DNA of 64,000 nt. It comes from Streptococcus uberis (lineage in GTDB: Bacteria; Bacillota; Bacilli; Lactobacillales; Streptococcaceae). Under the pieces are notes generated by a model. The model was not told the DNA's origin and searched no databases. It worked only from the letters and a program-made list of their open reading frames with translations. Shown piece after piece: positions 1 through 64,000 of this stretch; within the stretch, counting starts at the first letter, position 1, and each line of letters opens with the position of its first letter. The stretch covers positions 1,087,001 to 1,151,000 of the forward strand of contig NZ_LS483397.1 in the NCBI RefSeq assembly GCF_900475595.1, given 5' to 3'. The translations under genes and the position numbers were made by a program.

Positions 1-858
1 ATTAAGATATCGAGCAAATAAATCTTCCATAGCTGACAAATCACCTTTTGAATGGTATTGATCAAAAGCCTGATAGTAGGCTAATCTATCCGTAAACTTA
101 ATATTTATTGGAGGATAACCTGCTTTCATCAGCTCTAAATTAACTAATAATCTACCCGTACGGCCATTACCATCAATAAAGGGATGAATGCTTTCAAACT
201 CAATATGAAAAAGAGCCATTTTGGTAACAATATTTTCCCTGTTGCTTTCAAATTTGCTTAGGAGTTGTTCCATCATTGGACGGATAAGATATGGCTGAGC
301 TGGTTCATTAGCTGCTCCCATAATATGAACTGGGACTTTTCGATAAACACCACGGTCGTCTTTTTTATCTGATAAAACTAAATAGTGAATGTCCTTTATG
401 ACTTGTTCCGTTAAACTTTGTTTTTCAGAAACAAGATTACAAACATATCTGAAAGCCTCCTGATGTCCTATGGCTTCCATATGGTCTTTTAAAGGCTTCT
501 GATCAATTGTTAAGCCACGAAGTACCATGTCTGTTTCTCGCAGAGTTAGTGTATTTCCCTCAATAGCGTTTGAATTATAGGTAAATTCAACAGTAAATTC
601 TTCTAATAATCGTTCTAATTCTCCACTTGTTAGTGGTCGTAATGATTTCAGAACTTCCAATTTTTCTTCAATTAGAGGAATGAGACTAGCCGATTTTTTG
701 TATCTCCCATCTGACGGCTTTTTAGCATCAATTGGGATTTTCCATGCTCTGCCCTCTTGGAAAGCTCCTTCAATTTTGCCTTCCTGACAAAGGGTTCGAA
801 TACGCCTATCTGAAATTCCCCATAGAAGTGCTGCTTGTTTTACACTCATATAGTCCAT
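1..858 (-). CDS. Fic family protein with N-terminal HTH (3' end outside window)
   Basis: The minus-strand reading frame starts at ATG 858 and stays open for 286 codons to the window edge, so the C-terminus is missing. A GTGAGG ribosome-binding site precedes the ATG. The first ~50 residues look like a MerR/excisionase-type winged helix (VKQAALLWGISDRRIRTLC). A Fic_N-like region follows, with the motif SNAIEGN, which fits the (S/T)xxxE(G/N) inhibitory helix of self-restrained Fic enzymes. The catalytic Fic loop HPFIDGNGRTGR is intact. Fic proteins usually transfer AMP from ATP to a target hydroxyl; the target cannot be read from sequence. The DNA-binding domain suggests autoregulation or a chromatin-bound target, which is inference. 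No antitoxin-like gene is visible on the side inside the window. Confidence 0.9.
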   Translation of the reverse strand, partial: MDYMSVKQAALLWGISDRRIRTLCQEGKIEGAFQEGRAWKIPIDAKKPSDGRYKKSASLIPLIEEKLEVLKSLRPLTSGELERLLEEFTVEFTYNSNAIEGNTLTLRETDMVLRGLTIDQKPLKDHMEAIGHQEAFRYVCNLVSEKQSLTEQVIKDIHYLVLSDKKDDRGVYRKVPVHIMGAANEPAQPYLIRPMMEQLLSKFESNRENIVTKMALFHIEFESIHPFIDGNGRTGRLLVNLELMKAGYPPINIKFTDRLAYYQAFDQYHSKGDLSAMEDLFARYLN

Positions 859-984
859 ACATAACCTCACTTTCAAACCCAATTATACCATAGTTCGGAA
901 CAATAGATGATTTATCGGAATAACATTTTCAATTTAGCGGAACAATACAAGCTAAAATATCTTAAAATCATGGTTTCAGCCCAC

Positions 985-1017
985 CCAAAAAACAGCCCCC
1001 TTCCGTAGGGCTGCTTT
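985..1017 (-). terminator. Rho-independent terminator of the HAD phosphatase gene
   Basis: On the minus strand, CAGCCC and GGGCTG form a stem followed by TTTTTT, just past the stop of the phosphatase gene that ends at 1029. Confidence 0.8.
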
Positions 1018-1028
1018 TGTCTTTCTTC

Positions 1029-1883
1029 TTAAAGTGTCACATCCTTTAATTCTGGGATGTATTTGTAAAGGGCTTTGGCGATGCCGTCGTGGTCGTTGTC
1101 GTCTGTGACATCGTAAGCAACCTCTTTCAATTCATCGATGGCGTTGCCCATGGCGATGCCGTATTTAACATATTTAAGCATGGCCAAGTCATTTTGGGCG
1201 TCGCCGAAGGCCATCATTTCATCGCTTGAAATGCCCATTTCTTCGAAGGCTTTTTCGATAGCCACATCTTTTTCCACGCCCTTAGCATTGAATTCATAAT
1301 AGAAAGGCGCGGTCATTCCGGTACGGGCACGCTCTTTAAATGGCGCACCCATTTTTTCTGCATTTTCGGCCATATAATCAGATGAAGCTGCTACCAAAAT
1401 TTTTGATACTTCGAAATCCACGAAGTCTGCCAAATCAGCTTTTTCGCAGATCAAAAATTCATTAGAACGTGTCTCATATTGAATAATGTCCATATCACCA
1501 TTTGGCGTATGAATCATTCCCTTAAAGGCATCATTCAAATACATGTATTCATCCTTGTTAACCATGGGAATACAATCGAATTGCTTCAAGTGTTCCAAAA
1601 TTTCCTTAGCTAATTCTGTCGGCATAGCCTTCTCGTAATAGACTTCATTGGTCTGACTATTGATAATCAACCCACCATTGTAACAAATGAAAATGCCGTT
1701 ATTGTGCTCAAAATCTAACCAGCGACCAAAGCGTCTTAAACCATTTTCACTTCGAGCTGACGCAATAGCTAAACGGATACCCAATTTTTGAGCTTTTAAT
1801 AAAGCTTCCTTGGTTTCAACAGTAATCTCTTTTTGAGAGTTGGTCAAAGTGCCATCAATGTCTAAAATAATGGCTTTAATCAT
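1029..1883 (-). CDS. Cof-type HAD superfamily phosphatase (IIB)
   Basis: This 284-residue cytosolic protein begins with MIKAIILDIDGTLT, the DxDGT motif I of HAD phosphatases that carries the nucleophile aspartate. Motif IV is near residue 230 (MMAFGDAQNDLAML), followed by the Cof-family stretch YGIAMGNA. The C2-type cap lies between them. Such enzymes dephosphorylate sugar phosphates, FMN or similar small molecules; the substrate cannot be assigned here. A clear AAAGGAG site supports the start. The gene stands alone, with its own terminator downstream. Confidence 0.9.
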   Translation of the reverse strand: MIKAIILDIDGTLTNSQKEITVETKEALLKAQKLGIRLAIASARSENGLRRFGRWLDFEHNNGIFICYNGGLIINSQTNEVYYEKAMPTELAKEILEHLKQFDCIPMVNKDEYMYLNDAFKGMIHTPNGDMDIIQYETRSNEFLICEKADLADFVDFEVSKILVAASSDYMAENAEKMGAPFKERARTGMTAPFYYEFNAKGVEKDVAIEKAFEEMGISSDEMMAFGDAQNDLAMLKYVKYGIAMGNAIDELKEVAYDVTDDNDHDGIAKALYKYIPELKDVTL

Positions 1884-2093
1884 GACAAACTTTTCTCCTT
1901 TTCTTTTAAATACTTGAACAAGACTATAGACAAATCGTGATTAACTTGACAGTCTTAATTCTTGTATCAGCAATCTATTTCATGCTTATTTCTATTATTA
2001 CTATATCCTAAAATCAAATTTTTGTCGTCTTCTTTATGGATCAAACTATTAAAAATTTTAAAAAAAGAAAAATATCCTTACGCATAGATAATA

Positions 2094-2120
2094 AAACCCC
2101 TAATTCAACGAATTAGGGGT
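2094..2120 (-). terminator. Terminator of the DoxX-like gene
   Basis: CCCCTAATT and AATTAGGGG form a perfect 9-bp stem with a 5-base loop. On the minus strand it is followed by a TTTT-rich run, just past the stop at 2138. Confidence 0.8.
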
Positions 2121-2137
2121 AAATTAGATAGTGATAT

Positions 2138-2536
2138 CTAGTCCTTCTTTTTAGCTATGAAATTATCTACTCCCAATGCTCCGCTTCCTGTAAAGACAAA
2201 AAGGAAAAAAACAAAAGCGTACAAGGCATCAAGTTCACCTTTATTGACATAAGGCAGGAAAACATTGCCTGCTAATCCATGAAACATGAAATAAGCCACT
2301 GCCATTTGTCCAGATAAAATAAATGCTACTAAGCGTGTCGCAAGGCCAATTAAAACTAAAAAGCCAAAGACTAGTTCAATGATACCACCAACTCCAATTA
2401 AACTAGTTAATGGCACAACTTTACCACTGAAAGTGCCAAAAACCTTGTCTAAGCCATGAAAAATCATCATGTAACCCGTAACAATGCGAAGTAAGCCTAG
2501 GGCATATGGGGTAAAATTATCTATGTGTTTTTGCAT
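2138..2536 (-). CDS. DoxX family membrane protein
   Basis: The protein has about 132 residues and four hydrophobic segments, with the pattern LRIVTGYMMIFHGLDKV in the first helix, typical of the DoxX/SURF4-like family. I place the start at ATG 2536 because AGGAG lies six to seven bases upstream; an in-frame codon six residues earlier has no such site. DoxX proteins are small integral membrane proteins of uncertain role, linked in some bacteria to thiol or redox stress. The gene is monocistronic and ends at a strong hairpin. Confidence 0.8.
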   Translation of the reverse strand: MQKHIDNFTPYALGLLRIVTGYMMIFHGLDKVFGTFSGKVVPLTSLIGVGGIIELVFGFLVLIGLATRLVAFILSGQMAVAYFMFHGLAGNVFLPYVNKGELDALYAFVFFLFVFTGSGALGVDNFIAKKKD

Positions 2537-2684
2537 AATATCTCCTTCTTGCAAGTGTCATCTTATTTATCACTAGTTATTAATACTTGCTTGAAAAGTT
2601 TACCTTATTGTCATTACTTTTGCAATAGCTTAGCTCATTATTCATTATATTTTTTGTATTTTTAATAATATCTATCATTGAGAC

Positions 2685-2713
2685 AAAAAAGCCATTTCAA
2701 AGGAAATGGCTTT
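2685..2713 (-). terminator. Terminator of the aldo/keto reductase gene
   Basis: GCCATTTC and GAAATGGC form an 8-bp stem, followed by TTTTTT on the minus strand. Confidence 0.8.
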
Positions 2714-2740
2714 GCTGTTTCTTAATGTAAAAAGACTGGA

Positions 2741-3583
2741 TTAGAAATCTGTTTCATCTGGGTTTTTCTGCATTTTAACACCTTCGACTTGGTCTAATTT
2801 GACCATATCTTCTTCTGATAATTCAAAATCAAAGATATCTAGGTTTGCTTCAATATTTTTTGGAGTAACAGATTTTGGTAATGGTAAGAAGCCTTTTTGT
2901 AAGCTCCAACGTAAGGCAACTTGTGCTACTGAGCGACCATTAGCTTCTGCAACTTCTTTTGCCATGGCATTGTCAAAAATAGTTCCTGTTCCAAGTGGAC
3001 TATAAGCTTCTAACAAAATATCATGTTTTTGGCAAAATGCAACCAACTCTTCTTGAGGGCAACCTGGCGCTAGTAAGACTTGGTTGACATGTGGTTTGAT
3101 TTCGGAAGTTTCAAATAAAGCTTCTAAGTGGTGGATCATAAAGTTGGAAACACCAATGGCTCTAACTTTTTTAGCTTTATAGGCTTCTTCCATAGCTTTC
3201 CAAGCACCTGCATTACCAGCTTTCCAAGCATCATTTTCACGTAAAGCTTTTGGATTTGGCCAGTGAATTAGAAGTAAATCCACATAATCAACACCAAGTG
3301 TTTCAAGTGATTTATCGATAGATGCTTTTGCCAACTCATAATCATGTTTGTCATTCCAAACCTTGGTTGTTAAGAAAATATCTTCACGAGGAATACCACT
3401 GTCAGCAATGGCTTTTCCGACACTCGCTTCATTGCGATAAATTTGCGCTGTATCGACATGCGTATAACCAACTTTTAAAGCATGAGCAACGCTATTATAA
3501 GCTTCTTCGCCATCAGGAATTTGCCATGTCCCAAAACCAATTTTGGGAATCGTTACGCCGTTTGAAAGTGTATAAGTTTCCAT
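2741..3583 (-). CDS. Aldo/keto reductase (2,5-diketo-D-gluconate reductase type)
   Basis: The start at 3583 is preceded by AAGGAGG and gives METYTLSNGVTIPKIGFGTWQ, the usual N-terminus of this family (280 residues). The catalytic tetrad is recognisable: the Asp and Tyr of HVDTAQIYRNE, the Lys of FLTTKVWND and the His of LLIHWPNP. The C-terminal NADPH-binding segment LPKSVTPKNIEANLDIF is present. It reduces carbonyl compounds with NADPH in the cytosol; the physiological aldehyde or ketone is unknown. A second, related reductase lies at 17993-18847, but only that one has the MerR-type promoter. Confidence 0.9.
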   Translation of the reverse strand: METYTLSNGVTIPKIGFGTWQIPDGEEAYNSVAHALKVGYTHVDTAQIYRNEASVGKAIADSGIPREDIFLTTKVWNDKHDYELAKASIDKSLETLGVDYVDLLLIHWPNPKALRENDAWKAGNAGAWKAMEEAYKAKKVRAIGVSNFMIHHLEALFETSEIKPHVNQVLLAPGCPQEELVAFCQKHDILLEAYSPLGTGTIFDNAMAKEVAEANGRSVAQVALRWSLQKGFLPLPKSVTPKNIEANLDIFDFELSEEDMVKLDQVEGVKMQKNPDETDF

Positions 3584-3688
3584 AGTAACCTCCTTGATTA
3601 CATTGCTAGTTTCGTAGCTATTATCTTTTCTCATCTGACAAGTGCTAATTTGCATGTTTAGAGTCGCCAGTATGAGAATTGTTTTACA

Positions 3689-3718
3689 TATTCATTTTAA
3701 CAGGTTTGGGGATGTCAA
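3689..3718 (-). promoter_or_regulatory. Possible promoter of the aldo/keto reductase gene
   Basis: On the minus strand TTGACA (3713-3718) lies 18 bases from TGAATA (3689-3694), about 100 bases upstream of the start codon. The -35 is consensus and the -10 is weak. Confidence 0.4.
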
Positions 3719-3841
3719 ATCAAGAGTTTAATTTCTTTTTTGAAAAGGATTTCAACGTTAGGGAAAAGCTGAACCTCTAATACCTATTTTCCTCATTTGA
3801 TGTGTCAGGATCCCCACCTCAAAGGCGCTAGCCTGATTTTG

Positions 3842-5032
3842 CTAGATCACCAAACCAAGCAGCATAACAAGGACGATGATCAAGGGAGCGGGCACCTTTT
3901 TACTCAAAAGCGTTAGGGTCGTTATCAGAACCACTATGGCAGATATGAGGTTAAGGGGTAAGCTTGTTAATTGGGTGATGGCGGTTAGGGTAATCAAGGC
4001 CGCTACGGTTAAAGTAACTCCATTTAAAAAGTATTTGATGTAGCTGAGCTTACGGAAATGTTGCCATAAGGGGGTCATGAAAAAGACCAAAAGGGTTCCG
4101 GGTAGGAAAATCATCAGTCCACCAAGGATACCAATCAAGAGTCCGAAGCTTGCATCCGCAAAGGATCGTGCTGCTACAAAAGCTGCAAAGCTAAAGAGTG
4201 GGCCTGGAACGGCTTGGTCAAAGGCATAGCCTGTTAAAAAGTCAGACTGTGTTAGCAGGTGTTGGCTCTTCACTAAGTCTTGAATCATAAGCGGAATAAT
4301 GACTTGTCCCCCGCCAATAACAGAATAGCCATAGCGATACATAGAGGCAAAAAGAGATAAAAGCGGTTGATGCCATTGATCCAACAGTTGAAAAATGATA
4401 GCAAATAGAGCAATCAGCCACACATACTTCCAACCTGCCTGACGCCATTTAAAATGCAAGCCTTGCCCTTTGACTATACCTTGTCGCCAATAAGGTAAAC
4501 TCCTCAAAATCCCACCTAACATGAGTAAAAGGAAAACCATCCAGACAGATAAATCAATGGTTAAAAAGGCAAGAATACCCATCATTAGGAAAAAAGCTAA
4601 GCTTCTCAGATCAATGACCACTTTACGTGTCAGATTTATGGCTGCATAAATGATAAAAGCGATGGCTGCCGCGGGTAAATAAGTTACTAAGTTCTGCCAA
4701 AGATGATTCCCTTTGAAAAAATGGAAGAATAATCCCAAGGTCGACATCATCAGAACTGCAGGCCCTATCCAAATCAAGAAAGTCAGTAAAGCTAATTTCT
4801 TTCCTCCTAGATGATAACCAATTGCTGTGATGGTTTGAGTACTGGAGGGACCTGGAACAATTGAAAAGAGACCAATCAATTCACTCAGTTCTTCTTCAGT
4901 AATATAAGACCTTTTTTGAATCAATTGATGGGCAAAAACACCATAATGCGCTTCAGGTCCACCATAAGAGGCCAAAGAACATAAAAAGACGTCTTTTAAA
5001 AATTGTTTATGGGATAAGGTTTTGAAAGTCAT
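3842..5032 (-). CDS. chrA: ChrA-type chromate/anion transporter, two-domain form
   Basis: This is an integral membrane protein of about 396 residues with two homologous halves. The first half carries SYGGPEAHYGVF and VPGPSSTQTITAIGY and the second GGGQVIIPL and AVPGPLFSFAAFVAA, the paired motifs of the CHR family. The internal start at 5032 (MTFKTLSHKQF) has GGAGAA at good distance and is preferred over an upstream in-frame codon. Characterised relatives export chromate, but many homologues are untested, so anion export is the safer claim. The gene is monocistronic. Confidence 0.85.
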   Translation of the reverse strand: MTFKTLSHKQFLKDVFLCSLASYGGPEAHYGVFAHQLIQKRSYITEEELSELIGLFSIVPGPSSTQTITAIGYHLGGKKLALLTFLIWIGPAVLMMSTLGLFFHFFKGNHLWQNLVTYLPAAAIAFIIYAAINLTRKVVIDLRSLAFFLMMGILAFLTIDLSVWMVFLLLMLGGILRSLPYWRQGIVKGQGLHFKWRQAGWKYVWLIALFAIIFQLLDQWHQPLLSLFASMYRYGYSVIGGGQVIIPLMIQDLVKSQHLLTQSDFLTGYAFDQAVPGPLFSFAAFVAARSFADASFGLLIGILGGLMIFLPGTLLVFFMTPLWQHFRKLSYIKYFLNGVTLTVAALITLTAITQLTSLPLNLISAIVVLITTLTLLSKKVPAPLIIVLVMLLGLVI

Positions 5033-5127
5033 CGCTATTCTCCAATTATAGTTTTCTGAAAATCTTATCACTTCTATTCTAGCATAGTGATTAGAAATAT
5101 CTAAAAAAGAAGCTTTTTATAGACAGT

Positions 5128-5155
5128 CAAAAAGCTACCCTAAGGCAGCCTTTTT
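5128..5155 (-). terminator. Terminator of the PsiE-like membrane protein gene
   Basis: A 9-bp stem with two G-U pairs (AAGGCTGCC with GGTAGCTTT) is followed by TTTT on the minus strand, directly downstream of the stop at 5160. Confidence 0.65.
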
Positions 5156-5159
5156 AAGA

Positions 5160-5777
5160 TTAATAAACCCCTCTGATCACTTCAACACGGCTAATCTCAT
5201 CACCATGCATTTTTTCAACTCTGAGGGCAACATTCTTTAAGTAGACAATGGATCCCACTGAAATCGTTTTGTTGTCTTCATTTAATTTGCGGGTCATATA
5301 AGTCTTCAAGGTATCGTCTTTTTCAGCTTGAATATTAATTCTAGCCATAACGTTAACCATTTTAATTTTATGATTAGCCCGGATAATCATACGGGTCGCA
5401 TTATCAAATTGAATAAAGAGGTAACGACGAATAGCAAATAAGACGGCTACAGCAATAATGCCTAATAAGAAATCCGATATACTGGGATGATCCACAATTA
5501 ATTGGCGGGTTAAGGCAAATAAAAGTACTTCTATCACTGTCCCAGGGGATGGTTTCGAAAGCATCTTAATCAACTCCACACCAACCGCCAAAGACATAGC
5601 ACGTGATAGGACCACTTCAAACAAACGATCATTATCAATTTTACTAGAGAGAAATCCAGGCAGTTCACTAATCAATGAAAAAGCAAAGAAAACCATTGCT
5701 ACCATTAATATAAATGATAGAACCATCTCTAAATAATGGGAAACTTCTGTTTCAATATCTTGTAGGTATTTTCTCAC
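5160..5777 (-). CDS. Predicted membrane protein, PsiE-like
   Basis: The protein has 205 residues and about four hydrophobic segments in residues 18-130, then a soluble C-terminal part of ~70 residues. The membrane part resembles the phosphate-starvation-inducible PsiE family in layout. The tail (KDDTLKTYMTRKLNEDNKTISVG) looks like a small regulatory domain, but I cannot name it with certainty. The start has an AAAGGAGA site. There is no operon partner, and no function is claimed. Confidence 0.7.
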   Translation of the reverse strand: MRKYLQDIETEVSHYLEMVLSFILMVAMVFFAFSLISELPGFLSSKIDNDRLFEVVLSRAMSLAVGVELIKMLSKPSPGTVIEVLLFALTRQLIVDHPSISDFLLGIIAVAVLFAIRRYLFIQFDNATRMIIRANHKIKMVNVMARINIQAEKDDTLKTYMTRKLNEDNKTISVGSIVYLKNVALRVEKMHGDEISRVEVIRGVY

Positions 5778-5849
5778 AACATCTCCTTTTTTCTAAAAAT
5801 CTTTAGTATTATCATACCATATTTGCCCTATGAGGAATAGTTTGGTGCT

Positions 5850-7022
5850 TTAAGGTTTTTGCAATTGCTCCTTAAACCAAGCCTTGGTTAAGTGCAAATA
5901 GGCTTGACTCCCTAAATTACCATCAACACGATCAAAAGCATGATTGGTAAAAGGAATAATAACCAGTTTATTGGGAATACCATGTTTGGTTAAAACCTCA
6001 GAAAGATGATAGGTCGCCTCTTGCGGTACCAGTGTATCTCGTTGACCTGCAATTAATAAGGTGGGTGGTGTCTTTGTAGAAACAGCATTTTTAGGGGTTC
6101 GTTCTGCATATTTCTCAGGCATTTGATCCGGTCGACCACCAAAATAGGAAAGAACCATAGCTTTAGCTGTGTCGCCTTTAATAGGGTCATCATTCTCATA
6201 AAAAGTCTGCGGGTCAGCAACAGGGTATGAAGCTGCAACAGCCGACACTTTTGGCAGTGGTCTTCCCCCCACTTCCTTGTAACTGCCATTATTAATTTTA
6301 TAGGCTAATTCCAAAGCCAGGTTTCCCCCAGCAGAAATACCAGTAACCGCCAAACGGTCTGTCGACCCACCGTAATCCTTAGCATGTTTTTTTACCCAAG
6401 CGAAACCTTCCGCCAATTGCTTTTCCGTCAAGTCTGACAGATGGCGCTTCCGATTGGATAAATCGTAATCCAGACTAAAGACAACATAATCATCTTTAGC
6501 AAAAGATTGCCAATAATAAGCATGAGAGGAACGATGGCCTGCCACCCAACCCCCACCATGAATGAAAATCAAAACAGGCTTATCCTTGATCTTGTTTTTG
6601 GTATAGTAGACATTCAATTTGAGATCACCATAAGGCGATTTGGTATAAGATTTAACATCTACTGAAACCCCAGGATTTTCTTCCGCCTGATAGGACTTCA
6701 AAAAACTGACGTCTGCACCCAAGTGATTAAGGTTGGTTTCAATAGACAAAACAATATAAGCCCCACACAGAAAACTAATCAAGGCTATCGCGGCGTTGAC
6801 AAGATGCCAGTGACTCTTTTGATGCCGCAAAGCAAGAAACAAACTAACCAGGAAAACCACAGCCAGCAAAGGTAGCCAAAGCCTAACATAAGGAACGGTG
6901 TAGTGATTAGCTACCGAACCCAAATAGGGAATAGGGAAAAGCGTAGCCAAGTTGAAAACCAATAGGGTTACAATCACTCCTTCAAAGAGTAGATAAGCTA
7001 TTTTTTTTAAAATAAGTGCCAA
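5850..7022 (-). CDS. Membrane-anchored alpha/beta hydrolase (HSL/esterase type)
   Basis: The protein has 390 residues. Three hydrophobic segments occupy the first ~105 residues, then comes an esterase domain with HGGGW (oxyanion hole), GISAGG (nucleophile Ser), AGQRDTLVP (acid) and TNHAFD (His). This is the arrangement of hormone-sensitive-lipase-like carboxylesterases, here probably facing outward on a membrane anchor (inference). The start is uncertain: the frame is closed by a TGA three codons upstream, the first usable codon is TTG at 7022, and AAAGGGG directly abuts it, so the true initiator may be one to three codons further in. Confidence 0.8.
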   Translation of the reverse strand: MALILKKIAYLLFEGVIVTLLVFNLATLFPIPYLGSVANHYTVPYVRLWLPLLAVVFLVSLFLALRHQKSHWHLVNAAIALISFLCGAYIVLSIETNLNHLGADVSFLKSYQAEENPGVSVDVKSYTKSPYGDLKLNVYYTKNKIKDKPVLIFIHGGGWVAGHRSSHAYYWQSFAKDDYVVFSLDYDLSNRKRHLSDLTEKQLAEGFAWVKKHAKDYGGSTDRLAVTGISAGGNLALELAYKINNGSYKEVGGRPLPKVSAVAASYPVADPQTFYENDDPIKGDTAKAMVLSYFGGRPDQMPEKYAERTPKNAVSTKTPPTLLIAGQRDTLVPQEATYHLSEVLTKHGIPNKLVIIPFTNHAFDRVDGNLGSQAYLHLTKAWFKEQLQKP

Positions 7023-7090
7023 CCCCTTTCATAAAACTCTCTATCTAACTAGGTTAACAAAAGACCCCAAGTCTTGCAAATACTGACTGT

Positions 7091-7129
7091 AAAAAACGAG
7101 AAGTCTCAAGTGAGAACTTCTCGTTTTTT
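7091..7129. terminator. Strong bidirectional terminator
   Basis: ACGAGAAGT and ACTTCTCGT form a long stem flanked by A6 and T6, so it can act in both directions. It lies downstream of the ArsR-rhodanese gene on the minus strand. Confidence 0.85.
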
Positions 7130-7178
7130 CAAATTAAATGTCACACACAACTATACTTTCATAATCCCTAGGTATGTC

Positions 7179-7835
7179 TTACAACATTTCTCTTTGCCAT
7201 TCAAAGTGTGTCATGTTGACACTGTAAGCTTCAAATCCTAACTTGTTCAAATAAGCAGAGGCTTGATTGGCATATGGACAAAATCTTCCTCTACAATACA
7301 AAATAATCGGGATATCTTTTGGGATACAATCAACTTTATTTTCCAATTGATGATAAGGAATATTAATGGCGCCCTGAATATGATCTAGAGAGAACTCCTT
7401 TGGAATTCTGAGATCAATCAACTGGACTTCTTTTCGATCCGCTAAGACCAATGCTTCTTTCACTGATAATGTCTTTATAAAAGGATCACTCTGATCAAAT
7501 TCCGCTTCAATATACCTCAATTTTGGAGATTGCTCTTCACTCAATAAATGAATATCATTTAGAATATGTTCTATTCTATCTGATGAAATGCTATAAACAA
7601 TATATTTCCCATCCTTGAGACTATTAACGAGATTTGCTTCTTTCAACACTTGCAAATGTCTAGAAGTATTGGCAACAGTCATGTCAGAAATGCGCGCAAG
7701 TTGTTCAACAGTTTTACTTCCGTGAATTAATCGATGCAAAATCTCAATCCGTTTTTCACTCGATATTGCTTTGCCAATTTTAACATATTCTGAAAAAACT
7801 TGATCCATATAGTGTCTATCATTTTTTTCGAACAT
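7179..7835 (-). CDS. ArsR-family regulator fused to a rhodanese domain
   Basis: The 218-residue protein joins an ArsR winged helix (residues ~15-95, recognition helix around DMTVANTSRHLQVLK) to a rhodanese domain (residues ~125-215). The active-site loop is YCRGRFCPYAN with Cys181 as the expected persulfide acceptor; Cys186 and Cys170 are the only other cysteines. The HTH part has no cysteine, so it cannot sense metal through the classic ArsR CxC site. I infer that it senses sulfane sulfur or persulfide through the rhodanese cysteines and represses the neighbouring operon. The gene has its own promoter and terminator and lies just after the transporter operon. Confidence 0.9.
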   Translation of the reverse strand: MFEKNDRHYMDQVFSEYVKIGKAISSEKRIEILHRLIHGSKTVEQLARISDMTVANTSRHLQVLKEANLVNSLKDGKYIVYSISSDRIEHILNDIHLLSEEQSPKLRYIEAEFDQSDPFIKTLSVKEALVLADRKEVQLIDLRIPKEFSLDHIQGAINIPYHQLENKVDCIPKDIPIILYCRGRFCPYANQASAYLNKLGFEAYSVNMTHFEWQREML

Positions 7836-7861
7836 TTAAGAATTTCCTCCAAGTTTCCTCA

Positions 7862-7890
7862 ATTATATCACAATCTGAAAACATTCAAAA
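7862..7890 (-). promoter_or_regulatory. Promoter of the ArsR-rhodanese gene with a half-operator
   Basis: On the minus strand an extended -10 (TGATATAAT, hexamer 7862-7867) lies 17 bases from TTTTGA (7885-7890). The 7-mer CATTCAA (7882-7888) overlaps the -35 and equals one arm of the palindrome in the upstream operon promoter. Confidence 0.55.
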
Positions 7891-7908
7891 TCAAAAGATA
7901 TTTTTGAT

Positions 7909-7945
7909 AAAAAAAAGAGAACTTGACGGTGAGTCTAAATTCTCT
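7909..7945 (-). terminator. Terminator of the sulfur transporter operon
   Basis: A stem of GAGAA/TTCTC continued by TTTAGAC/GTCAAG (one bulge) precedes a run of eight T on the minus strand. It separates the operon from the ArsR-rhodanese gene. Confidence 0.75.
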
Positions 7946-7964
7946 AATAGGGCAAGCATTCACA

Positions 7965-9224
7965 TTATAAATTTACTTTCTGAGCAACCTTATTTCCAAG
8001 TATTCCACCTAATACCAAGAAGATTAAGAAAACCCAACCAGATAATGAAAAGTTTGCGATTGGTGTATATAATGCTCCAACATTACAACCATTTGATAAA
8101 CGTGTTCCAAATCCCATTAATAAGCCACCTAAAATATAAAAAGTTGCTTCTTTAGATGTGATTTTGAGTTCAGACTTAAAGACTTTAAGAAAAGTACCTG
8201 AGGTTAATAAAAATAATAGTGTCCCCATGATGATTCCAAAGTTTTGAACACTGACTGGGTGTTGGAAAAATGGTGTTGTAAATGCAGGTTCAGGCATGTG
8301 CGTAAAACTAGATAACTGAGACGCTTTGACCCCAAAAAGCATTAATCCTTTTCCAAACCAAAGTCCATAAGGAGTTGAAGCACCCCAACCCGCTTTAGTG
8401 ATACCCATCAATAGGGTAAATAAGCTTGCTAAAATAACGGCAGCTTTTCGTAATGACCAAGCATTGACAAAAAGACGTTGATACCAATCCGTTTCAGACG
8501 TTACTTCTTTATGAGAATCAGTAACTTCGATATCTTGAATTTTTTCACCAAAATGCCCAGTATAAGTGCCTGATTGCTTACGCTTTTCTTCATATAGATG
8601 AGCTAAATAGATGATAATTGCTGATAACAAACCCGTTAAAATCAAAGCACCTAAGTAACCTTTCATCCCATCCCACTTGAAAAGATCGGGTAAGTAAACT
8701 CCACCATACAATTTAGAACCTACCTCACTAGTAAACCAAGAATCTTTAACTATAGAACTTGTGTTTTGAATAGGGAATCCAATGAAAACACCAAATGCAA
8801 AAAAGATAAGGGTAATTAGTGCTCTTGGTAAAGCTGTTACTAAGTCGGTTAAAACACCTGAAGCACAGCAAGACGAAAAAGTCATCCCAAAACCAAATAA
8901 AATCCCACCAAGTATCAAACCTACATTTATTGGATTAATCCAAAGATCAAACTTTGTAGGATCAGCATTCATCAAAAATGCTGTTGACAAGAGAGTTGTG
9001 AGGAAAAACATCATCATCATTGTTCTCATTAATCGTGTTGAACCTGTGCGATAAGCGCGGTTCACACTGCCTGCAAAACCTGTATAACCCCTACTTAAGG
9101 TATATCCTAGAGCAACTCCAATAATTAACCTAAAGTAAAGCATATCTGAACTCAATAAAAATTTTCCTAAAACGAGTAAAAGTATCGCTAAAAGAAATCC
9201 TAACATTTTTTCTATATTTTTCAT
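7965..9224 (-). CDS. YeeE/YedE family sulfur-compound transporter (double-length)
   Basis: This membrane protein of 419 residues has two YeeE/YedE (DUF395) repeats. The first contains FGFGMTFSSCCASG with Cys119 and Cys120, the second FGTRLSNGCNVGALY with Cys380. These buried cysteines are characteristic of the family; thiosulfate uptake through such cysteines is known for YeeE (TsuA). The double-length form corresponds to fused PmpA/PmpB-like halves. It lies ten bases after the permease gene and ends the reductase-permease-transporter operon, which supports import or handling of a reduced sulfur compound. The exact substrate is not known. Confidence 0.85.
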   Translation of the reverse strand: MKNIEKMLGFLLAILLLVLGKFLLSSDMLYFRLIIGVALGYTLSRGYTGFAGSVNRAYRTGSTRLMRTMMMMFFLTTLLSTAFLMNADPTKFDLWINPINVGLILGGILFGFGMTFSSCCASGVLTDLVTALPRALITLIFFAFGVFIGFPIQNTSSIVKDSWFTSEVGSKLYGGVYLPDLFKWDGMKGYLGALILTGLLSAIIIYLAHLYEEKRKQSGTYTGHFGEKIQDIEVTDSHKEVTSETDWYQRLFVNAWSLRKAAVILASLFTLLMGITKAGWGASTPYGLWFGKGLMLFGVKASQLSSFTHMPEPAFTTPFFQHPVSVQNFGIIMGTLLFLLTSGTFLKVFKSELKITSKEATFYILGGLLMGFGTRLSNGCNVGALYTPIANFSLSGWVFLIFLVLGGILGNKVAQKVNL

Positions 9225-9234
9225 TCTGTCTCCT

Positions 9235-10566
9235 TCAACACTTCTTATCAGTGTTGTAATTATTTAATTTTCTAAAATAAAAGCTTCCCAATAATATCCA
9301 AATCAATAATATGGCAAATGATTGAGGTCTTAATTGACTTGGTGAACCAGGAAATACCAGTAATATAATGAATAATAGACCAACTAAAAAACCTAAAAAA
9401 CAAAGCCATTTTTCTTTTTGAGAAGTTGCTAATTTGATACTAATATAAGATACGTAAGCATATGTTAAACCAGCCATCAAACTTGATATATCTACGATAT
9501 AAAGGATAATCATCCTTCCTAAAAACGGCATTAAAATGGAAATAATTGTAACAAACTTTAATGCATTTTCTGGCACACTTGCTTCATTTTCCTTTGAAAA
9601 ATAGTCTGGTAATAATCCGTGACATCCAAGAGATTCGAAGACACGGCTACTTCCAATCATAAAACCATTAATACCACCAACAATTGCTGCAAAGAGAGCT
9701 AGGCAAAGACAAGCAAAGCCTAACCAACCAAAATGAGTATAAACAGCGTTCCCACTTGCCCAAGTCAAGGTGTGAGCTTTTTGTGGAGTAAAAGCCAAAG
9801 CTGTCATCACATTAAGAGCGTTATATATGAGTACTCCAAAACCAGTGGCAAGGATTGTCATTTTTGTAGCGAACTTGCGATCAAAGCCTAAATCCGTAAT
9901 GACTTGTGGTACGATATCAAATCCTACAAATAAGAAGGGAATAATAGCTAATACTTGGATGATTTGACCAAAATCAAACTGGTAATGACTGATATAAGTC
10001 TGAATAAATGTACTTTTTTCAGGTTTTAATACCATCAAGAAAGTGAGCAAAAATACAATAGCTACTAAACTCAGAATAAGTATTTTTTGAAAGGTCATTG
10101 AAAGTGATATGCCTTTTTTATTGATAATATAAAAACAATAAATGACGGACGTTGAAATCACTAAATCGGATAGAAAAACTGGATTGCCTGCAATAGAATA
10201 TAAATACATATATGAAAAGTTTGGAAGCAATGATTTTATCACTAATGATAAGGCACTAGCATTTAAAGGTATCAATGTCAGATAACAAAAGGATAAGGCC
10301 CACCCCACGATAAAACCATGTTGACGTCCCAGTTGTTTATAGACGTAAGAAAATTCTCCTCCTTTATCATGATGATTCTCCATCATGACATGATAGGCAA
10401 CTTGAACAAAATAGATCAAGCCCCAGCCTATGATAAATCCTATAGCTGTATTGATGACACCGGATTGTGTGAGAAATTTTTGCCCAGGTAAGTAGAAAGC
10501 ACCCCAACCTATTACCGAACCAATAACTAATGCAAGAATATCAATTTTATTTAATTTTTTTGGCAT
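9235..10566 (-). CDS. APC-superfamily amino acid permease
   Basis: This is an integral membrane protein of 443 residues with about twelve hydrophobic segments. The N-terminus IDILALVIGSVIGWGAFYLPGQKFL is the unwound first helix typical of APC transporters, and GGEFSYVYKQLGRQHGFIVGWALSF is the loop 2/helix 3 signature. It is translated two bases after the reductase gene and ten bases before the sulfur transporter gene, so it belongs to the same operon. By context I suggest a sulfur-containing amino acid or related compound as substrate, but the sequence alone does not prove it. Confidence 0.8.
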   Translation of the reverse strand: MPKKLNKIDILALVIGSVIGWGAFYLPGQKFLTQSGVINTAIGFIIGWGLIYFVQVAYHVMMENHHDKGGEFSYVYKQLGRQHGFIVGWALSFCYLTLIPLNASALSLVIKSLLPNFSYMYLYSIAGNPVFLSDLVISTSVIYCFYIINKKGISLSMTFQKILILSLVAIVFLLTFLMVLKPEKSTFIQTYISHYQFDFGQIIQVLAIIPFLFVGFDIVPQVITDLGFDRKFATKMTILATGFGVLIYNALNVMTALAFTPQKAHTLTWASGNAVYTHFGWLGFACLCLALFAAIVGGINGFMIGSSRVFESLGCHGLLPDYFSKENEASVPENALKFVTIISILMPFLGRMIILYIVDISSLMAGLTYAYVSYISIKLATSQKEKWLCFLGFLVGLLFIILLVFPGSPSQLRPQSFAILLIWILLGSFYFRKLNNYNTDKKC

Positions 10567-10568
10567 CT

Positions 10569-12266
10569 TTAGTTAAAATTGTAGTTGGTCAAAATGGACT
10601 CTCGATCACTTGTCATGTCTTTGAAGTATTCGTGATAACTCAAGCCAAGGAATGAACCTTGGATATTGACAACATTATTAAAGCCATATCCTTTCAATGC
10701 ACAAATAGCATAGTAACTATTCCATGATGTACGACAATGGATATAGACAGTTTGATCTCTTGGAATTTCATCTAGACGTTGTCTGATTTCATCAAGAGGT
10801 ATATTGACAGCCCCTTTAATATGAGCATCTTCAAAGGCTGATCTTCCACGGACATCTAAAATATAAGCTCCTTGTTCAACAAGACTTCTTACCTCTGACA
10901 TTGGAATCTGTTGATAAACTCCATTAAGATTGTTTAAGCCGACAATACCGGCAAAGTTAACAGGATCTTTTGCTGTTGAAAATGCTGGCGCATAACAAAG
11001 TTCTAAGTCTTTCAAATCTTCCAAATCTCCGCCCATACTAATTACAGTAGCAATGACGTTAATATTTTTTATCGGATTTCCTTTGCTGATAGCTTGCGCC
11101 CCAAGAATTTTTCCGCTAGGGTACTGATAAATGACTTTAAGGTGCATTGGTGAAGCTTCAGGCATGAGGCCAACACGATCATTTGGAATAACATAGACTG
11201 TACGGTAGTCAATGTTATTGGCTTGACAATCTTTTTCATTTAATCCAGTAGAGGCTGCATTCATATCAAAAACACGAATACAAGAAGAGCCTATGACACC
11301 TTTATTTCGAGACATTTTTCCAAATAGAGCATCTGCTGCATTCCGAGCTTGCTTTTGTGCAGGACCTGCTAAAGGAAGGCGAGTTTTTTTGCCAGTCAAA
11401 AGATGTGTCACTTCAATGGCATCACCAACTGCATAGACATCTTGAAGACTCGTTTGATAGTTATGATCAACTTTTATAGCTCCACTTTCACCAATCTCAA
11501 TACCTGATTCCACTGCAAAATGAATATCTGGTTGAACTCCAATTGCCATAATTACCAACTGTGCATTCAGTTTCTTACCACTTTTTAAATGGACTTCTGT
11601 TTCAGTAATTTCAGTAACAGCATCCTCCAAAATAAGATTAATGTGGTTATCATAAAGTTCTTTATGGAGCATTTGTACCATATCAATGTCAAACGGCATC
11701 ATGATTTGATTACCTGCCTCAACCAATGTCACATTTTTGCCTGATTTTTTAAGACATTCAGCTACTTCAACTCCTATAAAACCGCCACCGACAACTACAA
11801 TCTCATTGGCTTGTTGATTACTTAAATAACTATCAATATATCTGACATCACTAACATTTTTTAAAGTAAAGACATGTTTTGAATCAATACCTTTGATTGA
11901 TTTAGGTTTTATTGCCTTAGCACCAGGTGACAATATTAAATAATCGTAATAGTCTTCATAGGTGTCACCTGTATTGAGATCTTTAATCAAAACACTATGT
12001 TTATCGGCATTGATACTTAAAACTTCACTTCTGGTCTTCGCTTCTAAGTTATAGGTTGTTTTGAAAGTTACAGGATTGTAAAAAATTAAATCGTCAATCT
12101 TTTCGACTTCACCACTAAAGTAATTAGGTAAACAACAATTTGAAAATGAAATATCATTACCCTTATCGTAAATGGTAATCTCTGCATTCTCATCTAGTCG
12201 ACGGATACGTGCTGCTACAGACGCTCCTCCAGCAACTCCTCCCACAACAATAAACTTTTTAGACAT
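10569..12266 (-). CDS. CoA-disulfide/persulfide reductase with C-terminal rhodanese
   Basis: The start at 12266 (MSKKFIVVGGVAGGASVAARIRR) is preceded by AAGGAG and gives 565 residues. Residues 1-~450 form a FAD/NAD-dependent disulfide reductase with two dinucleotide folds (VVGGVAGG near residue 10 and VVGGGFIG in the NAD domain). The active-site motif is SFSNCCLPNYF, with Cys44 at the usual CoADR position and an unusual second Cys45 where glycine is common. Residues ~465-560 form a rhodanese with CRTSWNS (Cys511). Fusions of this layout reduce CoA disulfide or persulfides with NAD(P)H. It is the first gene of the sulfur operon and sits behind a near-consensus promoter. Confidence 0.9.
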   Translation of the reverse strand: MSKKFIVVGGVAGGASVAARIRRLDENAEITIYDKGNDISFSNCCLPNYFSGEVEKIDDLIFYNPVTFKTTYNLEAKTRSEVLSINADKHSVLIKDLNTGDTYEDYYDYLILSPGAKAIKPKSIKGIDSKHVFTLKNVSDVRYIDSYLSNQQANEIVVVGGGFIGVEVAECLKKSGKNVTLVEAGNQIMMPFDIDMVQMLHKELYDNHINLILEDAVTEITETEVHLKSGKKLNAQLVIMAIGVQPDIHFAVESGIEIGESGAIKVDHNYQTSLQDVYAVGDAIEVTHLLTGKKTRLPLAGPAQKQARNAADALFGKMSRNKGVIGSSCIRVFDMNAASTGLNEKDCQANNIDYRTVYVIPNDRVGLMPEASPMHLKVIYQYPSGKILGAQAISKGNPIKNINVIATVISMGGDLEDLKDLELCYAPAFSTAKDPVNFAGIVGLNNLNGVYQQIPMSEVRSLVEQGAYILDVRGRSAFEDAHIKGAVNIPLDEIRQRLDEIPRDQTVYIHCRTSWNSYYAICALKGYGFNNVVNIQGSFLGLSYHEYFKDMTSDRESILTNYNFN

Positions 12267-12301
12267 AAACAACTCCTTGTTTGTTATTTTTTTCACAATT
12301 C

Positions 12302-12330
12302 ATTCTATCATTCAATTGAATGTTTGTCAA
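12302..12330 (-). promoter_or_regulatory. Promoter of the sulfur operon with palindromic operator
   Basis: On the minus strand TTGACA (12325-12330), a 17-base spacer and TAGAAT (12302-12307) form a near-perfect housekeeping promoter. The spacer contains the perfect palindrome CATTCAATTGAATG (12309-12322). A dimeric repressor bound there would block RNA polymerase, and the ArsR-rhodanese protein is the obvious candidate. Confidence 0.75.
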
Positions 12331-12568
12331 TAAAAATTTAACCGTTTCCAATTTTAACCTTATTTTCTTATCAAAAAAATGAATGCTTTAGTGATTAAGT
12401 AATAAAACAATTATATTTTAAATTTGATACTAAATAACTTTTAAACAATCCCATATGCCCACCCTATTTCCTATGACATTCTCAAACTTTCTAACCATTT
12501 AAAAAGCCAGAAACAACTGTTTCTGGCTGATGAATATCATAATCTGAATGCTTTTAGGCATTGTTTCT
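12331..12568. other. Intergenic stretch between the sulfur operon and the YeiH gene
   Basis: Together with the promoter at 12302-12330, this makes about 300 bases without a gene. It is AT-rich and holds only the terminator at 12501-12529. I see no other gene or repeat in it. Confidence 0.6.
12501..12529 (-). terminator. Terminator of the YeiH-type exporter gene
   Basis: AGCCAGAAACA and TGTTTCTGGCT form an 11-bp stem with a tiny loop, followed by TTTTT on the minus strand. Confidence 0.8.
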
Positions 12569-13588
12569 TTACCAAGTCCCCAATAAGGCTTGCATCAATA
12601 AGCTAACGAAGCTGATGGCTATCCAACAAATGGCACCTAAGGTAATAGCTTGACCTCCGGTTTTGATGAGTTTAAAGAGATTTGTATTTAGGCCAATAGC
12701 TACCATGGCCATGACAATGAAGAATTTAGATAAAACTTTCAATTGTTCAAACAAAGTAAGTGACAGGCCTAAACCACTCAAGATAGTGGTTAAAAGTGAT
12801 GCTAGTAGAAAAAAAAGGACAAAAGTTGGAAAGGCTTTTTTAAAATTAAAACTTGAACCCTTCTGGTTTTGACTGGCTTTTTTCTCTTTGTAAATGGCTA
12901 AAGCCAGTGTTATTGGAATAATAGCAAGAGTTCTGGTTAATTTGACAATGGTTGCTTGGTCCAAGGCATTGGAATGGTGAATGGCGTCCCAGGAAGCCGC
13001 TGTTGCTGTCACTGAAGACGTGTCATTTACGGCTGTACCTGCAAACAGAGCGAAGCCATGGTTAGACAAGCCAATGATTTGCCCAAAGGTTGGGAAAATC
13101 AGCGCAGCCATGACATTAAACAAAAAAATAACCGAAATGGCTTTGGCAATATCATCATCCTTGGCATCAATAACGGGTGCTGTCGCAGCAATAGCAGATC
13201 CTCCACAAATAGAGGAACCCACGCCCACAAGTGTTGCTGTGTTAACATCTAAGTTCAGTTTCTTTTGCAAGATATAAGCGACTAAAAGAGCTGTTGCAAT
13301 GGTAGATATAATGATTGGGAGTGATTCAAGTCCAACTTTAAAGACTTGATTGAGGTTAAGGCCAAATCCTAAGAGGACGACTGCAGTTTGCAGAATGTAT
13401 TTGGAGGTAAAAGCAATACCAGCTTGACTTCTGTCTCTTTTTGTATAAAAAGTAGCAATCACCATCCCCATCAGGATTCCAAAAACAGGACCACCAATGA
13501 TTGGAAAGGCCTGTCCTAAAAACCAGGCTGGTAAGGCTATGAATAGACAGATAACTAGTCCAGGAAGTTTCTTTTGAATGCTTGTCAT
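12569..13588 (-). CDS. YeiH/UPF0324 putative sulfate exporter family membrane protein
   Basis: The start at 13588 ([16 protein letters not shown]) has AAAAGGAG upstream and yields 339 residues with about ten hydrophobic segments. Family motifs include [38 protein letters not shown] and [14 protein letters not shown]. The family is named putative sulfate exporter, with little direct biochemistry. The gene is next to the sulfur operon but has its own promoter and terminator, so co-regulation is only a possibility. Confidence 0.85.
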
Positions 13589-13610
13589 ATGTACTCCTTT
13601 TCTGTCCCCT

Positions 13611-13638
13611 ATTATAGCCCTTTTGAAGGGTAATGTAA
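13611..13638 (-). promoter_or_regulatory. Promoter of the YeiH-type gene with small palindrome
   Basis: TATAAT (13611-13616) lies 16 bases from TTACAT (13633-13638) on the minus strand. CCCTTTTGAAGGG (13618-13630), a dyad with a 3-base centre, fills the spacer and could be an operator. Confidence 0.5.
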
Positions 13639-13643
13639 AACCA

Positions 13644-13676
13644 AGAAAAAATCCTCTGCTTTTCAGCAAAGGATTG
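13644..13676 (-). terminator. Terminator of the MerR-regulated ADH operon
   Basis: AATCCTTTGCT and AGCAGAGGATT form an 11-bp stem with one G-U pair, followed by TTTTTT on the minus strand. It lies just past the aldo/keto reductase stop at 13683. Confidence 0.8.
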
Positions 13677-13682
13677 CAAACA

Positions 13683-14669
13683 TTATAATGCTCCCACTAT
13701 TTGGTGAGGAAGGTAGTGACTGTCCAAGGCTTCCATCTCTTCATCTGTTAACGTTACAGAAAATGCCCCCATAAAATCATCCAGATACTTTTCTTTGGTA
13801 ACACCGACAATTGGGGCATGAATGCCTTTTTGCCATAACCAAGCAAGGGCTACCTGGGCACGACTAATGCCACGTTTTTCAGCAATTTGCGCCACCATTT
13901 TGACAATTTCTAAATCCTGTTCTTGGGTTTTGTCATACTTAGAAATAGCAACTTGGTCCGTCTTACTTCTTGCTGTTTCTGCGTCCCAATCCCTGACAAT
14001 TCTTCCAGCAGCTAAAGGACTATAAGGAACTAGTGCCACACCTGAATCTTGACAGAATGGCATCATTTCTCTTTCATCTTCACGATAAAGCATATTGTAA
14101 TGATTTTGCATGACAGAGAATTTGGTCCAGCCATTTTTTTCCGCCACGTATTGGGCTTTTTGGAATTGCCAAGCGTACATAGCTGATGCCCCAAGGTAAT
14201 GAACTTTCCCAGCCTTTACCAAATCGTGTAGCGCGGACATAGTCTCTTCAATAGGTGTGTTATAGTCCCAACGGTGGATGTATAACAAATCAATGTAGTC
14301 AGTCCCGAGACGTTCTAAGCTAGCATTAACCTGATTAAAGATAGCTTTCCGGGATAAGCCAGTGGTATTTCTACCCTCATGTTTGCCATCACCAAAAAAG
14401 ACTTTTGTAGCAATAACAATTTCTTCGCGATCAGCAAAGTCACGAATAGCTCTCCCTAAATATTCTTCGCTTGTTCCTGCAGCATAGGTATTAGCGGTGT
14501 CGAAGAAATTAATCCCCATATCCAACGCTTTTTTGATGATGCTACGGCTGGCTTCTTCATCTAAGAGCCAACCTGAGTGAAATCCCTTACTAGCATCTCC
14601 AAAACTCATGCAGCCCAAACAAAGTTTAGAGACAGAAAGACCTGTTTGTCCAAGTTTAATATATTCCAT
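13683..14669 (-). CDS. Aldo/keto reductase (YhdN/Tas-like), last gene of the ADH operon
   Basis: The start at 14669 ([25 protein letters not shown]) is preceded by GGGAGG and gives 328 residues. The catalytic residues are visible in [16 protein letters not shown] (Asp, Tyr), IATKVF (Lys) and LLYIHRWD (His). The cofactor loop near [15 protein letters not shown] is at the C-terminus. It reduces aldehydes or ketones with NADPH. It follows the carboxymuconolactone decarboxylase-like gene by 22 bases and closes the MerR-controlled operon, which fits a role in detoxifying reactive carbonyls (inference). Confidence 0.9.
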
Positions 14670-14691
14670 GTGTTCCTCCCTTAATAATTGA

Positions 14692-15015
14692 TTATTCCTG
14701 TTCCCAAATGCGTTTTGCACGGTTGAAGGTTGACCAAGCCTTTGGCCATCCTACGTAGAATGCCAAATGGGTGATGAGTTCTACTATTTCTTGCTTGGTG
14801 ACACCATTGGTTTTAGCCAATTGTAAATGATGGTCCAACTGCTCAAAATTACCTCCTGAAATCAATGCCGATACGGTAATCATGGAACGGGTCTTTGCTG
14901 GTAATTGTTCTTCACGTGACCAGATTTGACCAAATAAAATATCATCATTACATTCTGCAAATTTAGGTGCAAATTCACCCAAGATATCGCGACCTGCTGT
15001 TACTTTTTCTGCCAT
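14692..15015 (-). CDS. Carboxymuconolactone decarboxylase family protein (YraC-like)
   Basis: This 107-residue protein matches the CMD fold, with RSMITVSALISGGNFEQLDHHLQLAKTNGV and the following helix EIVELITHLAFYVGWPKA. The AhpD-type CxxC is absent, so peroxidase activity is unlikely. Stand-alone CMD proteins next to MerR/ADH genes occur in Bacillus subtilis (yraC beside adhR-adhA), the same neighbourhood as here. It lies between the cupin and the reductase genes in one operon. The enzymatic role is unknown. Confidence 0.85.
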   Translation of the reverse strand: MAEKVTAGRDILGEFAPKFAECNDDILFGQIWSREEQLPAKTRSMITVSALISGGNFEQLDHHLQLAKTNGVTKQEIVELITHLAFYVGWPKAWSTFNRAKRIWEQE

Positions 15016-15032
15016 TTGAAAAACCTACTTTC

Positions 15033-15437
15033 TTATTTTTCTATCCTGTTATATTGCTCATCAGTCACAGCTTCATAAAACTCACTCTTACCTGATGTAA
15101 TGGCAATATGTGAGAACCAAGAATTTTTTGTTGCACCGTGCCAATGCTTTACCCCCTTATTGGTAACGACAGTATCACCAGCAACTAATTTCCGGGCAGT
15201 TTTACCTTCTTCTTGATACCATCCTTCGCCGGCAGTCACTAGTAAGATTTGAAAACCATCCAAATGGACATGCCAATTATTTCGGCAACCTGGTTCAAAG
15301 GTAACATTACCAACACTTAAACTTTCATCTGGTGATTTTGCAAGACTTTGTAAGTAAGATTGTCCAATAAAAAAGTTACCATAGGGGTTTTCTTCACCCA
15401 TTGGAAAAATACCGTTTTTGACAAGTTCTTCATTCAT
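15033..15437 (-). CDS. Cupin-domain protein
   Basis: The protein has 134 residues. Cupin motif 1 is FEPGCRNNWHVHLDGFQILLVTAGEGWYQEEG and motif 2 is LVAGDTVVTNKGVKHWHGA, so the metal-binding histidines are kept. Such small cupins often accompany CMD proteins and reductases. The gene starts two bases after the merR gene ends, showing translational coupling. Its substrate is unknown; its operon suggests a part in carbonyl stress. Confidence 0.85.
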   Translation of the reverse strand: MNEELVKNGIFPMGEENPYGNFFIGQSYLQSLAKSPDESLSVGNVTFEPGCRNNWHVHLDGFQILLVTAGEGWYQEEGKTARKLVAGDTVVTNKGVKHWHGATKNSWFSHIAITSGKSEFYEAVTDEQYNRIEK

Positions 15438-15439
15438 TA

Positions 15440-15835
15440 TTATGACTCACTTTCTTTTTGATCAAATAATTGATGTTCACGTGGAACTACCTTGTTTTGA
15501 TAATTGTCTATTTTGTGATTGAGACGATCCAGTGCAGCTTGAAGCTTAGAAACTCTTTCTTCTAGTTTTTCTCTCTCCTCTTGTAGAATAGCCAAGCGGG
15601 CTCCAATAGTGCTATCCCCTTGCTCAACAAGTCCAATGTAGTCAATCAAGCTTTCCACAGAAACGCCTGCGCCTCGAAAATAGCGAACAAATTCCAAAAC
15701 AGAGATATCTCTGTCAGAAAAATTGCGAACACCCGACTGATTTCGGGTCACTGGTGGAATTAAACCGATGCGTTCATAATAGCGAATGGTATCCGCTGAA
15801 ACCCCTGTTAATTCACTGACTTTTTTAATATTCAT
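15440..15835 (-). CDS. MerR-family transcriptional activator (AdhR/NmlR type)
   Basis: The protein has 131 residues. The N-terminal winged helix MNIKKVSELTGVSADTIRYYERIGLIPPVTRN is textbook MerR, followed by a coiled-coil dimerisation helix (LQEEREKLEERVSKLQAALDRLNHKI). There is no cysteine in the protein, unlike metal sensors and the Cys-dependent AdhR/NmlR subgroup, so the signal is read some other way. It lies inside the operon it probably controls. Three promoters in the window with 19-base spacers and related dyads (16910-16940, 17923-17953, 18872-18902) are its likely targets. Confidence 0.9.
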   Translation of the reverse strand: MNIKKVSELTGVSADTIRYYERIGLIPPVTRNQSGVRNFSDRDISVLEFVRYFRGAGVSVESLIDYIGLVEQGDSTIGARLAILQEEREKLEERVSKLQAALDRLNHKIDNYQNKVVPREHQLFDQKESES

Positions 15836-15844
15836 AAGACCTCT

Positions 15845-16885
15845 TTAATCACTGATAAGAACTAATGATTTAATAGCTTCACGTTTATCCATGGCTTCAT
15901 AGGCTAATTGAATGTCATCCAAGGTAAAGGATTTGGTAAAAACTTTGCCAGGATTGATTTTGTCGCTCAAGACTGCTTCAAGCAAGACCTCTTTATCAAA
16001 GGTTGTAACCGAAGCAATTCCACCACGTAAGCCAATATTTTTCCAGAAGAGATTGTTGGTATTCATTTCTGGATTTTGTGGGATTCCAACACGACCAACT
16101 ATTGCTCCTGGTCTAGCAATTTTGACTGCGGTGTCAACAGATTGTTCAGTCCCAACACATTCTAAAATGGCATCAACCCCTTCTTGATTAGTCAAAGCCA
16201 TTACTTTTTCAACAGCGTCATCTCCACGTTCAGCAATAATATCAGTAGCTCCAAATTCAAGGGCTAGTTCTTGGCGATCTTTATGACGGCTCATAGCGAT
16301 GATGCGTTTAGCCCCTAATAATTTAGCAGCTATAACGCCACAAAGGCCTACAGCCCCGTCCCCCATAACAACGACAGTGTCACCTTCCTTGACTTCTGCT
16401 GTTTTGGCAGCATGATAACCCGTTGCCATCACATCTGATAAGGTGAGGAGTGAGTTCAATTTGTCATCACTATAATCTGATGGTTGACCTGGAACTTTAA
16501 CCAAAGCCCAATCCGCATTGGTATAGCGAAGGTATTCAGCTTGATAACCAATCTTTTTACCTGGTACATGATTGGTACAGTTCCCATCAAAACCAGCCTT
16601 ACAAGCTGCGCACTGGCCACAACCATGTGTGAAGGGAACAATGACAAAATCTCCTGCTTGAACGTTAGTGACTGCTTCTCCCACTGATTCAACAATACCT
16701 ATTGCTTCATGACCGGCATAAGAACCCGTTTCCCTTTGAGAAATACCACGATACCACCATAAATCAGAACCACAGACACAAGCTCTGACAATTTTAATAA
16801 TAGCATCCGTTGGTGCTTCGATAATGGGTTTTTCACGTTCCGTAATTACCATTTTTCCTGGCTCTATAAATGTTGCTGCTTTCAT
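15845..16885 (-). CDS. Zinc-dependent alcohol dehydrogenase
   Basis: The start at 16885 (MKAATFIEPGKMVITEREKP) has AGAGG upstream and gives 346 residues. Catalytic zinc ligands are in CVCGSDLWWYRG and GHEAIGIVESVG. The structural zinc site is the GCGQCAACKAGFDGNC cysteine cluster. The cofactor fold is VVMGDGAVGLCGVIAAKLLGA. It is the first gene of the MerR operon, in the position of adhA beside adhR in Bacillus. Family members oxidise or reduce alcohols and aldehydes with NAD(P); the true substrate is not known. Confidence 0.9.
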   Translation of the reverse strand: MKAATFIEPGKMVITEREKPIIEAPTDAIIKIVRACVCGSDLWWYRGISQRETGSYAGHEAIGIVESVGEAVTNVQAGDFVIVPFTHGCGQCAACKAGFDGNCTNHVPGKKIGYQAEYLRYTNADWALVKVPGQPSDYSDDKLNSLLTLSDVMATGYHAAKTAEVKEGDTVVVMGDGAVGLCGVIAAKLLGAKRIIAMSRHKDRQELALEFGATDIIAERGDDAVEKVMALTNQEGVDAILECVGTEQSVDTAVKIARPGAIVGRVGIPQNPEMNTNNLFWKNIGLRGGIASVTTFDKEVLLEAVLSDKINPGKVFTKSFTLDDIQLAYEAMDKREAIKSLVLISD

Positions 16886-16909
16886 ACGATTCCTCTTTTC
16901 TATAATCTC

Positions 16910-16940
16910 ATTATAAACCTTTGAGTTCACTTCAAGTCAA
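16910..16940 (-). promoter_or_regulatory. MerR-type promoter of the ADH operon (19-bp spacer)
   Basis: On the minus strand TTGACT (16935-16940) and TATAAT (16910-16915) are 19 bases apart, two more than the optimum and typical of MerR-activated promoters. The spacer holds an imperfect dyad, CTTGACTTGAAG against CTCAAAG. The 16-mer ACAGTTTCTACTTGAC leading into the -35 is shared with the promoter at 18872-18902. Confidence 0.85.
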
Positions 16941-17053
16941 GTAGAAACTGTCATTTACAATCATATTTCAGAATTTTTAAGAATTAATACTTAAAGTGAA
17001 ATTCTGTTTCACGACTTTCAATGACTACCATCTTTTTACTTAACCGTTCTGTT

Positions 17054-17893
17054 TTACATATCTGTCTTTTCTGGTTGCAACGGCCCATAAAAATAGGAAG
17101 CCGTAGCGCCACCATCTATCAAAAAAGTTGAACCTGTAATATAGGATGCACGATCACTCATCAGTAATTCTGCCAAGTTAGCGACTTCATCTGCTGTACC
17201 AGGACGTCCTGCTGGTGATTTGGCAAACATATTTTTATAAAAATCCCCTCGTGGACCATTAAATTCATCAACAGCTAATGGCGTGACAATAATTCCAGGG
17301 GCAATGGCATTTAAGCGAGCGCCGCGTTCAGCCCAAATGACGGACTGTCCCATAACACGTTTTTCATTTGCACGTTTAGCCAATTGGTAGGCATGTAAAC
17401 TATTTTTGATCTGATCCACTTGCAGAAAATCAAGGGCTAAGAGACTTTCTGTATCAGCAGTTGCTAATTGTCGATCTTGCTCAGCACTTAAAGCTGGCAT
17501 ACGAAATCCAGATTGACTAGAAATCGTGATCCCAGTCCCACCACTTTCAATGACTTTACCGACTTCTTCAAGGAGAATAGCTGTGCCATAAAGATCAACT
17601 TTTAGGACCAATTCAATTGAAGCTTGTGAGGGAGAAACCCCTGCACCATTAATCAAGTGATGGATGGGGCCAAAACTTTGCCCATAAGCAATCATTTTTT
17701 TGATGGCATCTCTAGATGCTAAATCCATTTCGAAAGGCTCCACATCATAGCCTGCTTCTGTCATGATGTTAGCAATGGCTTTCGCATTGGAAATAGACTT
17801 ATCCCCCATGATAATTTTGTAACCAAAGCCAATTCTTCTAGCAATAGCCATGGACAGTTGGCCTGCACCAGTTACTAAGATAACCTTTGTCAT
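17054..17893 (-). CDS. Short-chain dehydrogenase/reductase
   Basis: The start at 17893 (MTKVILVTGAGQLSMAIARRI) has GAAGG at proper distance, unlike an upstream in-frame ATG, and gives 279 residues. The cofactor loop is TGAGQLSMAIA, a variant of TGxxxGxG. The catalytic set is SSQSG (Ser) and YQLAK (Tyr, Lys). The C-terminal SDR signature is NAIAPGIIVTPL, and ITGSTFLIDGGA is typical of classical SDRs. It reduces carbonyls or oxidises alcohols. It forms a single-gene unit behind the best-conserved MerR-type promoter in the window. Confidence 0.9.
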   Translation of the reverse strand: MTKVILVTGAGQLSMAIARRIGFGYKIIMGDKSISNAKAIANIMTEAGYDVEPFEMDLASRDAIKKMIAYGQSFGPIHHLINGAGVSPSQASIELVLKVDLYGTAILLEEVGKVIESGGTGITISSQSGFRMPALSAEQDRQLATADTESLLALDFLQVDQIKNSLHAYQLAKRANEKRVMGQSVIWAERGARLNAIAPGIIVTPLAVDEFNGPRGDFYKNMFAKSPAGRPGTADEVANLAELLMSDRASYITGSTFLIDGGATASYFYGPLQPEKTDM

Positions 17894-17922
17894 AACTTTA
17901 CCTTCTTTCATAAGTTATCCCT

Positions 17923-17953
17923 ATTCTATTCCTTGGAGTTGACTCCAAGTCAA
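17923..17953 (-). promoter_or_regulatory. MerR-type promoter of the SDR gene (19-bp spacer)
   Basis: TTGACT (17948-17953) and TAGAAT (17923-17928) on the minus strand are 19 bases apart. The dyad CTTGGAGTCAACTCCAAG in the spacer is perfect, the strongest MerR operator seen here. Confidence 0.9.
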
Positions 17954-17963
17954 GTCAAAAACG

Positions 17964-17993
17964 AAAAAAAGATGAAGAAAAATCTTCATCTTT
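17964..17993 (-). terminator. Terminator of the second MerR-regulated aldo/keto reductase gene
   Basis: GATGAAGA and TCTTCATC form an 8-bp stem, followed by TTTTTTT on the minus strand directly at the stop codon. Confidence 0.8.
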
Positions 17994-18847
17994 TATTTAC
18001 CACTGAAAACAGGGAAGCGAGCATCTTCACCATAATCCCTGAATTGCAATTGATTTAAGCGTTCCATATCTTCTCTTTGAATGGTAAAATTCATTTTCAA
18101 ATTGGCTAACATGTGCTCTGGGTTTTCGGTTTTAGGTAATGCAACCATACCAAGTTGTAAAACATACTTGATACATAGGACCGCACTAGAAACCTGATAT
18201 TTATCAGCTATTGCCTTAATGGTTGGATCTTTTAAGGCTTGACCATGTGCAATTGGTGAGTAAGCTTCTATCAGAATGTCTTTTTGCTTGCAATAGTCCA
18301 CCAAGTCAAAAGGAACATTTCCAATGTGACTTAAAATTTGGTTGACAGCAGGCTTAACATGACCATGTTTTTCAATGTTTTGAATATCTTTTATCAAGAA
18401 GTTTGACAAGCCAATAGATTTTACTTTACCAGCTTTCTGCGCATCTTCTAATGCTCGCCAAGCCTCCAGATTGCCTTGATCAAAATTCTTTTCCCTTGAC
18501 CGCCATTCCTTCCAAGGTTGCGGACTATGGATAATCATTAAATCTAAATAATCTAAGCCTAGTTTCAATAAGGAGTCATCAATTGAAGCTAATGCTTCTT
18601 GATAGCTTTTATGTTCAGCTGCCACTTTACTGGTGACAAAAACTTCTTCACGCGGTATGCCAGAAATAAAAAGTCCTTTTCCAACACCAACCTCATTTCC
18701 ATAGGCTTGAGCAGTATCTATATGTCGGTATCCTAACTTCAAAGCTTGAGATACCAGACGTTCAGCATGCTCATCTTTGATCATCCAGGTACCATATCCT
18801 AATTGAGGGATACGGGTGCCGTCATTTAATTTTAGTGTTTCTAACAT
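17993..18847 (-). CDS. Aldo/keto reductase (2,5-diketo-D-gluconate reductase type), MerR-regulated
   Basis: The protein has 284 residues and starts MLETLKLNDGTRIPQLGYGTW with GGAGG upstream. The tetrad residues are in HIDTAQAYGNE, VTSKVAAEHK and IIHSPQP; the family has His-Trp or His-Ser at the last position. The NADPH-binding end is LPKTENPEHMLANL. It probably reduces reactive aldehydes. It is transcribed alone from a promoter with a 19-base spacer that shares its upstream flank with the ADH operon promoter, so it is placed in the same MerR regulon. Confidence 0.9.
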   Translation of the reverse strand: MLETLKLNDGTRIPQLGYGTWMIKDEHAERLVSQALKLGYRHIDTAQAYGNEVGVGKGLFISGIPREEVFVTSKVAAEHKSYQEALASIDDSLLKLGLDYLDLMIIHSPQPWKEWRSREKNFDQGNLEAWRALEDAQKAGKVKSIGLSNFLIKDIQNIEKHGHVKPAVNQILSHIGNVPFDLVDYCKQKDILIEAYSPIAHGQALKDPTIKAIADKYQVSSAVLCIKYVLQLGMVALPKTENPEHMLANLKMNFTIQREDMERLNQLQFRDYGEDARFPVFSGK

Positions 18848-18871
18848 GATTAGACCTCCGTTCTTAACCCT

Positions 18872-18902
18872 ATTATAGCACTGACCATAGAGTCTAGGTC
18901 AA
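18872..18902 (-). promoter_or_regulatory. MerR-type promoter of the aldo/keto reductase gene (19-bp spacer)
   Basis: TTGACC (18897-18902) and TATAAT (18872-18877) on the minus strand are 19 bases apart. The dyad is weaker, CTTGACC against GGTCAG with TAGACTCTA between. The upstream flank matches the ADH promoter over 16 bases. Confidence 0.75.
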
Positions 18903-18915
18903 GTAGAAACTGTAA

Positions 18916-18945
18916 AAGCAAAAACCACCTTTTAAGGTAGTTTTT
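18916..18945 (-). terminator. Terminator overlapping the end of the lipase-fold gene
   Basis: AAACTACCTT and AAGGTGGTTT form a stem, with TTTTTGC after it on the minus strand. The 5' arm lies inside the last codons of the gene. Confidence 0.7.
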
Positions 18946-20107
18946 TTCTTGACTTTCTTTTCAAAAAGTTGTTGATAGTCTCTTGGATTTTTTCCGAAAC
19001 TTCCCTTTTACGATAACCAGTATAATCATGGATCAGTTGCCTTAATGACTTCAACATAATCACTTTTTTAGCTTGATCGATAGACCTAAGACTGGCTATG
19101 ATTTTAAATAAGGTGACAAAGGATTTTTCATCAAAGGTAAAGACATGTAAGCTGGTCATGCCACTGGAAATAATGGCATCAAAAAAGCTATCACAAACTA
19201 ACTTCAACTCTTGTTTTGATAACTGTTTGGTCCAATCCTTAAACGTCTGATCCAAGGTTAAACTTAAATGAGAGGGTTTGGAAACCGTCTCAAATTTTCC
19301 TTTAAGATTAACCTGCCAATTACAGGTCTTATGCTGTAAAACGCCAAATGCCTCACTCTTAATGAGTTTTGCTTTAACATCACAGTATAACATAACACCA
19401 ACAACAGATTCCTGTGGGCGCATGACTATCAGTCGGTCTCGAATAGCTTGATAACTCTCACGCGCTAGCAATTCCTCAGCCAAACCAGGTGAATCCAATA
19501 GGTAAACCTTCTTTATCTTTTCCTGATATTTTTCCAAAGAAAAGCTAGCAGCATATAAGGCCAAATTGCCACCCTTAGAATGGCCAGAAATAATAATGTT
19601 GCAGTCTTGATGTTCTTCTAGATAGTGACTCAAATAGGCAATAGCTGAGCGATGGGCTGGGATTTCTGACATATAAGTTAGCTTAAAATCTTCTTTCCAA
19701 CCAATTAAACTATCATCGGTCCCTCGAAAAACCATCTGCACATGATTGATTTCTGGAATGCTAAAAATCATAGCTGCAAATTGCTTTTCAAACTCTGGAT
19801 TAACCTCATTGACATAATGGGACAGGCTAACATTCTCAAAACGTTTAGAGGCCTGGATAGCTCTAAATAGCTCCAGCCGCTCCTGAGTAATCAAATAGTT
19901 ATATACCGTTTTATGACTGTCTTCACCACTGTCCTTGATAATTGACTTGAGCTTAATGGTGGTCGATGCATCAATGGTCACATCAGCTAGGTCATCGAAA
20001 GATAAATAACCTATCTCATTAAGAGCAACAATATCAAGTTCATTAAGCGGTAAGTCCGCAAATGACTCCTCTTGGACGTGTTTAATATAATCTGTTAAAA
20101 CTGGCAA
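18932..20107 (-). CDS. Mbeg1-like (DUF2974) lipase-fold protein
   Basis: The protein has 391 residues. The N-terminal part MPVLTDYIKHVQEESFADLPLNELDIVALNEIGYL is typical of the Mbeg1-like family. The alpha/beta-hydrolase nucleophile elbow is IISGHSKGGNLALYAA, near residue 175. No signal peptide is visible, so it is cytosolic. Family members are common in streptococci and lactobacilli, but their substrates are unknown. It is monocistronic. Confidence 0.85.
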   Translation of the reverse strand: MPVLTDYIKHVQEESFADLPLNELDIVALNEIGYLSFDDLADVTIDASTTIKLKSIIKDSGEDSHKTVYNYLITQERLELFRAIQASKRFENVSLSHYVNEVNPEFEKQFAAMIFSIPEINHVQMVFRGTDDSLIGWKEDFKLTYMSEIPAHRSAIAYLSHYLEEHQDCNIIISGHSKGGNLALYAASFSLEKYQEKIKKVYLLDSPGLAEELLARESYQAIRDRLIVMRPQESVVGVMLYCDVKAKLIKSEAFGVLQHKTCNWQVNLKGKFETVSKPSHLSLTLDQTFKDWTKQLSKQELKLVCDSFFDAIISSGMTSLHVFTFDEKSFVTLFKIIASLRSIDQAKKVIMLKSLRQLIHDYTGYRKREVSEKIQETINNFLKRKSRKKLP

Positions 20108-20229
20108 TCCTGCACCTTTTCCTTCCTAACCTCCATTCTATCTAAGAAAAGGAGCCCGGTCAAGGGGCTTAAAAGCCCTAAACAGGTCCCTTAGATACTC
20201 ATCTCTCTTTTACAGCTGACGTGAATTGG

Positions 20230-20883
20230 CTAGCGCTTGCCATCCCACTCCTCGTAGAATTGCTCTAAGTAAGTCAGTAAGAACTCATGACGTTGCTGCG
20301 CTAGCTTTTTCCCAAAAGTGGTGTTCATCCGATCTTTTAAAGTTAACAATTTTTCATAGAAATGCATGATGGCTGTGTCCTGGCCATTACGGTACTCTTC
20401 CTGCGTCATATTTTCCCTAGGTGTCATGTTAGGGTCGTGAATGAGTCGGCCTTTGTGACCCGAATATGCCATGCAACGGGCAATACCGATGGCACCAATG
20501 CCATCCAAGCGGTCGGCGTCCTGAACAATCTTAGCTTCTAAGTCGGTCAAAGCTTTACCATGGCCCCCTTTAAAGGAAATGGTGCGCGTGATGTCTAAAA
20601 TATGGTCTACTTGTTCTTGTGTCAAGTCTTTAGCATAAAGCCATTCTTGAACTTCTAAGTCAGCTTTTTTGGGGTCTTCATTTAATTTCTCATCAGCCAT
20701 GTCATGTAAGAGTGCTGCCATGATACAGATAAAGGTATTGGCTCCTTCTTCAGTTGCAATACTTTCAGCGCTATGACAAACACGGACAATATGCCACCAG
20801 TCGTGACCACTAGTTTCTCTAGCAAGTTTCTCATGAACCCAGTCTTGGGTTTCTTTAAGGATTAAAGTCTCTTTTTCAGTCAT
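20230..20883 (-). CDS. HD-domain phosphohydrolase
   Basis: The start at 20883 ([20 protein letters not shown]) overlaps the end of msrB by eight bases and has GAGG upstream; longer in-frame extensions read through msrB and are not credible. The metal ligands are in [11 protein letters not shown] (His), [11 protein letters not shown] (HD) and [14 protein letters not shown] (Asp), as in YedJ-type HD hydrolases. It probably hydrolyses a phosphoester, perhaps of a nucleotide. It is translationally coupled to msrB. Confidence 0.9.
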
Positions 20884-21334
20884 TGATTTCATCCTCTTTT
20901 TTCTGAAATAAGGCAAGATACTGTCCATAGCCTTCAGTCTCCATGGCATCATATGGAATAAAACGCAGTGCTGCCGAATTAATACAATAACGAAGTCCCC
21001 CCGCCTCTCTAGGCCCATCATTAAAGACATGCCCTAAATGGGACTGAGCTTGACGACTTTTGACTTCAATCCGACGCATGCCATAAGAAAGATCTTCATG
21101 GTTGGTCAACATGCGATTATCAATAGGTTTCGTAAAGGCTGGCCAGCCACAACCAGATTGAAATTTGTCTTCTGAGGAGAAAAGTACCTCACCACTAACC
21201 ACGTCCACATAGATCCCTTTTTCGAAAAACTGATCATATTTGCCCGTAAAAGCAGGCTCTGTCGCTGCTTTTTGTGTCACCTCATATGCTAAATCACCAA
21301 TTCTTTGACGTAACTGCTCTTGATTTTCTGTCAT
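20876..21334 (-). CDS. msrB: Peptide-methionine (R)-S-oxide reductase
   Basis: The start at 21334 ([19 protein letters not shown]) is favoured over a GTG four codons earlier that abuts the AGGAG. The protein has about 152 residues. MsrB motifs are [27 protein letters not shown] and [11 protein letters not shown], with the catalytic Cys in the last. The zinc-binding CxxC pairs of many MsrBs are absent, as in other zinc-free forms. It reduces the R epimer of methionine sulfoxide in oxidised proteins and acts in the cytosol as a single-domain enzyme. Confidence 0.92.
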
Positions 21335-21402
21335 AAGCGCCCTCACCTCCTGATTTTCTTACTATTTTACCAAAAAGGACCCATTTATTCGCACTTTTAA
21401 CA

Positions 21403-21431
21403 TAAAAATAACCTTACATGAAGTAAGGTTA
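21403..21431 (-). terminator. Terminator of lepA
   Basis: AACCTTAC and GTAAGGTT form an 8-bp stem with ATTTTTAT after it on the minus strand. Confidence 0.75.
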
Positions 21432-21436
21432 CAAGT

Positions 21437-23269
21437 TTATTTTTTAGTATCTTCATCCATAGAAAGGACACTTAGGAAAGCTTCTTGTGGAACTTCAACG
21501 GATCCAATAGCTTTCATCCGTTTCTTACCGGCTTTTTGTTTTTCAAGCAATTTACGTTTACGTGAAACGTCACCACCATAACATTTAGCCAATACGTTTT
21601 TACGCAGAGCTTTGATGTCAGAACGGGCCACAATTTTTTGACCAATGGCCGCCTGAATAGGCACTTCAAATTGTTGACGAGGAATAATTTTCTTTAATTT
21701 CTCAACAATCAATTTACCACGCTCATAGGCGAATTCTCTATGAACAATAAAGCTCAAAGCATCAACTTTATCACCATTTAAGAGAATATCCATTTTAACC
21801 AACTGAGATTTACGGTATTCTGAAATCTCATAATCAAAGCTGGCATAACCACGAGTTGATGATTTTAACTTGTCAAAGAAATCAAAGACAATCTCAGCCA
21901 ATGGAATCTGATATATGACATTAACACGGTTATCATCAATATAATCCATGGTCACAAAATCCCCACGCTTGCGCTGTGCCAATTCCATAACCGCACCTAC
22001 AAACTCTTGGGGCACCATGATTTGTGCCTTAACATAAGGCTCCTCAATAGAATCCACTTTTGTTGGATCTGGAAATTCTGATGGATTGGAAACAGCAAGC
22101 ATCTCACCGTCTGTGGTGTTGATATGATAAACAACCGACGGAGCCGTCATAATTAAATCAATATTAAACTCACGCTCCAGACGCTCTTGAATAACATCCA
22201 TGTGTAAAAGACCTAAGAAACCACAACGGAAGCCAAAGCCTAAGGCCTGAGAGGTTTCAGGTTCAAATTGCAAGCTGGCATCATTTAATTGCAGTTTTTC
22301 CAAAGCTTCGCGTAAATCATTGTATTTATTAGACTCAATCGGATAAAGACCGGCAAAAACCATAGGGTTCATCTGCTTGTAACCGTCCAATGGTTCTGAA
22401 GCAGGATTATTAGCTAATGTCACCGTATCTCCAACACGGGTATCCGCAACCGTTTTAATTGAGGCAGCAATATAACCAACATCACCAGTCGCTAAGAAAT
22501 CACGACCAATGGCTTTTGGTGTGAAAATACCTACTTCTGTTACATCAAAGCTTTTGCCATTAGACATCATTTGGATTTTATCGCCAGGTTTAACCACACC
22601 ATTGATGATGCGGACTTGTAAAATAACCCCACGGTAGGCATCGTAGACCGAATCAAAAATCAAGGCTTGTAGTGGCGCATCGACATCCCCACTTGGTGCT
22701 GGAACTTTTTCCACGATTTGCTCTAATATTTCTTCAATACCGATACCAGCTTTTGCTGAGGCCAGAACTGCTTCCGAAGCGTCTAGCCCTATCACGTCTT
22801 CAATTTCCTGACGCACGCGCTCTGGGTCTGCAGCTGGCAAGTCAATCTTGTTAATCACTGGTAAAATTTCCAAATCATTGTCTAAGGCTAAATAAACATT
22901 AGCCAGTGTCTGAGCTTCTATCCCTTGCGCAGCATCAACCACCAAAACAGCCCCTTCACAGGCAGCTAAAGAACGAGAAACTTCATAGGTGAAGTCAACG
23001 TGCCCTGGTGTGTCAATTAGGTGCAAAATGTAGGTTTCACCATCTTTTGCGGTGTAATTGAGTTCAATAGCATTTAGTTTGATGGTAATCCCACGCTCGC
23101 GCTCTAAATCCATAGAGTCTAACAATTGAGCCTGCATCTCCCGTGACGAAACCGTTTCGGTCTTCTCCAAAATACGGTCGGCCAAAGTTGATTTACCATG
23201 GTCAATATGGGCGATGATGGAGAAATTTCTGATTTTCTCTTGTCTATTTTTGAGTTCTTGACTGTTCAT
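21437..23269 (-). CDS. lepA: Elongation factor 4 (LepA)
   Basis: The protein has 610 residues, the usual length. The GTPase motifs are [13 protein letters not shown] (G1), RGITIK (G2), DTPGHVDF (G3), [11 protein letters not shown] (G4) and SAKAGIG (G5). The LepA-specific C-terminal domain contains [28 protein letters not shown]. It back-translocates stalled ribosomes. The start [25 protein letters not shown] has an AGGAAA site. The gene stands alone, with its own promoter and terminator. Confidence 0.97.
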
Positions 23270-23463
23270 TCAATTTTCCTATACACATTTTTCGTTTTCC
23301 CCCTATTATAACAAAAGTCAAGTTAAAGCGCTATAAGAACAATCCTTTAAAAGTTGCTTTTATCAGATTAAAGTATCTGAAAATATTTTAATTCTCATGA
23401 AAATACTAGCTTTTTGAAAACAAACTGTCACAATATTATTCCTATCTAGGTAGTATTTTGTGA

Positions 23464-23476
23464 TATAATTAATTTC
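23464..23476 (+). promoter_or_regulatory. Extended -10 promoter giving a probably leaderless mRNA
   Basis: TGATATAAT (hexamer 23464-23469) ends seven bases before the ATG at 23477, so transcription would start at or next to the start codon. There is no Shine-Dalgarno sequence. Confidence 0.5.
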
Positions 23477-23914
23477 ATGAAAAAAATAAACCTCATGGGA
23501 GAGAGGTTCGGTCGACTAAAAGTCATCAAAAGGACTGAGAAAAGAGCTGGTAACAACGAAGTCGTCTACATCTGTCGCTGTGATTGTGGCAAGATAATAG
23601 AAACTTACACCTCTTTATTGCGTCAAGGAAGAACGCGATCTTGTGGTTGTTTGCATCGTGATACTCGGATGAAAGATCTCAGCGTCCTCAATAAACATAA
23701 AAAAATTGTTGACGGTGTCCAAATGGACATGTTTGAAAATCGTCACAATAAAAATAACACAACTGGTTACAAGGGAGTTTACAAACATCACAGTGGATAC
23801 ATTGCCGGAATTTGTGTGAAAGGGGTCCAACACCGCGGTGTTACCCGAAACACTATCGAAGAAGCTTATGCAGATCGCCTAGCTTTAGAAAGAAAATACC
23901 TCCCTAAACCTTAA
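23477..23914 (+). CDS. AP2-domain protein with N-terminal zinc-finger-like region (mobile-element type)
   Basis: The protein has 145 residues. The N-terminal half has GERFGRLKVIKRTEKR and the cysteine cluster CRCDCG...SCGCLH, as in phage-borne AP2/HNH homing-endonuclease relatives. The C-terminal half NTTGYKGVYKHHSGYIAGI is an AP2 DNA-binding domain. No HNH nuclease motif is visible. It is the only plus-strand gene between 62 bases and 39 kb, wedged between lepA and ndk without phage neighbours, so it is probably a stray mobile-element gene. The function is unproven. Confidence 0.85.
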   Translation: MKKINLMGERFGRLKVIKRTEKRAGNNEVVYICRCDCGKIIETYTSLLRQGRTRSCGCLHRDTRMKDLSVLNKHKKIVDGVQMDMFENRHNKNNTTGYKGVYKHHSGYIAGICVKGVQHRGVTRNTIEEAYADRLALERKYLPKP

Positions 23915-23924
23915 GATATACCAA

Positions 23925-23959
23925 TAATAAAACGGAAAGCAGTGCTTTCCGTTTTATTT
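23925..23959. terminator. Bidirectional terminator between the AP2 gene and ndk
   Basis: AAAACGGAAAGC and GCTTTCCGTTTT form a symmetric stem with A and T tracts on both sides. It serves converging genes; its 3' part overlaps the end of ndk. Confidence 0.85.
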
Positions 23960-24388
23960 ATTTTCAGCTGTTAAATGACCTAACCAAAGTTCTATTTCTC
24001 TTTTGGCTGAATCACGAGAATCTGAACCATGAACCACGTTCATCATTTCGCCATTTTCATCTGGTGCTTGAGCAAAGTCACCACGGATGGTACCAGGCGC
24101 CGCATCTTTCGGATTGGTTTTACCCATCATAGTTCGCCATGACTCAATGACTTCATTACCTGAGATAACACCAATCAAAATTGGCCCACTCATCATATAA
24201 TCAATCAAACCAGGATAAAAAGCTTTATCTTTCAATTGATGATAATGCTCATCCAAATGCTCACGACTCGGAGTAACTAGCTGCAAAGCATCAAGAGTAA
24301 ACCCTCTTCTTTCAATGCGTTGAAGCACTTCTCCAATCAAACCACGACGAACGCCATCAGGCTTAATCATAAAAAATGTTTTTTCCAT
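23954..24388 (-). CDS. ndk: Nucleoside-diphosphate kinase
   Basis: The start at 24388 ([21 protein letters not shown]) has GGAGAG upstream and gives 144 residues, the family length. The phosphate-carrying histidine is in MNVVHGSDS. The nucleotide-binding motifs KPDGV and TMMGKTNP are present. It transfers gamma-phosphate between nucleoside triphosphates and diphosphates. It is monocistronic, with its own promoter. Confidence 0.96.
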
Positions 24389-24413
24389 CGGAATCTCTCC
24401 TCTTATTTTTTTC

Positions 24414-24441
24414 ATTATAACACATATGTAAGGGTTTGCAA
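24414..24441 (-). promoter_or_regulatory. Promoter of ndk
   Basis: TTGCAA (24436-24441), a 16-base spacer and TATAAT (24414-24419) on the minus strand, about 25 bases before the start codon. Confidence 0.75.
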
Positions 24442-24733
24442 AGAAAAAATTGGCTAAAAAATTTAATTACTATAAAAGGCTATTTTAATAGGGTTTAAAG
24501 CATCAAAAAAACAAGAAAAACCCTGAAAACGCATTTCAATATATACATTTTCACGCCTTGTTTATTAATAATTATACATTTTAAACAATAGACTGGATAA
24601 AGTCACACAAAATCAAAGAAATCATGCAAAAATGAGAAAATAGCAAAAAAACAGGCACTCTAGAAAGTGGCTGTTTTAAGGTTATATGGAATTATTTAAA
24701 AATAAACAGTTGCCAAATCTACTTAAGAACAAT
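24442..24733. other. AT-rich gap between ndk and the CRISPR array
   Basis: It has no credible gene. It contains the hairpin at 24645-24677, which probably ends array transcription. The rest looks featureless. Confidence 0.6.
24645..24677 (-). terminator. Probable terminator of the CRISPR array transcript
   Basis: AAACAG/CTGTTT and CACT/AGTG form a stem with one G-G mismatch. On the minus strand it is followed by a run of T. It lies about 60 bases past the leader-distal repeat. Confidence 0.6.
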
Positions 24734-25759
24734 AATTTATAGTTACTTAAATCTTGAGAGTACAAAAACCCTTCACTTCCTCTTTAATCACGTGTCCTTG
24801 TTTTATAGTTACTTAAATCTTGAGAGTACAAAAACGAACTGAAATTGAAGAAGTTACACCACCAAGTTTTATAGTTACTTAAATCTTGAGAGTACAAAAA
24901 CTTAACTTCTGACGAGGTTTACGACCTCTGCGTTTTATAGTTACTTAAATCTTGAGAGTACAAAAACGGCTACTCAAACTAAAAAATTAATTTCAATGTT
25001 TTATAGTTACTTAAATCTTGAGAGTACAAAAACTTGGTGTAGCTGTAACAGACACAGGTATATGTTTTATAGTTACTTAAATCTTGAGAGTACAAAAACG
25101 ACCTCTTTGTCAAATAGCATCTCTCTGATGTTTTATAGTTACTTAAATCTTGAGAGTACAAAAACCAGATCGTGTTGGTACTGGTAGAAAACTAGGGTTT
25201 TATAGTTACTTAAATCTTGAGAGTACAAAAACGCAACAACTTATTACTATCTGATTCAGTTGGTTTTATAGTTACTTAAATCTTGAGAGTACAAAAACTA
25301 TCTCCGACTTGAACAGCATTCTTATTAGTTTTATAGTTACTTAAATCTTGAGAGTACAAAAACTATCTCCGACTTGAACAGCATTCTTATTAGTTTTATA
25401 GTTACTTAAATCTTGAGAGTACAAAAACTCCAGCACCAGAAAGCGTCCAATCTCTATCGGTTTTATAGTTACTTAAATCTTGAGAGTACAAAAACCCTCT
25501 GGGGTTGGTGCGTCTCGCTCGATAAGTTTTATAGTTACTTAAATCTTGAGAGTACAAAAACCAAATTGTGAGATGACCGCTTGTTGATTGAGTTTTATAG
25601 TTACTTAAATCTTGAGAGTACAAAAACTGTATGGTTACCTAGCTATCCTTACAAGCGGTTTTATAGTTACTTAAATCTTGAGAGTACAAAAACGCGGTAA
25701 GAAAAAAGAAGAAGATGGTGACGGTTTTATAGTTACTTAAATCTTGAGAGTACAAAAAC
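24734..25759 (-). CRISPR. Type II-A CRISPR array, 16 repeats and 15 spacers
   Basis: Sixteen 36-base repeats start at 24734, 24800, 24866, 24932, 24998, 25064, 25130, 25197, 25263, 25328, 25393, 25460, 25526, 25592, 25658 and 25724. On the plus strand the repeat begins GTTTTATAGTTACTTAA and ends GAGAGTACAAAAAC. Spacers are 29-31 bases, mostly 30. The repeat at 24734 differs at its first two bases, which marks the leader-distal end. The spacers at 25299-25327 and 25364-25392 are identical. Transcription runs on the minus strand from a leader beside csn2, the same direction as the cas genes. The repeat closely resembles S. thermophilus CRISPR1. Confidence 0.98.
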
Positions 25760-25818
25760 CTCAAATCAAATTTTTATACTCTCTTTTTGATTATAATTCG
25801 AGACTGATTTAAAGTCAA
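25760..25818 (-). promoter_or_regulatory. CRISPR leader with consensus pre-crRNA promoter
   Basis: The leader is only ~55 bases between csn2 and the first repeat. TTGACT (25813-25818) overlaps the csn2 stop codon, a 17-base spacer follows, and TATAAT (25790-25795) is the -10. The transcript should start near 25783, about 24 bases before the first repeat. Confidence 0.8.
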
Positions 25819-26864
25819 TCATTATTAATTAGGTATTTGATTTCCATAGAATTCACATGTGGAATTTCAAAAGTTACTTCATCATTAAAATGATAAAGCG
25901 TGTTTAAAATTTTGATAGTTACCATATCTCTTACAGACAAACTAAAATGGCCTATTTCTTCACTAAATAAATAACTTCCATTTCTTTGTAATAATTTTAA
26001 GAATTGATCTTCGTTTGGATAATCATTAGTTGGATAAGATTGACAAAATCTTTCGTACATAAAGTCAAATTCGTAAAAGGATTCAATTTGATTTGAGATA
26101 ATATTAATATATTCCGTATTCTCTTTTGTTACGTATAAATAACTTTCATTTGAAGGAAATACCATACAGAAAAAATGAGAATATTTTTGACACAGATCGT
26201 TTAAAAACTGACATATATCAATAAAGTGGTTATGACTTAGATAATCATCCAAATTCTTAAAAATGACCAACACATTTTCGGTCTTTTTAGATAAATTGCT
26301 TTCTAACATCTTTAAAAACAGGATTACTTTCATTTTGTTATCCAAATATTCAAATGATAAATTTTTACCTTGAAATTCAAAATAAGGACTAAAATGCTTA
26401 TTTAATAACTGTTCAGCTGTTAATATATTAGGCTCAACATGATATTTCATTTCATCAAAATATATTTCAAGTTGATTATTTATATGATTTGCAATTTCCT
26501 CAAGATAGTTGTTCATTGTTTCTAAGTCATAAGCAACATCAAGTCTGTTAAATTGATTTTTTAAAAAATCAAATGAGGCAGTTCCCTTCTTAAAAATCAT
26601 TTGTTCCGAAAGATCTCGAATATCTGCAATTGAGATAATCTGGAAATGGTTTCGTTTTATCGGATCATCTTCTTTAGTTATCAACGGTTCAACTTGATTA
26701 AAAATTGACAGGTCTTCCTCACTGTATTTTTTTCCATCAAAATACCAAATTAATAATTGCCACAAATAATATTTTAATTGTTGATTTTGACCAATTATTT
26801 GTGTAAATTGTCCAAGATTTATTCCCAAATTATCATAATAGGGATGAGAAAGATGAATCTTCAT
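25815..26864 (-). CDS. csn2: Csn2, long (St) form
   Basis: The protein has 349 residues, much longer than the ~220-residue S. pyogenes type and matching the long Csn2 of S. thermophilus CRISPR1. It begins MKIHLSHPYYDNLGINLGQFTQIIGQNQQLKYYLW. Csn2 forms a ring around DNA ends and takes part in spacer acquisition with Cas1-Cas2 and Cas9. The ATG overlaps the end of cas2 by four bases, so translation is coupled. Its stop codon lies inside the -35 of the array promoter. Confidence 0.93.
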   Translation of the reverse strand: MKIHLSHPYYDNLGINLGQFTQIIGQNQQLKYYLWQLLIWYFDGKKYSEEDLSIFNQVEPLITKEDDPIKRNHFQIISIADIRDLSEQMIFKKGTASFDFLKNQFNRLDVAYDLETMNNYLEEIANHINNQLEIYFDEMKYHVEPNILTAEQLLNKHFSPYFEFQGKNLSFEYLDNKMKVILFLKMLESNLSKKTENVLVIFKNLDDYLSHNHFIDICQFLNDLCQKYSHFFCMVFPSNESYLYVTKENTEYINIISNQIESFYEFDFMYERFCQSYPTNDYPNEDQFLKLLQRNGSYLFSEEIGHFSLSVRDMVTIKILNTLYHFNDEVTFEIPHVNSMEIKYLINND

Positions 26865-27184
26865 ATAATCACCAGCTTATTATCACTAATCACTTCTTCT
26901 TGCCTTGTTCTTCCACCAACAATCAACACCATTTCTGAAAATTGTTTTTCTGTAACAGCTAATAATCTGACATTTCCGGCAGGCAAATTACTGACTTTTA
27001 ATCGTTTATAAAACTTTGATGCAAAACTTCGATTTGGACAGGTTCTAAAATAGACCGAAAACTGTAACATTTCAAATCCATTTGATATTAATTCTTTTCT
27101 GAAATTACGATAAATTCGTTTTTGCTGATTGGTCTCCATAGGGAGATCAAAAAAGCATAATAATCTCATTGATTCATACCTCAT
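26861..27184 (-). CDS. cas2: CRISPR-associated endoribonuclease-fold protein Cas2
   Basis: The protein has 107 residues, beginning MRYESMRLLCFFDLPMET with the conserved Asp of the ferredoxin-fold first strand. The start at 27184 has GGAG six bases upstream; ATG 27169 is a less well-placed alternative. Cas2 is the structural core of the Cas1-Cas2 integrase that inserts spacers at the leader end. It is separated from cas1 by three bases and overlaps csn2. Confidence 0.95.
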   Translation of the reverse strand: MRYESMRLLCFFDLPMETNQQKRIYRNFRKELISNGFEMLQFSVYFRTCPNRSFASKFYKRLKVSNLPAGNVRLLAVTEKQFSEMVLIVGGRTRQEEVISDNKLVII

Positions 27185-27187
27185 AAT

Positions 27188-28096
27188 CTACTCCAATTCA
27201 ATGCTCGAAACAATTGGGCAAAAAAATTTATTATTATTTTTTTCCTCAATACATTTTACAAATCCATTTACGTATCTATCAATTGCATTGGTAACGGTAC
27301 ATTTTTCTTTTCCATATTGAATTTTTAAATTTAATAAATTTATCAATTGAAGACGATATTCATAAGTTAAAAATTCTTTGTCTCTTAAATGATAATAGAC
27401 CCAAATGTCAACTATCTGTCGAAAAGGCTCCATGAGATCGTCAACGAGATTAAATTGATTAAATTCATTTCTATGGAAGATTCCTATCATAGGATTTAGA
27501 CCATACCCAGCGACAATTCTTGCAAATTGTGCTCTTAGTATCGCATACCCATAATTCAGACCTGCATTGATAGGGTCACATTCCTCTTGTGTGACTCGTG
27601 TAAAATTTTTACCAAATAACTCGTTAAAATAGACTTTTGCAGCATGACCTTCTCGGTTTGTTTTATCTCCTAACTCAATATTATTTTTATAGTCTGATAA
27701 TAATTGGATTGCCTTAATATCTTTCTCAAACATTGCTAGGACATCTTCTTGATTATTAATTTTAAAATATGTCACAATTTGCCACATTTTATCTTTTTGA
27801 ATTTGAGACCAAGCCATTTGGTTTTTCATCCTTTTAAAAGCGTGGAAATGACCATTCTGCGCATGAAAAATCCCTGTGGGAAGATGATTATTATCACAAA
27901 CTACAAGTATAATATTATATTTACTAAATGCACTAAGGAGTCTTAAGGTAACGACAGTGTCACCACCTTCTGCTACTACAATGGAAATGTCACTAAGTGG
28001 TATCGTAAATTCTTCACCTAGTTTCTTTACAACCAAATTATCTAGCTTTAAATGCATCTTTTCACTTTGATTTATATGTATTATTCGCCACGTCAT
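27188..28096 (-). CDS. cas1: CRISPR integrase Cas1
   Basis: I start it at ATG 28096 (MTWRIIHINQSEKMHLKLDN), 302 residues; a GTG five codons upstream is less like known Cas1 starts. The metal ligands are recognisable as Glu149 (TNREGHAAK), His208 (GIFHRNEF) and Glu223 (VDDLMEPFR). It is the catalytic subunit of spacer integration. It lies directly after the tracrRNA gene and before cas2, the usual II-A order. Confidence 0.95.
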   Translation of the reverse strand: MTWRIIHINQSEKMHLKLDNLVVKKLGEEFTIPLSDISIVVAEGGDTVVTLRLLSAFSKYNIILVVCDNNHLPTGIFHAQNGHFHAFKRMKNQMAWSQIQKDKMWQIVTYFKINNQEDVLAMFEKDIKAIQLLSDYKNNIELGDKTNREGHAAKVYFNELFGKNFTRVTQEECDPINAGLNYGYAILRAQFARIVAGYGLNPMIGIFHRNEFNQFNLVDDLMEPFRQIVDIWVYYHLRDKEFLTYEYRLQLINLLNLKIQYGKEKCTVTNAIDRYVNGFVKCIEEKNNNKFFCPIVSSIELE

Positions 28097-28116
28097 TATT
28101 ACATACCTCACAATAC

Positions 28117-28215
28117 GAAAAGCACCCCATCAATGATGGGGTGCTTGAATTCGGCATGAAGCCTTATCTTTGTAGGCTCAGCAAGATTTAAGTAACTATG
28201 CAAGGCGTCCCTTGC
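28117..28215 (-). ncRNA. tracrRNA
   Basis: On the minus strand, 28200-28183 reads ATAGTTACTTAAATCTTG, an exact 18-base complement of the crRNA repeat. It is followed by CAAAGATAAGGCTTCATGCC, the core also found in S. thermophilus CRISPR1 guide scaffolds. The 3' end is a strong hairpin (AAGCACCCCATCA paired with TGATGGGGTGCTT) and a short T run. It lies between cas9 and cas1 and runs with the cas genes. It pairs with pre-crRNA for RNase III processing and anchors the guide in Cas9. Confidence 0.93.
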
Positions 28216-28221
28216 ATTTTT

Positions 28222-28250
28222 ATTATATAGCGTTTACATAAAAATTGCAA
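28222..28250 (-). promoter_or_regulatory. tracrRNA promoter
   Basis: TTGCAA (28245-28250), a 17-base spacer and TATAAT (28222-28227) on the minus strand place the start near 28215, about 15 bases before the anti-repeat. Confidence 0.85.
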
Positions 28251-28261
28251 CCCCATAAATT

Positions 28262-31200
28262 TTATTTTCTTTTGATTTTTTTATAAATTAATTTAGGAAA
28301 TAAATTTTCATTTTTTGAGATAAATTTATTCCCAAGTATATCTGTTTTTAATTTATAAATTGATAAATCACTTTTGTTAAGTTTTTCTTGAAATTGATTT
28401 GAAGATGGATATAAATTTCTTATTACTTCTAAACTTTCACCTTTTTCAAATGAAGACTTATTATATGGTTTAAGTTCTAATTTATGTTTTTCATTAACTT
28501 TTCCAGTCCTTGACCAAAATCTAAAAATCTGACTTTTTCCTTTTGATAAATCTTTAATAATTATTAAATCATTTCTATATAGTGTAAACTTAAAGATCGA
28601 TTCTTCTGAGACCCCTTCTTCTTTTTTTATTTTCTGATAATTTTCTTCAGAAATCCCATATTCCTCTTTATTTTGAATATTAAGATCTGAATATTTCAAA
28701 CCAAGAAATTCATATTTCAGAGTTTTTTCATTGAAATATACATCTGTTCTCCAAGGATTTAACGATCTGAGTGCGACAATATTCCGACTTGATTCAGGAG
28801 TTATTTCAATATATTTTCCTAAAACAGTATCATAATATTTAAATTGTTTAATTTCAGGACCATTTCCTTTCCGAGAATACTTGCAAATAGGACCGTTGTC
28901 ATTTCGATATTTTTCAAATGGATTTACAATATCTTTTCCTTTATTATCGAATTCTCGATAATTCTTTAAAATCGGTTCAATGATTTTCTCCCATGTTTCT
29001 GGATCTTTTTGGTAAATTAAAAACTTACTTTTATCCTTATTATATATCTTAAGAAAATTTTCAAATCCAGTTTGACTATATATATCTTTAATTTTTCCTA
29101 AAACGTATGTTTGTTCTTTTTTATCTTTTTCAAGTTTTGCACTTCTTGTTGCATAAATTGTTGCATCAGAAATTTTACGATTTACTTTTGAATCAACTTG
29201 ATATGAAAACAGAATTTCGTCTTCAAACCCAGGATTAGAAATTGTTTGAACAAAGCCATCATATGGAGGTGTAAACACCTCTTCTTTATAACTATCATCT
29301 GATTGAATTTCGCCAGTTACTCTATCAACATGTCGATTAATTAAATAATTTTCAAAAAGGATATCTCCTTGTTTTTTCCAGTACCTTAGTTTAGCTGATG
29401 CAGCAATAATTAAAGCATCAACTGCGTGATGATGGTATGTGTCTCTGGTTTTATCGATATGCCATTTTCTACGTAATTGAGAAGTAAATTGACCTCTAAC
29501 AACTGACACTTTGGTTTCTTTTTCAAGATTTTTTAAAGATTGTTGGAGCACGTTTAATACTGTTCTAGAAGCATAGCGAGTATCAACTAAGTTTCTCTCA
29601 ATAAATTTTTGTTTCACTTCAATTTTGCTGATATCTTGTTCAGTTAAAAAATAATCTCTTTTTTTTCTACTTATTTTAGAATTGTGCAAAATTGCATTTT
29701 TAAATTCTCTATACGACCATGCGGACTTCATTGAATCTAATGCTTGAAAAGGGGTTCTTTGACCTTTTTCTTGATTTGCCCAACAATATACTAAAACTTT
29801 ATTCGATAAGCTATCATCAAAAGACAATGACAATGGAAGTATATGGTCAATTTCAAATAACTCTCTATTGTAAATTAAATCCGATATTGTTATTTCTTTT
29901 CCAGAATAGAGACATTTCTGATCTTGTTGATACCAGAGTCTAATACGAAGAGCAAGTTCTTTATATCCATGGAAAACTTCACTAGGTAATTCTTCTTTTC
30001 CATTAAAGAGTTTGGCTGCATGTTTCTCAGCTTGTTCCTTCTCTTTTGCATTGACTTTTTGTCCATCTGCAATACGTTTACGTTCTTCTTCTTCGTTTTT
30101 GTCTCGAGGCATTTCAATCACGATTTTATCAAAATCACCCCATTTTTTTATTGAAGCATTAATTATTTTTATTGCCTGTCTTACTGATTTAGCTACAACA
30201 GGATTGTATATTTCATCAGTTACAGAATTTTCATCAATATAATTAGTTCTTTTAGAATCTAATTTAGTTAATTTGAATTTACCAAATCGATTCAATATCG
30301 TCATCTGTTCATCAGATGTGTGATATAATTCGGGAATTAATTCTTTCATTAGTTTTATTGAAAGACTATGCCACCCTTTTCCAAAAATAGATGAATTTGA
30401 TTTTCGAAATGCAATCAACTCTAACATTTGTTTTTCAGTAAATTGGTTAGGCATGAGTTTTTTAATAGCCTCTTCAATTCCTTCACGTTCTGTATTTAGA
30501 GTTAAAATCCTTGCCAATTGATTTAAACTATCGACAGATAAATCTTTTACAGAAATTGTTTCTAAGTCAAAATTCATCTTACGATAAACATCAAAGACAT
30601 GCATGTCAGGATTATCTTTATTATCAAGACGATAACCTCTAATATCTTCGAATTTACAGTTATTTCTTTTAGCAATTTCTTGTAATAGTTTTTTGGGACC
30701 TAAAATTTTTGTTTCCTTAGCCCAATTTACCAAGTCAATTTTTTGTTGTTCACTTAATTTACCAGTTTCAGTAGGCAAAGTTAAATTATTCAAATCATTC
30801 AAAAAATTAAATTCTTGAGCGGTATAGGATGTTTTTGAAGCTCTATATTCTTCCGGATAAAAACTACATTTACCAATTAATACATCAAAAATGTTATCCA
30901 AGTCAGTTCCGTCGGTTCTGTATCGTCCATAATCCGTTCTAGATTTTGGATTGCCTGGTCCGTGATAATATTTTCTTTTTGAAATTAGTAATTGGATAAA
31001 GTCATTAATAAAATCAGTAGAAATAGAAGTATTGGTTTCACTTTGTTTTTTTAAAATTTGCTCAGCTTCTTTTCGATATGACGATGTGGAAAAGACATTA
31101 ATGACATGATGTATTTCTCCATTTTCATCGACAATATCAAAATTTCCTCTAAGTTGCCCATATTGATTTAAGCGATCAAATTGTATTTGGCCAGGAGTTT

Positions 31201-31642
31201 TCTCTTTTAGCAATTGCTGATTAAGTTCTATGGCCTTGGCATATTCAGTCCCATTGCCAGAAGAATCATCTTCTCCATCATCTAAATATGAAATTCCTCT
31301 ATGTTTTGTAATATTTCTTAAAGAGGCAAATAGTTCCTCATTTGAAAGTGGTTCATTTAAACCTTTAACTCGCAATTCATATGGATTAAGATTTAAATTA
31401 TCAAAATTCGTAACGATATCATATTTATCGAACAAATCTTGAAGTCTTTTTACACGATGTTTTTTCCTTCTTAAAAGCCTTCTACTTCCTCTGAATTTTC
31501 TTCTATCAACATTATTATCGGCATTTGCTGAAGGAAAAATTCGTGAACTTGCGTGAACAATCTTTCCACTATCAGCTTCAATAATGCCTACACCGACAGA
31601 GGCTACACCTATATCCAAGCCTAATATCATCCCATTTGTCAT
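28262..31642 (-). CDS. cas9: Cas9 endonuclease, small St1-like type II-A
   Basis: The protein has 1126 residues, close to the 1121 of S. thermophilus CRISPR1 Cas9 and similar throughout. RuvC-I is MILGLDIGVASVGVG (Asp10). The arginine-rich bridge helix is RKFRGSRRLLRRKKHRVKR. RuvC-II is KIVIEMPRDKNEEE (Glu510). HNH is FEIDHILPLSLSFDD (His600), with Asn623 in WANQEKG. RuvC-III is HHHAVDALII (His739, Asp742). All catalytic residues are kept. AAAGGAG precedes the ATG. It should cut DNA next to a PAM; by homology an NNAGAA-like PAM is a guess. Confidence 0.97.
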   Translation of the reverse strand: MTNGMILGLDIGVASVGVGIIEADSGKIVHASSRIFPSANADNNVDRRKFRGSRRLLRRKKHRVKRLQDLFDKYDIVTNFDNLNLNPYELRVKGLNEPLSNEELFASLRNITKHRGISYLDDGEDDSSGNGTEYAKAIELNQQLLKEKTPGQIQFDRLNQYGQLRGNFDIVDENGEIHHVINVFSTSSYRKEAEQILKKQSETNTSISTDFINDFIQLLISKRKYYHGPGNPKSRTDYGRYRTDGTDLDNIFDVLIGKCSFYPEEYRASKTSYTAQEFNFLNDLNNLTLPTETGKLSEQQKIDLVNWAKETKILGPKKLLQEIAKRNNCKFEDIRGYRLDNKDNPDMHVFDVYRKMNFDLETISVKDLSVDSLNQLARILTLNTEREGIEEAIKKLMPNQFTEKQMLELIAFRKSNSSIFGKGWHSLSIKLMKELIPELYHTSDEQMTILNRFGKFKLTKLDSKRTNYIDENSVTDEIYNPVVAKSVRQAIKIINASIKKWGDFDKIVIEMPRDKNEEEERKRIADGQKVNAKEKEQAEKHAAKLFNGKEELPSEVFHGYKELALRIRLWYQQDQKCLYSGKEITISDLIYNRELFEIDHILPLSLSFDDSLSNKVLVYCWANQEKGQRTPFQALDSMKSAWSYREFKNAILHNSKISRKKRDYFLTEQDISKIEVKQKFIERNLVDTRYASRTVLNVLQQSLKNLEKETKVSVVRGQFTSQLRRKWHIDKTRDTYHHHAVDALIIAASAKLRYWKKQGDILFENYLINRHVDRVTGEIQSDDSYKEEVFTPPYDGFVQTISNPGFEDEILFSYQVDSKVNRKISDATIYATRSAKLEKDKKEQTYVLGKIKDIYSQTGFENFLKIYNKDKSKFLIYQKDPETWEKIIEPILKNYREFDNKGKDIVNPFEKYRNDNGPICKYSRKGNGPEIKQFKYYDTVLGKYIEITPESSRNIVALRSLNPWRTDVYFNEKTLKYEFLGLKYSDLNIQNKEEYGISEENYQKIKKEEGVSEESIFKFTLYRNDLIIIKDLSKGKSQIFRFWSRTGKVNEKHKLELKPYNKSSFEKGESLEVIRNLYPSSNQFQEKLNKSDLSIYKLKTDILGNKFISKNENLFPKLIYKKIKRK

Positions 31643-31709
31643 AAAATTCTCCTTTATATTGGAATAATTTTTTAAAGTTATATAATTCCATTTTACTCCT
31701 CTAAAAATT

Positions 31710-31738
31710 AAAAAACAAGCCTTTTTGAAAGCGCTTGC
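31710..31738 (-). terminator. Weak terminator upstream of cas9
   Basis: CAAGC and GCTTG flank a 12-base loop and are followed by TTTTTT on the minus strand, past the stop of the membrane protein gene at 31746. Confidence 0.45.
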
Positions 31739-31745
31739 TTTATTA

Positions 31746-32366
31746 TTATTTATTTATTTTACTCTTAAATAAAAGGATTCCAAACACCGCCTCATACACC
31801 ACTAGAAATCCGATGAAACAGTGCATGAAGAAGGTTTCGGGGAGTATCCAGATGATGGGGTCGGTGAGGGGGTCAAAGGACCAGTTGGTTTTGCCTGGGA
31901 AGAGGATGTGATGAAAAAGAATGAAAAAGTGATCAAATCCGATGAGATAGGCAAATAGAGCAATGATTAAGGGCAGCAAGAGGGCTAAAAGGAAGTTATG
32001 GCGGTATAGTTGCCAGGCTTTGGCTTTTCTGATTGTTTTCAGAAAGCGGCAGCTGGGATAAAGACTTAGGATGAAAATCACTTGTGTGAGGTGAAAAAGC
32101 CCTTTAACATCTTTAAAATGGGCTAAGCCTTCTTTAGAAGCTGCGAAACTGGCGAATGTCAGTTGTGTTCTGAAAGGATTAGTGAGATAATCCATGAGGC
32201 CATTAAAATTATAGAGGATTGATGATTTGGTCATGTAGACCACATGATTTATCTTAAGCAAGTCCACTTCTATTGAATAGAATAACCAAGCCCCATAAAT
32301 AGTGACCAAGACTGAAAAAGCCAAAAGGCAGAGCCACAAGAGCAACAATCTGATTTTGTCTGCCAT
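31746..32366 (-). CDS. TIGR01906 family integral membrane protein
   Basis: The protein has 206 residues, starting [30 protein letters not shown] at an ATG that overlaps the stop codon of the HAD gene (TAATG). There are about five hydrophobic segments. It belongs to a family of small streptococcal and lactobacillal membrane proteins of unknown function, annotated next to cas9 in S. pyogenes as I recall. It is the last gene of the minus-strand run that begins at the GNAT gene. Confidence 0.8.
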   Translation of the reverse strand: MADKIRLLLLWLCLLAFSVLVTIYGAWLFYSIEVDLLKINHVVYMTKSSILYNFNGLMDYLTNPFRTQLTFASFAASKEGLAHFKDVKGLFHLTQVIFILSLYPSCRFLKTIRKAKAWQLYRHNFLLALLLPLIIALFAYLIGFDHFFILFHHILFPGKTNWSFDPLTDPIIWILPETFFMHCFIGFLVVYEAVFGILLFKSKINK

Positions 32367-33130
32367 TAGATGTCCCACTCGTCTAAGCTAGCCACAACAT
32401 AATCCGGTTGAATCGGCAAGTTTGGCACTTCTTCTGCTTTTGTAAAACCAGTCGTCACCAGTAAGCTAGCAATATCATTTTGAATACCAGCCATGATGTC
32501 TGTTAGATAATTATCCCCAACCATGATAGCTTCAGAGCGTTTGACCTGTAAGATATCCAAGGCTTTGTTCATGATAATGGCATTGGGTTTTCCAATGAAA
32601 ACCGGTTTGACACGCGTTGCTGCTTCTAATAGGGCCACCAAGGAGCCGGCTCCCGGCATCAATCCTCTCTCTGTTGGAATATTGAGGTCTGGGTTAGTTC
32701 CAATAAAAAGGGCACCTTTGGCGATAGCCAGAGTCGCCGTTGCCAACATGTCATAAGTCACCTGACTATCAAGTCCAACGACAACGTAAGCAGGGTTCTC
32801 CTTGTCCTCAATGTAGCCAGCCTCTGAAATAGCTGATTTGAGTCCAGTCTCACCAATCACATAAACCGTTTGCCCGCGGTCCATGTCCTTCATGTAGTCC
32901 ACCGTCGCCATGGTTGCCGTGTAGATAGTCTCCAAGGGGGTTTGGATGTTGAATTGCTGCGCCAACATGTCCTGAACCATCTGGGGTGTCCGGGTGGTGT
33001 TGTTTGTCACTAAAAGGTATGGAATCTCTTGCTCTTGAAGCCTCTGAATAAAGCGTTCCCCAGCAGGAATCCGTTCCCTACCTTTATAAATTGTTCCGTC
33101 TAAATCAATTAAATAGCCTTTGTATGTCAC
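32366..33130 (-). CDS. HAD-IIA phosphatase (NagD-like, TIGR01457 type)
   Basis: The protein has 254 residues. Motif I is [12 protein letters not shown] with the nucleophile Asp, motif II is [11 protein letters not shown], motif III is [14 protein letters not shown] and motif IV is [16 protein letters not shown]. It dephosphorylates small phosphorylated metabolites in the cytosol; the substrate is unknown. It starts 12 bases after the thioesterase gene and is translationally coupled to the membrane protein after it. Confidence 0.92.
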
Positions 33131-33142
33131 CTAGTCCTCCTT

Positions 33143-33877
33143 CTAATCGATTGGTTCCCAGTCAATAATAGCTTGGGCATTGATTTGTCCCTGAGAGCTA
33201 ATATGATGGTATGAGGTTAAGCCTTCTAACTGGAAAGCAGACGCAATGTCCTGGTCTCCTGGAGCCACTTCTTTAATGTATTTAAGTTGTAACTGTCGTG
33301 GCCGATGGTGTCTCAAGAAATCATAACTTAAAACATCATACATCCAGTCTAAATATTTGCTATTGTTGACATGCCCATTCATATCAATATCAAAATAACG
33401 AACATGGTAAGTTTTGACTTGAGGATTTTCTAACTCTCTCATCTTAGGAGCACGACGCATCTTTTTGACACATTCAGACTGGTAAGGTTGCACCAAGTCT
33501 TCAGGAATGCTAACCACCTTACGCGTATCAGGAGCCATCAAGGCGAAATAGGTCAAAATATCCATGAGCAGGTTACCCTCTTGATCATAGATGTGGAATT
33601 GACGGTAACAAAAGAATTTATTATAAGAGATGGCTTCTGTTTCAATAGTGATTGTCTCGTTGAATTTAGGCAGACGTTTGATGGAAACCTCATAATCAGT
33701 AATAATCCATACCAAGTTATAGTTCTCCAAAACATAGTCGTCAGAACGACCTAACTTAGCAGATTGGCGCCCTGAAACGGTTAAACAATAAGCTAGCAAC
33801 AAAGGTAATTTAGCATCTTGTTTGACATCACAGAGGTCAAAAGGCATAGTGAAGGTTTCTTGATAAACAAGTCCCAT
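33143..33877 (-). CDS. Acyl-ACP thioesterase
   Basis: The protein has 244 residues with two hot-dog domains. The C-terminal one contains YFDIDMNGHVNNSKYLDWMYD, with the Asn/His of the bacterial FatA-like active site. It releases fatty acids from acyl carrier protein, setting chain length or supplying free acids. The start has a GGAG site and lies nine bases from the end of the HemW-like gene, so these genes are one operon. Confidence 0.92.
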   Translation of the reverse strand: MGLVYQETFTMPFDLCDVKQDAKLPLLLAYCLTVSGRQSAKLGRSDDYVLENYNLVWIITDYEVSIKRLPKFNETITIETEAISYNKFFCYRQFHIYDQEGNLLMDILTYFALMAPDTRKVVSIPEDLVQPYQSECVKKMRRAPKMRELENPQVKTYHVRYFDIDMNGHVNNSKYLDWMYDVLSYDFLRHHRPRQLQLKYIKEVAPGDQDIASAFQLEGLTSYHHISSQGQINAQAIIDWEPID

Positions 33878-33886
33878 GATAAACTC

Positions 33887-35017
33887 CTAATCTAAAATAA
33901 ATTTCTCAGCAACAGAGTCTCCTAAAAAGAGACCTTTTTTTGTCATTCTAACAGTCTTTGGATCATTAACCAGCAAGCCCTGACCAATCAGTTCCTGGAC
34001 AATGTGACCGTAACGTTGGTCAAAAGAGAGACCAAATTTTTCTTCAAACCGGGCCACCGAAACGCCAGATTTCTTGCGGAGACCTAAAAAGAGCTCCTCT
34101 TCCATCATCTCATCCTGCGTTAGAACTTCTTCCGTCAAACGGGCATTGCCCTCACTAACGGCTTTCAGGTAATGCTGGATGGGAACGCGGTTGCGGTAAC
34201 GAACACCATTGAGATAGCCAGAAGCACCAGCCCCACAACCGTAATATTCGTCATTGTCCCAATACATCAAGTTGTGTTGACTGTAATAACCAGGCTTAGA
34301 AAAGTTAGAAATTTCGTAGTGCTCAAAGCCATTGGCTTCCATTTCACTAATGATATACTCAAACATTTCAGCTTCCAAATCTTCCGTCGGCAGATTCAGT
34401 TTGCCACGACGCATCTTGTTCATAAATACCGTATGGTGTTCCAAAATCAAACTGTATAAAGACAGGTGCGGAATGTCTAAAGCTAAAGCTTTAGCAACAT
34501 TTTCTTTAACCTGTTCCAAGGTTTGACCCGGCAAGGCGTAAATCAAATCAATGGAGATGTTATGAAAGCCTGCCGCCTTCAAACTGTCGATAGTAGTATA
34601 AATCTGAGCTTCATTATGACTACGGCCAATCTGTTTTAAATGCTTGTCGTTAAAGGTTTGCACACCTAGAGAAATCCGGTTTACAGCAGACTTTTTCAAA
34701 ACTTGAATTTTGTCTTGATCCAAATCTCCAGGATTAGCCTCAATAGTGAACTCTTCAAGCTTTGAAAGGTCTAAATCACGGACCAACTCCGTCAAAAGGT
34801 AATCCAATTGAGAAGCCGTAATGGCCGTCGGTGTCCCCCCACCAATGTAGAGAGTCTTCAAAGATTTAATTTCATAGGAACGAAATTCCTGAATCAAGGC
34901 TCTTAAGTAATCATCCACGGGCTGATTTTTGATAAAAACCTTGGAAAAGTCACAGTAATAACAAATTTGTGTGCAAAAAGGGATATGCACATAAGCTGAA
35001 GTCGGTTTATTAATCAT
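33887..35017 (-). CDS. hemW: HemW-like radical SAM protein
   Basis: The start at 35017 (MINKPTSAYVHIPFCTQICYYCDF) gives 376 residues. The cluster motif is CTQICYYC, a CxxxCxxC, with the fourth conserved residue as in HemN/HemW. GGGTPTAI and EANPGDL are SAM-binding motifs. HemW binds heme and acts as a heme chaperone; true HemN enzymes act on coproporphyrinogen. Since streptococci lack heme biosynthesis, the chaperone role is more likely. There is no Shine-Dalgarno sequence, and an extended -10 lies directly upstream. Confidence 0.88.
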   Translation of the reverse strand: MINKPTSAYVHIPFCTQICYYCDFSKVFIKNQPVDDYLRALIQEFRSYEIKSLKTLYIGGGTPTAITASQLDYLLTELVRDLDLSKLEEFTIEANPGDLDQDKIQVLKKSAVNRISLGVQTFNDKHLKQIGRSHNEAQIYTTIDSLKAAGFHNISIDLIYALPGQTLEQVKENVAKALALDIPHLSLYSLILEHHTVFMNKMRRGKLNLPTEDLEAEMFEYIISEMEANGFEHYEISNFSKPGYYSQHNLMYWDNDEYYGCGAGASGYLNGVRYRNRVPIQHYLKAVSEGNARLTEEVLTQDEMMEEELFLGLRKKSGVSVARFEEKFGLSFDQRYGHIVQELIGQGLLVNDPKTVRMTKKGLFLGDSVAEKFILD

Positions 35018-35023
35018 ATGAGT

Positions 35024-35033
35024 ATTATACCAT
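35024..35033 (-). promoter_or_regulatory. Extended -10 directly upstream of hemW
   Basis: TGGTATAAT on the minus strand (hexamer 35024-35029) ends six bases before the hemW ATG, which would give a leaderless mRNA. The -35 is poor. Confidence 0.35.
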
Positions 35034-35074
35034 GTTTGCAGAAGAGCTCCTAGCAAGTCTCACACTTTCAGGCG

Positions 35075-35689
35075 TCAAATACCAATCTTGGCCAGATGAA
35101 TCCAAGTCGGCTCTGAAATCAGTTTTGGAATTAATTCAAAACCCGCTTCTAGCAGAAGTTCCTTAGCCTCTACCTTGCTAACGTGGAGCTGAAACACCAG
35201 ATCTTTCCCAGCCGCAATTTCCTGAGCCTTGCCCTCGATGCCCTTGATTAAATCCATAGTGAATAGCTGGTCGTTCCCAGGTTCCAGAAAGAGATGAACC
35301 ATGATAGTATGACTAATAATTTCCAACTTAAAAATAGCTATCACAATGCCATTACGCACCAGACGGAACCAGTTTTTCTGATTTCCTTTAATAGGGAAAA
35401 TCCAAGGGCTTGCATAGTAGATGGGACTAGAATCAGGACCACCATAGTTCCAGTCTTTAATCATCTGGGCATTCGCCTCCTTTGACGAGGGAAGGACATA
35501 AAACCAAGGTTTTTTCTGCCAGAATTGAAAGAGCTTGGACATGTACCTGATCCGTCTGTCCTGCACAGCAGGGTCGTCTGTTTGGTAAATGTAATCCACA
35601 TAGCCTGTCTGGTATTCAGGTACCAATTGTTGAAAATAAGTTTTAGCTTGATCGTCAAGCCTCTCTTGTAATTCAGCTAGCTTATCTAT
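35075..35689 (-). CDS. Predicted GNAT-like acetyltransferase (start codon unusual)
   Basis: The protein has about 183 residues from TTG 35626 or 204 from the ATA at 35687-35689. It contains WNYGGPDSSPIYYASPWIFPIKGNQKNWF and a beta-strand-rich C-terminal half, with a possible GNAT fold that I cannot confirm by motif. The frame is open upstream from 35626 with no ATG, GTG or TTG, and GGAGG (35699-35703) lies nine bases before ATA, so a rare AUA start is plausible. It is followed by hemW after 57 bases. Confidence 0.6.
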   Translation of the reverse strand: MDKLAELQERLDDQAKTYFQQLVPEYQTGYVDYIYQTDDPAVQDRRIRYMSKLFQFWQKKPWFYVLPSSKEANAQMIKDWNYGGPDSSPIYYASPWIFPIKGNQKNWFRLVRNGIVIAIFKLEIISHTIMVHLFLEPGNDQLFTMDLIKGIEGKAQEIAAGKDLVFQLHVSKVEAKELLLEAGFELIPKLISEPTWIHLAKIGI

Positions 35690-35720
35690 TGTTCTATGCC
35701 TCCATTTTCCGTATTTTTAA

Positions 35721-35755
35721 TGAAAAAAGCGCCGTTTGTAACGACACCCTTTTGG
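35721..35755 (-). terminator. Terminator of the cdaA-cdaR-glmM operon
   Basis: AAAGGGTGTCGTT and AACGGCGCTTTTT form a 13-bp stem with several G-U pairs, ending in a T run on the minus strand. Confidence 0.75.
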
Positions 35756-35756
35756 T

Positions 35757-37109
35757 TTATGCAATTCCTATTTCAGTGCGAACAACATCAGCGATGGTAT
35801 CTACATAGTAGTCCACTTCTTCGTCTGTTGGAGCTTCAGCCATAACACGGAGTAAAGGTTCTGTACCACTTGGTCTTACCAAGATACGGCCATTACCTTC
35901 CATTTCTGCTTCCATTTTTTCAATAATAGCTGCAATTGCGGGCACTTCCATTGCTTTGTGTTTCATACTGTTGTCAACACGAATATTGACTAATTTTTGT
36001 GGGTAGATTGTCACTTGGGCAGCCAATTCTGAAAGAGACATGCCTGTTTCTTTCATGACTTTGGTCAATTGGATAGCTGTTAATTGGCCATCACCTGTGG
36101 TGTTGTAATCCATGATAATCACATGACCTGATTGTTCACCACCTAGGTTATAGTTTGATTGACGTATTTCTTCAACCACATAACGGTCACCAACAGCTGT
36201 AACAGCTTTGTTAATACCGTGTTGGTCCAAGGCTTTGTGGAAGCCAAGGTTTGACATGACCGTTGTCACAATCGTGTTTTGAGCTAACAAGCCTTTTTCT
36301 GAAAGGTATTTCCCAATGATAAACATGATTTTGTCACCATCGACAATGTCACCATTCTCATCAACTGCGATGAGACGATCACTATCTCCATCAAAGGCTA
36401 GTCCAACAGCAGAACCTGTTTCTTTAACCAATTCTTGTAGTTTTTCTGGGTGTGTTGAACCGATGCCATCATTGATGTTCAAGCCGTTTGGTTGTTCACC
36501 AATGACAGAAATATCTGCTTGTAAGTCTAAGAAAACATCACGGGCTGAAACAGATGCTGCGCCATTAGCTGTATCCAAGGCAACTTTCATGCCTTCAAGA
36601 TTAACACCCGTAGAAACCAAGAATTTTTCATACTTACGAAGACCTTCTGGGTAATCCACTAAGGTTCCTAAGCCTTCGGCACTTGGTCGTGGTAGAGTAT
36701 CTTCTTCAGCATCTAAAAGGGCTTCAATTTCCAACTCTTGGTCGTCAGCCAATTTAAAGCCGTCGCTACCAAAGAATTTGATCCCATTGTCCAAAGCTGG
36801 GTTGTGGCTGGCAGAAATCATGACACCTGCGCTAGCATTTTCAGTACGAACCAAGTAAGAAACACCTGGTGTGGCCAAAACGCCTAATTTATAAACTTCA
36901 ATGCCGACAGAAAGTAAACCAGCTACGAGAGCTGATTCTAACATTTCACCTGAGATACGTGTGTCACGCGCTACAAAGACGCGAGGTGTTCCAGTTTCGT
37001 GTTGACTTAAGACATACCCACCAAAACGGCCTAGTTTAAAGGCTAATTCAGGGGTTAATTCTACGTTGGCTTCTCCACGGACGCCATCTGTTCCAAAATA
37101 TTTTCCCAT
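35757..37109 (-). CDS. glmM: Phosphoglucosamine mutase
   Basis: The protein has 450 residues, the usual size. The active-site serine is in [17 protein letters not shown], the metal-binding loop is [12 protein letters not shown], the sugar-binding loop is GGEQSGHVI and the phosphate-binding loop is [12 protein letters not shown]. It converts glucosamine-6-phosphate to glucosamine-1-phosphate for peptidoglycan precursors. It lies downstream of cdaA and cdaR, the conserved three-gene locus in Firmicutes in which GlmM and CdaR modulate c-di-AMP synthesis. Confidence 0.97.
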
Positions 37110-37161
37110 AATTACTAAGCGAAATTCGCTTCCTCCATTTCATTTCCTTTGATATTATCTA

Positions 37162-38118
37162 TTATTTCTTTTTGGTTGTCAACTGAACCGTCACGGAAGA
37201 AGGTTCAATGGAAACAATATCCGAATGGAGGCTAACCGTTTTTTCTGTATCTTTAGTCACACCACTAATATTGACTTCCGCTACCACTTCATTAATGGTA
37301 TCCAGAACTTCTCTTGGCCCTGAAATGACAGCTGTTTCTTTTCCAAGTTTTGATTGAATGTCCGCCAAGCTTTCATCCATGGTTCCTACCATTGAAACTC
37401 TTATTGGGACAGACTTGGTGATTTTTTTGACTGAAACCGATAAGGTCGTTTTGGCTGGTGAAATGGAGCTGGCTAAAACAGTCCCATCTGCAGAGACAGC
37501 TTGAAGGGTTACTTCACCTCGGTAGTCTGCATTTAATTTAACATCATCTGGCACTTTGGCAACGACATGATCAATCAAATCAATCTTAGACTCGTCACTG
37601 GTCACCTCGACTTTGTCAATACCTGTGTTCATTGAGAGCAATTCATAACCAGTTGCCACTTGTTTGGGATCGACACTTCCTACGACATTAAAGGTCTTTC
37701 GTGCTTTCTTGCCGATGGTGATGGTCATTTTATCTGGGGTCACTTTGGCTGCCACGCCAGAAGGCAGGTTATTGACTTTAAGAGGAACGGTTGCTTTTCC
37801 AGGCTTGCTATCTGTTAAGTCTGCGACGATTTTAAAATTACGAGTATCAGTGTTAACCTCGGAATCCAGTTTAACCCGGTTGGTTGAGGTCAAATAGACT
37901 TGTGCCCCGTAGGAATATTCACTGATAAAGTACTTGTCACTATCATATTTGATATCGATGGGGACATCTGATAGGTTGTGGGTATAGGTTTCGATTGGGC
38001 TGTATGCTTGGTTGGCAGAGTTTCGATAACTATTTGAAGCTGCTGTTAAAAAGAGGACAATAGCAAAAAACACCGAAACAAGTCCAAGCCAAATCCGACT
38101 ATTAAAAAATGATTTCAT
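37162..38118 (-). CDS. cdaR: CdaR (YbbR-domain regulator of diadenylate cyclase)
   Basis: The protein has 318 residues. One N-terminal membrane segment is followed by an extracellular part of several YbbR repeats, with beta-rich units such as KVTPDKMTITIGKKARKTF and VGSVDPKQVATGYEL. It binds and modulates CdaA at the membrane. The gene starts three bases after cdaA stops and is separated from glmM by 52 bases. Confidence 0.93.
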   Translation of the reverse strand: MKSFFNSRIWLGLVSVFFAIVLFLTAASNSYRNSANQAYSPIETYTHNLSDVPIDIKYDSDKYFISEYSYGAQVYLTSTNRVKLDSEVNTDTRNFKIVADLTDSKPGKATVPLKVNNLPSGVAAKVTPDKMTITIGKKARKTFNVVGSVDPKQVATGYELLSMNTGIDKVEVTSDESKIDLIDHVVAKVPDDVKLNADYRGEVTLQAVSADGTVLASSISPAKTTLSVSVKKITKSVPIRVSMVGTMDESLADIQSKLGKETAVISGPREVLDTINEVVAEVNISGVTKDTEKTVSLHSDIVSIEPSSVTVQLTTKKK

Positions 38119-38121
38119 CTT

Positions 38122-38967
38122 TTACTTGCCTCCAAATAAGGTTTTGTACCAAGGTGTTTTCTCCTGGTTTTCTTTCAGGAAATAAGAACGCAGATAGGTT
38201 TCGAAATCGGCACGGCTTAAATCATGCAAGAATTCGCCCTTGTCGGTGATTGAGATGCCACCTGTTTCCTCAGAAACAACGATGGTAATGGCATCGGAAT
38301 GTTCTGAAAGACCAATGGCTGCGCGGTGTCTGGTTCCAAATTCTTTGGAAATAGTGGTTGATTCAGACAGGGGCAAGTAAGAACATGAGGAGATGATTTT
38401 ATTGTTAGCAATGATAACAGCTCCGTCATGCAATGGCGTGTTTGGTATAAAGATATTAATCAGCAATTGGCTGGAGATATCCGCATTTAAGGGAATTCCT
38501 GTTGCGATGTATTCTTGTAAAGTTTGGGCCTGTTCAATACAGATCAAGGCACCAATTTTACGAGGGCTCATGTAGGCCACAGCCTTGACCAAAGCGTCGA
38601 CAAGCTTTTCTTCATCACTGAGCAGTTCTCTTTGGCGGAAAACTTGGGTGGAACGACCAAATCGCTCTAAACCAGCACGAATTTCTGGCGCAAAGATAAT
38701 AACACCTGCGATAACCCCATAGGTGATAACTTGATTCATTAAATAAGTAATAGTTGTCAGACCAATCCACTCGGCCACAAAGCGCAAAATGATAAAGAGT
38801 AAAACACCCTGCACTAAGGACATGATTTTGGTTCCTGATAAAGCCCTAATAAAACGGTAAATGGCATAGGCGACAATCAAGATATCTAATAAGTGAATGA
38901 TTAAGATCCAAGGGTCTGCAAATAAACTGGATATAAACTTGGCATCGATATGACTTAGATTCTGCAT
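38122..38967 (-). CDS. cdaA: Diadenylate cyclase CdaA
   Basis: The protein has 281 residues with three N-terminal transmembrane helices (residues ~20-100) and a DAC domain. DAC motifs are PLHDGAVIIANN (DGA) and FGTRHRAAIG (RHR). It makes c-di-AMP from two ATP, the second messenger controlling potassium and osmotic balance in streptococci. It is the first gene of the cdaA-cdaR-glmM operon and is divergent from murT. Confidence 0.96.
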   Translation of the reverse strand: MQNLSHIDAKFISSLFADPWILIIHLLDILIVAYAIYRFIRALSGTKIMSLVQGVLLFIILRFVAEWIGLTTITYLMNQVITYGVIAGVIIFAPEIRAGLERFGRSTQVFRQRELLSDEEKLVDALVKAVAYMSPRKIGALICIEQAQTLQEYIATGIPLNADISSQLLINIFIPNTPLHDGAVIIANNKIISSCSYLPLSESTTISKEFGTRHRAAIGLSEHSDAITIVVSEETGGISITDKGEFLHDLSRADFETYLRSYFLKENQEKTPWYKTLFGGK

Positions 38968-39003
38968 ACGTCTCTCTTTCTATCTAAAATACGTATTAAG
39001 ACT

Positions 39004-39012
39004 ATTATAACA
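39004..39012 (-). promoter_or_regulatory. Extended -10 of the cdaA operon
   Basis: TGTTATAAT on the minus strand (hexamer 39004-39009) lies about 37 bases before the cdaA ATG. The -35 is not clear. Confidence 0.5.
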
Positions 39013-39053
39013 TTTTTATTACAGTTTTTCTGTATTCAAAATTCTTGATTCTA

Positions 39054-39062
39054 TGTTAAAAT
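39054..39062 (+). promoter_or_regulatory. Extended -10 of murT with leaderless geometry
   Basis: TGTTAAAAT (hexamer 39057-39062) ends six bases before the murT ATG at 39069. No Shine-Dalgarno sequence is present. Confidence 0.45.
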
Positions 39063-39068
39063 ATAAAC

Positions 39069-40412
39069 ATGAAAATGAAGACGCTAATGGGCATTACTGC
39101 CGGAAAAACTGCACAAACCCTTTTAAAAAGTATGGGGCGAGGCTCTACCTACCCAGGAAAGTTGGCCCTACAATTTGATAAAAATATTTTAGATAGCCTG
39201 GCCAAAGATTATGAAATCGTTGTGGTGACAGGGACTAATGGAAAAACCCTAACCACTGCTTTGACTGTGGGTATCTTAAAAGAAGCCTATGGACAGGTTT
39301 TAACTAACCCAAGTGGGGCCAACATGATTACTGGTATTGTCTCCAGTTTTTTAACGGCTAAAAAAGGGAAAAGCGGCAAAAAGATTGCCGTTTTAGAAAT
39401 TGATGAAGCTAGCCTGCCACGGATTACCCAATACATCAAGCCAAGTCTTTTTGTCTTTACCAATATTTTCCGTGACCAGATGGACCGCTATGGCGAAATC
39501 TATACCACCTATCAATTAATCATTGATGGGGCTAAGAATGCTCCCGAGGCTACTATCCTAGCCAACGGCGATAGCCCACTCTTTGCTTCAAAAGAATTGG
39601 TTAACCCAGTCAAATACTACGGTTTCAATACTGAGGACCACGAACCGCAATTGGCCCACTACAATACTGAAGGCATCCTATGTCCTAAGTGTCAGGCTAT
39701 TTTGCAATACCGCCTCAACACTTATGCCAATTTAGGGCATTATATCTGCCTTAACTGTGATTTCAAACGTCCGAAACTGGATTATCAGCTTTCAGCCTTG
39801 ACCAAAACCACTAATGTCAGCTCTGCTTTTGTCATCGATGGGCAAGAGTATAGCATCAATGTGGGTGGCCTTTACAATATCTACAACGCATTAGCAGCGG
39901 TGTCCGTGGCCGAGTTCTTTGGCTTGTCACCTGAACAAATTAAGGCTGGTTTTGAAAAGAGTCGAGCAGTCTTTGGGCGTCAGGAAACCTTTAGCATTGG
40001 TGACAAGAGTTGTACCTTGGTCTTGATTAAAAACCCAGTTGGGGCTAGTCAGGCCTTGGAAATGATTAAGCTAGCAGACTATCCTTTCAGCCTGTCTGTT
40101 CTATTGAATGCTAACTACGCTGATGGGATTGATACCTCATGGATTTGGGATGCTAACTTTGAACTGATCCAGGAAATGGACATCACTGAAATCAATGCTG
40201 GTGGCGTCCGTCACTCAGAAATTGCCCGTCGTTTGCGGGTTTCTGGATATGACAGTAGCAAAATCAGTGAAAAAGAGAGCTTGGAAGAGGTCATGCAGGC
40301 AATTGAAAAGCAAGATAGCAAACATGCCTATATCCTCGCAACCTATACCGCGATGTTAGCCTTCCGTGAGCTTTTGGCAAGCCGTCACGTGGTTAGAAAG
40401 GAGATGAACTAA
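39069..40412 (+). CDS. murT: MurT, lipid II isoglutaminyl synthase Mur-ligase subunit
   Basis: The protein has 447 residues. The ATP loop is [17 protein letters not shown]. Four cysteines in CPKCQAIL...YICLNCDFK form the small zinc ribbon of MurT. The C-terminal domain is DUF1727. With GatD it amidates the second residue (Glu) of the lipid II stem peptide, needed for cross-linking in streptococci. The stop codon overlaps the gatD start (TAATG), so the pair is coupled. There is no clear ribosome-binding site. Confidence 0.95.
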
Positions 40413-41200
40413 TGACTTATACTTCCCTAAAATCTCCAGAAAACCGTGACTACACATACGACATCCGCATCGCCCACCTCTATGGTAATCTCATGAATAC
40501 CTATGGCGATAATGGCAATGTCCTCATGCTCAAATACGTGGCCGAAAAACTAGGCGCTCGTGTCCAAGTCGACATCGTCTCCATGGGGGATGAGCTGGAC
40601 CCTGATGTCTACGACTTGATTTTCTTTGGTGGTGGCCAAGATTATGAGCAAAGTATTGTGGCTAAAGATTTACCGTCAAAGAAAGCTGCCATTGCCAACT
40701 ATATTGACCAAGATAAGGTTATCCTAGCCATCTGCGGTGGCTTCCAATTACTGGGACAGTACTATGTACAAGCCAACGGTGAGAGAATCGACGGCATCGG
40801 TGTCATGGGACACTACACCCTTAATCAGCACCAAAACCGCTTTATCGGTGATATCAAAATCCACAACCAGGAATTCGATGAAACCTATTATGGTTTTGAG
40901 AACCATCAAGGACGGACCTTCCTGTCTGATGATGAGAAACCTTTGGGTCGAGTGGTTTATGGCAACGGCAATAATAAGGAAGATCAAACTGAAGGGGTTC
41001 ATTATAAAAATGTTTATGGCTCCTACTTCCACGGGCCAATCCTTTCCAGGAATGTGAACCTGGCTTACCGTCTGGTAACCACTGCCCTTAAACTCAAATA
41101 CGGTCAAGAAATTGCCCTTGCCCCTTACCAAGAAATTCTTAGCCAAGAAGTGGCGGAAGAATACGCGGATGTTAAGAGTAAGGCCGAATTTGACTCTTAA
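40412..41200 (+). CDS. gatD: GatD, glutamine amidotransferase subunit of lipid II isoglutaminyl synthase
   Basis: The protein has 262 residues. The class I-like glutaminase nucleophile is in [16 protein letters not shown] (Cys), and the His is in [13 protein letters not shown]. It supplies ammonia from glutamine to MurT. It is coupled to murT through a one-base overlap and ends before a bidirectional terminator. Confidence 0.95.
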
Positions 41201-41204
41201 TCAC

Positions 41205-41238
41205 AAAAAAGCTCTGAGGATTATCCTCAGAGCTTTTC
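41205..41238. terminator. Bidirectional terminator between gatD and the collagen-like gene
   Basis: AAAAGCTCTGAGGA and TCCTCAGAGCTTTT form a 14-bp stem around a 2-base loop. It serves the two converging genes. Confidence 0.9.
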
Positions 41239-41275
41239 GCTGTCAACCATTGTAATGAATCTAGGAGGGGTAGGT

Positions 41276-42829
41276 TTAATCTTCTTTGCGTTTGCGTGAT
41301 ACAGCTACCATTCCTGCTGAAGCCATGACTGCTAGGGCTGCGGCTGTGAAGAATGGGTTAGCGGTGTCACCAGTTGCTGGCAATTGCGCTTTCGCTGGAC
41401 CATTGTTGTTTGCATGCGCGTTTTGGTTGGTCATTGCTGCAGGAGCTTGACCAGCTTTAGGCTTCATGTCTGAAGCATTGCCTTTGCCATCGTTCTTAGC
41501 TGCTGCTGCATGGCCATCTTTACCGTTCATGCCATCACGACCTGGCATACCGTCTTTGCCATCGTGACCGTCACGTCCGTCACGACCTGGCATACCGTCT
41601 TTACCATCACGACCATCACGGCCTGGTGCACCATCTTTACCATTAGAGATGGTTACTTCTTTACGACTTCCGTCAGGGTTTAAGAAAGTAATAGTGTGAG
41701 AACCGTTGCCATTGTCTTTGACATTAATGATTGGCGATTCACCATCTTTACCATTTTTTCCATCTTTTCCGTCAAGTCCGTCGCGGCCATCGCGTCCGTC
41801 GCGGCCATCACGACCGTTTAAGCCGTCAGTACCATTTTTGCCGTCTTTTCCATCTTGACCAGCTTTACCATTTTTACCGTCTGTTCCGGCTTTGCCGTTC
41901 TTACCATCTGTACCGGCTTTACCATCTTTTCCGGCTTTGCCGTTTTTACCGTCGGTACCGGCTCTGCCATCTTTTCCAGACTTACCATCTTTTCCGTCAG
42001 TTCCGGCTTTGCCGTTCTTACCATCTGTACCAGACTTCCCGTCCTTTCCGGCTTTGCCGTCTTTTCCAGACTTACCATCTTTTCCGTCAGTTCCGGCTTT
42101 GCCGTTCTTACCATCCGTACCAGACTTCCCGTCCTTGCCGGCTTTGCCGTCTTGTCCGTTGCGTCCGTTCTGGCCGTCCTGACCGTTTTTACCATTTTGA
42201 CCATCTTGACCATGACGGCCGTCAGTTCCAGCTTTTCCATCCTGACCGTCTTTTCCGTCCTTACCGTCTTTACCATCTAGACCATCCAGTCCATCTAACC
42301 CAGGACGACCATCCAGTCCATCCATACCTGGTAATCCATCTCGTCCATCACGACCGTCTCGACCTGGTTCTCCTTGGCGACCTTGTGGACCAGCTACACC
42401 TGGTGCACCTTGTGCTCCAGCGGGACCAGCTTGTCCTTGGGGACCTTGTATACCAGGTTCACCTCTTTCTCCCCTAGGACCTGTGGGTCCAATTGGCCCC
42501 ATTTCACCTCTTTCTCCTGCAGGTCCTGGAGGTCCAACAATCATACTCGGATCAAAACCATATGGTCCCCCATGAAACGATCCCATTCCAGGTCCAGCTG
42601 GTACTCCAGGGTAAATTCCTGAGTCACCTGGCCCGTACCCTGAACTTCCTGGTCCAAATGGATATGCACCTGGACTTCCCGGAGAAAGAGGGTGGTGTTG
42701 CGCCTGCGCTGTTGTTCCGGTCATGCCTAGGGCGAAGATGGTTCCTAGGAGGACTGAGGCTGCGCCAAATTTGTACTTACGGAGGCTAAAGCGTTGCTTG
42801 TAGCGTCCGTTTTTATTCATGTGTGTCAT
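41276..42829 (-). CDS. Collagen-like LPXTG surface protein (Scl family)
   Basis: The protein has 517 residues. The signal FSLRKYKFGAASVLLGTIFALG is of YSIRK type. Residues ~42-98 are a Gly/Pro-rich non-collagen head. Residues ~99-363 are about 88 Gly-X-Y triplets rich in GKDG. A 33-residue break (ESPIINVKDNGNGSHTITF and following) is at ~364-396, and a second collagen block at 397-439. After a linker come LPATG (483-487), a hydrophobic segment and RKRKED, so sortase should anchor it to the wall. AAGGAG lies 7 bases before the ATG. Scl proteins bind host matrix or receptors; the ligand is not known here. Confidence 0.95.
   Translation of the reverse strand: MTHMNKNGRYKQRFSLRKYKFGAASVLLGTIFALGMTGTTAQAQHHPLSPGSPGAYPFGPGSSGYGPGDSGIYPGVPAGPGMGSFHGGPYGFDPSMIVGPPGPAGERGEMGPIGPTGPRGERGEPGIQGPQGQAGPAGAQGAPGVAGPQGRQGEPGRDGRDGRDGLPGMDGLDGRPGLDGLDGLDGKDGKDGKDGQDGKAGTDGRHGQDGQNGKNGQDGQNGRNGQDGKAGKDGKSGTDGKNGKAGTDGKDGKSGKDGKAGKDGKSGTDGKNGKAGTDGKDGKSGKDGRAGTDGKNGKAGKDGKAGTDGKNGKAGTDGKNGKAGQDGKDGKNGTDGLNGRDGRDGRDGRDGLDGKDGKNGKDGESPIINVKDNGNGSHTITFLNPDGSRKEVTISNGKDGAPGRDGRDGKDGMPGRDGRDGHDGKDGMPGRDGMNGKDGHAAAAKNDGKGNASDMKPKAGQAPAAMTNQNAHANNNGPAKAQLPATGDTANPFFTAAALAVMASAGMVAVSRKRKED
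41971..42150 (-). repeat. Two tandem 90-bp units in the collagen-like gene
   Basis: Units 41971-42060 and 42061-42150 differ at two bases and encode 30 residues (ten triplets) twice. The close match suggests recent slippage or duplication. Confidence 0.9.
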
Positions 42830-43349
42830 GACATGTCTCCTTCTCTACTCTCTACATTAGAGAGTGTCTTTAGTTTTTAGGTATCTTAACGCATCAAAAG
42901 CTGTTCCTGGGCAACCGTTTTCTTTTTGTGGCGGTAGCCCTTGAGGCCAGTTCTTTTTGTCGTCAATAACCATTTACTATATTGCCATGACCACAGGTTT
43001 TCTTCTTGTGCCTTTCGCTCCTTTTTTGTTGAAATCAGGAAATTTTCATTTTATTATCACTTATTTATCAACTATTCATTTTTCTATCATTTGATTAAAT
43101 TTATGGTTTTGTTTTTGACTGCTCTTTTGATAAAGTATGTACTTGGAAAGTCAATTGTTTATGAGGACTTCTTTTCACCAAAGGGTACAATAGTTTGATA
43201 ACCTTATTCTATTTCATTTTTTTAAAATTCGCTTCATTTTAATAACTATTGTTGGCATCTCTCACATCCATTGCTCACACCCTCCTCGGAAAGCCTCATA
43301 AACAGTCGCTTTCTTTTTTCATGCATTTTTGACCAAAAAGGGAGATCCT
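42830..43349. other. 520-bp divergent intergenic region
   Basis: It lies between the collagen-like gene and the AraC-type gene. The half near 43020-43260 is very AT-rich. I cannot pick a confident promoter for either gene; TTGACT at 43147-43152 on the minus strand has only a weak -10. A small hairpin (CTCTC with GAGAG, near 42847-42866) lies in the probable leader of the collagen-like gene. Confidence 0.5.
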
Positions 43350-44513
43350 ATGTATAGACACCCGCTTTTAGAATCCTTGCACATTTGTTTTACTTTGCCT
43401 ATTGTGGTCCTAAACAATGACTTGGACATGCTCAAGGCCTATCCTTTTCAGCAAGACTCTTGTCTCCAGTCAGACTTGAGACCCCATTTGGATAAGGTTT
43501 GGCGGCAAAAAAGTCTTTTTCCTTTTACCCTTTTACGGACACCCAAGGGACAGATGTTAGCCCTTTATCCCTTCCAGAACTACCTTTTTATTTTCGGTCC
43601 TTTCTGGTCCGCTTCGCCTGCTCAGACTCTACGTCCTTTGGCAGATTTGACCTTTATTCCCCAGCACTGTTTGGCGCAAGAGGGGCTTTGCCCTTGCCAA
43701 CACATCACGGATGTGGCCCATTTGCTGCACTTGATTCACTACTTTTTTACGGGTCATCTGCATTTGATGGAGCAGGACCAAGAAAGCTTGACGCAGGAGA
43801 TTTTTGAGGACATCCGTAAGGAATTATCGGAGTCCTTGATTCAGCAGTGCAACCTCTATGAGGACCAGCACTTTGACTATGAGTTTCACTTACTTGAGAG
43901 TGTTAAGAAGGGCGATTTGAAGGAGGTCCGTTCCTTTCTGTCCCAGTCTGTGACGCCAAAAGGGGTGACCAAGGACTTGCGTTCAGAGAAAAACTATTCC
44001 ATTTTGATTTTTGAAAAGCTGTCGCAGTTAGCCATTTCCATGGGTGTGGACCGAGTTTATGCCCACCATACAAGAGATTACTACATGAGCAAATGCGAAG
44101 CCTGTTTGAGTAGCCAGGATGTCTTGGCCCTGAGAGAATCAGCCATTATCCTCTTTACGCAAAAGATAGGGCGGATCAATAACCACTCTTATACGGTTGC
44201 CAAGATTTTGCGCTACATTCACCAAAACCTATCGCAAAAGTTGATGGTGGAGGACATTGCCAAGCAATTTAACTTTAGCGAGTCCACCATTCGCAAGCTT
44301 TTCCGTAAGGAGATGAATTGCTCTTTGCAACAGTACATCAGCCAGAAAAAGATGGAGGAAGCCAAGGTCATGTTGCGCAACCAGAACAATGTGACTGAAG
44401 TTAGTAACAGTTTGGGCTATGCTGATTTAGCCCACTTTTCACGAACTTTTAAGGCCCATGTGGGTTTATCTCCTAAACAGTATCAGAGATCACCCATTAA
44501 GGATATTCTTTAG
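43350..44513 (+). CDS. AraC-family regulator, YSIRK-adjacent type
   Basis: The start at 43350 (MYRHPLLESLHICFTLPIVVL) has GGGAGA upstream and gives 387 residues. The C-terminal ~100 residues hold two helix-turn-helices (MVEDIAKQFNFSESTIRKLFRKE and EVSNSLGYADLAHFSRTFKAHVGLSPKQY). The long N-terminal part carries no recognised ligand domain. It matches the layout of regulators found next to YSIRK surface antigens (TIGR04094). It is divergent from the collagen-like gene and is its likely activator. Confidence 0.85.
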   Translation: MYRHPLLESLHICFTLPIVVLNNDLDMLKAYPFQQDSCLQSDLRPHLDKVWRQKSLFPFTLLRTPKGQMLALYPFQNYLFIFGPFWSASPAQTLRPLADLTFIPQHCLAQEGLCPCQHITDVAHLLHLIHYFFTGHLHLMEQDQESLTQEIFEDIRKELSESLIQQCNLYEDQHFDYEFHLLESVKKGDLKEVRSFLSQSVTPKGVTKDLRSEKNYSILIFEKLSQLAISMGVDRVYAHHTRDYYMSKCEACLSSQDVLALRESAIILFTQKIGRINNHSYTVAKILRYIHQNLSQKLMVEDIAKQFNFSESTIRKLFRKEMNCSLQQYISQKKMEEAKVMLRNQNNVTEVSNSLGYADLAHFSRTFKAHVGLSPKQYQRSPIKDIL

Positions 44514-44537
44514 GCAGAAGCATGTGCAGGATATGAC

Positions 44538-44572
44538 AAAAACACCTAGACCGTTTAGTCTAGGTGTTTCTT
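44538..44572. terminator. Bidirectional terminator between the regulator and lplA
   Basis: AAACACCTAGAC and GTCTAGGTGTTT form a 12-bp stem with a 6-base loop. T runs follow in both directions. Confidence 0.85.
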
Positions 44573-45562
44573 TTAGGCTACGATGGCTTTGGCTACTTCT
44601 TCCACGGTCATGCCTGAGAAGTATTGGGTTGTGTCAATGGTTTTGAGTTTTTCAAGCACATCTTTGTTCTCGTATCGAGTTCCAACAAGAAGTTCTTCAA
44701 TGTCTTGAACATCTTTGATTCCGAAGAAGTCTCCGTAGATTTTGATGTTTTTGATGACGGATTTTTCAACATTGGCAAAGGTATTGATTTTACCAGCTGG
44801 ATAGCGGACATTACGTTCGATAGTGTACTCTGGTGCTTTTCCATAAACCCAATCCCAGTTACCGAATTGCTCATCTGCTGATTTTTGGATTTTAGCCAAC
44901 TCGTCTTCTGATAGGACATACTCGGTCATGTCAGGGTAAGTTTCTTTCATTTTTGCTAGAATTTTATCGGAGAATTCATTAACAGTGATTTTTTCTGGGA
45001 GTTCATCTAAGATATTGGTCACACGCGCTCTAACGGACTTAATCCCTTTAGATTCAATTTTATCTTTGCTGACTTTTAGGGCATCTCCGAGGACTGTCAT
45101 GTCTACATCAAACAAGAGGCAACCATGGTGCATCATGCGACCTTTGTAATAAGCTTGGGCATTACCACAGAATTTTTTGCCGTTGATTTCTAAGTCGTTA
45201 CGTCCTGTGAACTCTGCTTTAACCCCAAGGTCTGCTAGGGTTTCAATCACGGGTTGTGAGAAGGTTTTGAAGTCAAAGGCCCCTTCTTCTGATTTGTTAG
45301 AGATGATGGTGTAGTTGAGGTTGTTCAAATCATGGTATACGGCACCGCCACCTGATAAACGACGGGCAACATGGATACCGTGGGCATCGATGTATTCTTT
45401 GTTGATTTCTTGGATGGTGTTTTGGTGTTTACCAATAATGATGGCTGGCTCGTTAATCCAGAGGATAAAAATTTCGTCTTCAGAAAGCAATTCACGAAAA
45501 GCATAGGCTTCTAAGGCGATGTTATAAGCCGGATTGTTACTTTTGTTTACAATGTATTTCAT
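44573..45562 (-). CDS. lplA: Lipoate-protein ligase
   Basis: The protein has 329 residues. The lipoyl-adenylate site is RRLSGGGAVYHDLNNLNYT, FTGRNDLEINGKKFCGNAQ contains the conserved Gly and Lys, and the C-terminal accessory domain is present. It attaches lipoate to lipoyl domains, here those of the E2 and E3 subunits of the nearby dehydrogenase. AGGAGA precedes the ATG. It is separated from the dehydrogenase operon by the P-type ATPase gene. Confidence 0.95.
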   Translation of the reverse strand: MKYIVNKSNNPAYNIALEAYAFRELLSEDEIFILWINEPAIIIGKHQNTIQEINKEYIDAHGIHVARRLSGGGAVYHDLNNLNYTIISNKSEEGAFDFKTFSQPVIETLADLGVKAEFTGRNDLEINGKKFCGNAQAYYKGRMMHHGCLLFDVDMTVLGDALKVSKDKIESKGIKSVRARVTNILDELPEKITVNEFSDKILAKMKETYPDMTEYVLSEDELAKIQKSADEQFGNWDWVYGKAPEYTIERNVRYPAGKINTFANVEKSVIKNIKIYGDFFGIKDVQDIEELLVGTRYENKDVLEKLKTIDTTQYFSGMTVEEVAKAIVA

Positions 45563-45616
45563 TTTATTCTCCTGTTTTTGTCAATAATCACTGTATCTAT
45601 TTTAATGCAATGGCTA

Positions 45617-45646
45617 CCAAAAAACAAGCCAGTGGCTTGTTTTTTG
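45617..45646 (-). terminator. Terminator of the P-type ATPase gene
   Basis: AAAACAAGCCA and TGGCTTGTTTT form a near-perfect palindrome flanked by A and T runs. Confidence 0.75.
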
Positions 45647-45771
45647 CCTTACTTTATTGATTTGATTTTTTATACTTTTCTGTGCTCCTTTCACTCGCAA
45701 TCTTCGCTTTTGAACAGGTGAGGTGTGTTACTATTAGTTTATTTAAATAGCAATAAGTCATCACACCTATT

Positions 45772-48537
45772 CTATGGTTTTCTACCTTTCTTGATAGCTA
45801 GTCTGATTTCTTCCATGCCGACCATGAGGAATGGGCAGAGAAGGAGATAGAGCCAGTCAATAAGGCTAATTGGAGCGGTGTTAAAGATTTTTTGTAGGAA
45901 GGGGGTGTAAAGGAGGGCTATAAAGAGGCCAATTTCTAAAAGGATACCTGATGTAATCAATTTGTTGGCAAAGATTGGCAGATGCCTGATGGAATGACCA
46001 TCTGATCTGGCTATCATAACCATACCCATTTGCGCAAAGATAATGGCACCAAGGGTCATGGTTGTGGCTTCTTTATAAAGACTTCCAGAAGCAGCCAAAT
46101 ACTTGAGATGGCCCTGACTGGTCCAATAGGTCACAAAGAAACCAATCATGGCTAAGAGAGACTCTAACATGCCATACCAGAAGAAGGCTTTCAGAATCAA
46201 GGAGCGATCAAGCAGGCGGTCGCTCATCTTACGAGGTGGCCTTTCCATTACCCCTTTGAGAGGCGGCTCAATGCCCAAGCCAAGAGCTGGCAACATATCT
46301 GTCCCCAGGTCAATAGTGAGGATTTGCATAACCGTCAAAGGAAGTGGCACCCAGCCTTTTGAAAAGAGGAAAAAGGCGGAAGGCACAGCTTCTGGTCCAT
46401 TTGAGGTGATGATGTAGGATAGGAATTTTTGGATATTGCGGTAGACGGCACGGCCTTCTTCAACTGCGTGAACAATAGAAGCAAAGTTGTCATCTGTCAG
46501 AATCATATCAGCTGATTCCTTGGCCACATCAGTTCCCGTAATGCCCATGGCAACACCAATGTCAGCCTTTTTAAGGGCAGGGGCATCATTGACGCCGTCA
46601 CCAGTAACAGCTACCACTTCGCCCATTTCTTGCAAGGCTTTGACCACACGGAATTTTTGTTCAGGAGCTACACGGGCAAAGACAACTTCGCCTTTAAGCA
46701 CCTCTTTGAGTTTCTGATCCGTCATCTTACCTAATTCCAAACCAGAAACCACTTTGGCATCTTGACCTTTAACAATGCCAATTTTCTTAGCAATGCTGAG
46801 GGCAGTGATGCCGTAGTCACCTGTCACCATGATGATGCGGATGCTCGCCTTGTGGCAGTTTTCAATGGCTTCCATGACCCCTTCTCTTGGGGGATCACTC
46901 ATGCTAATTAAACCAACAAAGGTCAAGTCTTGCTCCAAGCTTTCCTGGTCACTTGAATACTTACTGTTGTCATCTAGGTTTTTGTAGGCAAGTGCTAAGA
47001 CGCGCAGCCCTTCTTGGGCAAAAGTATCATTTGCTTGGAGGGCTTGGTTAAAGTAGTCGCTGGTCATGGGGTGGACACCATTGTCATCCAAATAAGCCGT
47101 GGCTTTTTCCAGAATTTCTTTAGGTGCACCTTTGGTGATAGACAGCATTTTTTGGCCATGTTGGTGAAGGGTGGTCATCCGTTTGCGGACGGAGTCAAAG
47201 GGGTACTCGTCTAGGCGTGGGTAGTTTTGGTTGTTGGCCTCAAGAGACATGCCCACTTTTTCAGCCAAAACGCTGAGGCAGGCTTCAGTCGGGTCACCTA
47301 GAACGCTGTAATGCGGGTTTTCAGCTGTTGGGTCTAGGACCTTGGCGTTGGAACAGAGTTGGGCATAAGTAATCAGTTTTTCCAGGCTTTGAGACTGATT
47401 GAGGTCGAAGGCTTTTCCCTCTTTGAGCAACTGGCCTTTTCGGGCGTAGCCGAGTCCTGTGACGTCAATCTTCTGGTCTATGGTCCATAAATGGTTAACC
47501 GTCATCTCATTTTGGGTGAGGGTGCCGGTTTTATCGGAGCAAATGACAGAGGTGGCCCCTAAGGTTTCCACAGAGGATAATTTTTTCACCAAGGCATTTT
47601 CTTTTGCCATGCGTTGGACTGCCATAGCTAAAGATAGCGTCACAGTTGGCAAGAGTCCTTCTGGGATAAAGGCAACAATCATCCCTAAGGCAAAGATAAA
47701 GGCTTGGGCAAAGGGTTGTCCGACAAAGAACATGGAGGCAAGTAGGAAGAAAAGTCCTATGGATACTGCAATGACAGTGATTTGCTTGGTTAAGAGATCC
47801 AGCTCTTTTTGAAGGGGACTCTTTTCCTCTTCCATGTTTTGGGTCAGGTGGGCAATCTGACCAAAGGCGGTATCCATACCGATGGCTGAGACTAGCATTT
47901 TTCCTGATCCAGAGGAGACTGTTGTTCCGGCAAAGACCATGTTGTCATATTCCAAGTCTGTTTTTTCTGGGTCTAGGTCTGCCTGAGCTGTTTTATCAAT
48001 TGGATTGGATTCACCTGGTAGGGCAGACTGATTGACTTTCAAGGCCCTTGCAAAAATCAGGCGGCCATCAGCTGATATGCGGTCTCCTTCTTCTATCATG
48101 ACCAGGTCACCAGGCACCAGATTTTCAGCCAATTCTTTTACTTCTTTGCCATCTCGAACCAGCCGAACATAGGATGGCAACATCTTTTTGAGGGCTTCTG
48201 TGGCCTTACTAGCCCGATGTTCTTGAACAAAACTAAAGATACCATTGATGATATTAACCATCCAAATGGCAATACCTAATTCCGGGCTATGGGAATAAAT
48301 GGCAATGGCTCCGGCTACCCATAAGAGGATGGCCATGAGCCCTGTAAAATTTTTGATGAAAACTAGGATCAATGGTTCTTTTTTAGCCTCATTGATGATG
48401 TTTTTGCCCAATTGGGCTTGTCGTTGGCTGGCTTCTTTTTGCGTCAGTCCTTTTTCAGATGTGTTTAATCTCTCATATGCCTCTTTTTCACTACAAGCAT
48501 GAATTGTTTTGAGAGTCTCATGGTCTATCATCATCAT
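45772..48537 (-). CDS. P2-type cation-transporting ATPase
   Basis: The protein has 921 residues with about ten membrane segments. The phosphorylation site is CSDKTGTLTQNE. LPGESNPIDK is the actuator TGE-type loop in variant form, and the hinge is VAVTGDGVNDAPALKKADIGVAMG. The helix-4 motif is VAFIPEGLLPTVTLSLA. PEGLL resembles Na/K-type (P2C) pumps more than SERCA-like PEGLP. A Ca2+ exporter like pneumococcal CaxP is another possibility. The ion is unproven. GAGG precedes the first ATG. Confidence 0.88.
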   Translation of the reverse strand: MMMIDHETLKTIHACSEKEAYERLNTSEKGLTQKEASQRQAQLGKNIINEAKKEPLILVFIKNFTGLMAILLWVAGAIAIYSHSPELGIAIWMVNIINGIFSFVQEHRASKATEALKKMLPSYVRLVRDGKEVKELAENLVPGDLVMIEEGDRISADGRLIFARALKVNQSALPGESNPIDKTAQADLDPEKTDLEYDNMVFAGTTVSSGSGKMLVSAIGMDTAFGQIAHLTQNMEEEKSPLQKELDLLTKQITVIAVSIGLFFLLASMFFVGQPFAQAFIFALGMIVAFIPEGLLPTVTLSLAMAVQRMAKENALVKKLSSVETLGATSVICSDKTGTLTQNEMTVNHLWTIDQKIDVTGLGYARKGQLLKEGKAFDLNQSQSLEKLITYAQLCSNAKVLDPTAENPHYSVLGDPTEACLSVLAEKVGMSLEANNQNYPRLDEYPFDSVRKRMTTLHQHGQKMLSITKGAPKEILEKATAYLDDNGVHPMTSDYFNQALQANDTFAQEGLRVLALAYKNLDDNSKYSSDQESLEQDLTFVGLISMSDPPREGVMEAIENCHKASIRIIMVTGDYGITALSIAKKIGIVKGQDAKVVSGLELGKMTDQKLKEVLKGEVVFARVAPEQKFRVVKALQEMGEVVAVTGDGVNDAPALKKADIGVAMGITGTDVAKESADMILTDDNFASIVHAVEEGRAVYRNIQKFLSYIITSNGPEAVPSAFFLFSKGWVPLPLTVMQILTIDLGTDMLPALGLGIEPPLKGVMERPPRKMSDRLLDRSLILKAFFWYGMLESLLAMIGFFVTYWTSQGHLKYLAASGSLYKEATTMTLGAIIFAQMGMVMIARSDGHSIRHLPIFANKLITSGILLEIGLFIALLYTPFLQKIFNTAPISLIDWLYLLLCPFLMVGMEEIRLAIKKGRKP

Positions 48538-48611
48538 TTCTTGAACCTCGCTTTCTTAAGCGCTTTCATTTTATGACTCAATTATACTCCTTTTTTCAGA
48601 AAGTGAACCAA

Positions 48612-48640
48612 AAAAAGTTTAGGATTTCTCCTAAACTTTA
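48612..48640 (-). terminator. Terminator of the dehydrogenase operon
   Basis: AAAGTTTAGGA and TCCTAAACTTT form an 11-bp stem, followed by TTTT on the minus strand, past the E3 gene. Confidence 0.8.
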
Positions 48641-48665
48641 TGAGTTTTTTGTCCTGAAATCAGGC

Positions 48666-50426
48666 TTATTTTTTGCGTTTTGGTGGGTTATGGATAGCTT
48701 CACCTAACACATCTGCAAAAGCTTCGTACATAACTTCAGAGAATGTTGGGTGACCATGGATTGATAATAACAATTCATCTACTGTCAATTCTGATTCCAT
48801 GATTGTTGCTGCTTCGTTGATCATTTCAGCTGCTGCTGGACCAATAATGTGAACACCAAGGATTTCGTGGAATTTAGCATCCGCAATTACTTTTACAAAA
48901 CCATGTGCTTCGTTAGATGCGATGGCACGTCCGTTACCAGTAAAGCTGTTACGTCCAACTAGGATGTCACCATATTTAGCACGTGCATCTTCTTCTGTGA
49001 TACCAACCATTGCCACTTCTGGATGTGTGTAAACAGCAGCTGGAGTGAATTGAAGGTTAGCTTTACGCACATTTCCGTGCATTGCATTTTCAGCTGCCAC
49101 TTCACCCATACGGTATGCAGCGTGAGCAAGCATTTTAGTTCCGTTAACATCACCTGGTGCATAGATACCTGGGATTGATGTTTCTTGATAGTCATTAACT
49201 TTGATACGGTTGCGATCCATTTCAAGGTTAAGATTTTCAAGTCCATTCATTTGTGGAACACGTCCAATTGAAAGAAGGGCTTTTTCTGCAACAACTTCTT
49301 CACCATTGTTCAATTTCAATGTTAATTGGTTGTTTTCTTCAACAATTTCAGAAACGCCAACTGATGTTTTGATCTTCATGCCTTTCTTAGAAAGGATTTT
49401 TTGCAATTCAGTTGATACTTCTTTGTCCATTGCTGGAATGATGCGGTCAGCCATTTCAATAACGGTTACATCAACTCCATAAGATGCCCAAACAAGACCA
49501 AGCTCGATACCTACAACACCACCACCCATAACAGCAAGTGATTTAGGCATTTCACGTAAGTCTAAGATATCGTCTGATGTTAAGACAAGTTTAGAATCAA
49601 TACCTGGGATGTTGATACGTGATACTTTTGATCCTGTTGCAAGGATAACATTACGTCCTTTAATGGTTTGTGAGCCAATTGTAACTGTCTTGTCTGGGTT
49701 AACTTGTCCAAGTCCGTTGAAGATAGTTACTTTGTTAGCTTTAAGAAGCCCTTGAACGCCACCTGTTAAGGTTTTAACAACAGAGTTTTTGAAATCAACA
49801 GTTTTGTCCATGTCAATGGTATAGTTTGTTGATGCTAAATTGATACCACGACCTGCTGCAATCTTGATACCATCAAGAATTTCAGCATTTTTAAGGTAAG
49901 TTTTAGTTGGGATACATCCAACGTTTAAGCAAGTACCACCAAATTCAGATTTTTCAACAATGGCAATTTTACCACCAAGTTGTGCACCACGGATGGCAGC
50001 ATAGTAACCAGCAGGTCCGCCACCAACGACAATGATATCATACTCATCGTCTGCTAATGGAGCTTTGTTTTCTTTAGCAGGTGCTTCACTTGCTACAGGT
50101 GCTTTTGGTACTTCAAGACCAGCTGCTTCTAAGTCTGCTGTTGCTTTTTCAGTTGCAGCACTTGAACTGTTATCTTCAACAACTTCACCTTCAGCACCAA
50201 TGTAACCAATAACTTCTGTTACAGGAACAACATCACCTTCTTGGCGAACAATTTTAAGAAGTACACCTGAATCTTCTGCTTCAATTTCCATGTTTGTTTT
50301 ATCTGAATTGATTTCAAGAAGAACGTCACCTTCGTTTACAGTATCACCGACTTGTTTTTTCCACTCGATGATTTCACCTTCTTGCATGTCAACACCAAGT
50401 TTTGGCATAATAATTTCAACAGCCAT
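48666..50426 (-). CDS. acoL: Dihydrolipoamide dehydrogenase (E3) with N-terminal lipoyl domain
   Basis: The protein has 586 residues. A lipoyl domain (residues 1-~80, lysine in INSDKTNMEIEA) is followed by a linker to ~125. The FAD domain begins IIVVGGGPAGYYAA, and the redox-active disulfide is GGTCLNVGCIPTK. The NAD domain is VMGGGVVGIELG, and the C-terminal His-Glu is in HGHPTFSEVMYE. It reoxidises dihydrolipoamide with NAD+. It is the last gene of the operon and ends at a terminator. Its lipoyl domain is almost the same as that of the E2 gene upstream. Confidence 0.95.
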   Translation of the reverse strand: MAVEIIMPKLGVDMQEGEIIEWKKQVGDTVNEGDVLLEINSDKTNMEIEAEDSGVLLKIVRQEGDVVPVTEVIGYIGAEGEVVEDNSSSAATEKATADLEAAGLEVPKAPVASEAPAKENKAPLADDEYDIIVVGGGPAGYYAAIRGAQLGGKIAIVEKSEFGGTCLNVGCIPTKTYLKNAEILDGIKIAAGRGINLASTNYTIDMDKTVDFKNSVVKTLTGGVQGLLKANKVTIFNGLGQVNPDKTVTIGSQTIKGRNVILATGSKVSRINIPGIDSKLVLTSDDILDLREMPKSLAVMGGGVVGIELGLVWASYGVDVTVIEMADRIIPAMDKEVSTELQKILSKKGMKIKTSVGVSEIVEENNQLTLKLNNGEEVVAEKALLSIGRVPQMNGLENLNLEMDRNRIKVNDYQETSIPGIYAPGDVNGTKMLAHAAYRMGEVAAENAMHGNVRKANLQFTPAAVYTHPEVAMVGITEEDARAKYGDILVGRNSFTGNGRAIASNEAHGFVKVIADAKFHEILGVHIIGPAAAEMINEAATIMESELTVDELLLSIHGHPTFSEVMYEAFADVLGEAIHNPPKRKK

Positions 50427-50528
50427 TTTTTTCTCCTTCTTTGTTTACCAGCCTTTCAGTTTTGTTGTTCTGAAAGACTTTATGCTTCTATTATATCGCT
50501 TTTTACTCTGCTTAGTCTTTTAAAAAAC

Positions 50529-51944
50529 TTAGATTAACAAACCAAATGGGTTTTCCATTAAGTTTTTAAGGTCAACCATGAATTTAGCACCATTCATACC
50601 GTCAACTAAACGGTGGTCGATGGTCAAGCACATTGCCATGATTGGACGAGGCACAATTTCACCATCAACAACTGTTGGTGTTGGAATGGTTGCACCGATA
50701 CCCAAGATAGCTGAGTTTGGTTGGTTGATAATTGGGTTAAAGGTTTTCGTTCCAAACATACCAAGGTTGGTGATTGAGAATGTTGAACCAGACATTTCTG
50801 CAGCTTTTAGCTTACCAGCTTGTGTTTTCTTGATAACATCTTTTGAAGCGACCACGAAGTCTGCTAGTGTCATTTTATCTGCATTGTGAACAACTGGTAC
50901 AATCAATCCATCATCTAATCCTACGGCAATACCAATATTGACAAATTTGTGTAATTCAATTTCTTGAGCATCATTGATTAATGAAGCATTCATGTAACGG
51001 TGCTCAGGTTTCATCAAGGTTTTAACGACTGCCATACCGATCAAATCAGTGAAGCTGACTTTCAAGCCAGTTTTTTCCATGATTGGATCAATTAATTTCT
51101 TACGAAGTGCAATCATCTCTGTCATGTCGATGTCATAGTTAAGCGTGAATGTAGGTGCCGTCAAGTAAGAGTTGGTCATACCTTTAGAAATGGCTTTACG
51201 CATTGCAGACATCTTAATGATTTCCACACCTTCAGGTAATTCTGCTTTAGCTTTTTCTTCTTTAGCAGGTTTTGCTGCTACAGCTTGGGCAGGCTTGCTT
51301 GCTTCGATGGCAGCAAGGATATCTTCTTTCATAACTTTGCCTTTGAAGCCTGTTCCTGAAATGGATGCTAGGTCAAGACCTGCATCTGCAGCCATTTTAC
51401 GAGCAAGTGGTGATGCTTTAGGTTGTGCATTTTTGAAGTTTTCAACGTCTTCAACATGTACACGACCTTTTGGTCCTGAACCTGGGATTTGACCAAGGCT
51501 AAGTCCCATTTCTTTTGCAGCTTTGCGGGCAGCTGGTGTGGCACGAATTGGAGAACCGTCATCTTGAGGAAGAGTTGTTTGCGCAGTAGCAAGAGCTGGT
51601 CTTTCGACATCTTCTTTTGGTGCTACTGTTGGTGCTGCGTCTGCAGATTGTGGTGCAGGGATTTCACTTGTTTTTTCGCTTGAAGCAATGTTGTCAACGG
51701 ATTCACCTTCTGCACCGATGTAACCAATAACTTCTGTTACAGGCACCACATCACCTTCTTGACGGATGATTTTAAGGAGGACACCTGAATCTTCCGCTTC
51801 GATTTCCATGTTTGTTTTGTCAGAATTAATTTCAAGGAGGACGTCACCTTCGTTTACAGTGTCACCTTCTTGTTTTTTCCACTCGATGATTTCGCCTTCT
51901 TGCATGTCAACACCGAGTTTGGGCATAATGATTTCGACTGCCAT
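50529..51944 (-). CDS. acoC: Dihydrolipoamide acetyltransferase (E2)
   Basis: The protein has 471 residues. A lipoyl domain at 1-~80 is followed by two peripheral-subunit-binding domains (IRATPAARKAAKEMGL and ASPLARKMAADAGLDLASISGTGFKGKVMKEDI). The catalytic domain ends with LTIDHRLVDGMNGAKFM, the active-site HRxxDG. It transfers the acetyl group to CoA in the pyruvate (or acetoin) dehydrogenase complex. It lies 110 bases after E1-beta and 102 bases before E3. Confidence 0.95.
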   Translation of the reverse strand: MAVEIIMPKLGVDMQEGEIIEWKKQEGDTVNEGDVLLEINSDKTNMEIEAEDSGVLLKIIRQEGDVVPVTEVIGYIGAEGESVDNIASSEKTSEIPAPQSADAAPTVAPKEDVERPALATAQTTLPQDDGSPIRATPAARKAAKEMGLSLGQIPGSGPKGRVHVEDVENFKNAQPKASPLARKMAADAGLDLASISGTGFKGKVMKEDILAAIEASKPAQAVAAKPAKEEKAKAELPEGVEIIKMSAMRKAISKGMTNSYLTAPTFTLNYDIDMTEMIALRKKLIDPIMEKTGLKVSFTDLIGMAVVKTLMKPEHRYMNASLINDAQEIELHKFVNIGIAVGLDDGLIVPVVHNADKMTLADFVVASKDVIKKTQAGKLKAAEMSGSTFSITNLGMFGTKTFNPIINQPNSAILGIGATIPTPTVVDGEIVPRPIMAMCLTIDHRLVDGMNGAKFMVDLKNLMENPFGLLI

Positions 51945-52054
51945 AATTTTCCTTTCCTATTATCTCAGACCATGAATTCTTCAGAAGTCATGTCGTCATA
52001 ATTCTCTACCGAATACACTGAAGGAAGCCTCCAGATAGAGACTTCATTCTTTTG

Positions 52055-53056
52055 TTATGCATTACCATTTTTTGCCATTTTAACAATAGCAGCTTTGATT
52101 TTTTCAACATCTGGTAAGATAGCTTGTTCTAAGACACGTGCATATGGTACTGGCACATCTTCACTTGCCAAACGTACGATTGGGTGATCAAGGTAATCAA
52201 AGGCTTCGCTTTCTGTGATCATGGTTGCAATTTCACCAATGTATCCACCAGTTTTGTAAGCGTCGTTGACTAACATGACTTTTCCAGTTTTCTTAACTGA
52301 TTCGATGATCAATTCTTTGTCAAGTGGTACTAATGTACGTGGGTCAAGTACTTCAACATTGATGCCTTCTTCTGCAACTTCTTCTGCTGCTTGAAGAACG
52401 CGTTCTAACATACGTCCGTAAGAGATGATTGTTAAGTCGGTACCTTCACGTTTGATTTCACCTTTTCCAAGTGGAATGTAGAAATCAGGATCTTGGTTAA
52501 CTTCTTCTTTTTTACCATAAAGGGCTTTTGGCTCCATGAAAAGAACGATATTGTTATCTTGGATGGCAGATTTTAACAAACCTTTAGCGTCGTTAGCATT
52601 TCCTGGTGCGACTACTTTGATACCTGGAATGTGTGTTAACCAAGCTTCTAATGATTGTGAGTGTTGTGCTGCTGATCCGATACCTGAACCTGATGCCACA
52701 CGGAATGTTACGGGAGTTTTAAGTCCTCCACCAAACATGTAGTTGTTTTTGGCACCATTGTTAACGATTGCATCCATCATGATGGTTAAGAAATCCATGA
52801 AGGTTACGTCAACGATTGGACGAAGTCCTGTGATGGCAGAACCAATTGCTGCACCTGAGATAGCAGCTTCTGAGATTGGTGTGTCTTTAACACGTTTTGG
52901 TCCAAACTCTTCAATCATTCCTACTGATGTTCCAAAGTCACCACCATAAATACCAACATCTTCTCCCATGAGGTAGATGTTTTCATCTTTGCGCATTTCT
53001 TCTGTCATGGCAAGATTGACAGCTTCACGTAAAGCCATTAATTTTGTTTCACTCAT
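52055..53056 (-). CDS. acoB: Pyruvate/acetoin dehydrogenase E1 beta subunit
   Basis: The protein has 333 residues. GEDVGIYGGDFGTSVGM and RVKDTPISEAAISGAAIGSAITGLRPI are conserved E1-beta segments, and the C-terminal domain has EVLDPRTLVPLDKELI. With E1-alpha it binds thiamine diphosphate and decarboxylates the 2-oxo substrate. The reading frame is intact, but its partner gene is interrupted by a stop. Confidence 0.95.
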   Translation of the reverse strand: MSETKLMALREAVNLAMTEEMRKDENIYLMGEDVGIYGGDFGTSVGMIEEFGPKRVKDTPISEAAISGAAIGSAITGLRPIVDVTFMDFLTIMMDAIVNNGAKNNYMFGGGLKTPVTFRVASGSGIGSAAQHSQSLEAWLTHIPGIKVVAPGNANDAKGLLKSAIQDNNIVLFMEPKALYGKKEEVNQDPDFYIPLGKGEIKREGTDLTIISYGRMLERVLQAAEEVAEEGINVEVLDPRTLVPLDKELIIESVKKTGKVMLVNDAYKTGGYIGEIATMITESEAFDYLDHPIVRLASEDVPVPYARVLEQAILPDVEKIKAAIVKMAKNGNA

Positions 53057-53119
53057 TATTTACTCCTAGTTTTAATCGTATTCTTGTTAATCTAAAACGG
53101 TTTACGGCTAAATCCGAAT

Positions 53120-54088
53120 TTAGTCTACCCAAACGTCTTCAAAGGCTACTGAAAGTTCTGGGTCTGGACTGTTTTGAGCATATTCATAAGCATCATCAAT
53201 TTCTTTAACGACCTGTGCTTGAATTGCATCCAATTCTTCTTCAGTTGCAATGCCTTCTTTTGTAAGGTATTGACGGTATTTAACAATTGGGTCTTTTGCT
53301 TTCCAAGAATCAACTTCTTCTTTAGTACGGTATTTACCAGCATCGGCAGTTGAGTGACCAAACCAACGGTAAGATTCTACTTCGACAATTGCAGGTCCGT
53401 TACCACCACGAACGTGTTTAACCGCTTGATCCATAGTTTCGTAAACTGCTAATACATCATTTCCATCTTCACAGTAGAAACCTGGGATACCTTATGCTTC
53501 TGCACGTGTGTACAAGTGTGGTGTGTTAGTAGCATTGTTAATGTTCATTGAGATACCATAACGGTTATTAATGATAAAGAAGATAACAGGTAGTTTCCAA
53601 GTAGCTGCCATGTTAACAGACTCATGGAATGATCCTTCGTTAGTTGCACCGTCTCCTGAGAAGGCAACAACGATGTTGTTTGTTTCTTTATATTGTTGTG
53701 TTAAGGCTGCACCTACTGCAAGAGCGTAACCACCACCAACGATACCGTTAGTTCCGTAGTTTCCTTTTTCAAAGTCTGCTAAGTGCATTGAACCACCACG
53801 ACCTTTAGAGACACCTGTAGCTTTACCAGCTAACTCAGCCATCATTTTGTTAAGGTCCATGTCTTTTGCGATTGATTGTCCATGTCCACGGTGATTTGAG
53901 AAAATAATATCATCATAAGTTAAGTGTGCTACTGCACCAACATTGGCCGCTTCTTCACCTACTGAGAAGTGAGTCATTCCTTGTACAAATCCTCGACGTA
54001 CAAGCTTGTTAATTCGTGAATCAAATTCACGGATACGTTCCATTTTTAAAAACATATCCAAATGTTGTTCTTTAGAAACTGTTACCAT
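53120..54088 (-). pseudogene. acoA: E1 alpha subunit gene interrupted by an in-frame TAA
   Basis: The full frame (start ATG 54088, GGAGG upstream) would encode 322 residues. Codon 199 is TAA (53492-53494), between HLYTRAEA and GIPGFYCEDG. The part before it holds the thiamine-diphosphate motif GDGATNEGSFHESVNMA. The part after keeps the normal sequence to the end. Both parts are in the same frame, so this is a nonsense change and not a frameshift; in relatives I expect Tyr (TAT/TAC) here. If real, the operon lacks a working E1-alpha. A sequencing error or a very recent mutation is possible, since nothing else in the gene has decayed. Confidence 0.88.
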
Positions 54089-54119
54089 TTTGGCCTCCAT
54101 TTTTTCATATTACTCATTA

Positions 54120-54148
54120 ATACTAACTTATTTTTTCACTATTTGCAA
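54120..54148 (-). promoter_or_regulatory. Promoter of the dehydrogenase operon
   Basis: TTGCAA (54143-54148), a 17-base spacer and TAGTAT (54120-54125) on the minus strand, about 30 bases before the acoA start. Confidence 0.65.
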
Positions 54149-54214
54149 GAATTTAAAACCGCTTTCTATACCGTAAAATAAGCATTTCAATAAAATCCAC
54201 TCCTTGTGAATAGG

Positions 54215-54257
54215 ATAACAAAATCTGTTATAGTGCCAAAGCTATTTATATATAACA
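54215..54257 (-). promoter_or_regulatory. Possible operators upstream of the dehydrogenase operon
   Basis: ATAACA-N5-TGTTAT (54215-54231) is a 17-base dyad, and another ATAACA lies at 54252-54257. The distance of about 70 bases to the promoter suggests an activator or distant repressor site. The regulator is unknown. Confidence 0.3.
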
Positions 54258-54261
54258 GATA

Positions 54262-54297
54262 AAAAAGAGAGGATTCCTTTTGTCATCCCCTCTTTGG
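54262..54297 (-). terminator. Terminator of the ABC-F gene
   Basis: AAAGAGGGGAT and ATCCTCTCTTT form an 11-bp stem with one G-U pair, followed by TTTTTT on the minus strand. Confidence 0.75.
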
Positions 54298-54311
54298 CTA
54301 TTTTTTTCTTT

Positions 54312-56219
54312 TTACAAATCTAATTGTGTACCAATTTCTTCCCACTCCAACATGAGACTCTCTTGTTTCTGATTTAAGAGATCTAATTCTTTTTGGTCAT
54401 CAATTAATTGTCCTGGATCATTGGTTGATTGCATGCGGTTTTCAATTTCTACAATGCTTTGATCCACTTCTTCTAACTGGTTTTCCACTTCTTGTAATCG
54501 TCTTTGCAGTTTGCGGATTTCCTTTTGGTTTTCTTTTTGTAAGTGATAATTATTCTGAAGGGTCTCCGCTGGCTGCTCACTTTTTTCTTCTTCCTGGAGG
54601 CGAGCTAATTCTTCTAGCTCTGCTTTCTTCTCTAGGTAATAATCATAATCACCTAGGTAAAGGGTGGAACCTGTTTCAGAGATTTCCAATACTTTGGTGG
54701 CTATGCGATTGATAAAATAACGGTCATGGCTGACAAACAAGAGCGTGCCATCGTAGTCCAAGAGTGCATTTTCCAGTACTTCTTTGCTGTCGATGTCTAG
54801 ATGGTTGGTAGGCTCATCAAGGAGCATGACATTTTTATTTTCCATGGACAATTTGGCTAGTAAGAGGCGGGCTCTTTCTCCCCCTGATAGCATGCCAACA
54901 GATTTTTTGACATCGTCCCCGGAAAAAAGGAAGGCTCCTAGTCGGTTATGAATGTCGACTTCTGCTGTTCTTGGGAAGTCTCCCCAAAGTTCTTCTAAGA
55001 CACTATTGCTTTTAGTGAGTCGAGATTGGGTTTGGTCGTAATAACCGATGTCCACATTTGCACCATATTTGACTTGACCTTTGATAAATGGAATCTGTTT
55101 GATAATGGATTTCATTAGGGTTGACTTTCCAATACCGTTAGGTCCCACAATAGCAATGGCATCGTATTTTGTTACTTCTAGATTAATGGGTTCTGACAAA
55201 ACCTCTTGGTCATAGCCAATGGCGGCATCCGTCACCGTTAAAACGACATTTCCTGATGGTTTTTCAGCATGAAAGGTCATGTGAGCAGACTTTTGTGAAG
55301 AAACCGGATTATCGAGCCGTTCTATTTTTTCCAACTGCTTGCGTCTTGCCTGAGCCCGTTTAGTAGTAGAAGCCCGAACAATATTTTTTTGGACAAAGTC
55401 TTCCAATTTGGCAATTTCTTTTTGTTGCTTTTCAAATTGTTTGGCTTGACTAGCAATTTTCTCGGCCTTTAAGTCAATGAATCTTGAATAGTTCCCGACA
55501 TAACGATCAATCCCTTGTCGGTTCAAATCCAATGTAATGGTTGCAACCTTATCTAGGAAATATCGGTCGTGACTAACAATGATTAGGGCACCTTGATAGT
55601 TAGCTAAGTAATTTTCCAACCAGGCAATGGTGTCAATATCCAAGTGGTTTGTCGGCTCGTCCAAAACTAATAACTCTGGTTTTTCCAGAAGCATTTTGGC
55701 TAAAGCCAGACGGGTGTTTTGTCCCCCTGATAAGGCAGCAATGGGCATATCCCACATGGACTCATCGAATTTAAAACCATTCAAAATGGCTTTAATATCT
55801 GATTCATAAGAAAAACCGTTCCTAAGGCGAAAGCTTTCTGTCAGACGGTCATAATCATGCATCAGCTTGTCAAGATCAGTGCCTGTTAACATGCCCATAT
55901 CCGCTTCCATTTGCCGCAATTTTTGTTCATCTTGGCGCAAATCATCAAAGACATGTAACATTTCTTGGTAAATGGTTTGATCCGACTGGAAACGACTATC
56001 CTGGGCTAAATAAGATAAGGTTAAATCCTTCTTGCGTGTGATTTCTCCACTGGTTGGACTTTCTTCACCAACCAAAATTTTTAATAGCGTGGATTTCCCG
56101 GCACCATTAGGACCAACCAGGGCAATGCGGTCACGCTCATCTACTTGGAGATTGATATTTTCAAAAAGGACGTCACCTGAAAAAGAACGTTCAATTTTAG
56201 AGGCTTGTAAAATAATCAT
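54312..56219 (-). CDS. ABC-F family ATPase (translation factor type, Uup/YdiF-like)
   Basis: The protein has 635 residues. Two ABC cassettes carry Walker A GPNGAGKSTLLK and GPNGIGKSTLMK. The signatures are LSGGQNTRLALAK and LSGGERARLLLAK, and the Walker B sites LLVLDEPTNHLD and VMLLDEPTNHLD. There are no transmembrane segments. The linker between cassettes is rich in basic helices, and the C-terminal ~90 residues form a coiled coil as in Uup. ABC-F proteins act on the ribosome; antibiotic-resistance members also exist, but nothing here points to that. Confidence 0.93.
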   Translation of the reverse strand: MIILQASKIERSFSGDVLFENINLQVDERDRIALVGPNGAGKSTLLKILVGEESPTSGEITRKKDLTLSYLAQDSRFQSDQTIYQEMLHVFDDLRQDEQKLRQMEADMGMLTGTDLDKLMHDYDRLTESFRLRNGFSYESDIKAILNGFKFDESMWDMPIAALSGGQNTRLALAKMLLEKPELLVLDEPTNHLDIDTIAWLENYLANYQGALIIVSHDRYFLDKVATITLDLNRQGIDRYVGNYSRFIDLKAEKIASQAKQFEKQQKEIAKLEDFVQKNIVRASTTKRAQARRKQLEKIERLDNPVSSQKSAHMTFHAEKPSGNVVLTVTDAAIGYDQEVLSEPINLEVTKYDAIAIVGPNGIGKSTLMKSIIKQIPFIKGQVKYGANVDIGYYDQTQSRLTKSNSVLEELWGDFPRTAEVDIHNRLGAFLFSGDDVKKSVGMLSGGERARLLLAKLSMENKNVMLLDEPTNHLDIDSKEVLENALLDYDGTLLFVSHDRYFINRIATKVLEISETGSTLYLGDYDYYLEKKAELEELARLQEEEKSEQPAETLQNNYHLQKENQKEIRKLQRRLQEVENQLEEVDQSIVEIENRMQSTNDPGQLIDDQKELDLLNQKQESLMLEWEEIGTQLDL

Positions 56220-56232
56220 ACCTCCATTGTAG

Positions 56233-56262
56233 CAAAAAATACCCCGTTCTGGGGCATTTTTA
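56233..56262 (-). terminator. Terminator of the matrixin-like protease gene
   Basis: AATGCCCC and GGGGTATT form an 8-bp stem with one G-U pair, followed by TTTTTT on the minus strand. Confidence 0.75.
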
Positions 56263-56267
56263 GAATG

Positions 56268-56999
56268 CTATTTCTCATTTTGATAAAGAGCACGCACAGC
56301 TTCCATATCTGTCTCTTGAATCCCATAAAAAGATCCTGAAGATTGCATGACGGATTCCTTATCGTCTTTATGGTCTAAACCAATACTATGACCCAGTTCA
56401 TGCTCTGCCGTATGGACAATCCTTTCAGAATTATAGCCGTACTGGTTATCAAGCAAATAATAGGCGTTCAAGTATACATCAGCATGACGAATCACTTTTA
56501 AGAGTTCTTGACTCTGTACCTTGGCAATGCCGGCCGCATCAAGACTGGCATCACTAGTCTCATCCGCAACAATATCAGCCTGGTCTTCTGAATCAACTAG
56601 CTTGAACTGAAAGAGTCCTGTACTGTTCCAATTATTTAGGGCTGCTTGATAAGCATTGACAAAAATGGGATTTGTGGTTTTGATGTAAACACCGGCCTCA
56701 TTTTTAGTCCATTTAACCCCATCTTGATGCTGGTAATGATCAGAAGTTACTTTCTGACTAAGTTTGTCTTGCAACTTAGCATCCGAATCTTTCCAAATAT
56801 TATAGAAAGTAACGACCTGATTACTGATGTTAGAGATGGTATTAGCCAACTGAGAATCACTATGGTTAGCATAATAAAGCAAGCCAAAAATAATAATGGC
56901 TAATAAAAGGATAGTTTGAATAAACCCCCAAATAATAGACCAAAGCCATTTTAAGAGGGTTAAAGGTAACCACAAAATAGCTTTAATAAATCGTTTCAT
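56268..56999 (-). CDS. Membrane-anchored zinc metalloprotease (matrixin-like, M10)
   Basis: The protein has 243 residues. One hydrophobic segment (LLLAIIIFGLLYYAN) follows the short N-terminus, so the protease domain should face outward. The zinc site is TAEHELGHSIGLDHKDD, the HExxHxxGxxH of metzincins, followed by the Met-turn ESVMQSSGSFYG. The preceding region YLNAYYLLDNQYGYNSERIVH has the matrixin layout. The substrate is unknown. The start lacks a strong ribosome-binding site. Confidence 0.88.
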   Translation of the reverse strand: MKRFIKAILWLPLTLLKWLWSIIWGFIQTILLLAIIIFGLLYYANHSDSQLANTISNISNQVVTFYNIWKDSDAKLQDKLSQKVTSDHYQHQDGVKWTKNEAGVYIKTTNPIFVNAYQAALNNWNSTGLFQFKLVDSEDQADIVADETSDASLDAAGIAKVQSQELLKVIRHADVYLNAYYLLDNQYGYNSERIVHTAEHELGHSIGLDHKDDKESVMQSSGSFYGIQETDMEAVRALYQNEK

Positions 57000-57020
57000 A
57001 TCACATCCAACTTCCTATCT

Positions 57021-57806
57021 TTAAGACAGCCTTTCTTCCTTCACATAATGTATTGGTAGCCAATCTAAAAGACGATCCAACTGTTGGTTCCAGTAATACC
57101 AATCATGTGTACCATGATCTTTTTGATAGTCAAGGTCTAAGCCCATGTCTTTTAATTGAGCAACAGCTATCTCATTAGCCTGGAACAAAAAATCCTCATA
57201 GCCACACCAAGCATAGAATTTGGTTTTCAAGTCAGATTCCGAAACCATGCTTGTCAAGAAATGCTTTTCAATGTCTGGCATTTCAATGGAACCAAAAACG
57301 CCTGTCCAATAAGCCTTTTCCTCTTCTAATACCTCTTCTAAAGCAAAGTCAGGACTTGCTAGGGCTCCTGAAAAAGAAGCAGCATAAGAAAAACGATTGG
57401 TCTTCAAGGCCAATTTAAAGGCACCGTAACCACCCATCGATAAACCAGCAATAAAGGTTTTCTCGCGTTTTTGTGTCATATTTGGAAAGAAATTATACAA
57501 AACTTCCGGTAACTCTTCTGCAATGGCTTTATAGTATTTCAAACCATAGGCTGTATCGGTATACCATCCTAAATCAGTGGAAGGCATAACAATAATAAGA
57601 TTGGTATGACGCACTAAGCGTTCAATATTAGTCCGTTTTTGCCAAGAATTTTCATTACCACCCATGCCATGCAAGAGGTAAAGAACAGGAATATCCTGAT
57701 CCCCTCTTTCAGCCTCTTCAAGACTAGATTGATCTGGATAGATGACATTAACTTGTCTTTCCATTTGCAAGACTTCTGAACGGTATTCAATATGAATGGA
57801 TGCCAT
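57021..57806 (-). CDS. estA: Esterase of the EstA/esterase D family
   Basis: The protein has 261 residues. [14 protein letters not shown] supplies the oxyanion site, [14 protein letters not shown] holds the nucleophile Ser, and the C-terminal His is in [21 protein letters not shown]. This matches tributyrin esterase EstA of streptococci and lactococci, which hydrolyses short acyl esters. There is no signal peptide. It lies downstream of the RNase J2 gene, as I recall for S. pyogenes, but a terminator separates them. Confidence 0.9.
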
Positions 57807-57844
57807 AACTCCTCCTAAATTTATATGAACTGATTTGTGATAAA

Positions 57845-57870
57845 GAAAGAGGTTATCACTAACCTCTTAA
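57845..57870 (-). terminator. Terminator of the RNase J2 gene
   Basis: AAGAGGTTA and TAACCTCTT form a 9-bp stem with a 4-base loop, then a T-rich tract on the minus strand. Confidence 0.75.
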
Positions 57871-57898
57871 GTAAGATATCATTTTTGTCTTCTTTATG

Positions 57899-59563
57899 TT
57901 ACTGACGCACTTCCATGACAACAGGTAAAATGGCTGGACGACGTTTGGTTTGATCAAACAAGAACTTCGATAATTCATCTCGAACAGAAGCTTTCAATTC
58001 ACCCCAATCAAAATTATCTTGTTGCAAGTAATTTTCAACAGTCGTGTTAACCAGATCAGCACTTTCTCTTAAAATGTCACGGCTTTTCTTAACATAGACA
58101 AAGCCTCTTGTGTTGACTTTAGCTTTAGAAACAATGCGTTTTTCACGTTTATTAACGGTAATGGCCACGATAAAAATCCCATCTTCGGATAAGACTTTAC
58201 GGTCTCTAAGAACGATATTACCAACATCACCGATGGCATTACCATCAATCATGACATCACTTGCTGGAACGCCCCCTTCGTGCAGGAAACCTTCCTCATT
58301 TAAGATCATAATATCGCCACGTTTCATAATGTAGATATTTTCAGGGTAAAGACCAACTTCCTCAGCCAAAGCCGCATGAGCGGCCAAGTCCCTGTATTCC
58401 CCTTGAACTGGGAAGAGATACTTAGGTCTAATCAAGTTAATCATTAGCTGCAAGTCACGACTGTTGGCATGACCAGAAACCCGTAAGTTTTGTGTAATGA
58501 GTTTAACACTGCCACCTGCTTTATAAATCAAGTTTTCAACACGCGCTACCATAGCTTCTTTTGACACATTTGGAGTTGTCACGATATAGACCAAGTCTCC
58601 TGTTGTGATGTTCACATAACGGTGACGACCCGATGCCATTTTTTGCAAGCTATTAATAGGTTCACCCATTCGACCAGCTTCTAAAATGATGAGCTCATGA
58701 TCTTCATATTTTGCCATATCTTTTGGTTTGATCAATAATTTTTCATCAACGATGGTCAATTTTTTCAAACGAATGGCTGTACGGATAATATTCTCAATAT
58801 CAGACCCCGTTAAAACAACACGTCTGCCATGACAAGCCGCTGAATCAAAAACTTGCTGAATACGAACCAAGTTGGAAGCAACCGCAGCTACGATCACTCG
58901 TCCTTCTGCTTCACCGATAACATGATCCATTTCCTCACCAACTTCTGATTCACTGGCAATTTGGATGTTTGATGTGGCATTGGCTGACGCCGAAAGCAGA
59001 GCTAAAACACCTTCCTTACCGATTTCAGCAAGTCGGGAAAGATCAGTTTGGTAAAACTCACGCGCTGCTTGGTCAAATTTAAAATCACCAGTATAAACAA
59101 TATTCCCTTGGTCAGTACCAATGACTATCCCTAAACTATCTGGAATAGAATGGGTGGTTTTAAAGAAAGAAACCAATCCATCTTTAAACTCAATTTCTGT
59201 TTCACTGTCAACCACATGGAAATTTTTGAATTTCTTAGTGCTATTGTTGGCTTTGACAAATAATTTGGCCAACTCAATGGTCAACTCAGAACCAAATACA
59301 GGCACAGAGACTTCTGATAATAAGTAAGGCAAAGCACCAATAGCATCCGCATGTCCATGGGTCAGGAAGACACCTTGAACCTTGTCTTTGTTTTCAATCA
59401 CATAATCTAAATTAGGGATGACAACATCAACCCCCAATTGTTCATTTTCTGGGTATTTCAATCCTGAATCCAAGATAAAAATTGACTCATTCACTTCAAC
59501 CAAATAGAAGTTTTTCCCATACTCACGCACGCCACCAAGGGCGATTATTTTAATATCACTCAT
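57899..59563 (-). CDS. rnjB: Ribonuclease J2
   Basis: The protein has 554 residues, a beta-lactamase/beta-CASP RNase. The motif that is HxHxDH in RNase J1 reads HGHADA here (His69, His71, Asp73, Ala74), and the HSIPDSLG motif remains. Loss of the second metal ligand is typical of J2, which acts mainly as the partner of J1. It takes part in mRNA decay. The C-terminal domain (ILRESADLVNTTVENYL and following) is present. It has its own terminator. Confidence 0.92.
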   Translation of the reverse strand: MSDIKIIALGGVREYGKNFYLVEVNESIFILDSGLKYPENEQLGVDVVIPNLDYVIENKDKVQGVFLTHGHADAIGALPYLLSEVSVPVFGSELTIELAKLFVKANNSTKKFKNFHVVDSETEIEFKDGLVSFFKTTHSIPDSLGIVIGTDQGNIVYTGDFKFDQAAREFYQTDLSRLAEIGKEGVLALLSASANATSNIQIASESEVGEEMDHVIGEAEGRVIVAAVASNLVRIQQVFDSAACHGRRVVLTGSDIENIIRTAIRLKKLTIVDEKLLIKPKDMAKYEDHELIILEAGRMGEPINSLQKMASGRHRYVNITTGDLVYIVTTPNVSKEAMVARVENLIYKAGGSVKLITQNLRVSGHANSRDLQLMINLIRPKYLFPVQGEYRDLAAHAALAEEVGLYPENIYIMKRGDIMILNEEGFLHEGGVPASDVMIDGNAIGDVGNIVLRDRKVLSEDGIFIVAITVNKREKRIVSKAKVNTRGFVYVKKSRDILRESADLVNTTVENYLQQDNFDWGELKASVRDELSKFLFDQTKRRPAILPVVMEVRQ

Positions 59564-59712
59564 GTTACTCCTTTAAACATTTTTTATTACATACGGTCCT
59601 TATCATTGTAAGTCGATTTACTGCTTTGTAGCTAAGCTACAGTCTTAAATAGTATACCACATTTTTCCAACTTTTTCTTGGGTGAATGCCCTATTAAGGC
59701 CACTTTTTTTAA

Positions 59713-59748
59713 GGAAAAAAGCCTCTAACCTAAAGGCTAGAGACTAAT
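59713..59748 (-). terminator. Terminator of the TrpXYZ-type transporter operon
   Basis: GTCTCTAGCC and GGTTAGAGGC form a 10-bp stem with two G-U pairs, followed by TTTTTT on the minus strand, past the ATPase gene. Confidence 0.8.
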
Positions 59749-59753
59749 CTTTT

Positions 59754-60512
59754 TTAGTCAAATAATAAATAGTAATCCGAAATAGTCATTTGAGCTTTCT
59801 GCTCTTTATTGAGATCTTTGATGATTTTACCATCTTTCATGACAATGAGACGATTGCCATAAGTCAAAGCATCTTCCATATGGTGTGTAATCATGAGGGC
59901 TGTTAATTGGTCCTGACTAACAAAATGATCCGTTAAAGCCATGAGGGAACGGCTGGTCCTAGGATCTAGAGCTGCAGTATGTTCATCTAATAACAATAGG
60001 TCCGGCTTCTTTAAAGTTGCCATTAACAGACTTAAAGCCTGACGCTGACCTCCAGATAAGAGACCTGTCGGCGTGTCTAAGTGATTTTCTAAACCATTGC
60101 CCGTTCGTGCCAATAATGCCTTAAAGGTATCTTTTTTGCTAGCGATACTGCGTTTTAGCAATTGTCGTTTCTGTCCCCGTTTTTCTGCAATCAAGAGGTT
60201 TTCAGCAACCGTCATACGAGGTGCTGTTCCCATTTTGGGATCCTGAAAAACACGTGCTAAGAAGCTGGCTCTTTTTTCAGCTGGCATATAGGTCACATCT
60301 TGCCCCAAAATCTTGATTTGACCACTGCTCAAAGTGAGGTTGCCAGCAATAACATTAAACAACGTCGATTTGCCTGCCCCATTACCACCTAAAACGGTAA
60401 TGAAATCATGTTCATAGATGGTCAAGGTAACCTTGTCCAAGATGGTTTTAGAATCGTCAAATCCATTATTAACCACCAAACTAGCATCAATGAGTTCAAT
60501 TATTTTTTTCAT
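59754..60512 (-). CDS. trpZ: ABC transporter ATPase (TrpZ type)
   Basis: The protein has 252 residues. Walker A is LGGNGAGKSTLFN, the signature is LLSGGQRQALSLLMA, Walker B is LLLLDEHTAALD and the switch His is in MITHHMEDAL. Walker B ends in EHT where most have EPT, a common variant in this family. It energises uptake with the adjacent permease and binding protein. Its ATG overlaps the permease stop by four bases, so it is coupled. The tryptophan assignment rests on the operon leader. Confidence 0.8.
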   Translation of the reverse strand: MKKIIELIDASLVVNNGFDDSKTILDKVTLTIYEHDFITVLGGNGAGKSTLFNVIAGNLTLSSGQIKILGQDVTYMPAEKRASFLARVFQDPKMGTAPRMTVAENLLIAEKRGQKRQLLKRSIASKKDTFKALLARTGNGLENHLDTPTGLLSGGQRQALSLLMATLKKPDLLLLDEHTAALDPRTSRSLMALTDHFVSQDQLTALMITHHMEDALTYGNRLIVMKDGKIIKDLNKEQKAQMTISDYYLLFD

Positions 60513-61378
60513 CTGCTCACCTTAATCCCTTTAAAGAAACGTTGTCTCAAAACAGGTACCATGAGACAAAGCGCTAAGACAATGGCACTAAATAATTTCA
60601 AATAGTTGGTATTGAAGCCCAAGGCAATTACAAGCATAATAAGAAATTGGTAGAGGATTGAACCTACTATAATAGCGACCAAGCGTTCAAAAAGCGTCAA
60701 TCCTGTCGAGTAGAGAACTTCACCAATAATGATGCTTGCCAAACCGATGACAATAACACCAATCCCTTTGGAAACATCTGCATAACCATCTTGTTGACTG
60801 ACAAGAGCACCTGATAAACCAATCAAGGCATTTGAGACAAGCAGTCCCATCATTTCCATGCGGTCCGTATGTATGCCAAAACTCTTAGCCATCTCACGGT
60901 TATCACCCGTGGCAATATAAGCCTGGCCAAGATCAGTATAGAGAAAATAAATCAGTAAGAAGATAATGACCAGAACGGCTAGGAATCCCATGAGAAGATT
61001 ATTAACCTCTGAAGAAAATGGAAGGTAATCTTGCAGGCGTTTTAAGTCATGAAGCCCTAAATTGGCCCGTCCCATAACCATTAGCATAATAGAGTTACAA
61101 GAGGTCATAACCAAAATCCCCGCCAAAATAGTTGGAATTTTTCCCTTGGTATATAAAAGACCCGTTATGAGACCTGCCAAAGCTCCCGCTGCCATCCCTA
61201 AAATGGTTGCTAATATAGGATTAAGGCCCTGATTAAGGGCTGTAACAGCTACTGCTCCCCCTAAAGGAAAGGAGCCTTCTGTGGTCATATCAGGAAAATT
61301 TAAAATACGAAAGGTCAAATAGATGCCTAAACCAAGTACACCCCATAAAAGACCTTGTGAAACTGCTGAGATAATCAT
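60509..61378 (-). CDS. trpY: ABC transporter permease (TrpY type)
   Basis: The protein has 289 residues with about eight to nine hydrophobic segments. The start MIISAVSQGLLWGVLGLGIYLTFRIL and LNFPDMTTEGSFPLGGAV belong to the branched-chain-type permease family found with PF04392 binding proteins. It forms the membrane channel of the transporter. It is 15 bases after the binding-protein gene and overlaps the ATPase gene. Confidence 0.8.
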   Translation of the reverse strand: MIISAVSQGLLWGVLGLGIYLTFRILNFPDMTTEGSFPLGGAVAVTALNQGLNPILATILGMAAGALAGLITGLLYTKGKIPTILAGILVMTSCNSIMLMVMGRANLGLHDLKRLQDYLPFSSEVNNLLMGFLAVLVIIFLLIYFLYTDLGQAYIATGDNREMAKSFGIHTDRMEMMGLLVSNALIGLSGALVSQQDGYADVSKGIGVIVIGLASIIIGEVLYSTGLTLFERLVAIIVGSILYQFLIMLVIALGFNTNYLKLFSAIVLALCLMVPVLRQRFFKGIKVSR

Positions 61379-61393
61379 AAGTACCCCTTTCTC

Positions 61394-62389
61394 CTATTTG
61401 TTAAGAATATCAGATTCTTTTTGCAAAGCTTCTGGGATCGTCACTCCCAGTTTATCAGCCACAGCTTTATTAATGACGGGTTTCCCATTGTCAACGACTT
61501 TAACAGGTACTTGTGAAACGGATTTACCAGCCAATAACTTCTTAACCTGCTTGGCTGTTTCTACCCCTAGTTGGTATTGGTTTTGGTTAACGGATGCCAG
61601 ACTACCATCTCTAACCATAGTATCGACGCTGGAGTAGACTGGCAAGTTGGCAGCATTGCTTGCGCTGACCACAGAGGCAAAGGCCGAAGCAATGGTGTTG
61701 TCTTGTGGGATAAATAAAGCATCTACCTTCTGTGTCAGAACTGACATGGTTGATGGTACTTCATTTGTTGAAGGAACTGCATAAGGGATAACTTCAAACC
61801 CTTTTACTTTGGCAAAAGCTGTAAAGTCTTTAACTTGTGAAAGGGAATTGTCCTCATTGCTAGCATAGAGCACTCCGATTTTTCTCACTTGTGGCGTTAG
61901 ACTTTTAATCAGTTGAACGGTTTGTTTTAAGGGCACCTTGTTGGATAATCCTGTAACATTTCCCTCTGGTTTGTCTAGGTTTTTTACTAACTTTGCACCT
62001 ATGGGATCCGAAATAGCCGACATGACAACAGGTACTTTTTTACTGCTAGTTGCTAATCCTTGGGCTGCTGGTGTAGCAATTCCAATGACGATATCATTGC
62101 CTTTGTCTACCAGTTGGTGGCTCATGGTCTGTATTTTACTTTGGTCGCCTTCAGCATTCATTAGTGTGATTTGCAGTTTTTGATGAGAACTTGGATTTTT
62201 TTGCAGTTCGTCTTCAATGCCTTTTTCAATTTGGTCAAGTGCCTCATGAGTTACCAATTGTAAGATACCGATTTTGACCACTGGTTTTTGTTTTAATGCT
62301 AGTTGTTTATTGTCTTTCTCAAAAAAGAGGGATAAAAAAACCAGACTTGTGATCATAATGAGTGTTGCTATTAAACTTTTATTTTTCAT
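61394..62389 (-). CDS. trpX: ABC transporter substrate-binding protein (TrpX, PF04392 family)
   Basis: The protein has 331 residues. The N-terminus LIATLIMITSLVFLSLFF is hydrophobic but has no lipobox; the whole protein has no cysteine, so it is either anchored by this segment or released. The mature part begins VVKIGILQLVTHEALDQIEKGIEDEL, followed by the type I periplasmic-binding fold (IVIGIATPAAQGLA, VPVVMSAISDPIGAKLV). It captures the substrate, probably tryptophan, for the permease and ATPase downstream. AAAGGAG precedes the ATG. An attenuator with two Trp codons controls the operon. Confidence 0.8.
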   Translation of the reverse strand: MKNKSLIATLIMITSLVFLSLFFEKDNKQLALKQKPVVKIGILQLVTHEALDQIEKGIEDELQKNPSSHQKLQITLMNAEGDQSKIQTMSHQLVDKGNDIVIGIATPAAQGLATSSKKVPVVMSAISDPIGAKLVKNLDKPEGNVTGLSNKVPLKQTVQLIKSLTPQVRKIGVLYASNEDNSLSQVKDFTAFAKVKGFEVIPYAVPSTNEVPSTMSVLTQKVDALFIPQDNTIASAFASVVSASNAANLPVYSSVDTMVRDGSLASVNQNQYQLGVETAKQVKKLLAGKSVSQVPVKVVDNGKPVINKAVADKLGVTIPEALQKESDILNK

Positions 62390-62416
62390 TCATATCTCCT
62401 TTCATTGTCCTGTTTA

Positions 62417-62462
62417 TGCAAAAAGAAAAAGCACCCAGTCAGAGAATCTACTAAGCGCTTTT
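62417..62462 (-). terminator. Attenuator terminator in the trpXYZ leader
   Basis: AAAAGCGCTTAGT and ACTGGGTGCTTTT form a 13-bp stem with several G-U pairs, followed by a T-rich tract. It lies between the leader peptide and trpX, where a terminator would serve only regulation. Confidence 0.8.
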
Positions 62463-62477
62463 TTATCAGAGTATTAG

Positions 62478-62522
62478 CGCATAGATACTTTTTAGAAGTG
62501 CTCTAAAAGTCGTATCTATGCG
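62478..62522 (-). promoter_or_regulatory. Antiterminator-region hairpin of the trpXYZ leader
   Basis: CGCATAGATAC and GTATCTATGCG form a perfect 11-bp stem, extended inward by ACTTTTAGA with TCTAAAAAGT. A copy of GCATAGATA also lies in the end of the leader peptide gene, so the two copies can compete for the same partner. Confidence 0.7.
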
Positions 62523-62539
62523 AGTCCATAAACACAACT

Positions 62540-62584
62540 TTATCTATGCCAGCTTTGCCAATTTGTCATCATAGTTGTGTTCAT
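62540..62584 (-). CDS. Trp-containing leader peptide of the trpXYZ operon
   Basis: The 14-residue peptide MNTTMMTNWQSWHR has Trp at positions 9 and 12. AAAGGAAG lies eight bases upstream of the ATG. The first codons (AACACAACT) can pair with AGTTGTGTT just after the stop codon (62531-62539), forming a hairpin around the Trp codons. Ribosome stalling at these codons when charged tRNA-Trp is short would change this pairing. The gene is too short to be a metabolic protein; position and content indicate a regulatory leader peptide. Confidence 0.82.
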   Translation of the reverse strand: MNTTMMTNWQSWHR

Positions 62585-62613
62585 TTCTTGGACTTCCTTT
62601 CGTTTTTTTATTC

Positions 62614-62641
62614 ATTATAGCTTAATTTTTAGAAATTGCAA
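62614..62641 (-). promoter_or_regulatory. Promoter of the trpXYZ operon
   Basis: TTGCAA (62636-62641), a 16-base spacer and TATAAT (62614-62619) on the minus strand. Transcription should start near 62607, about 20 bases before the leader peptide. Confidence 0.75.
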
Positions 62642-62680
62642 GACTTTAGAGAAAATTTTTTCAAGTGGGACCTGCCTTTA

Positions 62681-62689
62681 TGTTATAAT
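62681..62689 (+). promoter_or_regulatory. Extended -10 promoter of the RqcH/FbpA gene
   Basis: TGTTATAAT (hexamer 62684-62689) lies about 30 bases before the ATG at 62720. The -35 is weak. Confidence 0.6.
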
Positions 62690-62719
62690 GATAGGACGAA
62701 ACGACAGAAAGGAGAAACC

Positions 62720-64000
62720 ATGTCTTTTGACGGCTTTTTCTTACATTATTTAACTGAGGAGCTTTCTGATAAACTTCTGAATGGACGAATTCAAAAAGTG
62801 AACCAACCCTACGAGCGTGAATTAGTTCTAGGCGTCCGAAATCATCGCCAGAATTTTAAAGTCCTCATTTCAGCCCATCCTGTTTTTGGGCGCATTCAAT
62901 TAACGGATAGCAATTTTCAAAACCCACAGGTGCCAAACACCTTTACCATGATTATGAGAAAATACCTTCAAGGTGCTGTCATTGAATCATTTAAGCAAAT
63001 AGATAATGACCGAATTATCGAGATTGGTGTCTCCAATAAGAATGAAATTGGTGATGACATCAAAACGACCTTAATCATTGAAATTATGGGTAAGCACAGC
63101 AATATCATCTTAGTAGATCGCAATCAAAATAAAATTATTGAGTCTATTAAGCATGTTGGCTTCTCACAAAATTCTTACAGAACTATTTTACCTGGCTCAA
63201 CATATATCGAGCCACCTAAGACAGGGGCAAAAAATCCTTTTACCATTGAGGATGAACCCCTTTTTGAAATCTTACAAACCCAGGACCTTTCTCCTAAAAA
63301 CCTTCAAAAACTTTTCCAAGGCTTAGGTCGTGATACAGCTAACCAACTGGCAGAGCGGTTGACAACAGATAAATTAAAGGTATTTAGACAGTTCTTCAAT
63401 CAGGAAGTCTCACCTCATCTCACTCAAAATGCTTTCTCAGCAGTTCCTTTTTCAGATAGTGGCCAATCCTTTGAACAGCTCTCTGAACTTTTAGATTATT
63501 ACTACTTAGAAAAAGCAGAGCGTGACCGAGTTAGTCAACAAGCCAGTGATTTAATACACCGTGTCCAAAATGAATTGGATAAAAACCGTCTCAAATTAAG
63601 GAAACAAGAAGCCGAATTGAAAGCTACTGAAAATGCTGAAGACTTTCGGCAAAAAGGAGAATTGCTGACCACCTATCTTTCCTTGGTTCCTAATAATAAA
63701 GAATCGGTTACCTTAGATAACTATTACACTGGTGAACCACTTACCATTTCTTTAGATTTAGCCCTTAGCCCTAATCAAAATGCCCAACGCTACTTTAAAA
63801 AATACCAAAAACTAAAAGAAGCTGTTAAACATTTATCTGGCCTAATTGAAGAAACTAAGCAAAGCATTCATTATTATGAAAGTGTTGAGTACAATCTCTC
63901 ACAGGCTAACCTTGATGAAATCGAAGATATTCGAGAAGAATTGGTTCAAGCTGGTTTTATGAAGCGTCGTGCAACAGACAAACGCCACAAACGTAAAAAA
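62720..64000 (+). CDS. RqcH/FbpA-type NFACT protein (3' end outside window)
   Basis: The frame starts at ATG 62720 with AAAGGAG upstream and stays open for 427 codons to the window edge. It begins MSFDGFFLHYLTEELSDKLL and continues with the NFACT-N domain (FTMIMRKYLQGAVIES, IIEIMGKHSNIILVD, ISAHPVFGRIQLT). A coiled-coil region follows (QQASDLIHRVQNELDKNRLKLRKQEAELKATEN). Homologues (Fbp54, PavA) were described as fibronectin-binding proteins; the family also includes RqcH, which adds alanine tails to stalled nascent chains. The quality-control role is ancestral, and surface activity is not shown here. Confidence 0.94.
   Translation, partial: MSFDGFFLHYLTEELSDKLLNGRIQKVNQPYERELVLGVRNHRQNFKVLISAHPVFGRIQLTDSNFQNPQVPNTFTMIMRKYLQGAVIESFKQIDNDRIIEIGVSNKNEIGDDIKTTLIIEIMGKHSNIILVDRNQNKIIESIKHVGFSQNSYRTILPGSTYIEPPKTGAKNPFTIEDEPLFEILQTQDLSPKNLQKLFQGLGRDTANQLAERLTTDKLKVFRQFFNQEVSPHLTQNAFSAVPFSDSGQSFEQLSELLDYYYLEKAERDRVSQQASDLIHRVQNELDKNRLKLRKQEAELKATENAEDFRQKGELLTTYLSLVPNNKESVTLDNYYTGEPLTISLDLALSPNQNAQRYFKKYQKLKEAVKHLSGLIEETKQSIHYYESVEYNLSQANLDEIEDIREELVQAGFMKRRATDKRHKRKK

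Follow-up and report, generated by a model that had tools for sequence, protein, structure and literature searches.

The window, a stretch of 64,000 nucleotides of Streptococcus uberis DNA (contig NZ_LS483397.1), carries on its minus strand a tryptophan transporter operon of the trpXYZ type, and upstream of trpX lies a leader with a promoter, a small reading frame and a series of RNA segments able to pair in alternative ways. The features, in positions of the window, are as follows.

62614..62641, minus strand: promoter, with TTGCAA (-35, 62641-62636), a 16-nt spacer and TATAAT (-10, 62619-62614)
62593..62600, minus strand: Shine-Dalgarno-like AAAGGAAG of the leader ORF
62540..62584, minus strand: leader ORF, MNTTMMTNWQSWHR followed by a stop, with Trp codons 9 and 12 at 62560-62558 and 62551-62549
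62573..62581, minus strand: segment A (AACACAACT), which would pair with B on a leader without a ribosome (9 bp, -9.6 kcal/mol)
62541..62550, minus strand: segment A' (GGCATAGATA, the end of the leader ORF), able to pair with D
62527..62540, minus strand: segment B (AAGTTGTGTTTATG), the proposed partner of C during a stall on a Trp codon
62507..62522, minus strand: segment C (CGCATAGATACGACTT), the left arm of P1
62476..62487, minus strand: segment D (TATCTATGCGCT), the right arm of P1 and the antiterminator arm
62522-62478, minus strand: hairpin P1, with C as left arm and D as right arm
62447..62464, minus strand: segment E, the left arm of the terminator and alternative partner of D
62426..62443, minus strand: segment F, the right arm of the terminator, continuing into a T-run
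61394..62389, minus strand: trpX, tryptophan ABC transporter substrate-binding protein (NCBIfam NF041285 ABC_SBP_TrpX, 443 bits, cut-off 390)
60509..61378, minus strand: trpY-type permease, named by position (family match weak, below cut-off)
59754..60512, minus strand: trpZ-type ATPase, named by position (generic ABC ATPase, with no model at cut-off among those shown)

The closest solved structure to the TrpX of the window is 3lft. Upstream of its gene, the promoter, ribosome-binding site, leader with two Trp codons and stop that a first-pass annotation of this DNA had described are all present on the minus strand, from 62641 to 62540. The promoter matches 10 of 12 consensus positions, which alone is not above chance (1 found vs 1.4 in shuffles), and, judged by eye, a TATAAT-type box stands at the same place in the majority of 30 streptococcal loci inspected. 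The leader reads ATG AAC ACA ACT ATG ATG ACA AAT TGG CAA AGC TGG CAT AGA TAA (62584-62540). Together with its ribosome-binding site it forms a short ORF that is predicted to be translatable, and its control codons 9 and 12 specify tryptophan ahead of TrpX, so that codons and operon match.

RF04312, the Rfam 'trpB motif', has one match at gathering score in the whole window (cmscan), and this match, at 62522-62419 on the minus strand, covers P1 and the terminator (67.6 bits, gathering cut-off 59). The genome of the window holds 3 TrpX matches vs only one match to RF04312. The family was published in 2024 as SRC-39-1, an orphan strong riboswitch candidate with more than 900 members, and is listed among the strongest unsolved riboswitch candidates (PMC11109978). 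In the available parts of that paper, the authors could not exclude a protein factor or a classic attenuator, and the trpB motif is not placed in the separate class formed there for uORF motifs. P1 and the terminator are shared between the published motif and the window, and an amino-acid-type ABC transporter and trpB are found downstream in both. The leader peptide, A' and B all lie upstream of P1, where the Rfam model begins, and are therefore not covered by it; the same parts of the paper do not describe these three elements (PMC11109978). Our literature search on 'trpB motif' returned PMC11109978 only. A reading of the element from P1 alone, as in the Rfam consensus, is insufficient because B and A', outside the Rfam model, pair with C and D.

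We searched for RF04312 at E<=0.001 in genome samples that overlap one another. Matches occur in 49 of 247 Streptococcus genomes (50 matches, all fetched), in 26 of 87 genomes in the window's family, in 160 of 295 drawn from its order and in 5 of 398 from its phylum, as well as in 40 of 194 genomes in the order and 12 of 291 in the class of G859, which belongs to the same phylum as the window and to another class. We presume G859 to be clostridial because the binding protein of L085, a locus from the same order, matches Clostridioides difficile CD0873 at 424 bits. Among 228 loci obtained, 225 were readable, with L220, L232 and L233 dropped at contig ends. All 50 Streptococcus matches were read, as were the given loci and 60 picked among the further matches listed in the window's order, the given loci and 20 of 30 others in the window's family, the given loci and 20 of 29 others in the order of G859, and the given loci from the phylum and from the class of G859; best-scoring matches are over-represented owing to this choice. 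The rule for a leader was a start codon, a Shine-Dalgarno-like stretch, 8-36 codons, control residues among the last 14, and a stop located between 60 nt upstream and 8 nt downstream of the P1 start; Phe/Tyr leaders had to have at least four such residues here and, more loosely, at least two in the gene table used below.

Conservation of the leader is evident from this computation. A control-codon leader is found by rule in 210 of the 225 loci, compared with 204 of 4500 dinucleotide shuffles of the same regions, and these 210 comprise 100 W-x-x-W, 42 other Trp, 36 Phe/Tyr, 24 His and 8 Leu leaders. Chance production of the more distinctive types is rare: W-x-x-W leaders occur in 100 of 225 loci vs 1 of 4500 dinucleotide shuffles, and His leaders likewise in 1 of 4500 shuffles. 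The expectation of the first-pass annotation that the Trp codons should be conserved across streptococci is borne out, with a W-x-x-W leader in 46 of the 50 Streptococcus loci; the other four, L105-L108, are the weakest matches (at most 39.2 bits). Nearly all of the Trp leaders that lack a W-x-x-W pair (33 of 129 in the set used for fold counts) have a single Trp codon. Eight further loci missed by the rule have a leader by eye (L061, L062, L157, L217, L257, L264, L266 and L270). Neither rule nor eye found one in seven matches of 37.6-48.3 bits, namely L058 and L059 (two of the five from the phylum), L105-L108 and L154; these were kept as misses among the 225 and excluded from the duplex, fold and gene-table counts. 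Leader types also differ by group, being mostly Trp in the window's order and His, Phe/Tyr or Leu in the presumed clostridia. The leaders of a sister genus (g393) are His or Phe-Tyr-Trp, and Phe/Tyr leaders are found in the window's order (L159, L168) and family (L251) as well.

Within Trp leaders the ending WQ[SN]W(R/H)x is common, as might be expected if free tryptophan, and not uncharged tRNA, stalled the ribosome via the leader peptide in a TnaC-like manner. We consider such nascent-peptide arrest highly improbable, because at other loci this ending is swapped for FFFSFFR, YYYNYYR, HHHH or LLLLANLR with the RNA chassis retained, which suits codon sensing, and because the last letters of the ORF belong to A', which is able to pair with D.

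The RNA segments form a chain of helices, B:C, C:D, D:E and E:F, each of which excludes the next. The first base of B is also the last one of the leader stop codon, and in the window AAGUUGUGUUUAUG of B (62540-62527) pairs with CAUAGAUACGACUU of C (62520-62507) over 14 positions, three of them G-U. The competing segments in the first-pass annotation were real, but its list lacked the key B:C helix, the D:E antiterminator and the Rfam family. The two copies of GCATAGATA that it pointed to (near 62549-62541 and at 62521-62513) are indeed both able to pair with TATCTATGC at 62487-62479. Its first-named pairing, 62573-62581 with 62531-62539, is an exact 9-bp match, yet it is a protector hairpin (A:B) that would favour termination and not the antiterminator; we read it as a protector because its exact match in the window contrasts with a weak pairing among loci at large (reached by <=5% of shuffles in 12 of 56), and A:B as the switch itself was rejected on the same count. 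A terminator is likewise present, with arms at 62463-62447 and 62443-62426, although a duplex fold gives it 17 pairs with one bulge in place of the 13 bp first proposed; a simple terminator scan did not report it, though the RF04312 match spans it.

Duplex and fold counts were made on L001-L168 only, giving 161 loci, or 160 (without L011) for the folds. The B-C duplex energy is reached by <=1% of shuffles in 137 of the 161 loci and by <=5% in 150, and in 2801 of 3220 comparisons native duplexes score better than those with a partner taken from a divergent locus; B:C is absent from the model used to find the loci. For covariation, 56 of the 161 loci were picked for diversity and aligned by sequence, with the structures drawn from the consensus of the same alignment. 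Shuffle counts are not probabilities here because related sequences can exceed shuffles, and with this reading 10 of 12 B:C pairs are changed on both sides and 0 of 500 shuffles reach any of five measures. The corresponding counts are 0/500 on all five measures for C:D, 0/500 on four measures and 2/500 on the fifth for E:F, and 0/500 on three measures with 6/500 and 13/500 on the others for D:E. In all four helices, the number of paired cells and the covariation score fall at every slide of 1-3 columns. Thus the compensatory changes that the first-pass annotation had called for are found by computation in four alternative helices. For A':D, 28 of 56 loci have a pairing that <=1% of shuffles reach and 39 of 56 one reached by <=5%, and the native combination beats a swapped one in 2210 of 3060 comparisons; at L086 the His codons themselves lie within A'.

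These pairings bear on the possibility of a metabolite-binding riboswitch, in which P1 and the elements around it would recognise tryptophan, or a ligand related to it, by direct binding. The published classification as a strong candidate (PMC11109978, as far as its available parts go) and the strong conservation of the P1 sequence within streptococci speak in favour of this idea. However, the conserved P1 letters are mostly those needed for pairing with B, D or E, and the relay alone could explain their conservation. Furthermore, each readable match of at least 49 bits has a leader ORF, by rule or by eye, whose codon type varies with the downstream gene, and the motif is shared by His, Trp, Phe/Tyr and Leu leaders. 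Direct ligand binding therefore seems to us very unlikely as compared with ribosome-mediated attenuation.

To represent switching, we computed minimum-energy folds of transcripts ending just before F, assuming that the ribosome reaches 12 nt from the first base of its A-site codon. With a ribosome at the last control codon, D:E is predicted in 123 of 160 loci and absent in 37; with the ribosome at the stop codon, D:C is predicted in 148 of 160 and D:E in 12. A mutually exclusive terminator and antiterminator are thus indicated both by the covarying B:C, C:D, D:E and E:F helices and by a predicted switch, with both states as expected in 111 of 160 loci and the reverse in 0 (last control codon). 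Allowing any control codon raises D:E to 141 of 160 and both states to 129 of 160, and leaves 19 of 160 still without D:E, including 3 of 5 His leaders. Shuffling B lowers D:E to 119 of 1590 folds, to be compared with 123 of 160, both with the last codon only. In folds without a ribosome, C or the leader occupies D in 142 of 160 loci and E does so in 17, with D left free in 1.

As for ribosome positions, kinetics and the response to tryptophan, we infer a relay made of segments A, A', B, C, D, E and F. With no translating ribosome, A:B (or A':D), C:D and E:F would form and transcription would terminate. When tryptophan is plentiful, a ribosome at the leader stop would cover A' and the 5' half of B, and C:D and E:F would again give termination. 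When tryptophan is scarce, the ribosome would stall with Trp codon 12 in its A site. In the window, this codon and the rest of the ORF through the stop codon span exactly 12 nt; because the assumed reach ends at the stop codon, A' would be covered and B free except for its first base. B could then take C, the freed D could take E, and the terminator would come too late to prevent transcription of trpXYZ. When F is part of the transcript, the terminated fold of the window's leader is the most stable, even with a stalled ribosome, and readthrough must therefore be kinetic. Such dependence on the order of synthesis is usual for attenuators. The uncoupling of transcription and translation in some Firmicutes would argue against attenuator timing.

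We conclude that a ribosome-mediated transcription attenuator sensing charged tRNA-Trp very probably controls the trpXYZ importer operon, on a chassis that recurs with swapped codons. This agrees with the first-pass annotation in that a Trp attenuator precedes a TrpXYZ-type operon, given the conserved leader, the covarying helices and the lack of a T-box, but the design differs from the plain four-segment one of E. coli. In the trpL and his leaders of E. coli, a ribosome stalled at Trp (or His) codons selects an antiterminator, and otherwise a terminator forms. A short control-codon leader and a stall-selected antiterminator are common to those systems and the window. However, the E. coli leaders use four segments (1:2, 2:3, 3:4), whereas the relay of the window is longer by one switch step, in which B:C releases D and D:E blocks the terminator, and a further element able to pair with D lies within the last part of the leader ORF. 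Histidine leader peptides have been proposed in Firmicutes for His genes, including hisZ/hisS paralogs and his operons (PMC2965389; PMC9413887), and leaders, with mention of chains of RNA helices, were proposed for L. lactis lysQ and hisZ by Lopatovskaya 2010, as cited in PMC4833913. Some of these may be RF04312-like loci (HisZ; amino acid permeases), although in the available parts of these sources they are not linked to the trpB motif, to Trp, Phe/Tyr or Leu versions or to one shared chassis. Lopatovskaya 2010 may overlap our findings in part. Judging by titles, the starts of abstracts and passages, none of the papers listed in our searches ties a Trp leader peptide to streptococcal or lactobacillal trp genes or to the trpB motif. 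Regulation by ribosome-mediated attenuation has long been known; the relay, the codon swaps and the reassignment of RF04312 appear to be new.

The first-pass annotation had remarked on the absence of a T-box, and there is none at Rfam threshold in the window and none at E<=1 in 62300-62750. A T-box reading of the window's leader was rejected in view of this lack of an RF00230 match and of 0 T-boxes in the 20 RF04312 trpX loci scanned (E<=0.05). TrpX relatives are found in 244 of 247 Streptococcus genomes. We scanned 40 trpX upstream regions without RF04312, which were chosen and not random (the first 20 being the best TrpX matches without RF04312 and the second 20 lying lower down); at E<=0.05, 27 have a T-box, 0 have RF04312 and 13 have neither (L174-L176, L178, L183, L185, L186, L189, L191-L193, L195 and L198). 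None of the 60 trpX loci scanned has T-box and RF04312 together. This mutual absence before trpX suggests that two unlike sensors of the same signal replace one another. A comparison of named records, covering five loci only, gave a T-box before trpX in S. sanguinis, RF04312 before trpX in S. didelphis and S. plurextorum, RF04312 before a trpB that stands upstream of trpX in S. porci, and neither element at gathering score in S. gallolyticus, where the T-box scores 67 bits at L177. At L177 and L179, a small ORF containing Trp and Arg (RWR.LG) is seen by eye between the T-box match and trpX. According to the available parts of PMC9382623, the trpX T-box of S. suis is shown by mutation, one is predicted in S. 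pneumoniae, and none is reported in S. pyogenes. Those T-boxes and the attenuator of the window share an operon and a signal, the state of tRNA-Trp (PMC9382623), but in a T-box the tRNA binds the RNA directly and there is no leader peptide, whereas the attenuator of the window has one.

We assigned the genes downstream of 217 leader-bearing loci by tblastn, using 20 seed proteins as queries, and named representatives by NCBIfam and Pfam (L217, with its leader by eye, was left out here and added for the binding-site comparison below). Named enzymes, TrpX and TrpP provide the independent test of a codon-gene fit, and in this computation they agree closely: HisS/HisZ genes follow a His leader in 12 of 12 cases (four HisS representatives above the NCBIfam cut-off, two HisZ-like ones below theirs), TrpB genes a Trp leader in 6 of 6, TrpP genes a leader with Trp in 2 of 2, a single DAHP synthase a Phe/Tyr leader, and members of the TrpX family a leader with Trp in 122 of 125 and Phe/Tyr in 3. 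The other transporter families (NSS, BrnQ-like, permeases) do not fix the substrate. The 32 NSS transporters have 24 Phe/Tyr and 8 Leu leaders, BrnQ-like carriers Phe/Tyr leaders in 5 of 5, the polar-amino-acid ABC permease a His leader in 6 of 6, one group of amino acid permeases a His leader in 6 of 6, another group of 11 mixed Phe-Tyr-Trp leaders in 10 and Tyr in 1, and the TrpY-like permease a leader with Phe, some beside Val, in 5 of 5. One OppA-like locus has a Trp leader, and 5 of the 217 loci have no gene assignment. In Lactococcus lactis, the substrates of the transporter FywP are Phe, Tyr and Trp; LysQ, or HisP, is a permease for His. Genus g393 is presumably Lactococcus, and FywP and HisP would fit its FYFW and HHHVHR leaders. 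Among the titles listed in our literature search, none was judged to be of a paper on these transporters.

This fit also bears on whether an RNA-binding protein, or plain constitutive partial termination, might control the operon in spite of the leader ORF. The available parts of PMC11109978 leave room for a protein factor, but the covarying alternative helices and the codon-gene fit need no protein, and no single protein explains the codon swaps. We judge this explanation extremely unlikely, and attenuation by the ribosome remains our reading.

The substrate-binding sites of the TrpX-type proteins offer a further comparison. In the available parts of PMC6816091, selectivity within this protein family goes with a glutamine for Trp (Gln-284 of SP1069, 3LFT) and with a tyrosine at its place for Tyr (CD0873, 6HNI) or Phe (VC_1101, 3LKV). 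Gln-271 of the window's protein aligns with a Gln of 3LFT and with Tyr of 3LKV and 6HNI, and the alignment suggests that it occupies the published selectivity position, as does an Ala/Glu position 16 residues earlier that fits PMC6816091. Gln is found there in 123 of 123 proteins behind Trp leaders and Tyr in 3 of 3 behind Phe/Tyr leaders (126 leader-bearing proteins out of 127); the protein of L105, the sole one of the 127 without a leader, has Tyr. The three Phe/Tyr-leader proteins are nearest to 6HNI and score 316-319 bits with the TrpX model (cut-off 390), compared with 3LFT and 443 bits for that of the window, the only Trp-leader protein included in these two comparisons. Resolution of Phe from Tyr by the leader is not supported: L085 has Phe codons, yet it has Glu where CD0873 has its Tyr-selecting Glu (a Tyr-type site), and the leader therefore does not distinguish the two.

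Taken together, RF04312 is likely to represent one codon-programmable attenuator chassis, re-aimed during evolution among Trp, His, Phe/Tyr, Phe-Tyr-Trp and Leu while shifting between biosynthesis and transporter genes, and standing in for the T-box in part of Streptococcus. The more than 900 published members of this RNA family would thereby gain a likely function, and there would be a possible answer for trpXYZ operons without a T-box, as reported for S. pyogenes in the available parts of PMC9382623. A broad set of ribosome-controlled attenuators would also be added for Gram-positive bacteria. In at least one Gram-positive model species, transcription is thought to outrun translation, and such attenuators thus make coupling in these hosts directly testable. 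Because the run of leader codons would be the chassis's only sensor, a few codons may reveal the substrates of many unassigned transporters (NSS, BrnQ-like, TrpX-like).

Several individual loci are of interest in this regard. The Phe/Tyr leaders of L063, L070, L075, L079 and L080 precede carriers of the BrnQ family (a branched-chain amino acid carrier by NCBIfam at L063, BrnQ by similarity at the other four), which suggests aromatic substrates for these carriers. At L240 and L252, YYYW leaders stand ahead of loci with an aromatic-type permease, the first ORF of L240 being a GNAT acetyltransferase. At L031, an ORF about 546 nt after the start of P1, similar by eye to a group II intron reverse transcriptase, occupies the expected position of the transporter. 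L104 combines a W-x-x-W leader and RF04312 (39.4 bits) with a membrane-type protein about 129 nt after the start of P1, which has no Pfam or NCBIfam match at 1e-10 and is possibly an unnamed Trp-related transporter.
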